Origin: Candidatus Aminicenantes bacterium JdFR-78
GTDB taxonomy: Bacteria; Acidobacteriota; Aminicenantia; JdFR-78
DNA: 64,000 bases
Direction of reading: 5' to 3'
Assembly: GCA_002010665.1 (NCBI GenBank)
Contig: MTON01000013.1
Span: 1-64,000, forward strand
The notes below the pieces were generated by a model that was given only the letters and a program-made list of their open reading frames with translations, made no database searches and had not been told where the DNA came from. Of this stretch, positions 1 through 64,000 are shown one piece after another. The position numbers and the translations under genes are program-made. Every line of letters starts with the position of its first letter. Position 1 is the stretch's first letter.

Positions 1-392
<392 letters not shown>

Positions 393-467
393 AGTCTATT
401 TAAGTAAATAAATCCTCTTAAATATATTTTTTAAATCGCATTTCTATTTTTTTTCATAGAAAAAACT

Positions 468-584
<117 letters not shown>

Positions 585-648
585 TTTTTTATTTTCATTT
601 CAACCTATTGATTAAATCCTAAAAGCCTGTTAAATTAAAACCTTTATA

Positions 649-2055
649 ATGTCATACTCTTGGCTATCAATACTACCTCCGGTTCTTGCAATTTTACTCG
701 CCATATTCACCAGAAGAATTTATATATCTCTACTCTCTGGAATATGGCTTGGGTGGTTTATAATAACAAAATGGAACATTTTTCAAAGTATATTAGCAAC
801 TTTCAAAGCTTTATTAAATGTTTTCTCAAGCCCAAGTAAAACTAATGTCATTATATTCTCTGCTTTGGTGGGATCCTTAATTGCTCTTACTCAAGCTTCC
901 GGGGGAGTTTCTGGGTTTGTAAACTTAGTAACGAAAAGGAGGGTAATAAACAGAAGATATGCCCAGCTACTTTCCTGGTTTATAGGTTTAATAGTATTTA
1001 TTGAATCCTCCATTACAAGTTTAGTAGTAGGGACTTCCTCAAGACCTTTATATGACAAATTAAAAATTCCAAGAGAAAAATTAGCCTACATATGTGATTC
1101 TACAGCTTCACCAGTATGTATTCTAATTCCATTGAATGCATGGGGAGCATATATAATAGGTTTACTTGAAGAACAAAAAATTTTATACCCTGTAAAAGTT
1201 TTAATAAAGGCAATTCCACTTAACTTTTATGCGTGGCTTACTTTATTAATGGTTCTTTTTATTATTTTGACACAAAAGGATTTTGGTCCAATGAAAAAGG
1301 CTGAAGAGAGAGCTAAAAAGGAAGGAAAGGTTTTAAGAGATGGCGCAAAACCAATGGTTTCTTCCAAATTGATTAATATCCATCCAAAACCAGAAGTAAA
1401 GCCTAAAGCAATTAATATGCTTCTCCCTGTAATTATTATGATTTTAATGATGCCTATAGCTTTGTATGTAACTGGAAATGGTAATATTTTAGCAGGTTCT
1501 GGTTCTACATCAGTGCTTTTTGCTGTAGTGACTTCTATTCTTTGTGCATCTGTTTTCTATTTAATCCAAAAAATTCTTTCTTTAAAAGAGATTTTCACAT
1601 ATATATTTAAAGGAATCATAGGTTTAATTCCTCTTGCATTTTTAATGGTTTTAGCATTTTCCATTGGTGAAACTTGCAATAAATTAGGAACAGGTCTGTA
1701 TGTTTCACATTTGGTAACTCGAGCAATAAATCCTTTGATTTTACCAGCTTTACTTTTTGCAAGTTCTTCATTTGTTGCTTTTGCAACTGGAACTTCCTGG
1801 GGAACATTTGCAATAATGATTCCTATTGGATTACCTTCTGCTTTTTTACTCAATATTGATCCAAGTTTAGCTCTTGCAGCAATTCTTGGTGGTGGAGTAT
1901 TTGGAGACCATGCCTCTCCAATATCAGATACTACATTAATAGCTTCCATGGCTTCTGCTTCAGACCATATTGACCATGTTAATACTCAATTACCTTATGC
2001 TCTAACAACTGCTTCATTAGCTTTTTTTGGCTATTTATTAATTGGATTAATTTAG
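649..2055 (+). CDS. Na+/H+ antiporter, NhaC family-like membrane transporter
   Basis: 468 aa polytopic protein with 'GGGVFGDHASPISDTTLIASMASASDHIDHVNTQLPYAL', typical of NhaC-type antiporters. Confidence 0.85.
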   Translation: MSYSWLSILPPVLAILLAIFTRRIYISLLSGIWLGWFIITKWNIFQSILATFKALLNVFSSPSKTNVIIFSALVGSLIALTQASGGVSGFVNLVTKRRVINRRYAQLLSWFIGLIVFIESSITSLVVGTSSRPLYDKLKIPREKLAYICDSTASPVCILIPLNAWGAYIIGLLEEQKILYPVKVLIKAIPLNFYAWLTLLMVLFIILTQKDFGPMKKAEERAKKEGKVLRDGAKPMVSSKLINIHPKPEVKPKAINMLLPVIIMILMMPIALYVTGNGNILAGSGSTSVLFAVVTSILCASVFYLIQKILSLKEIFTYIFKGIIGLIPLAFLMVLAFSIGETCNKLGTGLYVSHLVTRAINPLILPALLFASSSFVAFATGTSWGTFAIMIPIGLPSAFLLNIDPSLALAAILGGGVFGDHASPISDTTLIASMASASDHIDHVNTQLPYALTTASLAFFGYLLIGLI

Positions 2056-2099
2056 AATTTTTAATTTCCAATTTCAAATTTCTATGATTTAAGAAATCA

Positions 2100-3134
2100 A
2101 TGAAATGTAAATTAGTGGAACAAGGTTTTAAAATAGGAAGTTGTCTTACCAGTAAAGGGAAAACATCTAAACGAGCCTGTGAATTGACTTTGAAGAGAAT
2201 AAACGGAATATGGTATCGACTAATAAAATCAGCACATCTCTCCCGTCCTGAACACTATTTTTCAATTTATCAATCAGGCTGTAATCATAGTTGTCTTAAA
2301 TGTCATTCATGGAAGTTTACTCAGATTGCTAATGGAGATTGGTTTTCTACTCAAGAAATCGGTTTATTAGCCAGAAAATATGAAAATAAAGTTACAGTTT
2401 ACGAGCCAAGAGAAAGAGTGACTATGTGGCATGCTACAGACTTATGCAGAAGTTGTGGAAGTTGTGTATTATATGGGAAAAGGAGCATGACATGTCCGGG
2501 GATTTTGGATACCTCTAAGATAGTTCTTAGTCCCCAGGGATTTGGGCCTGCGAGAAATATTATTGCTTTTACTGGAGGAGATATTGTTTGCCATGTGGAT
2601 TTCTATTGTCAAGTTAGCAAGGAAATAAAGAAAAATTGTAAAAACATGTGGATTTTAATAGAGACAAATGGCTATGGTTTGACTCCCCAAAATTTAAATA
2701 AATTGAGAGATTCAGGAGTGGATTCATTTTGGTTGGATATCAAAGCATATGATGAGGATATTTATCGAAAATTATGTGGAACAACTAATGAGTGGATACT
2801 TAAAGCTCCCTATGAAATATTAAAAAGAGATTTTATTCTTGAAGTATTAACTTTATTCATTCCTGAATGGGTTGAAGATGATCAGATTATAAAAATTTCA
2901 AAACTTATATATGAACTTGACCCAAATATTCCTTTTACGATTTTAGCCTTCTTTCCAGAGTATAGAATGAATAATTTGAAACCCCCTGGTGTTTCGGATA
3001 TGATTAGGATATTTAAAAAAGTAAAAGAAATGGGATTAAATAATGTAAAGTTAGGGAATTGTGGAGTATTTGTGAAAAAAGATGAGGATTGGGAACTTCT
3101 TCTAAAAGAGGTCGGAATCAAAGGGATTGGATAA
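2100..3134 (+). CDS. Radical SAM protein with additional Cys-rich cluster region (pyruvate-formate-lyase-activating-enzyme-like)
   Basis: 'GCNHSCLKCHSW' CxxxCxxC motif; 'CRSCGSCVLYGKRSMTCPG' second Cys cluster; 'FTGGD' and 'IETNGYG'. Confidence 0.8.
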   Translation: MKCKLVEQGFKIGSCLTSKGKTSKRACELTLKRINGIWYRLIKSAHLSRPEHYFSIYQSGCNHSCLKCHSWKFTQIANGDWFSTQEIGLLARKYENKVTVYEPRERVTMWHATDLCRSCGSCVLYGKRSMTCPGILDTSKIVLSPQGFGPARNIIAFTGGDIVCHVDFYCQVSKEIKKNCKNMWILIETNGYGLTPQNLNKLRDSGVDSFWLDIKAYDEDIYRKLCGTTNEWILKAPYEILKRDFILEVLTLFIPEWVEDDQIIKISKLIYELDPNIPFTILAFFPEYRMNNLKPPGVSDMIRIFKKVKEMGLNNVKLGNCGVFVKKDEDWELLLKEVGIKGIG

Positions 3135-3141
3135 AACTCTA

Positions 3142-4344
3142 TTAGTTGTCTTTTTTGACTGCTTCCTTAATTAAGTCAAAAAAGTTTGGAATAGCAGCTA
3201 TAACTCTACTCCAACTTGGAATAAGGGATGTTTCAAAAGGATTTTCCCAGAATTGCTCTCCAGCTATGTTTATTCCTTTTGTGAAAGTTTCAACCGCGAG
3301 TGCCTCTTGATGTCTGTCAAAATAAAGACCATTTATAGCAGCGTCATTTTCATATTGTGTTATGGTATCCTTTGCAATTTTCATATAAGTAGTGCTTAGG
3401 CTTTTGAAGAAACCCTCACTAAATTGGACCCCCTCGCTTGCGAGTGTTCTGAATATTGATTTTGATATATCTATTACCATTTTCAATAAGCCTTTCTCAG
3501 GATTATCAGGGTCAAGTTCTTGATGTTTATGTTCATAGGAATCTGCAATGTCAACCTGACAGATTCTATGTAATGCTACATTCTTGTAAACTTCTGCTAA
3601 AGTCCCGACTTCAAGTCCCCAGTCACTTGGAATCCTGCTTACCATAGCTAAATCCGCTCTCATTGCGAATTCACCACTTAAAGCATATCGGAAACTGTCC
3701 ATATAAACTAAAAAGGGTAGATATCCAAGCATTTTTTGGAGTGCTCTTATAAAAGGTGTATAGAATAAACGGGTGACACGACCATGCATTCTATCAGTCA
3801 CTCTACAATAATATCCTTTACAGAATTCATAATCGAAAGAAGGATTTGCTACTGGATAGCATAATCTTGCAAGCATCGAGCGCTCATAGTTTACAATATC
3901 ACAGTCATGAAGCGCTATGACATCACATTGGCCAGTTGCTAAAATATAACCCATGGAAATCCAAACTGCTCTCCCTTTGCCTTCAGTACCAGGCGAGAGC
4001 TCATTTTCCTCGAGAATTTTGTATAATTCTTTTATATGGGGACCATCATTCCAAATTATTTCTATTTTTTTACAAGGAGAAAGAATTTTTTTGGCTTTTT
4101 CGAATTGATCCCTATTGGCTTTATCAAGACACAAGACTATCTGCTTGAGATATTTAATTTTTCTCAATTCATTAATAATTCCTGGGAGGGCATTTCCTTC
4201 AAATTCCCTATAAAGAGCAGGTAAAATTAAAGCAATTTTCCTCATATTAGAGAATTCCTTTAACTCAGTTTCAAGCTTTCTTAAATTTAATTTTCCCAAT
4301 TTATGAAAAGTTGTTATTACACCATTTTGAAAAAAATCCCCCAT
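3142..4344 (-). CDS. Glycosyltransferase, glucosyl/mannosyl-3-phosphoglycerate synthase-like
   Basis: 'IALHDCDIVNYERSMLARLCYPVANPSFDYEFCKGYYCRV' and 'SDWGLEVGTLAEVYKNV' resemble GpgS/MpgS-type synthases. Confidence 0.72.
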   Translation of the reverse strand: MGDFFQNGVITTFHKLGKLNLRKLETELKEFSNMRKIALILPALYREFEGNALPGIINELRKIKYLKQIVLCLDKANRDQFEKAKKILSPCKKIEIIWNDGPHIKELYKILEENELSPGTEGKGRAVWISMGYILATGQCDVIALHDCDIVNYERSMLARLCYPVANPSFDYEFCKGYYCRVTDRMHGRVTRLFYTPFIRALQKMLGYLPFLVYMDSFRYALSGEFAMRADLAMVSRIPSDWGLEVGTLAEVYKNVALHRICQVDIADSYEHKHQELDPDNPEKGLLKMVIDISKSIFRTLASEGVQFSEGFFKSLSTTYMKIAKDTITQYENDAAINGLYFDRHQEALAVETFTKGINIAGEQFWENPFETSLIPSWSRVIAAIPNFFDLIKEAVKKDN

Positions 4345-4625
4345 TTACACCTCCATTTTTTAATAGATATATGCAATTCTTCATTGAAACATATTTTCTT
4401 TTTTACTTTTCAAAGAATGATTTTTATCAAATAGAAATCCTCTTCAAATTAATTATAAACACTTAAAAACTTAGGTGAACTTAAAATAGAATATATGAAT
4501 AAAAAATAAAAGTCAAATCAATGGATTGTTTTATGGTTTAGAAGGAGAATAAAGAATTAAAGAGAAAAATATTGATTGAGAGAATCTGAGAAAATAAATT
4601 TCAGAAAATTTTCTTTTATAATAAT

Positions 4626-6446
4626 TTATTCAACCGTAACGCTCTTCGCCAGGTTCCTTGGTTGATCAACATCTGTTCCTCTCCGAAGCGCAATATAATA
4701 GGCAAAAAGCTGTAAAGGAATGGTTGTTAAAAATGGTGTAAGAATTTCTTCTGTTTTTGGAATTCTAATCACATTAGTGACCTCTTTCACTATTTCATTA
4801 TTGTCCTCATCTATTACTGCAATTACTTTTCCTCCTCTTGTCCAGACCTCAGAAATATTATTTAAAATTTTCGAATAAACTCTATCTCTCATGGCAATTG
4901 CCACTGTAGGTGTCTGTTCATCAATCAGTGCAATTGGACCATGTTTCATCTCTCCAGCAGGATAGCCTTCTGCATGAATGTATGAAATTTCCTTTAATTT
5001 CAAAGCTCCTTCCAGACTAATTGGATAATTCACCCATCTCCCTAAATAAAGAAAATTTTGATAAGTATAATATCTATTCGCTAATTCTTCAATATCCTTG
5101 CTTTTATTAAGAAATTTCTCCATTTTATGAGGAATAATATGCAATTCAGAGATATATTTTTTAAGTTTAGAAGTTTTAATTCTCCCCCTTTGCTTAGCAA
5201 GAAAAAGCGCTAAAAGGAAAAGAATTCCAAGTTGAGTGGTGAAAGCCTTTGTTGAGGCAACTCCTATTTCTGGTCCTGCCTGAGTATAAAGAGTAGCATC
5301 AGATTCACGAGCAATAGCACTTTCAGGGACATTGATTATTCCAAGAGTTCTTCCTCCTTTTCTTTTAACTTCCCTTAAAGAAGCCAAAGTATCAGCAGTC
5401 TCTCCGGATTGACTTATAAATACAAAAAGAGAATTTTTCTCCACAAGAAAATTTCTATACCGAAATTCTGAGGCATAATCTACTTCGCTCGGAACTTCAC
5501 ATATTTCTTCAAAAAAGTATTTTCCAACTAAGCCTGCATGAAAGGAAGTACCACAGGCAATAAAATGCACATTTTCTATATTTTTAAAGAAAGAGGGCTC
5601 TACATCAAAATCAATTTTTCCTTCATCTAAAGAAGTTTTGCCAATAATGGTTTCTCGAAGAGCATGAGGTTGCTCAAAAATTTCTTTAAGCATAAAATGT
5701 TTGAATCCTCTTTTCTCAATCATGTGAGGAGACCAATTCACAACAGTTTTTTCCTTTTTGATTCTATTCCCCTCAAAATCGTAAAATTCAATTTTATCAG
5801 GTGAAAAATAACAAATTTCACCATTTTCAAGATGATAAACATCCTTGGTAAAATTAAGAATTGGAGCTAAATCAGATGATATAATTTTTTCTTTGTCATT
5901 TATTCCAAGAATTAATGGGGGACCATTTTTAACACCAATGAATTGATCTAATTCATTTTTTGAAATTGCAATGAAAGTAAAATCTCCTTTCAATAATTTC
6001 ACTGTTTTTTTCACTGCATCCAGTAAATTTCCCTCATAATAATGTTCAATTAAATGTGGTATCACCTCTGTGTCAGTCTCTGATACAAAGATGTGTCCGT
6101 CTTTAATAAGAGTGTTCTTAAGAAATGAATAATTTTCAATAATCCCATTATGAACAACTATAATTTCACCTTTGCAATCTATATGTGGATGAGCATTATT
6201 TTCAGAAGGCTCTCCATGAGTTGCCCATCTTGTATGCCCAATACCATAATCTCCTAAAATTAATTGTTCATTTATTAAATTTTCTAAATCACAAATTTTT
6301 CCTTTTACTCTTACCCTTTTTATTTCTCCTTTATGCATAACTGCTATTCCTGCTGAATCATAACCTCTATACTCTAATCTTTTTAATCCCTCTATTAAGA
6401 CTTTAATTGTGTTTCTTGGTCCTATGTAACCTATGATTCCACACAT
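4626..6446 (-). CDS. glmS: Glutamine--fructose-6-phosphate aminotransferase (isomerizing)
   Basis: N-terminal 'MCGIIGYIG' class II GATase, two SIS domains, C-terminal 'DVDQPRNLAKSVTVE'. Confidence 0.98.
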   Translation of the reverse strand: MCGIIGYIGPRNTIKVLIEGLKRLEYRGYDSAGIAVMHKGEIKRVRVKGKICDLENLINEQLILGDYGIGHTRWATHGEPSENNAHPHIDCKGEIIVVHNGIIENYSFLKNTLIKDGHIFVSETDTEVIPHLIEHYYEGNLLDAVKKTVKLLKGDFTFIAISKNELDQFIGVKNGPPLILGINDKEKIISSDLAPILNFTKDVYHLENGEICYFSPDKIEFYDFEGNRIKKEKTVVNWSPHMIEKRGFKHFMLKEIFEQPHALRETIIGKTSLDEGKIDFDVEPSFFKNIENVHFIACGTSFHAGLVGKYFFEEICEVPSEVDYASEFRYRNFLVEKNSLFVFISQSGETADTLASLREVKRKGGRTLGIINVPESAIARESDATLYTQAGPEIGVASTKAFTTQLGILFLLALFLAKQRGRIKTSKLKKYISELHIIPHKMEKFLNKSKDIEELANRYYTYQNFLYLGRWVNYPISLEGALKLKEISYIHAEGYPAGEMKHGPIALIDEQTPTVAIAMRDRVYSKILNNISEVWTRGGKVIAVIDEDNNEIVKEVTNVIRIPKTEEILTPFLTTIPLQLFAYYIALRRGTDVDQPRNLAKSVTVE

Positions 6447-6484
6447 AGTTGCCCCCTTTTGTATGCTTTTTAAATATACTACTT

Positions 6485-8893
6485 TTAATTCTTATTTTCA
6501 ATCTTTCCAATACATACTCCTAAATCTCTTTTATCATTTCCGATTTTATATTCAAAAGGACACCATGTTCTATCTACTTCGAAACTCAAAAGAACCTTTT
6601 TTCTTATGTATTTTTCTGGGACTTTTAATTCATAATTGTGCCAATTATTGTCTTTTATTTTAAAGGTATATATTTCCCTATCATTTATTGCGATTTTAAG
6701 TGTTAGTGGTTGTTCACTTATATCAGGATGAGAAGCTAATATTGGGATAATTATTCTCTTTCTTTTAACTTGATGTTCAAGAATAGCTTTTTTCCTTGTC
6801 CATCGAAATTTTCTATTCTTTTCCCATTCATAAAAACCAATTCCCGCCTTTCCGATTTCTTCTCTAAATTTTATTTCTCCTATTGCAACACCTAAATTTC
6901 TTGGATCAGGAGTTCCTAAGACCTTTAAAGGATTCCAGGTTCTATTGACTTTAAATAATAAAATTACCTCATTATTCAATTCTTCTGGAATATAATAATT
7001 ATATTTTTCCCATTTATTTTCTCTTAAAATTATTTCGTCTAATAATCTTTTTTTCTTAAAAAAGTCTTTAATTAAATATATTTTTACTTTTACATATTTT
7101 TTCTCAATATCTGGATGCGAAGCAAGTAGAGGAATTTCTATTACAGGTTTTTTGATTTTTATTGCTAATCCACCATAATGTTTTGTCCATCTGAATTTTT
7201 TTCCATCTGTTGTTTTTTCTATTTTACTCAAACCAAATTCTTGTTTCAAATTTAATTTTTCAGTTCTATTTTTTAAAGATAAAGAATGCATTGAATTCCA
7301 TAGATGAATAGAGCTAAAAATAATAACTAAAGCAATAACGAGAAATTTAAAACTCTTATTAAAATTAAATTTCTTCTCTGGCTCTTTTTCCCCTTTACCT
7401 AAATAAAAAATTAGAGCAACCAAAAGCCAAAAGATATATTTAATTTCGTAACTACCAATGTAAGTGTGAAAAAAGAAAATCATAAAAAGGGAAATTATCC
7501 CACAGGAAACTCCAATTTGGATATATTTCCAATTATTAGGCAATAAATCTTTACTTAAACTTCTCTTTATTTGTTTTATAATTTCCCAGAACATCCAAAA
7601 GGAAATAAATAGGGCTAAAATTCCCAGTTCTGATCCAACCTGAAGAAAATAATTTTCTACAGAGTCTGTGCTTCTATAAGGAATTTTGTTTATCTTAGCA
7701 TAATTTGGAAGTTCGATTATATAAGCACCTACTCCGACTCCTGTTGAGGGATAATCTTTTATCATATGAATAGCCATTTTCCAGCGGTTAGACCATCTTA
7801 TACCTAAAGCTTTTTCTAAACCTCCTACTTTATATTTAGACTTAATAATATTTAGCCTTTTATATAAAATCGATTCTTTTGATAATCCGAAGAATGAAAA
7901 AATTATAATAATTATAAGAGAAAAAGTTATCATAAAAACTATAATTTTTTTAAGAGATATCGGCTGTCTAAGTTTCATAAAAAATATCAGAAAGAATAAA
8001 AGAGAGATAATTAAACCTAATAATCCGCTTCTTGACCCTGTATAAGGAAAGATAAATAATAAAGAGAGAAGACTTAAAGCAACGAAAATTCTAATCAACC
8101 CTTTAAAGGCAAAAAAGACTCCTAATAACAAAGGAATAAAGATAGCAATATAACCCCCAAAGGATAAAGGGTCCTTAAAAGTTGAATTTATTATTCTTTG
8201 TGATACTCTTAAGGGAGTATTTCCGAAACTCATGTCTTTAAAATGCTGGTAAAAACCAAATATAATAGAAATAAAAGTGCTAATTAATAAAACAATTAAT
8301 ATTTTTTTAATAAAATCTTTTGATTTTATTGTATTGGCAAGAATAAAAAAGAAAGTGAAACCAGTTAAATAATTTAAAGAACAAAAAACCACACTCATTA
8401 TTGCTCCACCTGCTGTTACGCCATTAACATTTGTAATTAGTTCATAAATATAATCACTTAAAAAGGGATAAAAATTTGCATATCTAAAAAATGTTATAAT
8501 TGCAGAAAACAGAATTAAAATTGAAAATAGAATCATTGGTTTAAAAATTGGATAATCGAAAGAAAGTTTCGATGGAAATATAATATTATGAATTAACCAC
8601 CCTAAGAAAAAGAATAAAAATAGGACAAGCGCGGTAGGAGCGTGAGGAGTATGTTCAAATATACCGAAAAAATAGGGAAGATTATTTATCAATGGAAAAG
8701 AGAAAATGAAAAATAGTATTCCCACTTGAAGATTAATAACGGTTAATGTAAAAAGAACAAGTAAAATAGGAATTAGTATAATTTGAAAGAATTTAACAAA
8801 TGGAACATATTTTATATAGAAAAAATAAAGTCCTATCAAGTAAAATAGAGTAAATACTAAAAAGAATAATCTATACCTTTCTTTCCATGTCAT
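6485..8893 (-). CDS. O-antigen ligase/polymerase-like membrane protein with duplicated C-terminal soluble domain
   Basis: Multi-TM N-terminal half with 'GVGVGAYIIELPNYA' Wzy_C/O-antigen ligase motif; two homologous C-terminal repeats ('FRWT..','LASHPDI','NRTWNPL/DRTWCPF'). Confidence 0.82.
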   Translation of the reverse strand: MTWKERYRLFFLVFTLFYLIGLYFFYIKYVPFVKFFQIILIPILLVLFTLTVINLQVGILFFIFSFPLINNLPYFFGIFEHTPHAPTALVLFLFFFLGWLIHNIIFPSKLSFDYPIFKPMILFSILILFSAIITFFRYANFYPFLSDYIYELITNVNGVTAGGAIMSVVFCSLNYLTGFTFFFILANTIKSKDFIKKILIVLLISTFISIIFGFYQHFKDMSFGNTPLRVSQRIINSTFKDPLSFGGYIAIFIPLLLGVFFAFKGLIRIFVALSLLSLLFIFPYTGSRSGLLGLIISLLFFLIFFMKLRQPISLKKIIVFMITFSLIIIIIFSFFGLSKESILYKRLNIIKSKYKVGGLEKALGIRWSNRWKMAIHMIKDYPSTGVGVGAYIIELPNYAKINKIPYRSTDSVENYFLQVGSELGILALFISFWMFWEIIKQIKRSLSKDLLPNNWKYIQIGVSCGIISLFMIFFFHTYIGSYEIKYIFWLLVALIFYLGKGEKEPEKKFNFNKSFKFLVIALVIIFSSIHLWNSMHSLSLKNRTEKLNLKQEFGLSKIEKTTDGKKFRWTKHYGGLAIKIKKPVIEIPLLASHPDIEKKYVKVKIYLIKDFFKKKRLLDEIILRENKWEKYNYYIPEELNNEVILLFKVNRTWNPLKVLGTPDPRNLGVAIGEIKFREEIGKAGIGFYEWEKNRKFRWTRKKAILEHQVKRKRIIIPILASHPDISEQPLTLKIAINDREIYTFKIKDNNWHNYELKVPEKYIRKKVLLSFEVDRTWCPFEYKIGNDKRDLGVCIGKIENKN

Positions 8894-8965
8894 TTGGCTT
8901 AATAGATTTTAAACAAAAAAAATAAATTTGACAAATTCTATTTTTCTAAATAAATTAAATTTTCA

Positions 8966-11014
8966 ATGGATAAAAATTTTTATAAAAAGCTTTTTTATTT
9001 TCTATTAATTGTTTTATTTTTCTTCCTTGGATACTGGGCAGGAAAAAATAATATTTTAGAAACTAACCGTACTTCTGAAAGTTATGCCTGTAAAATAAAA
9101 TCAAGTCTTTCTAATATAGAAACTTCTGAGGGAGAAAAATTTACTATTCCTTTAAAAATTAAAAATCTTGGAAATAAAACATGGAACTCCAGAGGCAGAA
9201 ATCCCTATTATTTATCTTATCATTTATTAAACGAAAAAGAAGAAATTATAAAATTTGATAACCCTCGTTTTACTTTGCCCAAAATAGTAAAACCAGGACA
9301 AGCAATAAAAATGGAAGTGAAATTAGATGCTCCTATAAAGACAGGAAGATATATTCTCGAGTTTGATATGGTGAGGGAAGGTGTTACTTGGTTTAAAGAT
9401 AAAAATTCTAAGACATTGAAAATAAATCTTATAGTAAAAGAGAGTAAATGGCCTGAAGATAAATATGAAATAAATCTTAATTACGGAAAATATACAAAGT
9501 ATTTTTCCGATTATGAGGAATTGAATAAGATTAATAAATTAATTAGAATTACATTGAAAAACAATGAAATTAAATTTGAGGGAGAAACAGGTAAAGTTTA
9601 TGGATTTGGAGCAGGTAATTTATATCCTCAAATATGGCTTAGGGATAGTGCTACAATTTTGCCATTAATTCGATATTTTTATGACATTAAGTATCTTACC
9701 TCCTGGTTAGAAGAACATTTAGCCTATCAAAAAGAAAATGGTTCCCTTTATGACTGGATAGATTCAAATTGTCTTTTTGACAAAAATACAACAGAAACTG
9801 ATCAAGAGTCAAGTGCAGTTCAATCTGCTTATCAAATTGTTTCAATTATTGGTCCTAATTGGCTTAATAAAAAAATTAAAGGAAAAAAAATCATTGAAAG
9901 GCTTGATAATGCTCTTTCTTTTGTTCTTAAAAATAGATTCAACCAAAAATTTGGTTTAGTGATTGGTGCTCATACTGCTGATTGGGGTGATGTTGATATT
10001 ATAGATGCAGACAATAAAGCTGTTTATGTTGATAAAAGAACAATTTGGACAACAGATATTTATGACCAAAGCATGTTCCACTTAGCTTGTAAGAATTTAA
10101 GTGAAATGTATAAATTGTTAAATTTAAATCAAAAAGCAAATTACTGGAGTAAGATTGCTGAATATATGAAAATTAATACAAATAAATGGCTTTGGCAAGA
10201 AAATAAAGGTTTTTACAGAGTTCATATTCATTTAACGCCTTTAAAGCATAATTTTGACGAAGATAATATTTTTGCAATGGGTGGCAATGCTATGGCAATT
10301 CTCTCTGGACTTGCAGATGAAAATAAAACTCGGAGAATTATTAAAGTTGCTCTTGAAAGACAAAAAATATTTAATGTTTCTACAATTAGTGGAACTTTAT
10401 TGCCTTGTTATCCAAAAGGTTTTTTTAAACATCCAATGATGGATGATTTTTACGAATATCAAAATGGTGGACAATGGGATTGGTTTGGTGCACGATTAAT
10501 TTGCGCTATGTATGAAAATGGATATAGTGAAATAGCTACTCAAAAATTGTTAGAATTGGTAAAGAAAAATCTAAATAATGAAAATTTGTTTGAATGGCAT
10601 AGTATAGATGGAATAGGAAAAGGAAGCTCTTTTTATTTAGGAAGTGCAGGAGTATTAGGTAGGGCGATTATTGAAGGATATTTTGGAATAAAATTAAGTA
10701 GAAATCATTTAATTCTTGCGCCAAAAATTGGTAGAAATAAGGCAAAAATTCATGTTTATCAACCTGCTAATGATTTATTTGTAGCTTACACATATAATTT
10801 TGATAATGTAAATAAAAGAATAATTTTTAAATATAACAGTAATTTTCCAAAGAAAGGAGAAATCAGACTTTTAAATCCAATAAAAAATAGAAATTTGAAA
10901 GTTTTAATGGATGGGAAAGAAATAATTTTCAAACGAGAAAAAATAAATTTAGATGAATTTATAGTATTAGAAACTAACTTTCAGAATCATACCATTGAAA
11001 TTCGTTTTAAATAA
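8966..11014 (+). CDS. Membrane-anchored six-hairpin glycosidase-like protein (N-terminal Ig-like domain)
   Basis: N-terminal TM segment, beta-rich 'KIKNLGNKTWNSRGRNPYYLSYHL' domain, then '(alpha/alpha)6'-like 'IWLRDSATILPLIRYFYD' and 'QNGGQWDWFGARLICAMYENGY'. Confidence 0.7.
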   Translation: MDKNFYKKLFYFLLIVLFFFLGYWAGKNNILETNRTSESYACKIKSSLSNIETSEGEKFTIPLKIKNLGNKTWNSRGRNPYYLSYHLLNEKEEIIKFDNPRFTLPKIVKPGQAIKMEVKLDAPIKTGRYILEFDMVREGVTWFKDKNSKTLKINLIVKESKWPEDKYEINLNYGKYTKYFSDYEELNKINKLIRITLKNNEIKFEGETGKVYGFGAGNLYPQIWLRDSATILPLIRYFYDIKYLTSWLEEHLAYQKENGSLYDWIDSNCLFDKNTTETDQESSAVQSAYQIVSIIGPNWLNKKIKGKKIIERLDNALSFVLKNRFNQKFGLVIGAHTADWGDVDIIDADNKAVYVDKRTIWTTDIYDQSMFHLACKNLSEMYKLLNLNQKANYWSKIAEYMKINTNKWLWQENKGFYRVHIHLTPLKHNFDEDNIFAMGGNAMAILSGLADENKTRRIIKVALERQKIFNVSTISGTLLPCYPKGFFKHPMMDDFYEYQNGGQWDWFGARLICAMYENGYSEIATQKLLELVKKNLNNENLFEWHSIDGIGKGSSFYLGSAGVLGRAIIEGYFGIKLSRNHLILAPKIGRNKAKIHVYQPANDLFVAYTYNFDNVNKRIIFKYNSNFPKKGEIRLLNPIKNRNLKVLMDGKEIIFKREKINLDEFIVLETNFQNHTIEIRFK

Positions 11015-11060
11015 TTTTAGTCTTTTAACTTTTTCCCGATTGACAATTGACTTAGATTAA

Positions 11061-11459
11061 CTAATAAATTAAATAAATATCAGTAATTTTTTGGATTTCT
11101 TTAAAATGCTCATCTAAAGTAAAAATTTGACATCCATGTTCTTGAGCTATAATGGCAATATAACAATCTATTAAATTTATAGTTTTGCCCTTCTTTTTTA
11201 AATTATAAGAAAGTCTTCCAGCTTTTATCCAAGTATCTTCTTTTTGGTCAATAATATTAAAAGCATCAATGAAATCCTTTATTACAGAAATCTCTCGTTC
11301 TGATTTAGCCCCTTGAATTAATTCAGCAATGATTATCTTTGGAACATAAATTTCGTCCTCAGAAAGTATTTTATCTACTTTTTCTGAAAGATTAGATGAT
11401 TTGTTTCTGAAATAATCTATCCAGACTGAAGTGTCTATCAAAATTTTTTTACCGTTCAT
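11061..11459 (-). CDS. PIN-domain ribonuclease toxin, VapC family
   Basis: 'ILIDTSVWIDYFR', 'LIDCYIAIIAQEHGCQIFTLDEHF' PIN motifs; overlaps upstream antitoxin. Confidence 0.88.
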   Translation of the reverse strand: MNGKKILIDTSVWIDYFRNKSSNLSEKVDKILSEDEIYVPKIIIAELIQGAKSEREISVIKDFIDAFNIIDQKEDTWIKAGRLSYNLKKKGKTINLIDCYIAIIAQEHGCQIFTLDEHFKEIQKITDIYLIY

Positions 11460-11658
11460 AATGTCTTATCTCCTCAGCTGTAAGATCAAATTCCAATTTA
11501 CCTTTCATTGATTTTATTTTTTCTATCTTTCTTCGTCTAAGATATTCGTTAATAGCTTTTTTCACTGCAGAAGCTTTGCTCTTTGCTTTTGTTTCTTTTA
11601 AAAGTTCATCCAGAATTTCTTTCTCAATGGTTACTGTAGCTCTCATAATGCACCTCAT
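11449..11658 (-). CDS. VapB-type antitoxin (ribbon-helix-helix)
   Basis: 'MRATVTIEKEILDELLKETKAKSKASAVKKAINEYLRRRKIEKI'; overlaps vapC-like ORF. Start may be internal Met5. Confidence 0.82.
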   Translation of the reverse strand: MRCIMRATVTIEKEILDELLKETKAKSKASAVKKAINEYLRRRKIEKIKSMKGKLEFDLTAEEIRHYER

Positions 11659-11950
11659 TTAATAACTTATGCACAATTAATTATAATAAAATAATTCATT
11701 TTGTCAAGTTAATTTTGAATTTTAAATACATAATTTTATTTCAAATTATTGTGTATATTCAAATCACAATTTTCCCTAAAAATTCAAATATGACTTCTCA
11801 TGCGAAAACCTTATACCAAAATATCATGAAGCAATCTTTACAATTGCCCAATAACTATTGACCAATAACAAAACAGAGTGGGGGATAAAAAGGAAAAGGA
11901 ATACTAAAGAGACGAAAATTTTATGGAGGGAGGGATTTATTTGAAGAAAT

Positions 11951-13120
11951 TTATTTGATAATTTTGATTAATCTAAACGATAATTTTTTTAAAAATGCGA
12001 GTAATAAATCACTGTGCCAATCAAAATCTCCCTTATCTTTAACAAGAGGTAAAATTCCGTCACTCTGTATTATTTTAAACAAATTTTCAATTTGACTATC
12101 ATTAAGCTTTCCACACAATTTTCTTGCATAATATCCAATTAAAATTTCTTTTTTTAATGCTTTTTTCCATAATTTTTCATATTCAGAAAGTGCTCTTTCA
12201 CTAAAATCTCCTTCATTAAATCTTTTAAGAATAACTTGACTTGCAAATTCTGAACACAGGAGGCCATAATAAATTCCACCTCCAGTTGTGGTTTTCACCT
12301 GAGCTGCTGCTTCTCCTACTGTTAATACTCTATTACCATAGGTCTTTGATATTAATCCTTGGGCAATAGGTTTGAATTGAATTCTTTCTTTTTTAAGACT
12401 TCTTATTTTATCAGGAAAGAATTTCTCAATAAGTCTTCTAAAACACTCTTTTGGATTACCTTCTGTCATTAATCCTACTCTTACTGTTTCTTTTCCAATT
12501 GGAACAACCCAAGCAAATGCTCCTGGTGCTACATCTCTTCCAATAAAAACATGAGTATATTCACCATCTTTTATATTTAATTCCGCCTGAATACCCTTTA
12601 AAAAATTATTTGGAAATCCTAAACCAAGTTTTTTTTGCAATTTATAATTTACACCTGTTGCAATAATTACTAATTGAGATAAATATTTTTCTTTATATTT
12701 TCCGTTTTTCTTGGTAATTACTTCAACTGAATTTTTATTTATTATAATATCTTTTACTTTACTATTAAGTTCTATTTTAACTCCCTTTGAGTGAGCTTTC
12801 TCACCAAGATATCCGTCAAATTTCTTTCTATCAACTACATAAGCAAAACTATCTGGATGTTCGTAATTTAGATAATTCATAAAAGGAGAAATGACTTTAA
12901 CTTTTCTTATTTCTTTTAGAATTGAATTTTTAGAAAGCGAAAATCTTTTAAAAATATCCTTACCAACAATTCCAGTACATATTACATGCTCCCCAATTTC
13001 GCTCTTTTTCTCTAAAACTAAAACTTTTAAACCATTTTCAGCCAATCTGCGAGCAGTATTCAACCCACTTGGCCCCGCCCCAATCACTATTACATCAAAC
13101 ATTTTGTAGCGATTAGACAT
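11951..13120 (-). CDS. FAD-dependent geranylgeranyl reductase-family oxidoreductase
   Basis: 'VIVIGAGPSGLNTARRLAENGLKVLVLEK' Rossmann motif; 'VGEAAAQVKTTTGGGIYYGL'. True start is probably Met7 because codons 1-6 fall in a repeat array. Confidence 0.82.
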   Translation of the reverse strand: MSNRYKMFDVIVIGAGPSGLNTARRLAENGLKVLVLEKKSEIGEHVICTGIVGKDIFKRFSLSKNSILKEIRKVKVISPFMNYLNYEHPDSFAYVVDRKKFDGYLGEKAHSKGVKIELNSKVKDIIINKNSVEVITKKNGKYKEKYLSQLVIIATGVNYKLQKKLGLGFPNNFLKGIQAELNIKDGEYTHVFIGRDVAPGAFAWVVPIGKETVRVGLMTEGNPKECFRRLIEKFFPDKIRSLKKERIQFKPIAQGLISKTYGNRVLTVGEAAAQVKTTTGGGIYYGLLCSEFASQVILKRFNEGDFSERALSEYEKLWKKALKKEILIGYYARKLCGKLNDSQIENLFKIIQSDGILPLVKDKGDFDWHSDLLLAFLKKLSFRLIKIIK

Positions 13121-13191
13121 TAGCGTTTAGCGATTAGAAAATTTTTTTTTAGTGGTTAGCGTGTAGCATTTAGCAGTTAGAGGTTTCATTT

Positions 13192-13551
13192 TCAGCGATT
13201 AGAAATTTTATTTATATAAGTAGATAGGAGTTTCATGACTTCTTGGTTAAGATTATAAGCTTTTTCGAATTCGTTATTATTACAATAACCCAAATCAAAA
13301 CTTAATTGTAATTGAGTTTCAAGTTCTGCAGCAGAACCCAATGCAATTTTTAAATATTGATTATATTCCTTTGATCCACGCATAAAACCTTCCGCTATAT
13401 TTGATGGAATTGAAATTGCTCCTCTTCTCATTTGAGACACAAGACCGAAAATTTCTGTTTTTGGAAACTGCTCAGTTAAATCATAAATTAATTTTACCAA
13501 TTCATAACTTTTCTTATATGCTATAAGCTCTTTATAACTTTTTACTTTCAT
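13192..13551 (-). CDS. Four-helix-bundle protein (23S rRNA intervening-sequence protein/Avd-like family)
   Basis: 'SYKELIAYKKSYELVKLIYDLTEQFPKTEIFGLVSQMRRGAISIPSNIAEGFMRGSKEYNQYLKIALGSAAELETQL' family signature. Confidence 0.9.
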   Translation of the reverse strand: MKVKSYKELIAYKKSYELVKLIYDLTEQFPKTEIFGLVSQMRRGAISIPSNIAEGFMRGSKEYNQYLKIALGSAAELETQLQLSFDLGYCNNNEFEKAYNLNQEVMKLLSTYINKISNR

Positions 13552-13630
13552 TTCATTAGAGGTTAGTGTTTAGCGTGTAGCGATTAGATATAAAAAACAC
13601 ATTGTGGTCTGCTTGACTAATCGCTATTCG

Positions 13631-14605
13631 CTATTTAGTCAAAAATACAAGTATTGCGATGATTCCGAAAATCGCTTCAATTCCCATCAGGGTGAGTACT
13701 AAATTTCTTTCGCTGATTCCACCTGTAATTTTCATCATAAATTGGCATAAACCCACAGGTCCAGATTTAGGGCAATATAGTTTACCATTATTATAAATTC
13801 CAAAACTTTTGGGTAACTTATTCGGAAGTTTTATCAAAAAATCCAAAAAATAAGGGATAATAATGATAACCCCTGCAGTTTCTATATTTCCCACAATCAC
13901 AGTAGATGCTATAATTGCTCCAATACTTAGGGTTCCTACATCTCCTATAAATATCTTAGCAGGATGCCAGTTATAATAAAGAGTTGCCAAAAAAGCTCCC
14001 AAAGCTATTATTAAAATAACAAACGCGGTCATTGATTTAGCCAAATAAGCCACAATAGCTAATGTAATTATTGCAATAGTTCCCATGCCCACTTCCAATC
14101 CATTAAAACCAGCAAGCATATTAACTCCATTTGCAGCTCCAGTTACTCCTAATGGTATTAGAAATAAAGTGTAGAAGGGCCCAAAATCAATAGACCCTAT
14201 GAAAGGAATTTTCATAGTTGTGTGACCAGCTTTTATTGCCATAAGAGGTAAAGCTGCAAAAAAAGGCATTAAAGTTTTAACCCCTTGTCTAATCTTAATA
14301 AGGTCATCAAAGATTCCAATTAATGATATCATTAAAACTGTTCCTAATACTGCTAAAAGAGAAACAACATCTAAGGGAATTTTATTATTTAGAAATACTT
14401 TTAGCCCTATAGCTAAAATAATTCCAGCACAGAAACCAGAAACTAATCCAAGTCCACCCATTTCAGGTATTTCAGGCATCCCGGGCTTATGCATATCCTT
14501 TCCCACAACCCCATTTCTTTTTAAAGCAGGAATTATCAATGGAAAAACCAAAAAAGTCACTCCAAATGTAAACACAAAAACAATCAAATAAACCATAATC
14601 TCCAT
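13631..14605 (-). CDS. MraY/WecA-like polyprenyl-phosphate sugar-1-phosphate transferase
   Basis: Multi-TM; 'NGVNMLAGFNGLEVGMG' and 'KIFIGDVGTLSIGAII' glycosyltransferase family 4 motifs. Confidence 0.85.
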   Translation of the reverse strand: MEIMVYLIVFVFTFGVTFLVFPLIIPALKRNGVVGKDMHKPGMPEIPEMGGLGLVSGFCAGIILAIGLKVFLNNKIPLDVVSLLAVLGTVLMISLIGIFDDLIKIRQGVKTLMPFFAALPLMAIKAGHTTMKIPFIGSIDFGPFYTLFLIPLGVTGAANGVNMLAGFNGLEVGMGTIAIITLAIVAYLAKSMTAFVILIIALGAFLATLYYNWHPAKIFIGDVGTLSIGAIIASTVIVGNIETAGVIIIIPYFLDFLIKLPNKLPKSFGIYNNGKLYCPKSGPVGLCQFMMKITGGISERNLVLTLMGIEAIFGIIAILVFLTK

Positions 14606-14617
14606 CCTCTTCCTCCC

Positions 14618-14770
14618 CCCTAATCGCTAAACGCTAACCACTATCCACTATAGCTACGAACCATGAGCTATAATTCCAGCAACCCACAAACTACATAGTC
14701 CTTACCCCTTAATCCCTAATCCTCAACAGTCTCCCGATTCACCCATTCACCCACTCACCCATTCACCGTT
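14618..14770. repeat. Degenerate 7/8-bp word array (CTAATCG-CTAAACG-CTAACCA-CTATCCA ... ACCCATTC)
   Basis: Read directly; contains 14700-14751, identical to 15514-15565. Confidence 0.9.
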
Positions 14771-14780
14771 TTATTAACAT

Positions 14781-15137
14781 TTATAACTTTCTTATCCTTA
14801 TCTTCTTGGGCGTAATAACAGTAAATTTATTATACAAAGATTCACCGTATTCATTTAGAATTTTTGCTAATGAGTTTGAGACATTTTTGTATTCCGGGTA
14901 TTTATAGCGCAAATAGATTACACCCAAACTTTTTTCTTTATGAGCAAAAATCCACTCTCCAAAATCTTTATCCTCGGTTAAAAGTAAAGCCTTATAATTC
15001 TTGGCTAATTCCAAGACCTTTTTATCTGAAATCCCTGGGTAATTTTTCAAGATGGAAATGATATTAAACCCTTTGTTTATTAAAATCTCGGCTATTCTGA
15101 AATCCACACTTTCATCAATGAGAATTTTAAGACCCAA
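14781..15137 (-). CDS. DUF5615-like PIN-like toxin
   Basis: 'LKILIDESVDFRIAEILINKGFNIISI' and 'LLTEDKDFGEWIF'; overlaps a DUF433-like ORF. Confidence 0.8.
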   Translation of the reverse strand: MGLKILIDESVDFRIAEILINKGFNIISILKNYPGISDKKVLELAKNYKALLLTEDKDFGEWIFAHKEKSLGVIYLRYKYPEYKNVSNSLAKILNEYGESLYNKFTVITPKKIRIRKL

Positions 15138-15360
15138 TCATCTCCTCCTGGGAAATCACATCTGCGGAATAAGAAAGAGCAGCGAGAACGTCTTCTTTTT
15201 TAAGATTAGGATAGGCTTTTAATAACTCTTCTATATTCATTCCTTCGGAAAGTTTCTTTAGTATTAATTCAACAGTTATTCTTGTGCCTTTTATCACAGG
15301 TTTTCCTCTCATTATCTCCGGGTTTGCAATTATTCTTTCTGCATAATGCAATGTGCTCAT
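15127..15360 (-). CDS. DUF433-family antitoxin-like protein
   Basis: 'RIIANPEIMRGKPVIKGTRITVELILKKLSEGMNIEELLKAYPNLKKEDVLAAL'. Confidence 0.9.
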   Translation of the reverse strand: MSTLHYAERIIANPEIMRGKPVIKGTRITVELILKKLSEGMNIEELLKAYPNLKKEDVLAALSYSADVISQEEMIGS

Positions 15361-15439
15361 TTTTTCCTCCTTACTAACTCTCTTTAAGCTTATTATATCT
15401 GACTAAAATCTCCAGTCAATTAATCTCTTCCAAAGCTCA

Positions 15440-15610
15440 TTAATTTACTAATCACTATCCACTATCAGCTACAAACCACGAACTATGAACTCCACCTCCC
15501 CCCTTCCCTTAATCCTTACCCCTTAATCCCTAATCCTCAACAGTCTCCCGATTCACCCATTCACCGATTCACCCACTCACCCATTCACCGACTCACCAAT
15601 TCACCATTTT
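15440..15610. repeat. Degenerate 7/8-bp word array; seven consecutive AYTCACCN octamers at 15551-15606
   Basis: ATTCACCC ATTCACCG ATTCACCC ACTCACCC ATTCACCG ACTCACCA ATTCACCA. Confidence 0.92.
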
Positions 15611-15621
15611 TAATCTCCCTT

Positions 15622-15966
15622 TTAAGTTATCCCGAGATGAATGAGAACCGCCTGTTCTACTTCTTTTAATTTTTCTTCTGTTATCATACTCAAAAATCTA
15701 ACCATTCTCCTCTTATCAATAGTTCTAATCTGATTACATTTTACTTTCGAATCCATTGGAAGATTGGTTTCATCTTTTAAAAGGAAAGTCTCAAAGGGAT
15801 ATATCTTTTTTGTTTTTGAAGTAATTGGAAGAACTGTTATAGTTTCTGCAAATTGATTATTTCTATTATTTGAAATTACTAATGCTGGTCTCGTCTTGCC
15901 AATTTCATGACCTATCACAGGTTCCAAGGAAACCAGCCAGATTTCGCCTCTCTGCGGATAATCCAT
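15622..15966 (-). CDS. MazF/PemK-family endoribonuclease toxin
   Basis: 'RGEIWLVSLEPVIGHEIGKTRPALVISNN' and 'VLPITSKTKK'. Confidence 0.92.
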   Translation of the reverse strand: MDYPQRGEIWLVSLEPVIGHEIGKTRPALVISNNRNNQFAETITVLPITSKTKKIYPFETFLLKDETNLPMDSKVKCNQIRTIDKRRMVRFLSMITEEKLKEVEQAVLIHLGIT

Positions 15967-15967
15967 C

Positions 15968-16189
15968 TCATTCCCATTCCTCTAAAGTAATATTTTCCCA
16001 CTCCTTATTAAGCCTCTTATCCTCTTCTTTTGTTGCCTTATAGCCTTCTATAAGAAGTTCATCCAGTTTCTTCTTTTCTTCTCTTTCTAATTTCTCTCGT
16101 ATTGCTTCAGCTATGAAGCGACTCTTATTAGGTTTACTCTTTAAAGCTCTATCTAATTCCTCTGGTATAGTAATATTTAATCTTTTCAT
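15968..16189 (-). CDS. Ribbon-helix-helix antitoxin (MazE-like partner)
   Basis: 'MKRLNITIPEELDRALKSKPNKSRFIAEAIREKLE'; directly upstream of mazF-like ORF. Confidence 0.85.
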   Translation of the reverse strand: MKRLNITIPEELDRALKSKPNKSRFIAEAIREKLEREEKKKLDELLIEGYKATKEEDKRLNKEWENITLEEWE

Positions 16190-16304
16190 TGCTTTACCTC
16201 TTTACTTACAATACAGTAAAAATTACATATTGTCAATACAGCCTGCTATATGTATTACCAACCTCCAAATTACGGGTATACCGTCATCCTTAGTCCCATT
16301 TCTA

Positions 16305-16495
16305 AGCTTTCCAGCTCCCCAATTCACCATTTCACCTATTCATCCACTCACTCATTCACCACTTCCTTCCTAATCCTTAATCCTTACCCCTTAATCCTTA
16401 TCAGTTTCCCGATTCACCCATTCCCCGACCCAACATTTTATCCATGCTAATCGCCATGAACTACAAACCACGAGCTATGAACTATTTTATAGTCC
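16305..16495. repeat. Degenerate 7/8-bp word array
   Basis: 'aattcaccatttcacctattcatccactcactcattcacc...taatccttaatccttaccccttaatcc...catgaactacaaaccacgagctatgaac'. Confidence 0.88.
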
Positions 16496-16859
16496 GTTTA
16501 ATTGCCTTTATAAGACTCGAAATCATCTTCCCTATTTCATCGCCTTCTTCTTTAATTTTGTTGTATTGTTCATTATTAATCCACTGTCTCTTTTTAAAAA
16601 TTTCTATTAAAGTAATAGTTTCAAACAAAGAGCCTCTTGCAATATACAAAAATTGAATAAATTCCTTTTTAGAAAACCTCCCTTTTCCTTCTGCCACATT
16701 CATTGCAATAGAAGTAACAGCAGATTCCAATTGTTTAACCAATTTATAATGATTTCTACTCGTTTTAAGATTATCAATTATTTCAATGACTCTATTCGCA
16801 AAATCAACAGATTTCTGCCATACTTCTAAATTCTCAAATCCAAACCTAATTTCTTTCAT
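16482..16859 (-). CDS. Four-helix-bundle protein (23S-IVP/Avd-like family)
   Basis: 'FENLEVWQKSVDFANRVIEIID', 'QLESAVTSIAMNVAEGKGRFSKKEFIQFLYIARGSLFETITLIEI'. Confidence 0.88.
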   Translation of the reverse strand: MKEIRFGFENLEVWQKSVDFANRVIEIIDNLKTSRNHYKLVKQLESAVTSIAMNVAEGKGRFSKKEFIQFLYIARGSLFETITLIEIFKKRQWINNEQYNKIKEEGDEIGKMISSLIKAIKRTIK

Positions 16860-16878
16860 AACTACAAATCCATGTTAT

Positions 16879-16959
16879 CAGCTATGAGCTATGAACCATG
16901 AACTACATAATGAGTTACGAGCTACGGACTATGAGCCATGAACTATCAGTTATGAGCTA
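16879..16959. repeat. 11 heptamer units, consensus GARYYAY, one 5-bp interruption
   Basis: CAGCTAT GAGCTAT GAACCAT GAACTAC [ATAAT] GAGTTAC GAGCTAC GGACTAT GAGCCAT GAACTAT CAGTTAT GAGCTA, read base by base. Confidence 0.95.
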
Positions 16960-18091
16960 AATAGTTTCTAAGTATATTAGTTATTCTGTCACTCGCTTTC
17001 CCATCCCCGTATGGATTAATTGCTTTAGCCATTTTTTCATATAATGTTTTATTTTCTAATAATCTCATTGTTTCAGAATAAATCTTCTCGCTGTCTGTTC
17101 CAACTAATTTAGCTGTGCCAGCTTCAATCCCTTCTGGTCTCTCTGTCTTGTTCCGCATTACAAGGATAGGTTTCCCAAGAGACGGAGCTTCTTCTTGAAT
17201 TCCCCCTGAATCAGTTAAGATTAAATATGATTTATTCATCAACCATACAAATGAGAAATAATCTAAGGGCTCAATTAAATGAATATTGTCAATATTACTT
17301 AATATTTTTCGAACCGGTTTCTGAACATTAGGATTAAGATGAACAGGATATATAATTTGGATATCATAATTATTTTTTGCAATCTTTTTTAAGCCCAAAC
17401 ATATATTTTCTAACTCTTTTCCAAAACTTTCTCTTCTATGTCCCGTAACAAGAATTATTTTTCGATTATCAAATGAAATTCTATAATTACTACAAAATTT
17501 TTGTTCAAGCATTTTTTGAATTTCCTTATTTTTCTGCTTCTCCACAACCATTAAAAGAGCATCAATTACTGTATTTCCTGTAATAAAAATTTTATTTTCA
17601 TCCACTCCTTCTTTAAGTAAATTTTCTTTTGCCCTTTTCGTTGGAGCAAAATAAAGATCTGCTAAACAATCGGTTAATCTTCTATTCATTTCTTCAGGAA
17701 AAGGATTAAACTTATCCTTTGTCCTTAATCCTGCTTCCACATGTCCAATTTTTATCTTTAAATAATAGCCCGCAAGACTGGCTAAAAAAGTTGTTGTAGT
17801 ATCACCCTGAACTAAGATAATATTCGGTTTTTCTTTCTTTAGCACTCTTTCCAATTTTCTTAATCCTTCCACTGTAATATCAAATAAACTTTGGTTATCT
17901 TTCATAATATTCAAGTCATAATCAGGCTCTATTTCAAATATATTTAAAACCTGATCCAGCATTTCCCGATGTTGAGCTGTTACACATACTATAGTGCTTA
18001 GCTCATTACTTATAGTTTTTAATTTTAAGATAATTGGTGCTAATTTAATCGCCTCTGGTCTCGTTCCAAAAATCACTATTACTTTATGCAT
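16946..18091 (-). CDS. wecB: UDP-N-acetylglucosamine 2-epimerase (non-hydrolyzing)
   Basis: 'VIVIFGTRPEAIKLAPII', 'VQGDTTTTFLASLAGYYLKIKIGHVEAGLRT', 'LTDSGGIQEEAPSLGKPILVMRNKTERPEG'. Confidence 0.95.
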   Translation of the reverse strand: MHKVIVIFGTRPEAIKLAPIILKLKTISNELSTIVCVTAQHREMLDQVLNIFEIEPDYDLNIMKDNQSLFDITVEGLRKLERVLKKEKPNIILVQGDTTTTFLASLAGYYLKIKIGHVEAGLRTKDKFNPFPEEMNRRLTDCLADLYFAPTKRAKENLLKEGVDENKIFITGNTVIDALLMVVEKQKNKEIQKMLEQKFCSNYRISFDNRKIILVTGHRRESFGKELENICLGLKKIAKNNYDIQIIYPVHLNPNVQKPVRKILSNIDNIHLIEPLDYFSFVWLMNKSYLILTDSGGIQEEAPSLGKPILVMRNKTERPEGIEAGTAKLVGTDSEKIYSETMRLLENKTLYEKMAKAINPYGDGKASDRITNILRNYLAHN

Positions 18092-18093
18092 TG

Positions 18094-18128
18094 TTATTAG
18101 TTATTTGTTATTCATTATTGGTTATTTG
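18094..18128. repeat. Five consecutive heptamers TTATTNN
   Basis: TTATTAG TTATTTG TTATTCA TTATTGG TTATTTG, starting 3 nt upstream of the wecB start codon. Confidence 0.95.
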
Positions 18129-18497
18129 TTGTTTTCTTTTGGAAAGATATTTAATATAGCCATTCAAAAGAGCAAGTCCTATAATTAATTTAATACTCTC
18201 CTCGTATTCTTCTTCTCTTATAAAACCTTCATCTAAAGAACAAATTATTTGGTCTTTTACTCATATAAAGAGCCTCGTGAATGTCGACAAAATTGGATAT
18301 TTTCCTGATAATGGTATCGGCCAAATCCTTCAGCAATATTATGAGTTATGGATCTTGCTGCTCTAAGCATATCATTTATCAACCGAAATTTTTTCTTCGG
18401 CAGGATATTTCGAAATTAATTTTGTTATATATCGCCTTACATCCCGACATGCTCTCCAACAGTCTAGTTCTTCAAAACTTTTAAAACTCTCTTTCAT
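18108..18497 (-). pseudogene. Four-helix-bundle protein pseudogene (two frameshifts)
   Basis: Manual translation across frames: MKESFKSFEELDCWRACRDVRRYITKLISKYPAEEK / FRLINDMLRAARSITHNIAEGFGRYHYQENIQFCRHSRGSLYE / VKDQIICSLDEGFIREEEYEESIKLIIGLALLNGYIKYLSKRKQQITNNE*. Confidence 0.88.
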
Positions 18498-18530
18498 CCT
18501 TTATCCTTTACACCTTAATTTTAAAACACA

Positions 18531-18561
18531 CTAATAACAATTAACCAATAACAAATAACTA
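18531..18561. repeat. Four heptamers, inverted relative to 18094-18128
   Basis: CTAATAA CAATTAA CCAATAA CAAATAA (reverse complement TTATTTG TTATTGG TTAATTG TTATTAG), abutting the stop codon of the epimerase gene at 18559. Confidence 0.93.
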
Positions 18562-19608
18562 TTTTGGAAGAAAATCGCGGACTGCTGAAGAAATTCCTGG
18601 ACCAAATTCCGCGCATGCATCGATTTTATTCCAATTATCTTTAAACCATTTAATAGTTCTTCTTATTCCCTCCTTAAATTCCATTTTAGGTTCATAACCG
18701 ATTAATTTTTTCGCTTTTTCTATAGAGGCTAAGAGTCTTGTTTTCGTATCCCACTTCCGTCTTGCCACAAATTTAATACCTGCTTTATTTCCTGTAAGTT
18801 TATTAATTAAATTAGCCAAATCTATAATTCTAATCTCTTTACTTGAAGCTAAATTCATTGCCTCTCCAATAGCGGATTCATAATATCCAGCTCGTAATAA
18901 TCCATCTACTAAATCACCTACATATGTGAAATCCCTCGTTTCTTCACCTGTCCCAGTTATAGGAAGCGGTAACCCTTTCATTGCCCAATAAATAAAATTT
19001 GGTATAACATTCCTATATTGTCCTGGAACTTCTCCGGGTCCATAAGAATTAAAAAATCTTGTTTTTACAATTTTTAAACCATAATGATGCCAGAAGAAAT
19101 TACAGTAAAGCTCACCAAGCATTTTAGTAATTTGATAAGGAGTACTTAAATCCATAGACATGAATTCTTCTTTTAAAGGTAAAGGCGCCTGACTTCCGTA
19201 GATAGAGCAACCAGAAGAAGCATATATAAATTTTTTAACTTTACAAAAATTAGAATATTCAAGGACTTTCAAAGTCCCAAGTCCATTTACCATAATATCT
19301 TTTTCAGGATAATCAATTGAATTTTGATTTGCAAAAAACGCTGCAAGATGAAATACAATCTCAGGCCTTTCCTGAAAAACTCTCTTTAAAGCAATATCAT
19401 CTATTATACTTCCTTTAACAAACATCACATTTGGAGCAGAAAAAATATTCCATTCATAACCAGATGAAAGGTCATCAAAGACAATAACAAGTTTTGCTCT
19501 CAGCTCTGATAATGCCCTGGTTAAATTACTGCCTATTGCTCCAGCTCCACCTGTAACCAAAATTATCTTATCTTTATAATATTCTTTGTAATCCATAATA
19601 GCCTCCAT
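18559..19608 (-). CDS. NAD-dependent epimerase/dehydratase (nucleotide-sugar, extended SDR)
   Basis: 'ILVTGGAGAIGSNLTRALSEL', 'YASSGCSIYGSQAPLPLKE', 'YQITKMLGE' (YxxxK). Confidence 0.9.
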   Translation of the reverse strand: MEAIMDYKEYYKDKIILVTGGAGAIGSNLTRALSELRAKLVIVFDDLSSGYEWNIFSAPNVMFVKGSIIDDIALKRVFQERPEIVFHLAAFFANQNSIDYPEKDIMVNGLGTLKVLEYSNFCKVKKFIYASSGCSIYGSQAPLPLKEEFMSMDLSTPYQITKMLGELYCNFFWHHYGLKIVKTRFFNSYGPGEVPGQYRNVIPNFIYWAMKGLPLPITGTGEETRDFTYVGDLVDGLLRAGYYESAIGEAMNLASSKEIRIIDLANLINKLTGNKAGIKFVARRKWDTKTRLLASIEKAKKLIGYEPKMEFKEGIRRTIKWFKDNWNKIDACAEFGPGISSAVRDFLPK

Positions 19609-20826
19609 TTAAAGATTTGAAAGAAGGGCTAAATACTTCTGAACGCATTTCCTTCTATCAAAGTGCTTTTCTGCATATCTCCTTCCCTTCTTTCCCATAT
19701 TTTCAGCTAAATTTCTCTCTTTATAAATCTTTAGAATTGCTTCAGATAATTCATCAAGATCACCGGGGTTAATAAAGAATCCGCATTCTGCTTCCTCAAT
19801 GATTCTTTTCGCATCACTTGCTGGATTTGCAATACAAATCACAGGTCTTCCTACAGCCATAATACATTGAAGTTTACCTGGAACAACAGGAGTTTTTAAA
19901 TTTTTATTTAATGTCACAAGACAGATGTCCGATGCTTGAAGCATTTCCTTATACAAATTAGGTGATTGGTGGGATAATAATCTAACATTTGTTAATTTTT
20001 TCTCTACCACAAACCTTTCAATGACTGGACGTGCTATCCCATCTCCTGCAAAGACAAATATAATATTAGAATAATTACGAAGTTTCTCTGCAATTTCTAT
20101 AATCTCTTCTAATCCCTGTGCAAAACCCATTGTCCCTGCAAAGGAAACAATGAAAGCATTGTCTAAATGGTTAATCTTGCGCCACCCATTTAACTTTTCA
20201 CCAGGCTTTAAGATATCGAGATCTATCCAGTTCTCAACTACATGGACCTTCTGTGATGGTGCTCCTCTTTTTACCAGAAAATTCCTATTTCCTTCTGAAT
20301 GAACAATTATAGCATGAACTTTTTTATAAATATATAACTCCATCCATTCAGCAAGTCTAATAAGAAATCTATTTCTTAAAAGTCTAAGGTCAATCACAGT
20401 TTGTGGATATATATCCTGTACATTCACTATTACTTTTCCTCTCCAGATTTTACTAAAAATATATCCTGAAAGCGCCAGAGGTAGAGGAGGAGAATAAACA
20501 ATAATAAAGTCATATTTTCCCAAAAATATACCACTCACAAGAAAACTAAAAGAGGTCCACAAATGATCTAAAGCCCTTGCTAGTGGAATGTGTTTTGGAG
20601 CAGGAAGACTTTTAATTCGATAAATTTTAATTCCATTTTTGCTTTCTTTATTAAAGAAAATTCCTTTTCTTTGTTTTACCCCAGAAGCTAAATATCGTTC
20701 AGGTATTCTTGTAAGGACTGATACACTATAACCTTGATTTTGTAAATCTTCAGCAAGCTCGGAAAAAAGTCTAGCAGCAGAGTTCAATACTGGGGGAAAA
20801 TCCTGGACTAATAAAAGAACTTTCAT
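19609..20826 (-). CDS. Glycosyltransferase family 4
   Basis: 'VLLLVQDFPPVLNSAARLFSELAEDL', 'SFAGTMGFAQGLEEII', 'GKLQCIMAVGRPVICIANPASDAKRIIEEAECGFFINPGD'. Confidence 0.9.
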   Translation of the reverse strand: MKVLLLVQDFPPVLNSAARLFSELAEDLQNQGYSVSVLTRIPERYLASGVKQRKGIFFNKESKNGIKIYRIKSLPAPKHIPLARALDHLWTSFSFLVSGIFLGKYDFIIVYSPPLPLALSGYIFSKIWRGKVIVNVQDIYPQTVIDLRLLRNRFLIRLAEWMELYIYKKVHAIIVHSEGNRNFLVKRGAPSQKVHVVENWIDLDILKPGEKLNGWRKINHLDNAFIVSFAGTMGFAQGLEEIIEIAEKLRNYSNIIFVFAGDGIARPVIERFVVEKKLTNVRLLSHQSPNLYKEMLQASDICLVTLNKNLKTPVVPGKLQCIMAVGRPVICIANPASDAKRIIEEAECGFFINPGDLDELSEAILKIYKERNLAENMGKKGRRYAEKHFDRRKCVQKYLALLSNL

Positions 20827-20840
20827 TACTGGTTTATGTG

Positions 20841-20867
20841 TGAATGAGTGAATGGGCAGATGAGTGG
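20841..20867. repeat. Octamer word array (TGAATGAG TGAATGGG CAGATGAG TGG)
   Basis: Read directly; inverted relative to the CTCATNNA octamers at 21254-21285 on the other side of the 4HB gene. Confidence 0.85.
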
Positions 20868-20880
20868 TTAAAAATATTAT

Positions 20881-21241
20881 TTACTTTTTGCTTTTCAGGT
20901 ATTTAATAAAGTTTATCAATCTTTTTCTGATAGTTTCTATGTCCTCAAAAAGTTTAGCATTCTGAAAAAATCCTAATTTTCTCGCTATAATGCATTGAGT
21001 TTCCAATTCTGAAAAGGAACCAAGCGCTACATAAAGAAATCTTAAAAATTCCTTATTACTTAGCCTTGCAGCTCCTTCCGCGATGTTTGAAGGAATTGAA
21101 ACGGCCGTCCTCTTCATCTCAAACCCTAGACCATACTTTTCCTCTTTTGGAAATTCTTCTACAATATCATATACATTTTTAACAAGCTCAATACTTTCTT
21201 TCCATATGTTTAAATATGTTTAAATCCTTATGTGTTTTCAT
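20881..21241 (-). pseudogene. Four-helix-bundle protein gene disrupted by a 10-bp tandem duplication
   Basis: Frame 1 MKTHKDLNIFKHMERKY*; removing one TATGTTTAAA copy (21205-21214 / 21215-21224) gives MKTHKDLNIWKESIELVKNVYDIVEEFPKEEKYGLGFEMKRTAVSIPSNIAEGAARLSNKEFLRFLYVALGSFSELETQ... Confidence 0.9.
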
Positions 21242-21253
21242 TTCCCTTTATGC

Positions 21254-21285
21254 CTCATCCACTCATATACTCATTTACTCTTACA
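21254..21285. repeat. Octamer word array overlapping the oxidoreductase C-terminus
   Basis: CTCATCCA CTCATATA CTCATTTA CTCTTACA. Confidence 0.88.
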
Positions 21286-23540
21286 CTTCTGCATTCTTTT
21301 AAACTTTTTTCAATCGCAAACGTTGTTAATGTAGTATAAACATATTCTTCAAAAGAAACTGGATTTTTTTCTTTTTTAATTGCTGACATTAAAACTTCCA
21401 TTTCTTTTCTATGACCTCTATCTATTCCAAACCAGTTTTTAATTTTTTTCTTCTCGCCTTTATAGATAAACTCAGCTTTTCTAAAATTATCAATCACTCC
21501 TACTGCACCTCCACCAAATATTTCTACTCTTTCCCTTGTATATCTTTTATCTCCTGACGCAATGTAGAGAATTGAGCCAATTGCACCATTTTGCATTTTT
21601 AATATTATAGACACATTATCACTTTCTTTATAAGCTCTTGATTCAAGATTTTGAGCAAATACTTCCACTGGCAAGGAATCTGTAAAATATTGAATTAAAT
21701 CAATAAAGTGACATACTTCTCCAATTATTCTTCCTCCTCCATTTTCTGGGTCGTGAACCCAATGCTCTGGTGGAACATAACCCGCATTTATAGTTATATG
21801 AATCGAAAGCGGTTCTTGAATTTGCCTAAATTTCTCTCTAAGCCAGACTGAGAAAGGAGAAAACCTTCTATTAAATCCCACCATTAAAATTGGTGAATAG
21901 TTATTGGTTATTTGTGATTGGTAATTGGAAATGATTTCTTTAAGTTGTTCTATATTAATGCATAAAGGTTTTTCGACAAAGATATTTTTGTTTGCTTTTA
22001 GTGTCTCTATAATAAAATAAGCGTGAGAGTCATGTCTTGTCATTATAAAGATAAGATTTATTTCTTTATCATTTAAAATTTCTTTATAATTAGTTGTAAA
22101 ATATTTGAAACCAAATTTTTTAGCAACATGTTGTGCTTTATATCCTGTAGCTGTTGCAACTCCTTTTAATCTTACATTTTCCATTTTCTTTAGAATCGGA
22201 AGAATTGTTCCAGTAGCAAAAACGCCAGCACCAATCACTCCAACCGTAACAACATCAGTCTTCATTCTAAGTGTTAGAGGTTCTTTGACTTTCTTTTCTA
22301 CCTTAATCTCATATTTTCTAACATTAATCCAATCACTAACACTAATGCTATCATCTAACACTTCCTTAGAAGGGTATTGAATTATTACTCCAAGAAAGGA
22401 TTCTTTTCCTTTTAAAATCATTTCATAGGCTTTTAAAGCATCATCTATTTTGAATCGATGTGTTATTAATTTTTTTACATTAACATTTCCTTTTGCAATT
22501 TGATGCAAGAATTCTTCCATATTTCTTTTTGCAGTCCATCTTGCATAGGCATAGGGATAATCAATGTTTTTTTCTGTATAAAGTGGGTCAAAAATTCCGG
22601 GCCCCCATGCTCTTGATACACAAAGCTCAAGTTCTTTCTCAAAGAATATTTTTCTCGGAATTTCAAGACCTACAAGACCGCTTGCTATTATCTTTCCTCT
22701 TTCCCTTGCGACCTCTGCGGAGATTTCCAGAGGCTCATTACTTTTTGTCGCTGCCATTATAATCACAGAATCAAAGCCTTGAGGCGCAAATTCTCTCGCA
22801 GAATTTATAACATCAACTTCTCTTGAAACTACACCTCCTCCTGCACCATTCTCAATCGCCATTTTTACCCTCTCTTCAGAAATATCTATTCCAAAAACAT
22901 GACATCCATTAGCCTTTAAAAGTTGAACAGTAATCTGTCCTAAAAGACCCAGACCTATAACAGCAACTCTGTCACCAAGAGAAGGATTTGCAAGTCTCAC
23001 TGCTTGAAGAGCAATACCTCCAAGAGCAGCAAACGCTCCCTCCTCGAAACTAATATAGTCATTAGTTAATCGGCTGTTGATTATTGGTTTATTTTCTCTA
23101 TTAACATGGCGTTTAGGGAGGTGGACGCATAAATTAACTGGAACACACACAATTTCAGCATGGGAAGCATAACTGCTTCCTGCACATGCTATCTTATCAC
23201 CTTTTTTAAAACTTTCCACTCCTTCTCCTACATCCAAGACAATTCCTGCACATGAATACCCCAGAGGAACTGGAATATCGAGTTTTGCCATAACCGCCTT
23301 ATATGTCTCCATAATTCCCTCTGCCTTTAATTTTTTAATAACTTGCTTAACAAGGTCAGGCCTCGCTCTCGCTTTTCCCAGCAAACTTTTCTTAGCTATT
23401 TCAAGCATATATTTTTCAGTTCCTACACTTACTAGAGAAGTCACATTTTGTACCAATACAAAACTTCTCTTTAATGCAGGAGGCGGAATCTCAACTAGCT
23501 GAATCTCACCCGTCTTGTAATTTTGAATTATTTGTTTCAT
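21255..23540 (-). CDS. Bi-domain oxidoreductase: zinc-alcohol-dehydrogenase-like + Gfo/Idh/MocA-like
   Basis: N-half 'VAVIGLGLLGQITVQLLKANGCHVFGIDISEERV'; C-half 'VGVIGAGVFATGTILPILKKMENVRLKGVAT' and 'EKPLCINIEQLKEII...VGFNRRFSPF'. Confidence 0.9.
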   Translation of the reverse strand: MKQIIQNYKTGEIQLVEIPPPALKRSFVLVQNVTSLVSVGTEKYMLEIAKKSLLGKARARPDLVKQVIKKLKAEGIMETYKAVMAKLDIPVPLGYSCAGIVLDVGEGVESFKKGDKIACAGSSYASHAEIVCVPVNLCVHLPKRHVNRENKPIINSRLTNDYISFEEGAFAALGGIALQAVRLANPSLGDRVAVIGLGLLGQITVQLLKANGCHVFGIDISEERVKMAIENGAGGGVVSREVDVINSAREFAPQGFDSVIIMAATKSNEPLEISAEVARERGKIIASGLVGLEIPRKIFFEKELELCVSRAWGPGIFDPLYTEKNIDYPYAYARWTAKRNMEEFLHQIAKGNVNVKKLITHRFKIDDALKAYEMILKGKESFLGVIIQYPSKEVLDDSISVSDWINVRKYEIKVEKKVKEPLTLRMKTDVVTVGVIGAGVFATGTILPILKKMENVRLKGVATATGYKAQHVAKKFGFKYFTTNYKEILNDKEINLIFIMTRHDSHAYFIIETLKANKNIFVEKPLCINIEQLKEIISNYQSQITNNYSPILMVGFNRRFSPFSVWLREKFRQIQEPLSIHITINAGYVPPEHWVHDPENGGGRIIGEVCHFIDLIQYFTDSLPVEVFAQNLESRAYKESDNVSIILKMQNGAIGSILYIASGDKRYTRERVEIFGGGAVGVIDNFRKAEFIYKGEKKKIKNWFGIDRGHRKEMEVLMSAIKKEKNPVSFEEYVYTTLTTFAIEKSLKECRSVRVNEYMSG

Positions 23541-23635
23541 CGTTTAATCTCTTACTTTATTTACATTCTAAAATATAAAATTTCTTCTTGATTATCTTTA
23601 TTATGGCTTTCTCTGTCTCCATATTATCAGTAAAG

Positions 23636-23736
23636 TGCGAATCTGACCAGCACTTACACCGCTGGAGGTAGATCGGCATCAGTATCTCGGTCAGTTGTAG
23701 CTTAACCATTTTGTAATTCTAGATGACCTGTTTCAT
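23636..23736 (-). pseudogene. Decayed fragment of the 5' end of a bi-domain oxidoreductase gene
   Basis: Manual translation MKQVI*NYKMVKLQLTEILMPIYLQRCKCW aligns with MKQIIQNYKTGEIQLVEIPPPALKRSFVLV of the intact downstream gene. Confidence 0.68.
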
Positions 23737-24299
23737 TGATTCCACCATTCTAAGAAATGATCGCAGATCGTAAAGTACGCAACCTCTATCCCTAATCTTC
23801 TCCTACGCTTGCGCTGCCTCCTGCTTGATTACGAACCTCCACCTAACCCACCAATCAAAGTAATTTCCCGTCGACCGTCTAAAACTCTATACCTAAATGT
23901 ACCAATTATTGAGGGTATTCCCCGTCATGCTTTTCAAGACCAATGTGTTCAAGTGTCAAGTTTATAAGTTACATGTCAAAGCTATTTGCAGCCGAGTCAT
24001 TCTGTAGGAAATCTTCCTGAATGACCGTTAGGTTAGGATTATTCTCAAAATAAAAGTACAAAATCGTAAACAGAAACCATATAGGCAGCTTTAGTAAGAA
24101 TAAATGGTGACAGTGAGTTACCCTCCCTTATTGAGGATATAAAAGTACATTCTTACGACGTGTCGGTAAGTAAAGTCATACTCAATATCCCTATTTGAGC
24201 GTCCTCCAAAAACACGAAAGCTCTTCGTACTCTCTCACGCATATGGACTTTAAGAAGACCACCGGAAATAAAATCAGTTTTGCATCACCTGCCCCGGAG

Positions 24300-24513
24300 A
24301 CGCTGCCATACGGGCCTTGACAATGACTTTACTTAGGGATCTACTCAGACCAGAGTTTGCTAACCAATTTCTTCTTACCATCCCCAATTTGTACTTCTCT
24401 ATGCCCGAATTGACCAAGAAACCACATTTCGCACAGCCGGGCTTGAGTGCCAAAAGTGGCGTATCGACTACTTCTAACTGCTCCGTCTTGCAGCTTTGTA
24501 GAATCTATTTCAA
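24300..24513 (-). pseudogene. Second decayed fragment of the 5' end of a bi-domain oxidoreductase gene
   Basis: LK*ILQSCKTEQLEVVDTPLLALKPGCAKCGFLVNSGIEKYKLGMVRRNWLANSGLSRSLSKVIVKARMAAS aligns with MKQIIQNYKTGEIQLVEIPPPALKRSFVLVQNVTSLVSVGTEKYMLEIAKKSLLGKARARPDLVKQVIKKLKAEG. Confidence 0.8.
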
Positions 24514-24531
24514 TATCTTGCCTCCTCAACC

Positions 24532-25716
24532 CTAACAGTTGATGTTACGAGTCAGACGTTTATAGAGTTTGTAGTGACCCTCGACACACTGATCCAAACT
24601 GAAGTTCTCTTGCACTGCCCTTCTTGCGTTCAGACCAATTGCTCTAGCTATTTCCCGGTTTTGTAGAAGTTGAATAATATACTTAGCAAGAGCATGTGTA
24701 TCTCGAGGGGGAACGAGAAAACCGGTTCGTCCATGGTCTATTTGCTCGGCAACACCACCTACATTTGTCGCTACAACTGGCCGTTCCATAGCCATAGCTT
24801 CGAGGATGGCTATGGGAGTCCCTTCTTGCAATGAGGCCATAGCAAAAACATCGAAGGTGCTCAACAACTCTCGAACATCGTCTCGACCACCTACAAATTT
24901 TACAATATGTTTAAGGCCTAGCTTAATAACTTCTTTGTGGAGATAATTGGCATAATGGGTTTGCGTGGAAGGAGTAGGACCTACAATGATAAGTCGTACA
25001 TTTGAAATGTGATGTACTACTTTAGCCATTGCTCTAATGAGGTATTCGTATCCTTTTGCAGGATTTATATTACCGACAGATCCAACGATGCCCCCATCTG
25101 GGGTAGCTCTCAGTTCTTTGCGGAGCTTGACAGTTATCTCTAAAGGAACTTTGTGAGGAGCAAAATAGCTAGTATCAACAGGTTCATGTAAAATAGTTAC
25201 CGAGGAGTATAACACTTTATCGCCAAAGTAATAATATTTAGTGCGTTCCGAAACTAAAACTATTTGTGAAGCAAGTTTTTTAACTAAAGGCATAAGTGCT
25301 CTTACAGCCATTTGAGGATAATGGTTCCCAATGAGATGCCAAAGAAGGGGCAATTTAGATAGACGTGCGGCAATACCTGCTTGTAAACCCAAAAGGCCAT
25401 TTACGTGTATTACATCTACCCTACTTTTTTTCATAACCTTGCGAAGAGCAAGCACAGTACTTAAGAATGAAGTCGCCCAATTTATATCGGATATGGTCGC
25501 TTTAATTCCTCGGGGTAGTCGAGGATAGGTTAGACTTATTTGATGAACCTCAAACCCTTCAGAACTAGCCCGGACATGAAATTCGCCCTCTGCCCGGGGG
25601 GTTACAATAACAGTTTCTACGCCTCTGGAGCGTAATTCCTTGGCCACCTTTAAAATCCGAACCTGAACCCCTCCCATCCTATTGTCCATAACCACGTTCA
25701 ATACACGCATTGTCAA
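24532..25716 (-). CDS. Glycosyltransferase family 4
   Basis: 'MRVLNVVMDNRMGGVQVRILKVAKELRSRGVETVIVTPRAEGEF', 'GSVGNINPAKGYEYLIRAMAKV', 'EGTPIAILEAMAMERPVVATNVGGVAEQI'. Confidence 0.93.
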   Translation of the reverse strand: MTMRVLNVVMDNRMGGVQVRILKVAKELRSRGVETVIVTPRAEGEFHVRASSEGFEVHQISLTYPRLPRGIKATISDINWATSFLSTVLALRKVMKKSRVDVIHVNGLLGLQAGIAARLSKLPLLWHLIGNHYPQMAVRALMPLVKKLASQIVLVSERTKYYYFGDKVLYSSVTILHEPVDTSYFAPHKVPLEITVKLRKELRATPDGGIVGSVGNINPAKGYEYLIRAMAKVVHHISNVRLIIVGPTPSTQTHYANYLHKEVIKLGLKHIVKFVGGRDDVRELLSTFDVFAMASLQEGTPIAILEAMAMERPVVATNVGGVAEQIDHGRTGFLVPPRDTHALAKYIIQLLQNREIARAIGLNARRAVQENFSLDQCVEGHYKLYKRLTRNINC

Positions 25717-25731
25717 TACCTCCTTATTTTG

Positions 25732-26886
25732 CTAAGATTGAAGTTCAATTCTTTTGTTACTCAAAGAGTACAATCCATAAAAACTATCCTTAGCCCTCTC
25801 TCTAGCTATAGATGTGGATAAGTTTGCTCGAAACTTATTTGGATCTTTCGATAGATTGTTTAAATATTTACCGAATGCTCCTGTAAGAATTTCTTCTATT
25901 GATATAATAGCATGAGCAGGTAGACCAATATATTGAGCTAGTGCCTGACACTTTGGATGATAACCAATCATTAATAAAGGAATATCACAAAGATAAGCAA
26001 ATAGAGATGAATGGAAACGCATTCCTATGAAGGCATCGCAAGTGGCAACTTGGGATAGCATTTTTATAGGATTAGGATTATAAGGGATTAATTCTACACG
26101 CGCAGTTGGTTGTAATCGCTTATATAATAATTTTGTGATTGTGACATCGTCCTCTTTCGATTTACCTCTGAAGACAAAAAGGCGGATTATCCTTTTATCA
26201 TTTTCTCCAAGCCATTTGTTCAGTTCTTTAGCAATCTCATGTATAAACAAGAGATCTTTTTTCTTATTACCACAATAAATCTCAAAAAACGGCAAAATAG
26301 AAACTCCAAAGATTATATTTTTTCTACCATCTCTAGTTTGAGCTATGTTACTGTTAGATTGAGGTTGAAGCAGAGCAGCAAGATCAAATGCCAATGAAGT
26401 TTTATGCTCTAAACCTAGCGATTTTAACACCTCATAAGATTCTCGCTCTCTTACACTTATATAATCTACTAGTTTGCAAATTAATTTTGCTAAAAATTTA
26501 CCCCAACTTGTTGAAATTGGGCCAATACCTATACTAAGAAGGTAGACTTTCTTCCTCAAAAGTTTGCATCCTAAAAAGAAGGCAAACATCCTAGTTAAAA
26601 TCTTAAGATACCTAATGTTTCCTTGATAGTCCTGAATGTGAGTGCCCCCACCCAATATAATAGCTTGCGAGCGCAAAGTCTCCAATAATACCCTTCTTAC
26701 TTTTAAATCCACAAATTTAGTCGAGCTTTTAAGTTCTGAAGGTACATGTATAGGCCTTGATGTAAGCACTATAAATTGAGCATAAGGAAATAGATTATGA
26801 AGTCCTTGTAGAAGACCGTATATCATTGCATCGTCACCTGTATTTTTGCAGCCGTAATAGCCGAAAATTAAAACTCGCTTTATCAT
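25732..26886 (-). CDS. Polysaccharide pyruvyl transferase family protein
   Basis: 'GYYGCKNTGDDAMIYGLLQGL', 'LGGGTHIQD', 'DAFIGMRFHSSLFAYLCDIPLLMIGYHPKCQALAQYIGL'. Confidence 0.9.
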   Translation of the reverse strand: MIKRVLIFGYYGCKNTGDDAMIYGLLQGLHNLFPYAQFIVLTSRPIHVPSELKSSTKFVDLKVRRVLLETLRSQAIILGGGTHIQDYQGNIRYLKILTRMFAFFLGCKLLRKKVYLLSIGIGPISTSWGKFLAKLICKLVDYISVRERESYEVLKSLGLEHKTSLAFDLAALLQPQSNSNIAQTRDGRKNIIFGVSILPFFEIYCGNKKKDLLFIHEIAKELNKWLGENDKRIIRLFVFRGKSKEDDVTITKLLYKRLQPTARVELIPYNPNPIKMLSQVATCDAFIGMRFHSSLFAYLCDIPLLMIGYHPKCQALAQYIGLPAHAIISIEEILTGAFGKYLNNLSKDPNKFRANLSTSIARERAKDSFYGLYSLSNKRIELQS

Positions 26887-26983
26887 TATTTAACTCTTTC
26901 CTTTCTGTTTTCTTTTAATATAAATATATTTGTTCTTTTCCAGTTCGTTTCAAAAAAGTTTGACAATCATTCTTTTCTAATCG

Positions 26984-28474
26984 CTAATCTCTCCTTGGTA
27001 ATCTAACATACCCATAGACCGTTACTAAGCCTATCAAAACCCAAAAACTTTCTATACCAAATAAGTTATCATAATACAAATTAGCTGCCATCAATGCAAG
27101 AAGACTCGATAGAAGACCGCTTCCAAGAGCAGAAAGATGGTCTGGAATTTGCGGGTTACTTATTTTTCGAATACTCTGTATTGAAATTAATATTAAAAAT
27201 GTAGTTACAGGAAAAAAACCCATTAACCCTAATTCACTGAGAATAGTAAGATAAAAGATATGGGTAGTAGAAGCATCCCTTCGGTAGCCATATTCAAATT
27301 CAAAATTAGCTAGTCCTATTCCCAAAATAGGTTGATTTAAGAATGCTCTAACTCCGTTACGGGCTCTCTCTATACGGTCAAAAAGTCCGGTTGATAAACG
27401 AGCGTGGAGGAAATCTGAGTATTTAATAATACCTTTATCAAATAGTCCAACATTTACTAAACTTAAGAATAAAATAATAAAAAAGCATCCAAAGAAAGCA
27501 TATTTCATAAATAGGCTTGTAGTGATATTTCTATGCAATCTAGTTAGTACTAATCCTCCTATCCCTAAACCGAAAAGAGAACTTCTAGAAAAAGTGAAAA
27601 GTAGTCCGAAAAAAGAAACAAAGATATATAGCAACAGAACAATCTTAATGGCAAATTTCCTTTTCTTTTGTTTATAATAAAAAAATAAACTTAAAGAGAT
27701 TAGTATGATTGATGTTAGAAAATAACCGAAAAAATTTGGGTCAGTAAAGCTCCCTATGACTCTAGGTAAAGAAATATCAGCTGAAACTCTCGCATAAATT
27801 TGTGCTAATTTGGGGAGATAGATAAAGTTACTAAAGGGAAGAATAGGAACATCATGGTGAAAAAACCAGTACATAAGTTGATACCCTCCTAACAGTAGAG
27901 GGATAATTCCAGAAGCTAAGTAAGCATAACTTAAAATAACAATCCTACGTTTGGTAGAAATAAGAAATGTCATAGAAACAACCAGAATTAATCCGATCAA
28001 ATGGTTCAAAAAAAAGATCGGGGCAAGACTTTTCTGCTGAGGATAAGATCGAATAAGGCCTATAGCATAAGCTATTCCTATTAAAAACATTAATAATAGT
28101 ACTAATTTAAACCTTAAAATATAATTATCAATTTGACTTCCTTTGAGGGCTATTCCTAAAATTCGAATAGAAAGGCTTATGACTAAGAAGATAAAAAACA
28201 TTCGAAATATACTAATATTGAAATCCCAAGGCGTTTTAACACGATAGACATATAATGATGAAGACAGAATAAGTATGACGAGGAGCCAAAATGGCTCTAT
28301 CCATAAGGAGAATAGAACTCCCATAATAAGAATAGTAAGAATAAGACCCGTAAAAAAAGAGATCCCAATAAGGATTCCTAATATAATACTAATACATACA
28401 ATTAAGAGCCACAAAAGAAGCTCTTTCTTTCTCAAAGAGCCAGTGATATAATTATTATCCATATTTTTCAACAA
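26984..28474 (-). CDS. O-antigen polymerase/ligase-like membrane protein
   Basis: Multi-TM; 'PRVIGSFTDPNFFGYFLTSII', 'FLNQPILGIGLANFEFEYG' motifs of the Wzy_C/O-antigen ligase family. Confidence 0.85.
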   Translation of the reverse strand: MLKNMDNNYITGSLRKKELLLWLLIVCISIILGILIGISFFTGLILTILIMGVLFSLWIEPFWLLVILILSSSLYVYRVKTPWDFNISIFRMFFIFLVISLSIRILGIALKGSQIDNYILRFKLVLLLMFLIGIAYAIGLIRSYPQQKSLAPIFFLNHLIGLILVVSMTFLISTKRRIVILSYAYLASGIIPLLLGGYQLMYWFFHHDVPILPFSNFIYLPKLAQIYARVSADISLPRVIGSFTDPNFFGYFLTSIILISLSLFFYYKQKKRKFAIKIVLLLYIFVSFFGLLFTFSRSSLFGLGIGGLVLTRLHRNITTSLFMKYAFFGCFFIILFLSLVNVGLFDKGIIKYSDFLHARLSTGLFDRIERARNGVRAFLNQPILGIGLANFEFEYGYRRDASTTHIFYLTILSELGLMGFFPVTTFLILISIQSIRKISNPQIPDHLSALGSGLLSSLLALMAANLYYDNLFGIESFWVLIGLVTVYGYVRLPRRD

Positions 28475-28483
28475 ATACCCACT

Positions 28484-29476
28484 TTATTTCTTATATTCTC
28501 CGCTAATTATTTGTTCTAATTGTAAGAGATCATTCCTAACTATTTCGTTTTTTAATCTTCCATCTTTTAACGCAGCATTAATGGCCTTTTTTATCCCTAA
28601 AACATCGATTTCTCTTCCCGCTCTTTTTGCAAGTTGTTTAAGATCCCAAGGTTTAATTATTTTTCCATATAGGAAAAATAAAATATACCAAGAGCTCCAT
28701 AGAATAGGATGGAAATTTTGCCTCATAAAAATAATTTTAGAAAGATATCCATTATAAAAATGAATAGGATTAAATTTCTCATAACTCCTCCCACGTTTGT
28801 GGAAAATAATAGAATTAGGAACATAAAAAAGCTTATATCCTTTTCTTCGAACTTTTAAACAAAAATCATAATCTTCTGTACCTAAAAAATATCTCTCATC
28901 TAAAAGACCTACTTTTTCAAATACTTCGGTCTTAACTAACATCATACATCCAGAGACAAATCCAACCTCCTTAGGTTCATTATATTGTCCTCTATCAATG
29001 TCCCCTGCCCCATAATGAACACATCCCCCTTTGATTAAGCTGATCTTTCCCCCTGCATACCATATTCTTTTAGGCGTATTATAGTAATAGATCTTGCCAC
29101 CCACAATTCCAATCTTTTCATTTTTTTCAGCTTCTTTAACTAAGGGTTCCAAAAAATTTTTATCCACCACAGTGTCATTATTCAACAATAATATATAATT
29201 AACTTTTTTCTTAAGAGCATATTTAATCCCCATATTGTTTCCTTTTGCAAATCCGAAGTTTTCTTCATTTCGAATGAATATATGGTGAAAAAACTCCTCC
29301 TTCAATCTCTCATAAGAGCCATCTGTAGAGCCGTTATCGACAACAATGACTTCATAATTTGGATACGTTATCTTTCCTAGGGATTCCAAGCACTCTTTCG
29401 TATCTTCATAGTTATTCCAATTAAGAATTATAATTGAAATCTTTGGAGTCATCTTTGCCTTTTTCCTATTCGTCAC
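28484..29476 (-). CDS. Glycosyltransferase family 2 (rhamnosyltransferase-like)
   Basis: 'ISIIILNWNNYEDTKECLESLGKITYPNYEVIVVDNGSTDGS', 'ILLLNNDTVV', 'SGCMMLVKTEVFEKVGLLDERYFLGTEDYDFC'. Confidence 0.93.
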   Translation of the reverse strand: MTNRKKAKMTPKISIIILNWNNYEDTKECLESLGKITYPNYEVIVVDNGSTDGSYERLKEEFFHHIFIRNEENFGFAKGNNMGIKYALKKKVNYILLLNNDTVVDKNFLEPLVKEAEKNEKIGIVGGKIYYYNTPKRIWYAGGKISLIKGGCVHYGAGDIDRGQYNEPKEVGFVSGCMMLVKTEVFEKVGLLDERYFLGTEDYDFCLKVRRKGYKLFYVPNSIIFHKRGRSYEKFNPIHFYNGYLSKIIFMRQNFHPILWSSWYILFFLYGKIIKPWDLKQLAKRAGREIDVLGIKKAINAALKDGRLKNEIVRNDLLQLEQIISGEYKK

Positions 29477-31095
29477 ATATATCCCAAATCTTTCAATTTT
29501 TGCCGTAATGCCTTTTCTTCCTTTTCTGTTAGTTTCCCCCCAATCTGGTTTATTCTTTGAAGGAAATCATTATTCCATCGATTTGAATGTTTTTTTAGAT
29601 ATTCATAGTTAAAAATCTCTTTCAATATTCGCCCATCAATTATTTTTGGAATCGGTAAATTAAAGAAATAGAGTAACGTGGGAGTAATGTCACAAATCTG
29701 AATTTTTTTTTCAATTATGATATTAGCTATATCAGGACCGTTCGCAATGAAGATTCCATTCATTCGGTGAGAACCTGTATGTCTTAGTGAATAAGGTCTT
29801 TGTTCAAACAATTCCCCTTCGAATTGGTCTTTCAACATCACGCATCGCCAATTATTAATTTCTATAAGTAAATCAGGTCCTGTACTTTCTCCACTGAAGG
29901 TCCAAGTTTTGACTTTTAGGCCATGTTGATTTCCCCATTCTTTCAATTTTGCTCTAATTTCAGCAATCAATCTTTCCCGTGCCTGTGGAGTAGTAACAAG
30001 GCAGGAGTTAATATAAATTCCCCCCATTGGTATTGTATGACCAGGATCAAAGGCTACACTTTTGTCGAGATCAATTTCATCCAAAACATTGACCGAGAGA
30101 TTACTTATTATCTTTCGACCCCGTTCATAAAGTCCAGGGAATAGCCTAACTAACGTAATCTTCTTTGCGATTGCCTTTAAGAACATGTAAGCTCCTCCTT
30201 TAATTAAATTCAAAGTCTTCCTACGCTGCTTCTTCCTCAAAAGATACCCTTCATGTTCCAACCAAGCATTAAGTTTAAAAACTTGATCATTAAGGCCAAA
30301 GCCATGATCAGAGAGAACAATTATGTTAACTTTATCTCCAACAATCCTATAGAACTGACCAATAACTTCATCAATTTTCCCCCAAAATTCCTTGAAAGCT
30401 TGTTTATATTTCTCACTATTCTCTCCTTCGTGTAATAGATGTTTTTCATCAATGTGTCTCCACATGAGGTGTTGTAGCCAATCAGTTTCCGAAAATACTA
30501 CCCAGAAGAAATCCCATTTTTCTTTTGTCAATAAATATTCGGACACCTTTACTTTTTTATTAAATACTCTATATAAATCCTTTATAAAAAGATCGGTATC
30601 ATTGTATTTAGGATCATGATAAGGAATAGTTATTTCATACTCTGCACCTAAAATTTTATTTAATTTTTGTTTCAATTTTTTAGGATATGTAAATTCTTCG
30701 TCTGGTGAAGACCCTAATCCCGAAATCATATATCCATTTATTTTATAGGGAGGTCGGAGTAATGGATAATTTAAAATTATGACTCGTTTTCCAATTGAGC
30801 TCAAATAGTCCCAAATTGAACGTCCAGCAAAATCTTTAGAATTGATTGCTCGAAGTCGGAATCCGTTCATTTCTCGCTTTAAAAAATCAAAAAATCCTGT
30901 CTTTCCTGGATTCAATCCTGTAGCTAAGGAAAGCCAGGCTGGCCCACTTATTGGCGGAATGGTACTCTGTAAGGAGCATGAGACTCCATTTTCAATAAGT
31001 TTTTTCAAATTGGGCATCCAGCCTTCTTCCATTAATGGATTAAGGACATCAAAGGTTGCACCATCGAGACCGATAATTAGAACTTTTCTATTCAT
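29473..31095 (-). CDS. Alkaline-phosphatase-superfamily phosphodiesterase/nucleotide pyrophosphatase-like protein
   Basis: 'KVLIIGLDGATFDVLNPLMEEGWMPNLKKLIENG', 'SGPAWLSLATGLNPGKTGFFDF', 'IIVLSDHGFG'. Confidence 0.88.
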   Translation of the reverse strand: MNRKVLIIGLDGATFDVLNPLMEEGWMPNLKKLIENGVSCSLQSTIPPISGPAWLSLATGLNPGKTGFFDFLKREMNGFRLRAINSKDFAGRSIWDYLSSIGKRVIILNYPLLRPPYKINGYMISGLGSSPDEEFTYPKKLKQKLNKILGAEYEITIPYHDPKYNDTDLFIKDLYRVFNKKVKVSEYLLTKEKWDFFWVVFSETDWLQHLMWRHIDEKHLLHEGENSEKYKQAFKEFWGKIDEVIGQFYRIVGDKVNIIVLSDHGFGLNDQVFKLNAWLEHEGYLLRKKQRRKTLNLIKGGAYMFLKAIAKKITLVRLFPGLYERGRKIISNLSVNVLDEIDLDKSVAFDPGHTIPMGGIYINSCLVTTPQARERLIAEIRAKLKEWGNQHGLKVKTWTFSGESTGPDLLIEINNWRCVMLKDQFEGELFEQRPYSLRHTGSHRMNGIFIANGPDIANIIIEKKIQICDITPTLLYFFNLPIPKIIDGRILKEIFNYEYLKKHSNRWNNDFLQRINQIGGKLTEKEEKALRQKLKDLGYM

Positions 31096-31098
31096 TAA

Positions 31099-32601
31099 TT
31101 AATCCTTAAAATTGATAATCTTAGCTTTAATTTTACCGAAGACTTTATAATCTAAACTGTCTAAGCTTTGAGAATAGTAGACTCCTATCACATATATTAT
31201 AGTTAATAGCCCTATTAATCCAATCAATCTAACGATGTTCAGCTCATTTAATTTATAGGACAAAAAATATATTAATATTCCTGAAAAAATAGCAATTCCT
31301 GCGTATTTAATATGTTTTAAAGTAAAGGGTTGCATTCGATATAATACATATATTTCTATTAATCCTGCTAATCCTCCAATAGTTATGGAACTCGAAGTGG
31401 CAATAGAAGCACCAACTATTCCATACCTGGGAATTAAAAAATAATCTAATCCTACATTAGTTCCTAACATAATTAATGAATTTAACATTAATAATTTAGT
31501 ATTTCCGAAACCTTCTAAAGTCATTCCTTCGGGGCCAATTGAAGAATTTAGAAATCTTCCTGCTGCCAAAATATATAACGCAGTTGGCGCAAATAGATAG
31601 CTTTTAGTAAAAAATATTCTCACAATATTTGAGCCAAATATTAAAAGAGTTAATAGTCCCAACCCATTTATTATAAAAATCCATTTAGAAACCCTTTTGT
31701 ATGTTTCTTTTATTTCTTTAATATTTTTTTCAGCAATTAATTCCGAAATCACTGGCTTATAAATATGTGCAAAAGATTGAAGAACTAAAGCTAATATTGT
31801 TACTAAATAAATATATATTCTATATATTCCTACTTCAGATGAGGATCGATAATAACCTAAAAATAAAAAATCTATCTGACCTAAAAAAAGCAATATAATA
31901 CTATTAATACTTAAAGGCCAAGAGTATGATATAATTTTTTTAAAAGGAAGCGGAGCCTTTTTTATTTTTGAAAAAAAAGGTAAGATTTTCTTCTTTAAAA
32001 AATAATATGCCATGAAGGAAGCCCCAAATAGAGAAATGATGTACATACAAGTCCAACCAATCAATCTATATCCAAAGACAAATATTATTAAACCCAAAAT
32101 TATTTTTAAAAGAGATTGAGCAAATTGTTGAATATAAATACGATAACGGAGCTCCTTGAGTCCTACAAAGGTAAAAGAGATTATTTGCATAAAGGTTAAA
32201 AGAGGGATACTTAAAATCATAATTTTCAATATAATTGATAAATTTGGTTTTTTAAAAATATAATTTGCAATAAAGTCCGAACTTAAGAAAAAAATTATTC
32301 CTATTATAAAACTTAAAGAAAGGGTAATTTTAAGAACATTGTTGATTAGTGTCTTAACTTTTCCTAACTCTCCAGTAGTTTTGTAGAAAGGAATAAACCG
32401 ATCAAGCGCCTTATGCATTCCAAGTAATACGAAAATTAAAGAGACATTAATAATGGACTGAGCTAAAACAAACGTTCCATATTCTTCAGGAGCTAAGAAT
32501 CGTGTAATAATAATCAATAAAACATAGTTTAATACCATTCCAATTACGGAACCAACAAAGTTAATTCCTGATTCTTTAACAATTTTAAATAAATTGTTCA
32601 T
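31099..32601 (-). CDS. Oligosaccharide flippase family protein (Wzx-like)
   Basis: 500 aa, about 12-14 TM; 'NFVGSVIGMVLNYVLLIIITRFLAPEEYGTFVLAQSI'. Confidence 0.9.
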   Translation of the reverse strand: MNNLFKIVKESGINFVGSVIGMVLNYVLLIIITRFLAPEEYGTFVLAQSIINVSLIFVLLGMHKALDRFIPFYKTTGELGKVKTLINNVLKITLSLSFIIGIIFFLSSDFIANYIFKKPNLSIILKIMILSIPLLTFMQIISFTFVGLKELRYRIYIQQFAQSLLKIILGLIIFVFGYRLIGWTCMYIISLFGASFMAYYFLKKKILPFFSKIKKAPLPFKKIISYSWPLSINSIILLFLGQIDFLFLGYYRSSSEVGIYRIYIYLVTILALVLQSFAHIYKPVISELIAEKNIKEIKETYKRVSKWIFIINGLGLLTLLIFGSNIVRIFFTKSYLFAPTALYILAAGRFLNSSIGPEGMTLEGFGNTKLLMLNSLIMLGTNVGLDYFLIPRYGIVGASIATSSSITIGGLAGLIEIYVLYRMQPFTLKHIKYAGIAIFSGILIYFLSYKLNELNIVRLIGLIGLLTIIYVIGVYYSQSLDSLDYKVFGKIKAKIINFKD

Positions 32602-32610
32602 TTTATTCTC

Positions 32611-33690
32611 TTAAATTAACTTTATACTTCCCTTATCCCCTAATATGAAACAGTATGTTCTTGGCCTTGAATCTCCTTTCATCAATTGAACAGATTTTCC
32701 TAATATACTCTTCTCTATTCTTGTCTCTATATCAATGATTTTACTTTTTTCCATAATTATTGAATATTGTATTTCGCTATTTTTTATATGGCAATCATAA
32801 TAAATTGAAGTAAAAGGTCCAATATAACTATTCTCAATTATTGTATTTTCTCCAATTATTACAGGCCCAAGTATACTGCTTTTTAAAATCTTAGCTCCTT
32901 CCTCTATAATTACTTTCCCTATTATTTCTGAATCTTTGTCAACCTCACCTTTAATTTTCGATTCTTTAGAATTGATTATTTGTTCCAATACTAAGCGATT
33001 TGCTTCTAATAAATCCTCTGGTTTTCCTGTGTCCTTCCACCAGCCTGTAATTTCACTAAATCCAATCTTATATCCTTTATCAATTAAATATTGATGTGCA
33101 TCTGATATCTCAAGTTCTCCTCTCCAGCTTGGTTTTATATTATTCACTGCTTCAAATATATGATGGTCATAAAAATAAATTCCTGTCACAGCAAAATCAC
33201 TTTTTGGAACTTTTGGCTTCTCCTCCACTCGAACAATTCTTCCATCTTTAATCTCTGGAACTCCAAATCTCTGTGGATCCTTTACTTTTGCTAATACTAA
33301 ATGGCAATTATTTCCAGATTTTTTAAATTCTTCTAAAAATCTTTTAATTCCTCCAACAATCACATTATCTCCAAGATAAAATACAAAAGGCTCATCTTTT
33401 ATAAAATCTTGTGATACTTTCACCACATGTGCTAATCCAATTGGAGCTTCCTGGATTATATATGTAAATGAAGCACCCCATCTCTCCCCGTTTCCCAGAG
33501 CCTCCTTAATCTCTTCTCCTGTATCTGGATTTATCACAATTCCAATATCTTTTATTCCTGCATCAATCACAGCTTCTATTGCATAATGAATCATTGGTTT
33601 ATTAGCTATTGGAATAAGATGTTTGTTATTAGTATGAGTTATAGGTCTTAACCTTGTCCCTCTTCCTCCTGCTGTTATTAAAGCTTTCAC
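32611..33690 (-). CDS. rfbA: Glucose-1-phosphate thymidylyltransferase, long form with C-terminal hexapeptide region
   Basis: 'MKALITAGGRGTRLRPITHTNNKHLIPIANKPMIHYAIE', 'YLGDNVIVGGI', C-terminal left-handed beta-helix-like repeats. Confidence 0.9.
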   Translation of the reverse strand: MKALITAGGRGTRLRPITHTNNKHLIPIANKPMIHYAIEAVIDAGIKDIGIVINPDTGEEIKEALGNGERWGASFTYIIQEAPIGLAHVVKVSQDFIKDEPFVFYLGDNVIVGGIKRFLEEFKKSGNNCHLVLAKVKDPQRFGVPEIKDGRIVRVEEKPKVPKSDFAVTGIYFYDHHIFEAVNNIKPSWRGELEISDAHQYLIDKGYKIGFSEITGWWKDTGKPEDLLEANRLVLEQIINSKESKIKGEVDKDSEIIGKVIIEEGAKILKSSILGPVIIGENTIIENSYIGPFTSIYYDCHIKNSEIQYSIIMEKSKIIDIETRIEKSILGKSVQLMKGDSRPRTYCFILGDKGSIKLI

Positions 33691-34931
33691 TCCTTTCTCC
33701 TATTATAATAAAGTTGATAAAATTTTTTGTATTCCAAGGATTTTTCTTTAATTTTTCTCCACCATTCTTGATTCTCTTTATACCATTTTACTGTCTTCTC
33801 AAGTCCAATTTCAAAATCTATTTCCGGTTTCCAGCCTAATCCTTTTATTTTATTCCAATTTAATGAATATCTTCTATCATGTCCTAATCTATCTTTTGTA
33901 AATTTAATCAAGTCCTTCGGTTTATTTAAAATCTCTAAAATCTTGTTAGCCATCTTAATATTTTGAATTTCTTGAGAAGCTCCGATATTGTAAACTTCTC
34001 CAATTTCTCCTTTTTCGATTACTAAATCTATGGCTCTACAGCAGTCTTCAACATAAAGCCAATCTCTTACATTTTTACCATCTCCGTATAAGGGAAGTGG
34101 TTTGTCCTCTAATGCATTAGTAATAAATAATGGTATTGCTTTCTCAGGATATTGATATGGACCATAATTATTGGATGGTCTAACTATTATAATAGGCACT
34201 CCATAGGTATTATGATATGCAGAACATAGTCTATCTGCTGAAGCTTTACTTGCAGAATAAGGATTTTTAGGATTTATAGGGTCAGTTTCTTTGAAACTAA
34301 CACCTTCAGGAGCAGGTCCATAGACTTCATCTGTTGAAACATGTATAAATTTTTCCACATTTTTGTTTTTGCGGAGTGATTCAAGTAAAATATAAGTTCC
34401 ATAAATATCTGTTTTTATGAAAGAATCAGCATCTATTATAGACCTATCAACATGAGTCTCTGCTGCATAATGAACAATAATATCTGATATATTAAAAAGT
34501 ATATTTGTAATCTTTTTATCCATAATATTGCCTATAACAAAAACAAATTTTTGTTTTTTCAAAATTTCTAAAACTTTTTCTTGTAATTCATTCAGTCTTA
34601 TTAAGGTTACTTTATAATCTTTTGTCTTGTACCTTATTCTTTCAAAATCATAATCGATTCTTTCTATTTCATAACTAAAATTCTCGTTCTCCCAATATCT
34701 TTTAACATTTAATATTGCTTCCTGCTCTAAAGGAAATATTATATTTTCCTCATTTAAAAATTCTTTCAAATTATCAAGATTTCCTGCATAAGTTAAAAAA
34801 TCAAGAACTATTATCCTATCATTCAAATTTTTTAATTTTTGTCTCACAAATTCACTTCCCATAAAACCTGCACCACCTGTGACTAAAAATGTTTTTGCTT
34901 TTTTAAAACCCCGAGTTATAGAGTCAAGCAT
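33687..34931 (-). CDS. rfbB: dTDP-glucose 4,6-dehydratase with atypical N-terminal insertion
   Basis: 'FLVTGGAGFMGSEFVRQKL', 'HYAAETHVDRSIIDADSFIKTDIYGTYILLE', 'STDEVYGPAPEGVSFKETDPINPKNPYSASKASADRL'. Confidence 0.95.
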   Translation of the reverse strand: MLDSITRGFKKAKTFLVTGGAGFMGSEFVRQKLKNLNDRIIVLDFLTYAGNLDNLKEFLNEENIIFPLEQEAILNVKRYWENENFSYEIERIDYDFERIRYKTKDYKVTLIRLNELQEKVLEILKKQKFVFVIGNIMDKKITNILFNISDIIVHYAAETHVDRSIIDADSFIKTDIYGTYILLESLRKNKNVEKFIHVSTDEVYGPAPEGVSFKETDPINPKNPYSASKASADRLCSAYHNTYGVPIIIVRPSNNYGPYQYPEKAIPLFITNALEDKPLPLYGDGKNVRDWLYVEDCCRAIDLVIEKGEIGEVYNIGASQEIQNIKMANKILEILNKPKDLIKFTKDRLGHDRRYSLNWNKIKGLGWKPEIDFEIGLEKTVKWYKENQEWWRKIKEKSLEYKKFYQLYYNRRKE

Positions 34932-34933
34932 TT

Positions 34934-35500
34934 TTAATTTCCTTTCTCATATTTGAAATTGTTTTCTGCTTTATTTAAGGTTGGATAATCTTTATCTTTA
35001 TCTGAAAGAATTGGATTTTTTACTGGCCATTCAATTTTAATTTCTGGGTCATTCCATATTATACCTCTCTCATATTGAGGTGAATACTCATTACTTGTTT
35101 TATAGAAAACAATTGCATACTCACTCAAGACACAGAACCCGTGCGCAAAGCCCGCTGGAATATAAAGTATGTTTTGATTCTCTTCAGAAAGGATAATTCC
35201 AATCCACTTTCTATAATAAGGTGAACCTTTTCTTATATCTACTGCTACATCAAATATTCTCCCCTTTACGCATCTTATGAGTTTTGCCTGTGCCATAGGA
35301 TGAATTTGATAATGTAATCCTCTTAAAACATTCTTCTTCGAAAAAGATTGATTGTCTTGGACAAAATTTTCTCTTATTCCATTATTTTTAAATTCACTGT
35401 ATTTATAACTTTCAAGAAAATAACCTCTTTCGTCTTCAAAAATAACCGGTTCAATTAGTACTATATCTGGAATTTTGAGTCTTTTAAATTTAAAAGGCAT
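34934..35500 (-). CDS. rfbC: dTDP-4-dehydrorhamnose 3,5-epimerase
   Basis: 'IPDIVLIEPVIFEDERGYFLESYKYSEF', 'FVQDNQSFSKKNVLRGLHYQ', 'YIPAGFAHGFCVLSE'. Confidence 0.96.
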   Translation of the reverse strand: MPFKFKRLKIPDIVLIEPVIFEDERGYFLESYKYSEFKNNGIRENFVQDNQSFSKKNVLRGLHYQIHPMAQAKLIRCVKGRIFDVAVDIRKGSPYYRKWIGIILSEENQNILYIPAGFAHGFCVLSEYAIVFYKTSNEYSPQYERGIIWNDPEIKIEWPVKNPILSDKDKDYPTLNKAENNFKYEKGN

Positions 35501-35501
35501 T

Positions 35502-36578
35502 TTAAAATTCTATTTCTGAATAATCACCTATTGATACTCTATAAGCTCTAAAGGAACTTTCTTTCTTTTGTAATTTTGCATATCTTCCTATCAAACTATC
35601 TTCAAGCCTGTCAATTTTTTTTATTTCAGCAAAATCCAGTATCACAGAATTTTGGATTACAGAATCTATTATTTTTACATTATTTCCTATGCTTGTATAT
35701 GGTCCTATATAAGAACTTTCAATATAAGTATTTTTGCCAATTATTACAGGCCCTTTAATAGTAGAATTTTCAACTCTTACAGTTTCTTCAATTTTAACTC
35801 TTCCTGAGATTCTTGTATTTTCACCAATTTTGCCTTTTATATCGGTTTTTAAAAATTCATCGAGAACGATTGTATTTGCTTCCAATAAGTCATCCTTTTT
35901 TCCTGTATCAAGCCACCAACTTTGAAGTATTTTTGCAGTTACATTTTTACCCTTTTCTAAAAGTCCTTGAATAGCATCTGTGATTTCATATTCCCCTCTC
36001 CAGGAAGGTTTTAGTATATTTATTATTTCATGAATTATAGGAGTGAATATATATACTCCCACAAGCGCAAGATTGGAAGGTGGTTTTTGGGGCTTTTCTA
36101 TGAGTTTTTTTACTTTTCCATAGGTATCTATTACTGCAACACCAAAAGAAGATGGATTGTCTACTTTTTTTAAAAGTATTAGGGCATCTGGTTTTTCTTC
36201 TAGAAAGATATTTACGAAAGAACATATTGATTCACCTATTAAATTATCACCGAGATACATTATAAAAGATGATTCACCCAGATATCTCCTACTTATTTTT
36301 ACAGTATGAGCAAGACCAAGAGGTTTTTCTTGTAAAATAAATGTAAAATGATGTTTCCAAGGATTTTCATTTAAAGACTCTTTTATTTGCCTTCCTGTTT
36401 CAGGAGCTATTATTACACCAACATCGTTTATTCCAGCCTCTTTTAATTGGTCCATTACATAATGGAGAATCGGTTTATTTGCAATAGGGACGAGTTGTTT
36501 CGGAATTGTATGAGTAATAGGACGCAAACGAGTTCCCTTCCCCCCTGCTAGAACAAGTGCTTTCATTTTGACCTCCAA
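35502..36578 (-). CDS. Glucose-1-phosphate thymidylyltransferase, long form, second copy
   Basis: 'MKALVLAGGKGTRLRPITHTIPKQLVPIANKPILHYVMDQLKEAGI', 'MYLGDNLIGESI', LbH-like tail; paralogous to 32611-33690. Confidence 0.92.
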   Translation of the reverse strand: MEVKMKALVLAGGKGTRLRPITHTIPKQLVPIANKPILHYVMDQLKEAGINDVGVIIAPETGRQIKESLNENPWKHHFTFILQEKPLGLAHTVKISRRYLGESSFIMYLGDNLIGESICSFVNIFLEEKPDALILLKKVDNPSSFGVAVIDTYGKVKKLIEKPQKPPSNLALVGVYIFTPIIHEIINILKPSWRGEYEITDAIQGLLEKGKNVTAKILQSWWLDTGKKDDLLEANTIVLDEFLKTDIKGKIGENTRISGRVKIEETVRVENSTIKGPVIIGKNTYIESSYIGPYTSIGNNVKIIDSVIQNSVILDFAEIKKIDRLEDSLIGRYAKLQKKESSFRAYRVSIGDYSEIEF

Positions 36579-36719
36579 AAGATTATAGCTGAAGTTAAAA
36601 TTCTAAATTGTTATGATCAATTTTAATCTCCAAATCCAAATAACCCAATTCTTTTAACTGATTCTTAATTATTTCTATGTCTTTTGGAGTGTAAGGCGTA
36701 AAGCGGAAAGTAAAGTGTT

Positions 36720-36788
36720 TTTCTTTCCCACAATAGTGTTCAGCAATTAGTACCTACGTATTTCCTTATTTATTTTTAACTCCTTATG
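36720..36788. repeat. Left copy of ~69-bp diverged direct repeat flanking the nucleotidyltransferase pair
   Basis: tttctttcccacaatagtgttcagcaattagtacctacgtatttccttatttatttttaactccttatg. Confidence 0.88.
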
Positions 36789-36873
36789 ATATCTTGCAAT
36801 TTTTCATCTTCATTTTTCACTTTTTCGAAAAAATGAAATTCTCATTATTATTACTACACATACAAAAACTAAC

Positions 36874-37335
36874 TTACTGTTTCTTCTTTTTTGCCATTAA
36901 TAAAATTTCTAAATCCACCTTATCTTGCTTTCGTTTTGACTTTTTTTTATTTTTTATTAATTCATTTATTCCAATAAAAAATACTTTTTCTTTCCCATAA
37001 CATCCTTCTACTTTACCTCGCCATACTTCTTCAAAAGTGCAGCCTTCAATTGAAGTTACAATATCTACTCTTACTGGTTCATATCCTAACTGGATAATTA
37101 TACCTTTTTGCGTGAAATCATCTTCTTTTAGATTTAATTCTTCAAATCCAAATTCTTTAAGAGCTTTAAGGATTTTTTTTCCATTCTCTATGTCTGGCTC
37201 TACTAGTATATCCATGTCTTTTGTATATCTTGGTTTAGCATGGAAAGCAACTGCATATGCTCCAACAATACAGTATTTAACCTTATTTTTGTTTAATAAT
37301 CTTAACAACTCTTCGTAGTCTTTCTCTACTTTCAT
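36874..37335 (-). CDS. Nucleotidyltransferase (AbiEii/DUF6036-like)
   Basis: 'VKYCIVGAYAVAFHAKPRYTKDMDILVEPDIENGKKILKALKEFGFEEL' and 'IIQLGYEPVRVDIVTSIEGCTFEEVW'. Confidence 0.82.
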   Translation of the reverse strand: MKVEKDYEELLRLLNKNKVKYCIVGAYAVAFHAKPRYTKDMDILVEPDIENGKKILKALKEFGFEELNLKEDDFTQKGIIIQLGYEPVRVDIVTSIEGCTFEEVWRGKVEGCYGKEKVFFIGINELIKNKKKSKRKQDKVDLEILLMAKKKKQ

Positions 37336-37495
37336 TCTTTAAGTCCTTTTCAAATTTAATGATTTTAAAATAAGATTCTCTTAGAAATTGCATTATATTT
37401 AACCTTTCTGTGCTTGTCATATTTAGATAATAATTCTCATCAAATCTTTCTGCATCTTCAAATGAATATATTTTATTCACCCAAATCTTTTTCAT
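37283..37495 (-). CDS. Small protein overlapping the nucleotidyltransferase (putative partner)
   Basis: 70 aa 'FDENYYLNMTSTERLNIMQFLRESYFKI', overlaps the start of the downstream nucleotidyltransferase. Confidence 0.65.
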   Translation of the reverse strand: MKKIWVNKIYSFEDAERFDENYYLNMTSTERLNIMQFLRESYFKIIKFEKDLKNESRERLRRVVKIIKQK

Positions 37496-37598
37496 AGATT
37501 ATCTTCTTTTTTTAATTCTCCATCTCTGGTTTCTTATAGAAATTTTAGCATAGATTCTAATATTCTGATAATTCTGATAAGGGGTCAAGTCTCCCCAT

Positions 37599-37667
37599 TT
37601 TCTTTCCCAAAATAGCATTTAGCGATTAGTACCCAAGTATTTTCTCAATTATTTTTAACTCCTTACG
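37599..37667. repeat. Right copy of ~69-bp diverged direct repeat flanking the nucleotidyltransferase pair
   Basis: tttctttcccaaaatagcatttagcgattagtacccaagtattttctcaattatttttaactccttacg. Confidence 0.88.
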
Positions 37668-37697
37668 CTTTACTCTTCACGCTTTACAGAAAAAAGA

Positions 37698-37850
37698 TAG
37701 GCTACCGCCCTTTAGTGAATTTTGTAATTTCCATTTTAATATAAATTTCTGCTTTTAACCTAAACTTGCTATTGTTGTCTGATTTCTGAGGTTGCTATAT
37801 CATTATTTATGGATTCTTTTTAATATCAAATTTTTTTGGTTTTGTAAAGT
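37698..37850. repeat. ~150-bp diverged intergenic repeat, copy 1
   Basis: Begins taggctaccgcccttta, ends taatatcaaatttttttggttttgtaaag; matched at both ends by 40914-41066. Confidence 0.75.
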
Positions 37851-37911
37851 GTAAATCTGATGCTTTATATTTCGAAATTTTAAATCAGAATCTTCTTAAA
37901 ATTCTAAAAAA

Positions 37912-39039
37912 TTAAAATCTTAAGAAAATTCCAAGAAAGAAATTATGATAGTCTAATACATTTTTTCTAATCGCTCTTTTATATAGAGCAAATCCTCCTC
38001 TAAAAGATAATTCTTTTTGTAAGTAATAATTAAAACCAAATTTTAAAACTCTTATGCTATATGTATAGTCTCTGTCAAATATATAGTCCTCATAGGAAAA
38101 CCAAGGTTGTAATTTAATTTTTGAAATATAAAATGAAATCCGTCCCAATTTGGCTGTATAGTCCAATAATAGTTTCTCAGTGAGGTCATTCCAGATTACG
38201 TAACTACTTTCTAAGTTTATTACTATTGGGCCCAATACTCTCTCTATAAATATATCAAAGGTATGATTCTCAGATGGGTTATCTACTATTTTATCTTTAT
38301 CTGTATCATAAAAATTTAAGTCTCTGTCATAGCTATATCCTAATGAAAAGGTATTTTTACCAAAATAAAATCCTCTTTGAAAATAACCAGGTTCTGCTCT
38401 ACCAAAATTTAGCTGGAGTCGCGCAACAAATCTACCTTTCTTTGAAAATGGTTCTTTTGCTGAATAGAATCCATTGAGAAAAGAAGAATAATATTTTATA
38501 TGAAAATTTTTTGTTAGCGAATATTTACCCCATATATATAGTCCTTGATCAGGATATATTGTTCCAAAAGCATAAATTGTATATAAATAGGTGACTGGTC
38601 CTATATAGGTATAATGTCCTGCTCTATGAGCAGAAATTATATTAAAATGATATGAATCATAAAGAGCAAATCGGGAAGTAGGGGCATAATCTTTTCCTAC
38701 TCTTATATGAAAAAAAGGAGAAAATCTTATGTCAAACCATGTCCGTGAAGGCCTTAAGACAAGGCTCCCTGTTCCAAATCCATAATCACCTTTAACTCTT
38801 ATCATAAAAGTAATTTTCTTATAAAGATTGCCATGAACTCCGAGAATTATGTTTCTTAAAGTAGAACCATAATTTTTAGTTTCATTATATTCATAAAAAT
38901 CTGTAAAGAAATGAATTGCTCCGTCAACTTTTAGACTCAATTTTTGTTTTGCCTGCTTTTTAGCAAATATTGGAAGTTTACACATAAGTAAAATTATTAA
39001 TGCAATAAGTAAAAATGTTTTAAATTTCATTTTTGACAC
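37912..39039 (-). CDS. Porin-like outer-membrane beta-barrel protein
   Basis: Signal peptide, alternating aromatic/polar strands, 'FDIRFSPFFHIRVGKDYAPTSRFALYDS', C-terminal 'FFLGIFLRF'. Confidence 0.72.
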   Translation of the reverse strand: MSKMKFKTFLLIALIILLMCKLPIFAKKQAKQKLSLKVDGAIHFFTDFYEYNETKNYGSTLRNIILGVHGNLYKKITFMIRVKGDYGFGTGSLVLRPSRTWFDIRFSPFFHIRVGKDYAPTSRFALYDSYHFNIISAHRAGHYTYIGPVTYLYTIYAFGTIYPDQGLYIWGKYSLTKNFHIKYYSSFLNGFYSAKEPFSKKGRFVARLQLNFGRAEPGYFQRGFYFGKNTFSLGYSYDRDLNFYDTDKDKIVDNPSENHTFDIFIERVLGPIVINLESSYVIWNDLTEKLLLDYTAKLGRISFYISKIKLQPWFSYEDYIFDRDYTYSIRVLKFGFNYYLQKELSFRGGFALYKRAIRKNVLDYHNFFLGIFLRF

Positions 39040-39109
39040 CCTCCAAATAATTCAAATCTTTTGAAAGAATGGTAGAATAAAAATGATTTGGAATTATTAA
39101 AAGATTTAA

Positions 39110-40318
39110 TTAACTAACTTTTTGTTTCTCAATATATTCAATGAAAAAGGCTAAAATTGTGAAAATCATTAATCCTAATATACCAGCAATTAAAATATTC
39201 AATTTCTTTTTTGGAGAGACAGGATTAATAGAAGAGGTTGGTTCCTTAACCAATTGAGCATAATCCATTCTTCCTTTTCTTTCATTTAATAACTCAATTT
39301 CATTTCTAATATTTTCAATCTCATTTTCTATTTTTTTAATTTCATTTTTCTCGTCATTAATTTGAGTATTTACAGTATCAATTTCTGTTTTTAATTTTTC
39401 AATTTGAGTATCTAATTGTTTTATCTCCTCTTCTTTTTCCTTAATTTCTAAATTTAAATTTTCCTGAGTTATTCTCTCATTGCTCAAACTCTCGTTTAAA
39501 ATATTATAATACCTTAAATTGTTTTGAATTTCATTTGAATAAAGCAACATTGCTATTGCATCGTCACTTTTTCCTTCCCTTAATGCTTTTCTTTGTTCTT
39601 CTTCTATTTTACTAATTCTATCTTTCACCTCTTTCATCGCTTCTATAATATCCTTTTCTTTATCCTTTGAAATTTTAAGTTTATTTTTTAAAGCAATAAT
39701 TTCTTGTCGTATTCTCTCTTTTTCGATTTCTTTTGATTGGATGTCTAATTTTTTTGATTTTATCTGATTTTGAAGAATTTTTATTTCATTTAGTCTATCT
39801 TCAATAGTTATTCTCTTATATTTTATTAAATTTTCTTTAGTCTTAATTTTACTTTCTATTCCTTTCATTTCGATATCAATTTTTTTATCTAAATCTCTTT
39901 TTAAATGTTTAAAAAGGGAATATAAAATTGACTTTGCCTTTTCAATATCACTTTCTACTATTGAAACTCGAATGAGTTTTGTATCTCTTAGATTTTCTGC
40001 CTTTAATTTAGGAAATTCTCTAATACTAAGGTTCAATTCAGCTGCAATAAGATTATTGTAAGTTTTTTCATTGATTTGACCTGCTATTTGTTTTGGGTCT
40101 ATAACTACGACTTCTTCAAATCCTCCCTGTGCTGTTTGAATTAACATTTTGCTTGGTAAAATTATTGTATCAATTTCCCATTTTTTAGGAAGAAGAAAAC
40201 TAATTATTCCTGCTATAATCACACAAATCAAGGTTGGAATTATTATAAGCCATTTTCTTTTCCAAATAACTTTTAAATAATCCATTAATTCTATTTCTTC
40301 ATTCGTAATTTCATTCAT
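39110..40318 (-). CDS. Wzz/chain-length-determinant family protein with long coiled coil
   Basis: 'DYLKVIWKRKWLIIIPTLICVIIAGIISFLLPKKWE' N-term TM, coiled-coil centre, 'PTSSINPVSPKKKLNILIAGILGLMIFTILAFFIEY' Pro-rich C-term TM. Confidence 0.92.
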   Translation of the reverse strand: MNEITNEEIELMDYLKVIWKRKWLIIIPTLICVIIAGIISFLLPKKWEIDTIILPSKMLIQTAQGGFEEVVVIDPKQIAGQINEKTYNNLIAAELNLSIREFPKLKAENLRDTKLIRVSIVESDIEKAKSILYSLFKHLKRDLDKKIDIEMKGIESKIKTKENLIKYKRITIEDRLNEIKILQNQIKSKKLDIQSKEIEKERIRQEIIALKNKLKISKDKEKDIIEAMKEVKDRISKIEEEQRKALREGKSDDAIAMLLYSNEIQNNLRYYNILNESLSNERITQENLNLEIKEKEEEIKQLDTQIEKLKTEIDTVNTQINDEKNEIKKIENEIENIRNEIELLNERKGRMDYAQLVKEPTSSINPVSPKKKLNILIAGILGLMIFTILAFFIEYIEKQKVS

Positions 40319-40376
40319 AACACACTCCTTAAGGATGTTATATACTACATATTTACTTTAAATTGCAACCAATATT

Positions 40377-40856
40377 TTACCTCTCATAAAAAACACATGT
40401 CAATTTATAGGATTTATAATTATTAATAGGAACTCTTCCTACTTTAAGCCAATTGCCTTCTGGAAGAAAAGTAGCTTTGGCAAAAGGTTCTGATTCCTCA
40501 AGAGTTTTTCCCATTTCATCCTTATAAAAAAAGTGTATAGTAAAGCTATGATAAGTATTTGGTTTTTTGGCAATTATGTCATCTATTATTTCTTTAGCTA
40601 ATTCTCTTACTTGTTGTTGAGTAGCTCTATTTTCCAAACAAATCCAGTAGAACTTATGTATGGGTATATATCCGATTGTTTCAGTTTTTAAAATTTCAAA
40701 TTTAATACCGGTCAAATCAGTAATTCTTTTGACATTAATTTCAGGTTCAATTGGCTGAGAGGAGGTTAACAAAGTTGTTTGTTTAGAACTTTCTTTTTTA
40801 CAGAATAGATAAAAGCTTAGTAATATTATAGTGCAAAAAATCAAAATTTTTTTCAT
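40377..40856 (-). CDS. Putative lipoprotein of unknown function
   Basis: Signal-like 'MKKILIFCTIILLSFYLFCKKESSKQ' with lipobox-like Cys. Confidence 0.6.
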   Translation of the reverse strand: MKKILIFCTIILLSFYLFCKKESSKQTTLLTSSQPIEPEINVKRITDLTGIKFEILKTETIGYIPIHKFYWICLENRATQQQVRELAKEIIDDIIAKKPNTYHSFTIHFFYKDEMGKTLEESEPFAKATFLPEGNWLKVGRVPINNYKSYKLTCVFYER

Positions 40857-40913
40857 TTTTATCCCCCCTTTAAATTTGCGATCAGGTTTTTTTCCCCTTT
40901 GCCATATAAAATG

Positions 40914-41066
40914 TAGGCTACCGCCCTTTAATGTTTTTTCAAATTTTCCATTTTTTAATATAGTATTAATCTGCTTTTACTTTCTTGTATTAGATTAAAT
41001 TTTCCACACCTTTACCGATTTTCATTTAGAATTTCTTAATATCAAACTTTTTTTATTTTGTAAAGA
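40914..41066. repeat. ~150-bp diverged intergenic repeat, copy 2
   Basis: Begins taggctaccgcccttta, ends taatatcaaactttttttattttgtaaag. Confidence 0.75.
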
Positions 41067-41209
41067 GTTTTTTGTGTTTAAATAAAAAAGTGTGGATATA
41101 GTTCTGATTGGGTTGATTAAGAATATGATGAAATTGTGTTAATGGGAGGAGAACTTTCAAAATTTTTTTACTCGACCATTGGTAAATATTATTATATTCT
41201 GAGCTTTAA

Positions 41210-42022
41210 TTAATCCTTTCTTTCAACAGGTAAAATCAGACAGGTTGGGCCACCCCTTCCCTTTACAAATTCTGATAAGTTTAAGGCATGAACTTTATAA
41301 TTTCTTTTATCAAGTTCCTCAATTGCTTTTTTATTTGAAAATTCAACTATTACTTCTTGATTTCCAAGGCAGATGACATTCGAAGTTATTGGACTCTCGC
41401 ATTCTATTTCTATAACATTAAAGCCTTTAAAGAAGTCTTCTTGAAATACATTTTTACAACAAATAACATTTTCTGGCCCAATCACGCTCATTGCACCACC
41501 AATATGTAAATATTTATTAGGAAGATGTGCAATACGAATTTCGTAATTCATTGATTTTAAAATTTTTGAAATTTGTTTTATACCTTCAGAATTTGTTCTT
41601 AAAGAATGACCTAAAAATGCAACCTTTCCAGCAAGTATAATATCTCCTCCCTCAGCAGTTCCTGGATTTTCCACACTTCCAACCATTGGTTCACCAAGTG
41701 AGTCAAGAATTTTTGCCATCCAATTTTCCTCACCCCTTCTTGTTTCAAGCCCCATTCGCAATTTGATATAGCCGTGAGGCGTGCAAACAGCAGTGTCTCG
41801 GGTAAAAACAGAATTAGGATGATTTTCAAGTTCTGGAACATCAATTACTATACTTCCAGAATTTCTGAGTATTCTCTTCAATTCATTATGCTGATTTTTC
41901 GCTCTCTCTTTATCTGCTAATTCACTGATATTATGAGCCTTTAAATTTTTGGCTTTAAAATATTCTTTCTCAGGAGTGCAAACTATTACCTTTCTTAATC
42001 TTTCGCCTTCGTTTCTAAGCAT
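41210..42022 (-). CDS. Dimethylarginine dimethylaminohydrolase/arginine deiminase-like amidinotransferase-fold protein
   Basis: 'SVFTRDTAVCTPHGYIKLRMGLETRRGE', 'TAEGGDIILAGKVAFLG', 'RTNSEGIKQ', 'HIGGAMSVIG', 'GRGGPTCLILPVERKD'. Confidence 0.85.
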   Translation of the reverse strand: MLRNEGERLRKVIVCTPEKEYFKAKNLKAHNISELADKERAKNQHNELKRILRNSGSIVIDVPELENHPNSVFTRDTAVCTPHGYIKLRMGLETRRGEENWMAKILDSLGEPMVGSVENPGTAEGGDIILAGKVAFLGHSLRTNSEGIKQISKILKSMNYEIRIAHLPNKYLHIGGAMSVIGPENVICCKNVFQEDFFKGFNVIEIECESPITSNVICLGNQEVIVEFSNKKAIEELDKRNYKVHALNLSEFVKGRGGPTCLILPVERKD

Positions 42023-42038
42023 AAAATTTTAAAAATTA

Positions 42039-42770
42039 TTATTTTCTTTCCATCGGATTAAATTGAACTTCTTTATATCCAACTGGAAGTTCATAAATTC
42101 CTTTTGGAGGAGATTTCTCAGTTATTTCTGTAACTTCCTCAGTTGATTTTATATTACTTCCCATTATACTGATTGTTGATGCTCGATAAATGGGAAGTCC
42201 TTTTATTTTTTTAAACTCATCTACAATATTTTTGAACATTGGATTTAAGCCCATTATACTTTCACTAAATTTCTCATACGCCTCATAATTAATTTTAACA
42301 TCCTTTGTAGTCCAGATTTCCATATTTGTATTCATCATTCCACCTTGTAAATTTACAATGTATTTACGACAATTCCATTTTCCTATTTTACGTGTCTCTC
42401 CTGTATCAGTTACTGTTGCACTCATTTTCATCATCTGCATCATCTGTTGAGCTTGTGGAGGTAGTATTTTGCTAAAATCAATTGGTAAGTCAACCACAGA
42501 GTATGTTTTCTTTTCATGATTAAGAATGTAAAGCTTATTGATGTCCAGTCTCACTATATAAGACTTTTTATTCCCCTCATCATTTCTAAATTTATCCTTG
42601 CTTAACCATTGTGTAATGACCAGGTCCTCCGCAGGATGAGTTTTTCCCATAACAGTGTAAGAATCTGTATGTCTTTTACTCTGAATAAAAATATCTGCGT
42701 AAGCAAAGGAGAGGAAAATAGAGAATCCAAATATTCCCAGAAGTGTAAAATAGATTAATCTTCTTTTCAT
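42039..42770 (-). CDS. DUF4412-like secreted protein
   Basis: Signal peptide; 'DIFIQSKRHTDSYTVMGKTHPAEDLVITQWLSKDKFRNDEGNKKSYIVRLD'. Confidence 0.55.
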   Translation of the reverse strand: MKRRLIYFTLLGIFGFSIFLSFAYADIFIQSKRHTDSYTVMGKTHPAEDLVITQWLSKDKFRNDEGNKKSYIVRLDINKLYILNHEKKTYSVVDLPIDFSKILPPQAQQMMQMMKMSATVTDTGETRKIGKWNCRKYIVNLQGGMMNTNMEIWTTKDVKINYEAYEKFSESIMGLNPMFKNIVDEFKKIKGLPIYRASTISIMGSNIKSTEEVTEITEKSPPKGIYELPVGYKEVQFNPMERK

Positions 42771-42868
42771 TCTGACCTCCTGTCACTTTACTATATGCAT
42801 TTTTTAATACAAAGTCAAATTTTAATATTTATTGAATTTTAAAAAATTCTAAATTAAAATAGTTGTAA

Positions 42869-44131
42869 ATGGATAAAATTTGGATTAAAGGCGGACAAAT
42901 CTTAAGGGGGAAAGTGAAAATAAGTGGAGCAAAAAATGCAGTGCTCCCTGCTATTGCTGCTTCTTTACTTACCCATGAAGAAATTATTCTTAAGAATGTT
43001 CCACTCGTTCAAGATGTTTTCACAATGTTGACCCTTATCAAGGAATTGGGAGGGAGATATAAATTAAATGATCACGAAATTTCAATTAAAGTTGAAAATA
43101 TCCAATCATTTGAAGCTCCATATGAGTTAGTAAAAACAATGAGAGCATCAATTCTTGTGCTGGGTCCTCTCCTTGCTCGCTATGGAGAAGCAGTTGTGGC
43201 TTTACCAGGGGGATGTGCGATAGGTTCAAGACCAATTGACCTTCATATGCAAGGGCTTGAAAAGCTTGGTGCAAAATTGAAGCTCGAGCATGGATATATA
43301 AAAGCAAAGGCAAAGAAATTAAAAGGAACTGAGATAGAATTTTCAAAGGTTACAGTTACAGGAACAGAAAACCTAATAATGGCAGCATGTTTAGCTAAAG
43401 GCGAAACAGTTCTTAAAAATTGTGCTAAGGAACCCGAAGTTGTTGATTTGTGCAATTTATTAATAAGTATGGGTGCAAAAATCGAAGGAGTAGGGACAGA
43501 TACTGTCAGGATTCGAGGTGTTGAAGAATTAAAAGGAACCACACATTATGTAATCCCTGATAGAATTGAGGCTGGAACATTCTTAGTTGCTGGAGGCTTA
43601 ATAGGAGATGAAATAATTATTGAAAATGTATATCCCCATCATCTTGATGCAGTGATTGAAAAAATTAGATTCGCGGGGATTAATATTGAAAAAATTGATT
43701 CCAAAACTTTAAAAGTTAATGGAAATTCAAATATTAGATCCCAGGATGTAACAACTTCACCCTATCCTGGTTTTCCCACTGATATGCAAGCTCAATTTAT
43801 GGTTTTAATGACTCAGGCGAATGGAATATCAATAATTACTGAAACAATATTTGATCGCCGTTTTCTTCATGTAAATGAACTTCTCAGACTTGGAGCAGAT
43901 ATTAGAGTGATAGGGGATAAGGCAATTGTGAAAGGGGGAACTCCGCTCTCAGGTGCTGAGGTTGTGGCAACTGATTTGAGAGCTTCTGCTTCGCTTGTTT
44001 TAGCAGGATTGATTGCAGATGGCGAAACAGTAGTGAGTCAGATTCATCATTTAGATAGAGGCTATGAAAGAATAGAGGAAAAATTAGCCCAATTAGGTGC
44101 AAAAATAAAAAGAATTAAGGGGGAGGAATAA
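42869..44131 (+). CDS. murA: UDP-N-acetylglucosamine 1-carboxyvinyltransferase
   Basis: '[31 protein letters not shown]', '[16 protein letters not shown]', '[38 protein letters not shown]'. Confidence 0.98.
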
Positions 44132-44475
44132 TGGAATTATGCATTTTTTGTAAAATTCTAAAGAAAGAGATACCTGCAAAAATTATTTCAGAGGATGAAC
44201 TTTCCCTTTCCTTTGAGGATATAAATCCTCAGGCTCCTGTGCATATTTTAATTATTCCCAAAAAACATTACTCTTCTCTTATTGATATTCCCGAAGAAGA
44301 GAAGTCTTTACTTGGACATCTGATGATAAAAGCAAGAGAAATTGCAAAAGAAAAGGGCTTAGAGAAAACAGGATATAGATTGGTTCTAAATACAGGTAAA
44401 GATGCTGGACAAGCTGTATTTCATATACATCTTCATCTCCTTGGTGGCAGGGAAATGAGCTGGCCTCCTGGATAG
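44131..44475 (+). CDS. HIT family protein (HINT-like)
   Basis: '[20 protein letters not shown]', '[22 protein letters not shown]'. Confidence 0.97.
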
Positions 44476-44566
44476 TTATTAGTTCATAGTTATTGGTTAA
44501 TGGGTGAAAAAAATTTTAATTTTAAATTGTATTTTTTAGTTTTTAGCTTTTAATTTTTAGTTTAAA
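44475..44566. repeat. Two heptamer word arrays between HIT and hydrolase genes
   Basis: 44475-44502 GTTATTA GTTCATA GTTATTG GTTAATG; 44533-44560 TTTTTAG TTTTTAG CTTTTAA TTTTTAG. Confidence 0.9.
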
Positions 44567-44581
44567 TGAGGGAGGTTAAAA

Positions 44582-45235
44582 ATGAAAATTACATGGTTGG
44601 GTCACTCCGCAATTAAAATTGAAGGCTCAAAAATAGTATTCATTGATCCGTTTTTAAGTGGGAATCCTGTTGCTTCTGTGAAACCCGAGGAGATTGACAA
44701 AGCAGATATAGTAGTAGTTACTCATTATCACGGTGACCATTTAGGAGATGCTTTCTCAATCTGCAAAAAAACAGGAGCCACTTTAGTTAGTATTCATGAA
44801 GTAGCTGTTGAGGCTGAGAAGGAGGGGATAAAAGCTGAAGGCATGAATATTGGAGGCACTGTGGAGGTGGATGGCGTAAAAATTCATATGGTAATTGCAT
44901 GGCACTCAGCAGAAAAGGGAAATGCTACAGGAGTTGTTGTGGAAATGGATGGCAAGAAGATTTATCATGCAGGAGATACTGGTCTCACTTATGACATGAA
45001 ACTTATTGGTGAGTTTTTTGAACCGGATTTAAGCTTGTTACCCATTGGAGATCGTTATACAATGGGAATTCCTTCAGCTGTTAAGGCAGTTGAGTTGATT
45101 AAATCAAAAGTAGTAATACCTATCCATTACAATACATTCCCAATAATTCAAACAAACCCTGAGGAATTTAAAACAAGAGTAGGAGATATGGCTAATGTTG
45201 TGATTCTTAAACCAGGTGAGTCGTATACAATTTAA
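44582..45235 (+). CDS. UPF0173-family metal-dependent hydrolase
   Basis: 'MKITWLGHSAIKIEGSKIVFIDPFLSGNP', 'VVTHYHGDHLGDA', 'IYHAGDTGLTYDM', 'VIPIHYNTFP'. Confidence 0.93.
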   Translation: MKITWLGHSAIKIEGSKIVFIDPFLSGNPVASVKPEEIDKADIVVVTHYHGDHLGDAFSICKKTGATLVSIHEVAVEAEKEGIKAEGMNIGGTVEVDGVKIHMVIAWHSAEKGNATGVVVEMDGKKIYHAGDTGLTYDMKLIGEFFEPDLSLLPIGDRYTMGIPSAVKAVELIKSKVVIPIHYNTFPIIQTNPEEFKTRVGDMANVVILKPGESYTI

Positions 45236-45238
45236 TTA

Positions 45239-45709
45239 ATGGCATATTTAATTGATGGAAACAATCTAATAGGACATACTTCGAGTTATAGGTTAAATGA
45301 TACAAGAAGCAAATATAGACTTATCCTAAAATTAATTAAATTTCAAAATTTAAAAAGGTCAAAGATTACAATTGTTTTTGATGGTTCTCCTGATATATCA
45401 GTAGACAAATTGAATTACAATCAACAAAAATTTTCTATAATTTTCTCAGAGACTGTATCTGCTGATACAAAAATTAAGGAAATTATCTCTACAAAAAAGT
45501 ATGTAAAGGATATTTATGTTGTAAGTTCAGACCGAGAACTTATTAATTTCGTAAAAAATAAAGGTGCAAAAGTTATTAAATGTTCTGATTTTAACAAATT
45601 AGTTCGAAAAACATTTAAAGAGAATAGAAAGGAAAGCAGAAAAAAGGAGATAAAGCTTACTCCTCTCGAAATAAAACACTGGTTAGAGGTATTTAAGAAG
45701 AAGAAATGA
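45239..45709 (+). CDS. NYN-domain (YacP-like) putative RNA-processing nuclease
   Basis: 'YLIDGNNLIGH', 'ITIVFDGSPD', 'YVVSSDRELINFVKNKGAKVI'. Confidence 0.8.
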   Translation: MAYLIDGNNLIGHTSSYRLNDTRSKYRLILKLIKFQNLKRSKITIVFDGSPDISVDKLNYNQQKFSIIFSETVSADTKIKEIISTKKYVKDIYVVSSDRELINFVKNKGAKVIKCSDFNKLVRKTFKENRKESRKKEIKLTPLEIKHWLEVFKKKK

Positions 45710-46575
45710 TTGATATTTCAATAATTGGAGGTGGAAGACTCGGGACAAATTTGGGATTTGCTCTGGCAAAAAAGGAATTTTTAATAAAGGCAATTTCATG
45801 TAAAAGCCTTTCTTCAGCAGAGGAAAGCGTCAATTTTGTAGGTCAGGGAACACCTCTTGCTAATAATGTAGAATGTGCTTCTTTCGGAAAACTTGTTCTT
45901 ATATGTGTACCTGATGGAGAAATAGAAAAAGTAAGCAGGGAATTAAGTTCATGCGAATTAAATTGGGAGGGAAAATTTGTTTTTCATTGTAGTGGTTTGT
46001 TAACATCTGATGCACTTTCTTCTCTAAAAGAAAAAAAAGCCTTTGTTGCTTCCTTTCATCCAATTCAGTCTTTTTCACAAAAGAGACCAATTGAGGATAA
46101 ATTTAAGGGAATTTATTTTGGCTTAGAAGGGGACAAAGAAGCACTGAATCTTGCAAAGAGAATAGTTGAAAAATTAGAAGCTAAATATTTAATAATTTCG
46201 AAAGAAAATAAAGCCCTCTATCATACTGCATGTGTTATAACATCAAATTTCCTCGTGGTTTTGTTAGACATAGCGACTGGTCTATTAGAAGAAGCTGGTG
46301 TTCCAAAAGATTTAACATTTAATTCTCTTCTCCCATTAGTTAAGGGAACTCTTGAAAATACCGAAAAATATGGTATTAAAAAATCCCTAACTGGACCTCT
46401 TGTACGAGGAGACTCTGAAACAATTCATGCCCATATTGAAGCTCTTAAGGATAAAAATAAAACAGAGTTACTGGAAATATATAAACACCTCTCACTGTTT
46501 GCTTTAAATTCTTTTGTTTCCAAAACAAAACCCGAAATTCTTACTCGTTTAAGGGATTTGCTTTTACATAAATAA
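45706..46575 (+). CDS. Rossmann-like and DUF2520-containing protein
   Basis: 'ISIIGGGRLGTNLGFALAKKEF', 'FHCSGLLTSDALSSLKEKKAFVASFHPIQSF', 'YHTACVITSNFLVVLLDIA'. Confidence 0.9.
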   Translation: MIDISIIGGGRLGTNLGFALAKKEFLIKAISCKSLSSAEESVNFVGQGTPLANNVECASFGKLVLICVPDGEIEKVSRELSSCELNWEGKFVFHCSGLLTSDALSSLKEKKAFVASFHPIQSFSQKRPIEDKFKGIYFGLEGDKEALNLAKRIVEKLEAKYLIISKENKALYHTACVITSNFLVVLLDIATGLLEEAGVPKDLTFNSLLPLVKGTLENTEKYGIKKSLTGPLVRGDSETIHAHIEALKDKNKTELLEIYKHLSLFALNSFVSKTKPEILTRLRDLLLHK

Positions 46576-47482
46576 CTTCCTCTGTCAGGTCAATTCCAAA
46601 TACATCTTTAACTTTTTGCTTTAGAATTGAGGCGAGAGTAAGAATGTCTTTGGAGGATGCATTGCCTTTATTTATAAGTATATTCGCATGTTTTTCATAT
46701 ACTCTTGCATCTCCAACTTTTATGCTTTTTGCATTTACTTTATCAAGTAAATAACCTACAGGAATAAAATTTCCATCAGGTAATTTGATATTTTTAAAAT
46801 AACTTCCTGCACAGGCTATTTCAGGTGGAGGATGCTTTTTCTGCCTATCTATATAAATCTCTTCCATTCTTTCTAAAATTTGGGGTTGTGACATTTTTTC
46901 AAGTTTTAAGGTTCCTGAGAGAATCACCTCTTTTGTTTTTTTTATCCTACTCCATCTATAATCAAATTGAAAATATTCTTTATCAACTTCTCTTTCATTT
47001 CCTTTTTCGTCAATGATTATTCCCTTTTCAAAAAAATCGCTGATACTTCTTCCATAAGCACCTGCATTTCCTGAAATAGCTCCTCCAAAAGTTCCTGGAA
47101 TTCCTGTGAGAGCTTCTAATCCACCGAGAGAATTTTCCAATGCTTCTTTAATGATTTCTTTTAATGGAGTTCCACTGTATGCCTCGATTAATCCTTTCTT
47201 TGGATTTACTTTTATTCCTTTAATTTCATTTTTAATAATGAGTCCTCTGAATCCCTCATCATCAAATAAAAGATTTGTGCCCTCTCCTATTACTAAAAAA
47301 GGAATTTTATACTTGTTAACAAGTGCAATAACTTTTTTTAATTTATCTGGATTTTTTACTTTAAAGAAAAAATCAGCAGGACCACCTATTCTAAACCGAC
47401 AGTGCTGTTTTAAAGAAACCTTTAATTTTGGAATCTCTTGCAGTTCTTTTTCAAATTCTATTAAGAAATTTTCAGTAGTCAT
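46541..47482 (-). CDS. murB: UDP-N-acetylmuramate dehydrogenase
   Basis: 'HCRFRIGGPADFFFKVKNPDKL', 'IPFLVIGEGTNLLFDDEGFRG', 'IPGTFGGAISGNAGAYG'. Confidence 0.97.
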   Translation of the reverse strand: MTTENFLIEFEKELQEIPKLKVSLKQHCRFRIGGPADFFFKVKNPDKLKKVIALVNKYKIPFLVIGEGTNLLFDDEGFRGLIIKNEIKGIKVNPKKGLIEAYSGTPLKEIIKEALENSLGGLEALTGIPGTFGGAISGNAGAYGRSISDFFEKGIIIDEKGNEREVDKEYFQFDYRWSRIKKTKEVILSGTLKLEKMSQPQILERMEEIYIDRQKKHPPPEIACAGSYFKNIKLPDGNFIPVGYLLDKVNAKSIKVGDARVYEKHANILINKGNASSKDILTLASILKQKVKDVFGIDLTEEVIYVKANPLNE

Positions 47483-47483
47483 T

Positions 47484-48428
47484 TTAATGCCAGTCAGGAA
47501 ATAATTCTCTTCCAGGAGTGTCGAGTAGAAGCCTAATTCTTCCTGTTTTTACATTAACCAAATATAAAGCCCAATTCCCCCTTTTTTTATGATTTCGCTT
47601 GGATGAGCTAAAAACTATGAATTTATCATCTGGAGACCAGGAGGGATAATAGTCATAGGTTTCATCTCTTCGGGTAAGTCTCATTTTACCCGACCCATCA
47701 GGATTCATTAACCAAATGTCACCTTTTCCATCTGCAACTGAGGAAACATATGCAATTTTCTTTCCATCATGAGAGAAGTGAGGTCTACATGATTTTCCTC
47801 CTTCAGTTAAAAAAGAAATTCTTTTAGTTTTGAAATCATAAATTGCTACATCCCATCCAATAGTTCTTTTTCCAGTAAATCCCATGAGATGTCCAGAAGG
47901 AGAAAAATTGGGAAGAGCACATGATCCCTGAAAATCTGCCAATAATCTTTCTGTTTTTTTGGTTTTTATATCCACCATCCACAACTTATAACTTCTAAAA
48001 ATACCTCTTCTTCTTTCTATTGTGTAAGCGATTTTCTTGCCATCAGGAAACCATGCATGTTCAATAGCATTGTGCTTTGTTTTAGTGAGCTGAACAATAT
48101 CAGAACCATCATCGTTCATGATAAATATTTCATAACTTCCCTTAGGATTTGCTGTAAAGGCAATTTTTTTCCCATCAGGAGACCACTTTGGATACTCGTC
48201 ACTCCATGTATTGTCAGTTAATTTTTTTAATCCCTTCGAAGTCAGCAAATAAATCTCATTGTCACCATCCATATCTGATTGGAATACGATTTTTCCTTTA
48301 AAGGGAAGAAGAGGTTTAATAGATTTTATGTCTATAATCTTATTTTGATTAATAGGGTCTCTTTTCTCAGTTTTACATGGAATAAGAAAAGCTGATGTCA
48401 ATAAAATAAAAATAATATATTTTTTCAT
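47484..48428 (-). CDS. TolB-like WD40 beta-propeller protein
   Basis: Repeated 'FQSDMDGDNEIYLL', 'WSPDGKKIAFTANPKGSYEIFIMNDDGSD', 'WSPDDKFIVFSS'. Confidence 0.92.
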   Translation of the reverse strand: MKKYIIFILLTSAFLIPCKTEKRDPINQNKIIDIKSIKPLLPFKGKIVFQSDMDGDNEIYLLTSKGLKKLTDNTWSDEYPKWSPDGKKIAFTANPKGSYEIFIMNDDGSDIVQLTKTKHNAIEHAWFPDGKKIAYTIERRRGIFRSYKLWMVDIKTKKTERLLADFQGSCALPNFSPSGHLMGFTGKRTIGWDVAIYDFKTKRISFLTEGGKSCRPHFSHDGKKIAYVSSVADGKGDIWLMNPDGSGKMRLTRRDETYDYYPSWSPDDKFIVFSSSKRNHKKRGNWALYLVNVKTGRIRLLLDTPGRELFPDWH

Positions 48429-48442
48429 ATAACCTCCTTATT

Positions 48443-49114
48443 CTATTTTATAAGTTTTTTTAATTCAGAATACCAGTTTTCAGCCATGGCTTTGTATCCC
48501 TTTTCATTGGGATGAACATCCGGTAATAAATCAGGATTTTTAATAAAAAGAGAATAATTATCAACGAGAGTCAAATTCTCCTCTATTGCAATTTTTCTAA
48601 TTGTGGGATTGATTTCTATCTGTATCCTTTCCCTTGATTCTTCAGTAAAAGGAAATTTTATCTGACGAGGTAAAGGGGGAATTGTTGCTATTAAAATCTT
48701 AGTGTTTTTCCCTTGACGATTCTTAAATTTTTTAAAAATTGAAATAATTTTTTTCATATTTAAATAGAATTTGTGAGTCGGAGTAAAATCACTATCCATT
48801 CTTACATCATTTGTTCCGAGCTGGAGTAGGACAAAATCAGGATGTTTTTCTTTCATCCATTTTTTATTTCTTATCAAAAATCTGAGATATTGACCAGAGT
48901 TATTTCCATTTTGACCAAAGTTATAAACCCTTGCTCTAATGCCTTCAGATATTAGTTTATTTTTGAGGAAAGAAGGATATAGGGAATTTGTGAGGCTGTC
49001 ACCAGCGCAAAAGATAATAACTGTTTTTGGCTTTGAGCTACAACCAGAGATTTGAAAAATTGAAACCAATAAAAAAAATGCTAAAATTTTTATTTTTTTT
49101 CTATTTTTGACCAT
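48443..49114 (-). CDS. SGNH/GDSL hydrolase family lipoprotein
   Basis: 'FCAGDSLTNSLYPSFL', 'QLGTNDVRMDS', 'LPDVHPNEKGYKAMAENWY'. Confidence 0.92.
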   Translation of the reverse strand: MVKNRKKIKILAFFLLVSIFQISGCSSKPKTVIIFCAGDSLTNSLYPSFLKNKLISEGIRARVYNFGQNGNNSGQYLRFLIRNKKWMKEKHPDFVLLQLGTNDVRMDSDFTPTHKFYLNMKKIISIFKKFKNRQGKNTKILIATIPPLPRQIKFPFTEESRERIQIEINPTIRKIAIEENLTLVDNYSLFIKNPDLLPDVHPNEKGYKAMAENWYSELKKLIK

Positions 49115-49135
49115 AATTTAAAGACTTTTAATCTT

Positions 49136-49357
49136 TTATACAGCTTCAACTCTCAAAATCTGAGGAACTCTCCTTTTTATAAATTGTTCTATTCCCTGTG
49201 TCAGGGTCATTTGTCTCATTGGGCACCCAGCACAGGCACCAGTTAATCTTACTTTAACCACTCCTTCCTCTGTGATTTCAACCAGTTCAATATCTCCACC
49301 ATCTGCCTGGAGATGAGGTCTAATTTCTTCCAATGCTTTTCTTACTTCTTTTTCCAT
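49136..49357 (-). CDS. NifU-like Fe-S scaffold domain protein
   Basis: 'EEIRPHLQADGGDIELVEITEEGVVKVRLTGACAGCPMRQMTL'. Confidence 0.96.
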   Translation of the reverse strand: MEKEVRKALEEIRPHLQADGGDIELVEITEEGVVKVRLTGACAGCPMRQMTLTQGIEQFIKRRVPQILRVEAV

Positions 49358-49394
49358 ATTATTCTCCTTTAAAAGTTAATTATTAATTTTATTA

Positions 49395-49928
49395 TTAATC
49401 TAAGTTCTTAAAAGAACTATTATTTTCTTCGCCCTTTTCCACTAATTTTTCTATTGGAACAGTAATCTTTATATATACTCCCAGTCCGATTATTAGAATT
49501 AGAGCGCTTGCAAACACAAGGAAAACATATGGAAGAAGATGAATCTGTTCTGTTTCGCTAAATTTAAAAAGCATGATAAGACCTTCAATTAATACAGCTA
49601 TTATCACAATCATAATGAATCTTGTCAAACTTCCCCTAACTCTGGAAGGATGTCTTTTATCTCCCTCTGGCATAACCATTTCTCTAAAAATAGTTACTGC
49701 TAAGTCTAAAACTGCTACTGCGACAGCAATGAGACCTATCGAAGTAAAAAGATAGCTTAATTTATCACCATTTCCTCCTGCGCCAACTTTTGCAAAATGA
49801 GTTCCAGCAACTGAAAAAACAAATAAGGATATGCTTCCAAGTGTAAAACAGAAAATAAAACTAATTGATCTAACTAAGTAAATAAGAATTTTACCCTTTA
49901 GAAACCACTTATAGATTTTTCTCATCAT
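49395..49928 (-). CDS. Integral membrane protein of unknown function
   Basis: 177 aa with about four TM helices. Confidence 0.55.
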   Translation of the reverse strand: MMRKIYKWFLKGKILIYLVRSISFIFCFTLGSISLFVFSVAGTHFAKVGAGGNGDKLSYLFTSIGLIAVAVAVLDLAVTIFREMVMPEGDKRHPSRVRGSLTRFIMIVIIAVLIEGLIMLFKFSETEQIHLLPYVFLVFASALILIIGLGVYIKITVPIEKLVEKGEENNSSFKNLD

Positions 49929-49941
49929 AAATAATCCTTAT

Positions 49942-52527
49942 TTATTTTTTTATAAAAATTAATTCATTTTTAATATTTACATCCACATAAATTTTATCTC
50001 CTTCTGAAAATTCTCCTTTGAGTATTTTCATGGAAAGAGGATTTTCTATTTCTCTTTGAATTATTCTTTTTAAAGGACGTGCTCCAAAAACTGGATCATA
50101 ACCTTTTTCAGCTAATAATTCTTTTGCTCTTTCGCTTAATTCAATTTTTAATTTTTTATCCTCGAGCCTTTTTTGAAGATTTGAAATCTGAATTTCTACA
50201 ATTTTAAGAAGAGATTCTTTTGTTAATGGTTTAAAAATAATGACTTCATCTATTCTATTTAGAAATTCTGGTCTGAAATGCTGTTTTAATATCTCTCTGA
50301 TTTTTTCTTCAATTTTCTTATAATCTCCACTGTACTCCATAATTGCCTGGCTTCCCAAATTACTAGTCATTATTATCACAGTATTTCTGAAATCAACTGT
50401 TCTTCCCTGACCATCTGTTAATCTTCCATCATCAAGCACTTGTAAAAGAATATTGAAAACATCAGGATGAGCTTTTTCAATTTCATCAAGAAGAATTATT
50501 GAATAGGGTCTTCTTTTTATAGCCTCTGTTAACTGTCCTCCTTCCTCAAAACCAACATATCCTGGTGGAGCTCCTATCAGGCGGGCTACGGAATGTCTTT
50601 CCATATATTCTGACATATCCAGTCTTACCATTGCTCTTTCATCATCAAAGAGAAATTCTGCAAGTGCTCTTGCTAATTCAGTTTTTCCAACACCTGTGGG
50701 GCCAAGAAAAATAAAGGAGCCAAGAGGCCGGTTTGGATCTTGAATTCCAGCTCTAGCCCTTCTTATTGTATCAGAAACTATTCTGATAGCATGGTCTTGA
50801 CCCACAACTCTTTTCTTTAAATTCTCCTCCATCTTAATTAACTTTTCAATCTCGCCTTCAAGCATTTTTGAGACTGGAATTCCTGTCCATTTTGAAACTA
50901 TTTCTGCTATATCTTCTTCATCTACTTCATCTTTAAGCATTTTGCCCTTTTCTTGAATTTTTGCTAATTCTTTAGTGGCTTTTTCAATCTCCTTATTCAA
51001 TTCGATTAATTTTCCATATCTAATTTCCGCTACTTTTTCTAAATCCCCTTTTCTTTCAGCATTCTGTTCCTCTATTTTCAATCTATCAACTTCTTCCTTT
51101 AGACGATTTATTTTTTCAATTATCTCTTTTTCTTTTTGCCATTGGGCTTTCATAGAATCCCTTTTCTCTTTTAAATCAGCAAGCTCTTTATCAATCTTTT
51201 TAATTTTCTCCTGGGATGCTTTATCCTTTTCTTTTTTAAGCGCCTGTTTTTCTATTTCGAGCTGGATTATTTTCCTCTCAATTTCATCAATTTCCACGGG
51301 TAAACTATCAATTTCCATTCTTATTCTTGAAGCAGCCTCATCAATTAAATCAATCGCTTTGTCAGGTAAATATCGGTCAGTTATATATCTATGGGATAGG
51401 GTGGCAGCAGCTACAAGAGCTGAATCTTTTATTTTTACTCCGTGGTGAACTTCATATTTTTCTTTAAGTCCTCTTAAAATGGAAATTGTTTCCTCAACAG
51501 TAGGTTCTCCAACATAAACGGGCTGAAATCTCCGTTCTAAAGCAGCATCTTTTTCAATATATTTTTTATATTCATTTAAAGTTGTTGCTCCTATACAGCG
51601 AAGTTCACCTCGTGCTAAAGGAGGCTTTAACATATTTGAGGCATCAACAGCACCTTCAGCAGCACCAGCTCCAATTATGGTATGGAGCTCATCAATAAAT
51701 AAAATAATTTCACCCTGAGAATCAGTTATTTCTTTTAATACTGCTTTTAAACGATCTTCAAATTCTCCTCTATATTTTGTTCCTGCGATCAGACTACCGA
51801 GATCAAGGGCAATAATTCTTTTGTTTTTCAGGGTTGCAGGAACATCTCCATTAGCAATTCTCTGAGCAAGTCCCTCCACAATCGCTGTTTTTCCAACACC
51901 TGCTTCTCCTATAAGCACAGGATTGTTTTTGGTTCTTCTGGATAAAACCTGAATAACTCTTCTAATTTCGTCGTCCCGTCCAATAACAGGGTCAAGTTTT
52001 CCTTGACGGGCAAGTGCTGTTAAATCTCGACCATATTTTTCAAGAGCCTGGAATTTATCTTCTGGATTTGGGTCAGTAATTCTCTGGGAGCCTCGAATAC
52101 TTCTTAGTGCCTCAAGTATATTCTCCTCTGTAAGACCATTATTTGCCAACACCTGAGAAGCATAAGATTGCCCTTCTTTTAAAATAGCAAGGAGTAAATG
52201 TTCAGTTGAAACATATTCGTCCTTGAAAGTCTCTGCCTCTTTAAAGGATAGGTCTAAAATATTTTTTAATTGAGGAGAAAGATAAACCTGCGCTTGAACA
52301 CCCTGAATTTTGGGTAATCTATTTAAATAATTCTGTAATTCTTTTGAAATTTTTTCATTATTGACACCGATTTTATTTAAAATAGAAACTACTAAACCAT
52401 CCTGTTGATTTAGAAGTGCCCATAATAAATGTTCGGGTCTTAATTCCTGATGATTTAAGCTCTCTGCTTTTCTCTGCGCCTGTTGTAATGCTTCAATAGA
52501 CTTAACAGTAAATTTATCGAGCTGCAT
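49942..52527 (-). CDS. clpB: ATP-dependent chaperone ClpB
   Basis: Clp-N repeats, Walker A '[18 protein letters not shown]' and '[19 protein letters not shown]', middle coiled-coil domain. Confidence 0.98.
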
Positions 52528-52634
52528 TTTGTATCCTCCTAAATAAATTAAAATATTTATTAGCTATGAAGTCAAGAAAATAATATAAACTCGGATTGCT
52601 AATGAAATTTCCTCAAAAGAGAAGGTGATGAATA

Positions 52635-52814
52635 TTATTTATTTTCAAGCATTTTCATTATATGTTTCGCTAAACTGTCTTTTATTTCATTATGTCTTGG
52701 GACTGGTTGGCAAATTTTGGTTTTAGGGTTTTGATACCAATCATGTCTTTTACCATGACGAATTAAAATACATCCCATTTCGTTAAGTTTTTTAATAAGT
52801 TCTTTCCTTTTCAC
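52635..52814 (-). CDS. hicA: HicA-family toxin (GTG start; not in the supplied ORF track)
   Basis: Manual translation VKRKELIKKLNEMGCILIRHGKRHDWYQNPKTKICQPVPRHNEIKDSLAKHIMKMLENK*; start overlaps hicB stop (GTGA). Confidence 0.9.
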   Translation of the reverse strand: MKRKELIKKLNEMGCILIRHGKRHDWYQNPKTKICQPVPRHNEIKDSLAKHIMKMLENK

Positions 52815-53023
52815 ACTACATCAAGCTCCCCAACCCTCCGAATTGAAGGTATAACTCCACTACTGAGTTCCTTATAAATATCTCTCAAGTTTTCTTTTAG
52901 TTCCTCTATACTTTCTCCTTGCGTCCAATAATCAGGGTATTCTTCTAAGTATCCTATCCACATATTTTCTTCTTTCCAATAAATAAATCTTATTTTTCTT
53001 TTTTCTGTATTTTCATTCATCAT
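52811..53023 (-). CDS. hicB: HicB-family antitoxin
   Basis: 'FIYWKEENMWIGYLEEYPDYWTQGESIEELKENLRDIYKEL'. Confidence 0.92.
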   Translation of the reverse strand: MMNENTEKRKIRFIYWKEENMWIGYLEEYPDYWTQGESIEELKENLRDIYKELSSGVIPSIRRVGELDVV

Positions 53024-53068
53024 TAAAAACTTATAAAAATTAATGAGTTAAGTCAAGATAAACAATAG

Positions 53069-53830
53069 TCAAAAATTCTTAATAATAAAATCAGAGATGA
53101 GGGATATCATTTTATTAAAATGCTTGGAATCAGAATATCTGTGGTCTGCACCTTTAATAATTTCTAATTTACAGTTTTTTAAAAGAGAAGCTAAATTTTT
53201 ACTTTGATTAAGAGGGACTGATTCATCATGGTCACCATGAACTATTAAGACAGGAATTTTAATTTCTGATGCTATTTTATATACATTTATTTCTTCAGCT
53301 TCTTTGAGCAGAGAATAGTCTAATTTAAAGTTATCTCCATTAACTGAAGTGTAATCTATATATCCCTCATTTTTCCATTTTTCTATCAAATGTTCACCAG
53401 CCTGCAACACAAATAATTCATACAGATCTGATACAGGAGATTTTAGGGCCATAACTTGTATATCTTTGCTTCTGGAAGAGGCTAAAATACTTGCAAGCCC
53501 ACCAAAACTCGAACCAATTAAACCTATTTTTGAGTAATCCAATCTTTTCAAAAATTGGATTGAAGTTAAAACATCATCGACTGCTTTAGAAATTGTAATA
53601 TTTCCAAGTTCTCCTTCACTTTCGCCATGACCTGTGAAGTCGAACCTGAAGGTCGAGATTTCACTTTCATTTAAAATTTTTTCTAATATTAAATTTGTAA
53701 TGCTGTTTTTATCAGTTGTAAAGCCATGACATAAAATTACTACTTTCTCTTTTTTAGGAAAAATAGGGTTTGATAAAATTCCACAAAGTTTGAATCCACT
53801 GCTGTTTTTGTAGAATATCTTCTCTTTCAT
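53069..53830 (-). CDS. Alpha/beta hydrolase
   Basis: 'VVILCHGFTTDKNS', 'LIGSSFGGLASILAS', 'VLIVHGDHDESVPLNQS'. Confidence 0.93.
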   Translation of the reverse strand: MKEKIFYKNSSGFKLCGILSNPIFPKKEKVVILCHGFTTDKNSITNLILEKILNESEISTFRFDFTGHGESEGELGNITISKAVDDVLTSIQFLKRLDYSKIGLIGSSFGGLASILASSRSKDIQVMALKSPVSDLYELFVLQAGEHLIEKWKNEGYIDYTSVNGDNFKLDYSLLKEAEEINVYKIASEIKIPVLIVHGDHDESVPLNQSKNLASLLKNCKLEIIKGADHRYSDSKHFNKMISLISDFIIKNF

Positions 53831-53914
53831 TTTGTTTCATGTTAACATAAATTGATTTTCATTTTAAGTTTTTATTCTTGACTTAATAAAAATAGAATAA
53901 GATAATGATTAGTA

Positions 53915-54376
53915 ATGATTGCAATTGGTTCTGACCACGCTGGATTTAGATTAAAGGAAAAAATAAAAGATTTTTTAAAAAAAAGGGAAGTGGAATTTTA
54001 TGATTTTGGACCTGAAAACGAAGATTCAGTGGATTATCCAGATTTCGGGGAAAAGGTTGCCAAGGCTGTATCACAGGGGAAGGCAGAGCGAGGAATATTA
54101 ATCTGTGGTTCAGGCCTTGGTATGACAATTGTTGCAAATAAGTTTAAAGGAGTTAGGGCAACTCTCTGTCATGATGAATATACAGCTAAAATGAGTCGCG
54201 CTCATAATGATTCTAACCTATTAACTCTTGGTGCAAGAGTTTTGGATGAGGAAATGGCATTGAAAATTGTGGAGATTTGGTTGGACACGCCTTTTGAAGG
54301 TGGGAGGCATTTAAGAAGATTAAATAAAATTAAAGAAATAGAAGACAAAAATTTTATTGAGGGAGTTAGCAAATGA
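53915..54376 (+). CDS. rpiB: Ribose 5-phosphate isomerase B
   Basis: 'MIAIGSDHAGFRLKEKIKDFL', 'DYPDFGEKVAKAV', 'GILICGSGLGMTIVANKFKGVRATLCHDEYTAKMSRAHNDSNLLTLGARVL'. Confidence 0.97.
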   Translation: MIAIGSDHAGFRLKEKIKDFLKKREVEFYDFGPENEDSVDYPDFGEKVAKAVSQGKAERGILICGSGLGMTIVANKFKGVRATLCHDEYTAKMSRAHNDSNLLTLGARVLDEEMALKIVEIWLDTPFEGGRHLRRLNKIKEIEDKNFIEGVSK

Positions 54377-55812
54377 GTGATTTTTATTCCAAAGTTAAAA
54401 ATTTGATTGATAAGGTTGAGAAAAATAATATATGGCGTCAGCACGAATGTTTTAATCTTATTCCATCTGAAACAACCCCAAGTTTACTGGTAAAAATATG
54501 TGAGATATCAGACCCAGCAGGAAGATATGCAGAGCATCGAACCATGAAAGGGGAAGAGATTTATTTTTATCAGGGCACTGATTTTATAAAAGAGGTTGAG
54601 TTAGAGACACAGAAGGAAATGTCAGATTTTTTCAATTGTACTCGTGTTGAGCTAAGGCCAATTAGCGGACAGATGGCAAATGAAGTTGTATTTAAGGCAA
54701 TGGTGAAATTTCTTAATAGAGAAAAGTCTTTTAATCAGCCATCAAGAAAATTAAGGGCTGTAATGAATAATGAGTTAACAAAAGGGGGGCATTTAAGTTC
54801 TCAGCCAATGGGGGCTTTGTTTAATTATGTAGAGGAAGATCCATCCACAGGTAAAGAAAGGGTTATAAATTTTCCAGTTCGCTCTGACAATATGTATCAA
54901 ATTGACACGGAAAGGCTTGCAGAGCTTCTCGAAAAAAATAAACCTGAATTAATAATTTTTGGGAAAAGCATGTTCTTGTATCCTGAACCCGTAAAATTTG
55001 TTTATGATTTTGTTAAAGACTGGAATCCAAGACCAGTAATTATGTATGATATGGCACATGTTCTTGGACTTTATGGAGCTTTTCAAGAACCTTTAAGTGA
55101 AGGAGCTGATATTGTGACTGGAAGCACTCATAAGACATTTTTTGGACCTCAGAGAGGAATTATTGTCAGTAATATAGATGAAAATGACTCATTGAAAAAG
55201 CTATGGATAGATATAAAGGGGAGGGCATTTCCTGGTTCAACCTCAAATCATCATTTAGGTACTTTGCTGGGCTTACTAATGGCAGTATATGAGATGAATG
55301 CATTTAAAAGGGAATATCAGGGGCAGGTTTTGAAAAATTCAAAAGCTTTTGCAAAATCATTGAAAAGCTATGGAATTAAAGTTGAAGGAAATGAGCAAGA
55401 TGGATTTACTCAAACTCATCAAGTTGTGATAAGGGTGAGAGAATATGGAATAGGAAATGAAATAGCGAGAAGGCTTGAAGAAAATAATATAATCACCAAT
55501 TATCAGGCATTACCAGATGATGAAAGTTTTCTTGAGGCAAGTGGAATAAGGATGGGGGTTCAGGAAATGACACGGTTCGGAATGAAAGAAAAAGATTTTG
55601 ATACATTGGCTGGTTATATTGCTGATGTAGTGATTCATGATAAAAAAGTTAAAGATGAAGTAATTAAATTCAGAAAGAATTTTCTTGAAATGAGATATTG
55701 TTTACCTGCAGATAAAGCAATTCCTCTTGTTGCGAAAGTTCTGAATTCTTTATTACCTTCTTCTGATTATGCAAAAATTTTTGCAGATAATTTATTGAAA
55801 TTGTCATCTTAA
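54373..55812 (+). CDS. Serine hydroxymethyltransferase-like PLP enzyme (divergent)
   Basis: 'NLIPSETTPSLLVKICEISDPAGRYAEHR', 'YDMAHVLGLYGAFQEPLSEGADIVTGSTHKTFFGPQRGIIVS'. Confidence 0.8.
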   Translation: MSDFYSKVKNLIDKVEKNNIWRQHECFNLIPSETTPSLLVKICEISDPAGRYAEHRTMKGEEIYFYQGTDFIKEVELETQKEMSDFFNCTRVELRPISGQMANEVVFKAMVKFLNREKSFNQPSRKLRAVMNNELTKGGHLSSQPMGALFNYVEEDPSTGKERVINFPVRSDNMYQIDTERLAELLEKNKPELIIFGKSMFLYPEPVKFVYDFVKDWNPRPVIMYDMAHVLGLYGAFQEPLSEGADIVTGSTHKTFFGPQRGIIVSNIDENDSLKKLWIDIKGRAFPGSTSNHHLGTLLGLLMAVYEMNAFKREYQGQVLKNSKAFAKSLKSYGIKVEGNEQDGFTQTHQVVIRVREYGIGNEIARRLEENNIITNYQALPDDESFLEASGIRMGVQEMTRFGMKEKDFDTLAGYIADVVIHDKKVKDEVIKFRKNFLEMRYCLPADKAIPLVAKVLNSLLPSSDYAKIFADNLLKLSS

Positions 55813-55832
55813 AATTAGAAAACTGATTTCAA

Positions 55833-56423
55833 ATGAAAAAAACTAAAAAAGAAATATTTACATTGGCGAATCAACTTACTTTTTTCAGGATACTCCTTGT
55901 TCCAATATTTATATTTTTCATGCTTTATAAAAAAGTAAATTTTGCTTTTTATGTATTTATTCTGGCTGGAGTAACTGACGGGCTTGATGGCCTGGTTGCA
56001 AGAATGTGGAAACAGAAAACTCCTCTTGGGACTTTGCTTGATCCAATGGCTGATAAACTCCTTCTTGTCTCTTCTTTCTTAATTCTTTCATTTCCATCAG
56101 TTAGCTATCCAAATACCATTCCTATTTGGCTTACTATTTTTGTGGTAGGAAGAGATGTGCTGATTGGAAGTTCTGCCTTATTTATATATTTAACTCGAGG
56201 AATAAAAACATTTAATCCCACTATTTTGGGTAAGGTGAGCACTATTTTTCAGATATTGACTGTTTTACTGGTTCTTTTATTTAATTATTTGCTCCAAAAA
56301 AGTATATATCTCCAAGGATTATTTTTAATAACTTTATTTTTTACCATAACTTCAGGACTTCATTATCTTTATGTTGCTATTCAATTAATTAAGATGAAAA
56401 CTACGAATTTAGGGAGAGATTAA
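55833..56423 (+). CDS. pgsA: CDP-diacylglycerol--glycerol-3-phosphate 3-phosphatidyltransferase
   Basis: 'LANQLTFFRILLVPIFIFF' and CDP-alcohol phosphotransferase motif 'DGLDGLVARMWKQKTPLGTLLDPMADKLL'. Confidence 0.93.
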   Translation: MKKTKKEIFTLANQLTFFRILLVPIFIFFMLYKKVNFAFYVFILAGVTDGLDGLVARMWKQKTPLGTLLDPMADKLLLVSSFLILSFPSVSYPNTIPIWLTIFVVGRDVLIGSSALFIYLTRGIKTFNPTILGKVSTIFQILTVLLVLLFNYLLQKSIYLQGLFLITLFFTITSGLHYLYVAIQLIKMKTTNLGRD

Positions 56424-57862
56424 ATACGAGCGGTTTTATCAATAAAGCCTTTTTTCAAAGTCATCCATAGAATTTTAAGGTCAAGTATTAAGGACCAATT
56501 TTCAATGTAATATAAATCATATTCAATCCTTTTATCAAAAGGGGTATTCTGTCTTAAACCATGGACCTGAGCCCATCCTGTTATTCCAGATTTTACTTTA
56601 TGACGAAGCATATATTGAGGGATTTTTTCCCTGAATTTTTTAACGAAATAAGGTCTTTCTGGTCGAGGCCCAACAAGACTCATTTCACCCTTTAAAACAT
56701 TGAAAAGCTGGGGTAGTTCATCAAGACTAAATTTTCTCAAAAACTTACCGAACCTTGTCAAACGGGGATCATCTGGTCTTGCCATAATCGGCCCTGTCTC
56801 TTTTTCTGCGTCAGGGACCATTGTTCTGAATTTGTGCATCATGAAGGGTTTTCCATCCATTCCAACCCTTTCCTGATTGTAAAAAATTGGACCTCTTGAT
56901 GTGAGCTTTATTAAAATCGATATTATTAAAAAAAGTGGAGAGGTGATTATCAAGGCAATAAATGAAATAACAATATCCATAATTCTTTTTACGACACTTC
57001 GCCAACCTTGAAGGGGAACATCATTGATGTTTATTATTGGTATGCCATCAAGGTCTTCTATTGATGATCTTAGTGTTATGTATTGCAATAGATCTGGCAC
57101 GAGTCTTACATTAACTATATAATTATTCGCTGTTTTAATAACATTTATAATTTCTTTAGCTTCTTCTAATGGTAATGTGATGAATATTTCATTTATATTT
57201 TCCTCTTCTAATAGGGAATTTAAATCGTTTATTTTCCCAATTACTTTTAAATTATCAATTACATTTTCTCCTAATTTTTTATTGTTATCCAAGTATCCAA
57301 TTATTTTATACCCAAGAGTTTGATATTGAACGAGTTTTTTAGCTATTGACCTTCCTTGTTCTCCAGCACCAATAATTAAAACTTTTCTTAGATTATGACC
57401 TTTCTCATATGAACGTTTTAAAAATAAGTGGACTTGACTTCTGAAGATTAGTACGAAAGTTATAAAGAAAATAAAATAAATTACAAGAAATAAATGGGAA
57501 ATCTGAAAATCTATTCTGAAAAGAGGTTTGGGGCCTGAACTATAGGCGTGAAGATAACTTAATATTCCAACAACAATTACAATTGTGAGAACTAAATTAA
57601 TAAATACTACAAAAAATTCATCTAATTTATTTCTTTTAACTTTAATTTTATAAAATCCTTGAAGATAAAAAATGAAAAGATGAAGCAGGATAAATAATGG
57701 AAAGATAAGGAGATATGAAGAAAATGAAGGAATTCCTTTTGGAGCAGGGATGAGGGTTGAATAGAATCTAAAAAAGAATGCTCCAAAAAAGGAAACAATT
57801 AATGCCAATAAGTCACTTAAAAGGAAATATCCTATTATTTTTTTGAATTTGTTCTGTATCAT
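56420..57862 (-). CDS. Undecaprenyl-phosphate sugar phosphotransferase (WbaP/WcaJ-like)
   Basis: N-terminal TMs, CoA-binding-like domain, C-term 'KRIMDIVISFIALIITSPLFLIISILIKLTSRGPIFYNQERVGMDGKPFMMHKFRTM...RKFSLDELPQLFNVLKGEMSLVGPRPERP'. Confidence 0.96.
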   Translation of the reverse strand: MIQNKFKKIIGYFLLSDLLALIVSFFGAFFFRFYSTLIPAPKGIPSFSSYLLIFPLFILLHLFIFYLQGFYKIKVKRNKLDEFFVVFINLVLTIVIVVGILSYLHAYSSGPKPLFRIDFQISHLFLVIYFIFFITFVLIFRSQVHLFLKRSYEKGHNLRKVLIIGAGEQGRSIAKKLVQYQTLGYKIIGYLDNNKKLGENVIDNLKVIGKINDLNSLLEEENINEIFITLPLEEAKEIINVIKTANNYIVNVRLVPDLLQYITLRSSIEDLDGIPIININDVPLQGWRSVVKRIMDIVISFIALIITSPLFLIISILIKLTSRGPIFYNQERVGMDGKPFMMHKFRTMVPDAEKETGPIMARPDDPRLTRFGKFLRKFSLDELPQLFNVLKGEMSLVGPRPERPYFVKKFREKIPQYMLRHKVKSGITGWAQVHGLRQNTPFDKRIEYDLYYIENWSLILDLKILWMTLKKGFIDKTARI

Positions 57863-58977
57863 AACATACTATTTTTAAAGTATTTGTATTTTTCTTCAAT
57901 AAATTTTTTTATTTTTTCCTTAAATTTTTCTCTTGAAAACTGCATTGCATTTTCTCTTATTTTAGCTTTATTAAAATTCAATTTATTACACTTGTCAAGT
58001 GCTTTGAGCAAATCATTAACTTCTGATTTTGTAAAAAAAACACCTGTTTTATCGGGAATAACGGTTTCCTTTGCACCACCTTTTTCATAGGCTATAACAG
58101 GTATCCCACATGCCTGAGCTTCAAGAGGAGCTATTCCGAAATCTTCTTCTCCAGGAAGTAGAAAAGCTCGTGCATTTTGATAGAGTTTTAAAAGTTCATT
58201 ATCAGATATATCTCTTAAAAATTCTATATTGGATTTAGCTATTCTTTTCAATTTCTTGTATTCAGGACCAACTCCAACTATTTTAAGGGGTTCTCCAGTA
58301 ATATTAAATGCCTCTATAGCTAAATCAATTCTTTTATATGGGACAAGGGCAGATACAATTAAATAGTAATCTTTACTTCCATTTTCACTGGGTCTAAAAA
58401 AATCAGTATCCACTGGAGGATGAATAACTTCAGCTTCTCTTCTGTAATACTTTTTAATTCTTTGAGCTACATTATGGGAATTTGCTATAAAATAATCAAC
58501 CCTGTGCGAGGAAGATTCATCCCAGAGTCTCAAATAGCTTATAATAGGTGGAATGAAATAGCGATGAAAAAAGGGGAGCTTTTCGTGTTCAAAATATGGA
58601 AAGTATTGATTCCAGGCATATCGCATCGGTGTATGAACATAACAGATATGTAAGGCATCAGGTCTTGGAATAATTCCCTTTGCAACGCAATGGCTACTGC
58701 TTATTATCAAATCATATTCCTGTAAATTAAATAGCTCAATTGCTAAGGGGAAAAGGGGTAAATAATAACGATATTTTCTCCTTAGAAAAGGGAATTTCTG
58801 TATGAAACTCGTTTCTATTTCTTTTTCCTCAATTATTTTTGTCTGGGAACCTTTGAAGTGAAATAATGTGAAGATTTTTGCCTCAGGAAAAATTTCCGCG
58901 AGAACTTCAAGGACTTTTTCTCCGCCTCTTCTGCCTGTAAGCCAATCATGGACAAGAGCAACTTTTATATTTTCCAT
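57859..58977 (-). CDS. Glycosyltransferase family 4 (mannosyltransferase-like)
   Basis: 'VALVHDWLTGRRGGEKVLEVLAEIFPEAKIFTLF', 'CYVHTPMRYAWNQYFPYF', 'EDFGIAPLEAQACGIPVIAYEKGGAKETV'. Confidence 0.95.
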   Translation of the reverse strand: MENIKVALVHDWLTGRRGGEKVLEVLAEIFPEAKIFTLFHFKGSQTKIIEEKEIETSFIQKFPFLRRKYRYYLPLFPLAIELFNLQEYDLIISSSHCVAKGIIPRPDALHICYVHTPMRYAWNQYFPYFEHEKLPFFHRYFIPPIISYLRLWDESSSHRVDYFIANSHNVAQRIKKYYRREAEVIHPPVDTDFFRPSENGSKDYYLIVSALVPYKRIDLAIEAFNITGEPLKIVGVGPEYKKLKRIAKSNIEFLRDISDNELLKLYQNARAFLLPGEEDFGIAPLEAQACGIPVIAYEKGGAKETVIPDKTGVFFTKSEVNDLLKALDKCNKLNFNKAKIRENAMQFSREKFKEKIKKFIEEKYKYFKNSML

Positions 58978-59036
58978 TAAAATAACCTTAGCTGTTTGAT
59001 TATAAAAAGCAGGGGAGAAAATGTCAATTACAATTG

Positions 59037-60266
59037 TTAATAATACTTATTTATTAGACGAACATTTTTCTCAATTTTTCTTATTAAGAACTTCTTTATT
59101 TTTTCTATAAATTCCTTAGGCCATGATCCATGATTGATGTGATAGTTCAACATTCTTCTATTTACTGTGGATACATCCTCATATTTTCCTTCTTTCATTA
59201 AAAGTTCTCTAAGTTTTTGCCATAAATCGGGATTTTCACTTTTAGCAGGAGTATAATATTCATCTTTTACCTCTATTTTTAACTGTTTATCAGGTCCATC
59301 AATAATTAAAATATTTTCTCTTTCTGCTAATTCTATTGCTGCTTCTTTTATCTTTTCTTGTTCCTTTTCAATTTCTTCAATTCTTTTTTTCAATTGTATT
59401 TTTTCCTCTTCGAGTTCAGAATATTTTGCAACTAATTTTACTCCTGGATCATTACGATATTCATTAATGTCAAGCTTTTCCATTTCTTTTGGATGTCTCC
59501 AAAGCGGGCAGATATTCTGGTATTCACACCAGTCACATAAGGGAGACTTGTTAGGAGGAAATTCTTTGCAGGATTCAATTTCCTGAATTTTTTCTATAAC
59601 TGCTCCTTGAAGTTTATCTAATTCATCAAGCTCTCTGAATGAAACTATTTCTTTATTAAACATGAGATAATGCCAGATTAGTTTTGCTTTTTTTGCTTCA
59701 GGCCAGAGTTTTAAAATAGCTAAATGATAAAGTGCCATTTGCCAGTCTTTATCAGCTTCCTCTTGCGAGATTAAAAATCCTGATGTTTTATAATCATGGA
59801 TTTCAAATATTTTTTCTTTGTCATTCCAATCGAGCCTATCTATAATTCCACTAAAGGGATATTCAATATCACCATATCTTATCCAGAAATTGATCCTTTG
59901 TTCTGTTCTAACCACCTTTGCCTGATTAAATGGTTTATACTCACGATAATAATCAATCAAACAATTCTTTCCTTTATTAAAATAATCTTCAGGTGAGAAT
60001 TCATCATTTACGATCTTTATTCCTGAATGATAATTTTTCTCCCATAATTGAGTATATTTATCAATCAACCATTCTTCGGATCTTACTACTCCATGTCGAA
60101 CAGAGTCATAAAGTTCCTTTAGAGCTTCATGAACCCTATTACCAAGAAAAGACTCAATAGTTTCCAGTTCACTCTCTTCTTCATCTATATATTTGTACTT
60201 ATAGTAAAGCTTACATTGGTCAAAACTTTGGATTCGGCTTATTGAGAAGGGTCTCACTCTTTTCAT
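59037..60266 (-). CDS. PD-(D/E)XK nuclease family protein (RecB/Cas4-like)
   Basis: 'FSISRIQSFDQCKLYYKYKYI', 'GIIDRLDW...FEIHDYKTSG', 'CDWCEYQNICPLW' Fe-S-like Cys motif. Confidence 0.92.
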   Translation of the reverse strand: MKRVRPFSISRIQSFDQCKLYYKYKYIDEEESELETIESFLGNRVHEALKELYDSVRHGVVRSEEWLIDKYTQLWEKNYHSGIKIVNDEFSPEDYFNKGKNCLIDYYREYKPFNQAKVVRTEQRINFWIRYGDIEYPFSGIIDRLDWNDKEKIFEIHDYKTSGFLISQEEADKDWQMALYHLAILKLWPEAKKAKLIWHYLMFNKEIVSFRELDELDKLQGAVIEKIQEIESCKEFPPNKSPLCDWCEYQNICPLWRHPKEMEKLDINEYRNDPGVKLVAKYSELEEEKIQLKKRIEEIEKEQEKIKEAAIELAERENILIIDGPDKQLKIEVKDEYYTPAKSENPDLWQKLRELLMKEGKYEDVSTVNRRMLNYHINHGSWPKEFIEKIKKFLIRKIEKNVRLINKYY

Positions 60267-60429
60267 CTCATTCCTCTATTTTTAGAAATGATAATTTTCT
60301 TTTCATAAACTGTCAAGGATTAATCTTTTTTTTGAGAAGTTAATCCTGATTTTTAAAAGACTGCTTGAATAAATGAATTTAGGATTTTATTGATACTTCA
60401 AATATAATATGATATCTCTATAAGGTAAA

Positions 60430-61422
60430 ATGAAAATCAAATTACTTAAATATCTTGTCTGCCCTGAATGTAAAAGTCATTTTGAAATTACTGTGCAGAA
60501 AAGAGAGGGTGAGGAAGTGATGGAGGGGGAATTATTATGCAATAGTTGCGATAAAACCTTTCCAATAAGAAGAGGTATTCCGAGAATATTAATGGGTCAG
60601 GATTATCACTTAAAAAAAGAAACACAGAAAAATTTTGCTTTTTCCTGGAAAAAATTTTCAAGTATTTATGAAGATGAAAGGGATTTTCTCGATTGGATAT
60701 ATCCAAAAAACAAAGAGTTCTTTAAAAATAAAATTGTATTGGACGCAGGCTGTGGAACAGGCAAACACGCTTCATTTGCTTCCCAATTTGGAGCAAAAGA
60801 AGTGATTGCATTTGATTTAAGTGATTCTGTAGAAGTTGCTTTTGATATAAATCGTCAATTGGATAATGTTCACATAATTCAGACAGATATATATTATTTG
60901 CCCTTTAAAGAAGACTTTGACTATGTTTATTGTATAGGCGTTCTCCAACATCTTCCAGATCCTGAGAAGGGTTTTTATAATTTGTCCAAATTATTAAGAA
61001 AGAAAGGTTGGATATCAATATGGGTTTATGGATATGAGGGAACAACTTTTGTTAGAAAATTTATAGATCCGATTAGAAAGCATTTGACATCCAAAATGCC
61101 TCCCTCATTAGTGTTAGCTTTAAGTTTTTTTCCTGCCACTATTTTTTACTTACTAGCAAAGGGATTATATAAACCGCTTTCAAAGTTTAAACCCACTACA
61201 AAAATTTTGAAATTCATGCCAATGAGTTCTTATATTGTTTACATTTCTCAATTCAATTTTCTTCATATTTTTAATTCTGTTTTTGATCAATTAATTGCAC
61301 CCATAACAAAATATTTCTGTAAAGAGGATATCGAGGAATGGTTTAAGAAAGCAAATTTAAAAAACATTAAAATTTCCAATCGTAATAATATGAGTTGGAG
61401 AGCTACTGGGCAAAATTTTTAA
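60430..61422 (+). CDS. Class I SAM-dependent methyltransferase with N-terminal Trm112-like zinc ribbon
   Basis: 'LLKYLVCPECKSHFEI...GELLCNSCDKTFPIRRGIPRIL', 'VLDAGCGTGKHASFASQFGAKEVIAFDLSDSV'. Confidence 0.93.
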   Translation: MKIKLLKYLVCPECKSHFEITVQKREGEEVMEGELLCNSCDKTFPIRRGIPRILMGQDYHLKKETQKNFAFSWKKFSSIYEDERDFLDWIYPKNKEFFKNKIVLDAGCGTGKHASFASQFGAKEVIAFDLSDSVEVAFDINRQLDNVHIIQTDIYYLPFKEDFDYVYCIGVLQHLPDPEKGFYNLSKLLRKKGWISIWVYGYEGTTFVRKFIDPIRKHLTSKMPPSLVLALSFFPATIFYLLAKGLYKPLSKFKPTTKILKFMPMSSYIVYISQFNFLHIFNSVFDQLIAPITKYFCKEDIEEWFKKANLKNIKISNRNNMSWRATGQNF

Positions 61423-61669
61423 AGCTTATTATATTAATATTCTAAAATCACCATAAATTCTAAAGGGATTTTTAGGTATAGAATTATAAAACCAATAATT
61501 ACTTTCTCTTTTATTTTATTAATGATTTTTCTCTTGCTTAAAATTTAATTGTCATAATATCCAATTGCCTTTAATTATTGACAATAGTTTATTGGTGTGT
61601 TAAAGCAGTTAAGAGCAAAATGTGCTTTATCCTTCCTTTTGAAAAATTAAAAAGAGTGAGGAGGACTGC

Positions 61670-63430
61670 ATGAATTTAAGAAAGTTTTGTTGTGTAAGTG
61701 TTATTTTAATTTTAGGAATTGCTCTTACATCTTCATTAGTTTTTGCATCGCATAAATGTAAGAGTTGCGATTCAGAAGATTGGATTCCTCAAAGAAAGGG
61801 TTGCACAGTGATTATAGTTGGAAAGGATGCTTCAGTAGATGGTTCAGTTATGACTACTCATACATGTGATTGTGGAGTATGTGACTGGACATGGAGATAT
61901 GTTCCTCCTGCAGACCATAAGCCAGGTGAAATGAGAAAGATATATCATATAGATCAATTCGGTTCTTGGCCTCCTGAAAAAGGATTGAAATGGGATGTAT
62001 ATACAAAAAATTTTACTGGACTTGAAATTCCTCAGGTTCCCCACACTTATGGTTATATACATGGAATGTTCGGGTATATGAATGACCAACAACTTGCAAT
62101 TGGTGAGTCAACTATTGGATGTAGGAAAGAAATGGAAAACAGGACTCCAACCCCTAAATTCGATATAACAATGCTGACAATTCTTGCAATGGAAAGATGT
62201 AAAACAGTAAGGGAAGCAATAAAACTCATGGGCTCTCTCGCTGAGAAATATGGATATGGCTATACAGATACAGGAGAGATGCTTGCAGTGGCAGATCCAA
62301 ATGAAGTTTGGATTTTTGAAATAATGCCTGTCGGACCATTATGGACTCCTGAAAGTGGAAAACCAGGAGCTATCTGGTGTGCACAGAGAGTTCCAGATGA
62401 TCATGTGAGTGTCTGTCCGAATGAATCCAGAATAGGTGAGATAGATTTAAATAACCCCGACTATTTTATGGCATCATCAAATGTAATTTCATATGCAATT
62501 GAGCATGGTTATTGGGATCCAAAGAGTGGTGAACCATTTAACTGGAAAAAGGCATATTCGCCAAAAGAAGGCAGTGCATTAAGCACAAATGGAGCAAGAG
62601 GGAGGCTTTGGAGATTTTTTAGTCTTGTTGCTCCCTCCAAAAAGTTTAGTCCTGACACGCCCAATATGGAACTTCCATTCTCTGTTAAGCCGGATAAGAA
62701 ATTATCAGTTAAAGATGTTATGGCTTTAACTCGCGATAAATATCAGGGAACTCCCTTTGATCCAGCAAGGGGCTTACAAGGAGGACCTTTTGCTAATCCA
62801 AACTTTTTACCATATGGATTTGAACTTAATGGAAAAAGATATAGACTTCCTCGACCAATAAGTGTAAATCGCGCAGAATATGTTACAATTACTCAGAGCA
62901 GAAATTGGCTTCCAAACCCAATAGGAGGGATTGTATGGATAGCTTTTGGTGCTCAAGATACCTCCTGCTATATGCCCTTTTATGCTGGAATTAAGAAAAT
63001 TCCAGATTCTTTTAAATTTGGTGATCACTGGACCTTTGATAGAAAATCAGCTCGCTGGGCATTTGATTATGTGGACTTTCATACCCAGGTCCTCTATTCC
63101 TTAGCAATTCAAGATGTCAGAAAAGCTCAGGAAAAATGGGAAGGAATGGCATTGGAGTGGATTCCAATAATTGATAAAATCGCACTTGAACTCTATAAAA
63201 AGGATCCTGAAAAGGCAAGAGATTTCCTAACAAATTTTTGTATAAATTTTGCAAATAATGTTATTAATGCGTGGTGGGAACTTGGAGACCAATTGCTCGT
63301 TAAATACAATCATCTATGGATTTACGATGTAAAAACAAGAAAAAGAAAACCATTGAAATTTCCAGAATGGTATCTCAAATTACTGATTGAATATAACAAA
63401 TTGAAACCTGAGCCCGAAAAGAAAAAATAA
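61670..63430 (+). CDS. C69-family dipeptidase
   Basis: Signal peptide then 'KGCTVIIVGKDASVDGSVMTTHTCDCGVCDW', 'IGESTIGCRKEMEN', 'DPNEVWIFEIMPVGPLW'. Confidence 0.9.
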   Translation: MNLRKFCCVSVILILGIALTSSLVFASHKCKSCDSEDWIPQRKGCTVIIVGKDASVDGSVMTTHTCDCGVCDWTWRYVPPADHKPGEMRKIYHIDQFGSWPPEKGLKWDVYTKNFTGLEIPQVPHTYGYIHGMFGYMNDQQLAIGESTIGCRKEMENRTPTPKFDITMLTILAMERCKTVREAIKLMGSLAEKYGYGYTDTGEMLAVADPNEVWIFEIMPVGPLWTPESGKPGAIWCAQRVPDDHVSVCPNESRIGEIDLNNPDYFMASSNVISYAIEHGYWDPKSGEPFNWKKAYSPKEGSALSTNGARGRLWRFFSLVAPSKKFSPDTPNMELPFSVKPDKKLSVKDVMALTRDKYQGTPFDPARGLQGGPFANPNFLPYGFELNGKRYRLPRPISVNRAEYVTITQSRNWLPNPIGGIVWIAFGAQDTSCYMPFYAGIKKIPDSFKFGDHWTFDRKSARWAFDYVDFHTQVLYSLAIQDVRKAQEKWEGMALEWIPIIDKIALELYKKDPEKARDFLTNFCINFANNVINAWWELGDQLLVKYNHLWIYDVKTRKRKPLKFPEWYLKLLIEYNKLKPEPEKKK

Positions 63431-63473
63431 ATATTTTTAAATTTTAAATGTTTCTTATAAAAGGAGAATCAAA

Positions 63474-64000
63474 ATGAAAAGACTGAGTAAAGTAGGATTT
63501 TTTGGTTTTTTTCTTACTTTGTTATTTTTCGGTTTAATTGTATTGAATTCTGAAGAAATTCCTAAAGCTCAATTACCTGTTATTACAACATCTGCTGGAC
63601 AGAGTCCTGATGTAACAACAGTTAATATAATATGTGAAGAAGCAGGTGTAATGTACGACTATTGTGATGTTGTAACTCCTGAAATGTTAAAAGATGGAGT
63701 TGGATTAGGTGACAGAAAATCAGCTCCGGGTTTTCATGTAGAAGTGCATACAGATTTAAATAAATTTCCAAAAGGAACTCCATATAAAACTATAATTATT
63801 GCGATTGGTGCAAGTTTGAAGGGAATGGGAGCTTCTGGCCTTACTGTTGAGACAGAGTTAGAGCGTCTAAAAAAAGTCATTAATTATTGCAAAAAGAATG
63901 GAATTTTTATAATAGGAGTTCATATTGGAGGAAGTTCAAAAAGAGGAGCACCTGGAAGTGATAATGAAAGAATGATTGATGCTGTTGCTCCTTATGCTGA
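63474..64000 (+). CDS. DUF6305-like secreted protein (runs off window)
   Basis: Open frame MKRLSKVGFFGFFLTLLFFGLIVLNSEEIPKAQLPVITTSAGQSPDVTTVNIICEEAGVMYDYC... to window end; not in ORF track. Confidence 0.65.
   Translation, partial: MKRLSKVGFFGFFLTLLFFGLIVLNSEEIPKAQLPVITTSAGQSPDVTTVNIICEEAGVMYDYCDVVTPEMLKDGVGLGDRKSAPGFHVEVHTDLNKFPKGTPYKTIIIAIGASLKGMGASGLTVETELERLKKVINYCKKNGIFIIGVHIGGSSKRGAPGSDNERMIDAVAPYA

What the first reader, a model, noticed from the sequence alone, without database searches (positions are those of the whole stretch)
11030..21290. Family of degenerate 7/8-bp-period word arrays bounding accessory cassettes: possible undescribed cassette or gene-capture system
SEEN: intergenic spaces in 11-21.3 kb are built from consecutive words with an exact 7-bp (sometimes 8-bp) period and changing consensus: GATTGAC AATTGAC; CAATTGC CCAATAA CTATTGA CCAATAA (11841-11868); TAGCGAT TAGACAT TAGCGTT TAGCGAT (about 13105-13135); CTAATCG CTAAACG CTAACCA CTATCCA (about 14620-14650); AYTCACCN x7 (15551-15606); GARYYAY x11 (16879-16959); TTATTNN x5 (18094-18128); TGAATGAG/CTCATNNA octamers around 20.85 and 21.26 kb. 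Between the arrays lie VapBC-like, DUF5615/DUF433-like, MazEF-like and 4HB modules, all small accessory genes. INFERENCE: the arrays are boundaries of exchangeable cassettes, or the footprint of an unknown DNA-synthesis or insertion mechanism. I do not recall a named element with this architecture, but novelty is unverified.
Basis: partly seen in the sequence, partly recalled or inferred. Interest (0 to 1): 0.88.

Follow-up and report, generated by a model that had tools for sequence, protein, structure and literature searches.

The report
Repeat-armed four-helix-bundle mobile elements
The odd 7- and 8-letter repeat arrays in this stretch are best explained as the ends, and leftover ends, of tiny jumping DNA elements found in many bacterial phyla, whose only gene makes a small four-helix protein so far known mainly from inserts in ribosomal RNA; how such a minimal element jumps is unknown.

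Summary
In detail: lag-7 and lag-8 arrays exceed other lags and Markov controls, and lag-7 arrays are mostly intergenic. Across 150 PF05635 ("23S rRNA IVP", four-helix-bundle, 4HB) loci from many phyla, 101 have 7/8-bp arrays on both sides; in 78 the two arms carry the same word inverted, in 2 direct, far above arm-swap nulls. Toxin-antitoxin homologues are not array-flanked (1 of 52), so the "TA cassette" part fails. Filled and empty sites in cyanobacterial plasmids show real insertion; the best is a 423-bp arm-4HB-arm unit with a perfect 5-bp target duplication (GTAAT) at a site 97.9% identical to its empty homologues. Copies in unrelated contexts match only arm to arm, 4HB is under purifying selection (dN/dS about 0.1), arm words track 4HB phylogeny, and miniature arm-only forms exist. 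I conclude that these are small mobile elements, in effect S23 intervening sequences living between genes, and that the window's arrays are their arms and remnants. In the window only 2 of 4 copies keep clear inverted arms. That 4HB is the mobiliser is inferred. No held paper makes the link; subscription papers and preprints could not be checked.

The parts
13192..13551 (-). 4HB gene 1, PF05635, 119 aa, intact
   Evidence: Pfam E 1.1e-35; genome search
13100..13190 (.). array on the 3' side of 4HB 1, word TAGCGAT/TAGCGTT
   Evidence: lag-7 segments 13107-13137 and 13149-13185
13549..13643 (.). arrays on the 5' side of 4HB 1: TAGCG words, a ~29-bp spacer, then the inverted words CTAATCGCTATTCGCTA. 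Mainly direct to the other arm (score 41, null max 33); the inverted match 13113-13137 / 13617-13643 is weak (28, null max 32)
16482..16859 (-). 4HB gene 2, PF05635, 125 aa, intact; AlphaFold model pLDDT 93, S23/Avd fold
16868..16964 (.). 5' arm of 4HB 2, word GARCTAY; on the coding strand GCTCATA, the word also flanking its closest relatives L028, L029, L032
16440..16477 (.). 3' array of 4HB 2, same word but in direct orientation (departs from the usual pattern)
   Evidence: direct score 36, null max 26
18136..18498 (-). 4HB pseudogene 3, PF05635 match 18182-18400 with in-frame stops
18091..18135 (.). 3' arm of 4HB 3, (GTTATTN)n on the + strand
   Evidence: inverted match to 18523-18561, score 51, null max 32
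18523..18561 (.). 5' arm of 4HB 3, (AATAACN)n
   Evidence: folded RNA of the unit z = -5.5
20881..21213 (-). 4HB gene 4, PF05635 match 20914-21213; a 10-bp tandem duplication at 21204-21225 lies in its 5' end
20836..20867 (.). 3' arm of 4HB 4, octamer TGAATGAG
   Evidence: inverted match to 21259-21286, score 32, null max 31; TRF
21254..21308 (.). 5' arm of 4HB 4, octamer ACTCATNN
   Evidence: lag-8 segment
14612..14768 (.). composite array A without 4HB (TAGCG-, GARCTAY-, CTTAATC-type heptamers, then the octamer ATTCACCC)
15443..15609 (.). composite array B, direct copy of A (score 168, shuffle max 47)
16303..16445 (.). composite array C, partial rearranged copy of A/B
44473..44563 (.). arrays without 4HB; part of the word (TTTTTAG/TTTTTAATT) resembles the arms of the 4HB element between ileS and lspA in the same genome (L005), by eye

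Best explanation
The arrays are the terminal arms, and stranded remains of arms, of a family of very small mobile elements. A complete element is about 420-600 bp: a G-rich array of about five 7- or 8-nt words, one PF05635 four-helix-bundle gene, and the same word array in inverted orientation. SHOWN: this architecture recurs across many phyla; elements occupy sites that are empty in close relatives; one insertion carries a perfect 5-bp target duplication; copies in unrelated places match only from arm to arm; arm-only miniature forms occur; words follow 4HB phylogeny; the protein is under purifying selection. INFERRED: the 4HB protein, a pentamer in its solved relatives and related to the nucleic-acid-binding Avd protein, recognises its own word array, each subunit reading one word, and brings the two arms together as folded-back single strands or paired ends. 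Cutting and joining is done either by an undescribed activity of the 4HB ring or by a recruited host enzyme. Miniature forms move in trans. Arms are rewritten in place by slippage plus templated correction between the inverted arms, so word and period drift while the arms stay matched. Integration between a stop codon and the next start codon is tolerated, so elements pile up in operon gaps. The 23S rRNA intervening sequences with S23 genes would be the same kind of element landed in an rRNA helix tip.
For: Arms: both sides in 57/85 loci, inverted match 44, direct 1; independent phylum-wide sample 44/65, inverted 34, direct 1, mean inverted similarity 0.699 vs arm-swap null 0.463+-0.015; first set 0.683 vs 0.473+-0.013. 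No such signal at periods 5, 6, 9, 10, 11, 13. Controls: neighbouring ORFs 5/74 both sides, DUF5615 0/24 and PemK 1/28. Insertion: L218 vs L224/L225, 97.9% identical flanks, 428 bp = 423-bp element + GTAAT duplication; L125 vs L132/L135, about 97% flanks, 506 bp; L133/L139 vs L125/L140, 417 bp with TTCTA on both sides. Discrete unit: L077/L094 and L046/L061 align only over 562-573 bp. Miniature forms: L202, L204, L130. Word similarity rises from 0.39 below 20% protein identity to 0.76 above 80%. dN/dS about 0.1 between copies in different contexts. Polarity: 5' arm G>C in 50/59 and 40/44. Solved relatives 2gsc and 2rld each have five chains; fold matches S23, then Avd. Family in 98/198 genomes of this phylum, up to 17 copies.
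Against: No nuclease or transposase motif is recognised in the 4HB protein; it matches only S23/Avd folds, so its direct role in transposition is unproven. Only one target duplication is perfect and 5 bp; L125 shares exactly 3 bp (ATG; 4 of 5 for TAATG), and L121 and L123 junctions are unresolved, so the duplication length is not settled. In this window copies 1 and 2 have mainly direct, not inverted, arms. About a third of PF05635 loci lack detectable arrays on one or both sides. The excess of same-strand neighbours is not significant (61/78 vs 83/117). The five-word match to a pentamer is suggestive only: the detection threshold excludes short arms.
Confidence: 0.75

Rival explanations
1. 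Passive passengers: the units are MITE-like and are moved by an ordinary transposase elsewhere in the cell; the 4HB gene is cargo.
For: Arm-only miniature forms exist and 4HB has no known catalytic fold.
Against: Arm words are extremely diverse yet track the 4HB protein, which no single outside transposase would produce; 4HB is the only sizeable gene in the units checked and is under purifying selection. RVT_1 is absent from this genome despite 7 copies and from G036 despite 10; G017 has 8 copies and neither RVT_1 nor Y1 transposase. DDE families were not searched.
Confidence: 0.2
2. Non-mobile short tandem repeats (STRR-like) that arise by slippage, with 4HB genes nearby by chance or for regulation.
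For: Degenerate heptamer arrays without a known element are described in cyanobacteria and Beggiatoaceae (PMC4679880, PMC4692102); arrays of other words sit at the same site in sister species.
Against: Slippage does not give inverted word-matched arms around one protein family, nor a 428-bp insertion with a target duplication.
Confidence: 0.05
3. Regulatory arrays: 4HB binds paired 7/8-mer arrays as a global regulator, and the flanking arms are autoregulatory sites.
For: Paired opposite-strand arrays of tandem 7/8-mers in Geobacter were annotated as global regulator sites (PMC2700814); TAACTGA arrays before start codons were read as translational control (PMC4679880).
Against: Does not explain empty sites, the target duplication or arm-to-arm homology limits. 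It could coexist with mobility.
Confidence: 0.1
4. RNA-level mobility: the transcribed stem-loop moves by reverse splicing and reverse transcription, as an intergenic form of the 23S IVS.
For: Same gene-in-stem anatomy as the Coxiella IVS (PMC4990558); units fold better than shuffles (z -2.7 and -5.5); Avd kinship.
Against: No RVT_1 in this genome and few in relatives rich in copies; orientation relative to neighbours is not significantly biased; a target duplication suggests staggered DNA cuts.
Confidence: 0.15
5. General gene-capture cassette system including VapBC, DUF5615/DUF433 and MazEF.
For: Direct composite arrays flank DUF5615-DUF433 and PemK here.
Against: Homologues elsewhere are not array-flanked; VapBC here has no significant matched pair.
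Confidence: 0.05

Closest known systems
23S rRNA intervening sequences (IVS) with S23 ORF (Leptospira, Coxiella; PMC4990558)
   Same: PF05635/S23 gene inside a unit with complementary ends that can fold into a stem; called a selfish element; origin unexplained
   Different: Here between protein genes, not in 23S rRNA; arms are tandem 7/8-nt words; many copies and words per genome; empty sites and a target duplication seen
STRR / TAACTGA / GGGAATC heptamer arrays (PMC4679880, PMC4692102) and paired 7/8-mer arrays of Geobacter (PMC2700814)
   Same: Degenerate 7/8-nt tandem words, intergenic, often as convergent pairs
   Different: Passages read in those papers do not mention S23/4HB genes or mobility of the unit; here they appear as arms or remnants of an element
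P6b stem of the cyanobacterial trnL intron (PMC4476775)
   Same: Inverted heptamer words (TDNGATT or NNTGAGT) pairing in a stem, with one word repeatedly replaced by another in place
   Different: Inside a group I intron, no gene in the loop
REPIN-RAYT (PMC3116915) and MITEs
   Same: Short inverted doublets, non-autonomous copies, word-to-protein pairing across genomes
   Different: RAYT is a Y1 tyrosine transposase; here the gene is a four-helix bundle with no known catalytic motif, and the arms are tandem words
Foldback (FB) transposons of eukaryotes (recalled, not tested)
   Same: Terminal inverted repeats built of short tandem units
   Different: Eukaryotic, different proteins
Avd of diversity-generating retroelements
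   Same: Same fold
   Different: No reverse transcriptase in this genome, no template or variable repeat sought or seen

Membership tests
PF05635 (S23 / 23S rRNA IVP) proteins | Match above the curated cut-off and S23 fold | tested here: met
23S rRNA intervening sequence | Lies inside a 23S rRNA gene | tested here: not met
   Intergenic between protein genes
23S rRNA intervening sequence | S23 ORF within complementary ends | tested here: met
   in the window clear for copies 3 and 4 only
23S rRNA intervening sequence | Removed from RNA by RNase III | not testable with these tools
   needs an RNA experiment
Insertion sequence | Terminal inverted repeats and target-site duplication | tested here: met
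   (one perfect 5-bp case; others partial)
Insertion sequence | Encodes a recognised transposase | tested here: not met
   Only sizeable ORF is PF05635; fold S23/Avd only
MITE (for the arm-only forms) | Short, inverted ends, no gene, related to a larger element | tested here: met
   L202, L204, L130
REPIN-RAYT | Y1 tyrosine transposase paired with the repeat | tested here: not met
   Gene between the arms is PF05635; Y1 family absent from G017, which has 8 copies
Diversity-generating retroelement | Reverse transcriptase with Avd | tested here: not met
   0 RVT_1 in this genome
STRR heptamer repeats | Degenerate intergenic heptamer arrays | tested here: met
TA-cassette capture system | Arrays bound TA modules generally | tested here: not met

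The most novel reading that the evidence does not exclude
The PF05635 pentamer is itself the mobility protein of a new class of transposable element: a ring reading tandem 7/8-nt words, one per subunit, pairs the two arms and directs strand transfer. The 23S rRNA IVS puzzle, the STRR heptamer arrays of cyanobacteria and the paired 7/8-mer arrays of Geobacter and Xanthomonas would all be traces of this one element class.
Probability: 0.4. Interest if true: 0.95.

Novelty: categorically new. Interest (0 to 1): 0.85.

Why it matters
It joins three old puzzles: heptamer repeats in bacterial genomes, the S23 gene in rRNA intervening sequences, and 'four helix bundle protein' genes of unknown function. 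It proposes one mobile-element class to explain them, present in about half the genomes of this phylum (98/198) and 45/61 of a Bacteroidota sample. It offers a transposition system with no recognised transposase and end sequences that change while staying matched. It also warns that PF05635 'association' with CRISPR operons (PMC10910872) or DGRs (PMC10053308) may partly reflect hitchhiking, since elements sit between cas6 and cas4 and between cas10 and cmr3.

Tried and rejected
Stop codons in all frames as the purpose of the words: true of several window words but not of others such as GGGAACA or GGAGTCA. Reverse transcriptase in trans: none in this genome. Y1 transposase in trans: widespread but absent from some copy-rich genomes. 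Strict sense orientation in operons: not above background. TA modules as the mobile cargo: not general. A phage origin: only 2 of 50,697 phage records hold a homologue. One protein alignment failed on a wrong frame.
Full report
OBSERVATION. The arrays are real. In the window, 35-bp stretches with at least 23 matches occur 12 times at lag 7 and 4 times at lag 8, against 0-1 at other lags that are not multiples of 3, 7 or 8. Over 464 kb of this genome the stricter count is 26 and 10 against 2 and 1 in third-order Markov copies. Lag-7 arrays are mostly intergenic (31 of 43) in DNA that is 90.6% open reading frame; arrays of other periods are mostly coding. Lag-8 arrays are a mixed set.

WHAT THEY FLANK. 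In 44 homologous loci from Omnitrophota, Bacteroidota, Verrucomicrobiota, Geobacter, Chloroflexota, Armatimonadota and others, arrays stand just before and just after the 4HB gene, and the two arms are usually inverted copies of one word: GCTCATA/TATGAGC, GTTTTAG/CTAAAAC, GTAGCTGA/TCAGCTAC. Of 51 loci with both arms, 48 are more similar inverted than direct; mean inverted similarity is 0.683 against 0.473 +- 0.013 when arms are swapped among elements. An independent sample drawn by phylum, not by similarity to the window protein, gives 0.699 against 0.463 +- 0.015. Over both samples 101 of 150 loci have arrays on both sides, 78 with a matched inverted word and 2 direct. Other periods give nothing. 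Control ORFs in the same loci have both-sided arrays in 5 of 74, DUF5615 in 0 of 24 and PemK in 1 of 28. The polarity is fixed: the arm 5' of the gene is G-rich on the coding strand in 50 of 59 and 40 of 44.

THE WINDOW ITSELF. Copies 3 (decayed) and 4 have clear inverted arms; copies 1 and 2 have mainly direct ones, so the window alone would not have shown the rule. The composite arrays around DUF5615-DUF433 and PemK are direct copies of each other, made of word types several of which resemble those of the window's 4HB arms by eye; I read them as stacked remnants of arms, but that is inference. Elsewhere in this genome 4HB units sit between purL- and purM-like genes and between ileS- and lspA-like genes (L001, L005, gene names read from the translated ends by eye).

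MOBILITY. The clearest case is Trichormus variabilis plasmid C (L218) against Tolypothrix PCC 7601 and Nostoc linckia plasmids (L224, L225). Flanks are 97.9% identical and the filled copy carries 428 extra bases: a 423-bp element plus a perfect duplication of GTAAT. Its tips read AAATCAGAATTCAGAAGTCAG and, inverted, AAAGAAGAACTCAGGAGTCAG. Two insertions in neighbouring gaps of one conjugation operon are seen in L125 (506 bp, about 97% flanks, 3-bp ATG shared exactly, TAATG/TTATG if five) and L133 (417 bp, TTCTA on both sides), against empty L132, L135 and L140. A unit lies between cas6 and cas4 of a type I-D CRISPR operon in Anabaena 90 and another in Pseudanabaena galeata. A relative of the L133 protein (64% identical) lies between cas10 and cmr3 in Picosynechococcus. 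Copies at unrelated places in one genome (L077/L094, L046/L061) align only over 562-573 bp, arm to arm. Purifying selection on the gene between such copies is strong (dN/dS 0.08-0.14 in most pairs with usable counts; L046/L061 0.47).

MINIATURE FORMS AND WORD TURNOVER. After one orthologous gene in seven species of one genus, one species has the full unit (AGTGACA), two have inverted arms with no gene (AGTGATG; CGTGACG), and four have arrays of other words at the same spot. L130 keeps both arms at the L123 site without the gene. Flavobacterium L047 and L050 share a locus but have different octamers, each matched between its two arms. Thus words change while the arms stay matched. The same behaviour is described for the heptamer stem of the Nostoc trnL intron (PMC4476775).

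MECHANISM. Word similarity rises with 4HB protein identity (0.39 below 20%, 0.76 above 80%), as expected if the protein recognises its word; shared vertical descent of whole units would also contribute. Solved relatives 2gsc and 2rld have five chains each, X. campestris S23p is described as a homopentamer in PMC4990558, and median arm length is 5.4-5.7 words, although the threshold favours longer arms. The model of 4HB matches S23 and then Avd of diversity-generating retroelements. I therefore propose that the ring binds one word per subunit and synapses the arms. Who cuts is open. This genome has no RVT_1, and G017 has eight copies with neither RVT_1 nor Y1 transposase. DDE transposases were not searched.

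KNOWN WORK. Heptamer arrays (PMC4679880, PMC4692102), paired arrays in Geobacter (PMC2700814) and S23 IVS elements (PMC4990558) are described separately. Nine library searches found no paper joining S23 genes to the arrays. Preprints and most subscription papers are not held, so priority is unverified.

VERDICT. Observation confirmed; interpretation partly right and redirected: not TA-cassette boundaries but the arms of a widespread small 4HB element. Mobility is well supported; the biochemical role of 4HB is inferred.

Noticed in passing
window 14612-14768, 15443-15609, 16303-16445: Composite arrays repeated in direct orientation around DUF5615-DUF433 and PemK modules; why these stack here is unexplained.
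   Followed up: partly
window 13556-13643: A small nested inverted pair of TAGCG words with a ~29-bp spacer next to 4HB 1, like a miniature element.
   Followed up: no
window 21204-21225: A 10-bp tandem duplication (ATATGTTTAA) lies in the 5' end of 4HB gene 4; the listed ATG ORF begins only downstream of it.
   Followed up: no
L127 2980-3348; L223 2498-2857; L221 1498-1854: 4HB units inside CRISPR operons (cas6-cas4, type I-D; cas10-cmr3, type III-B); may explain the listing of 23S rRNA IVP as CRISPR-linked in PMC10910872.
   Followed up: partly
L198-L204: One intergenic site in seven species of a genus carries different array words, full units or miniature units: a hot spot, or in-place word replacement.
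   Followed up: partly
L199, L200: A second inverted array pair (CACCAAAT / ATTTGGTG words) follows the first in these two species.
   Followed up: no
L129 about 1913-2160: At the Anabaena 90 cas6-cas4 site the relative carries a different palindromic insert (AGGTTGGGTTGA ... AACCCAACCT) instead of the 4HB unit.
   Followed up: no
L226 1130-1300: A decayed 4HB unit at the same site as L218, deleted from mid-gene into the next gene's start.
   Followed up: no
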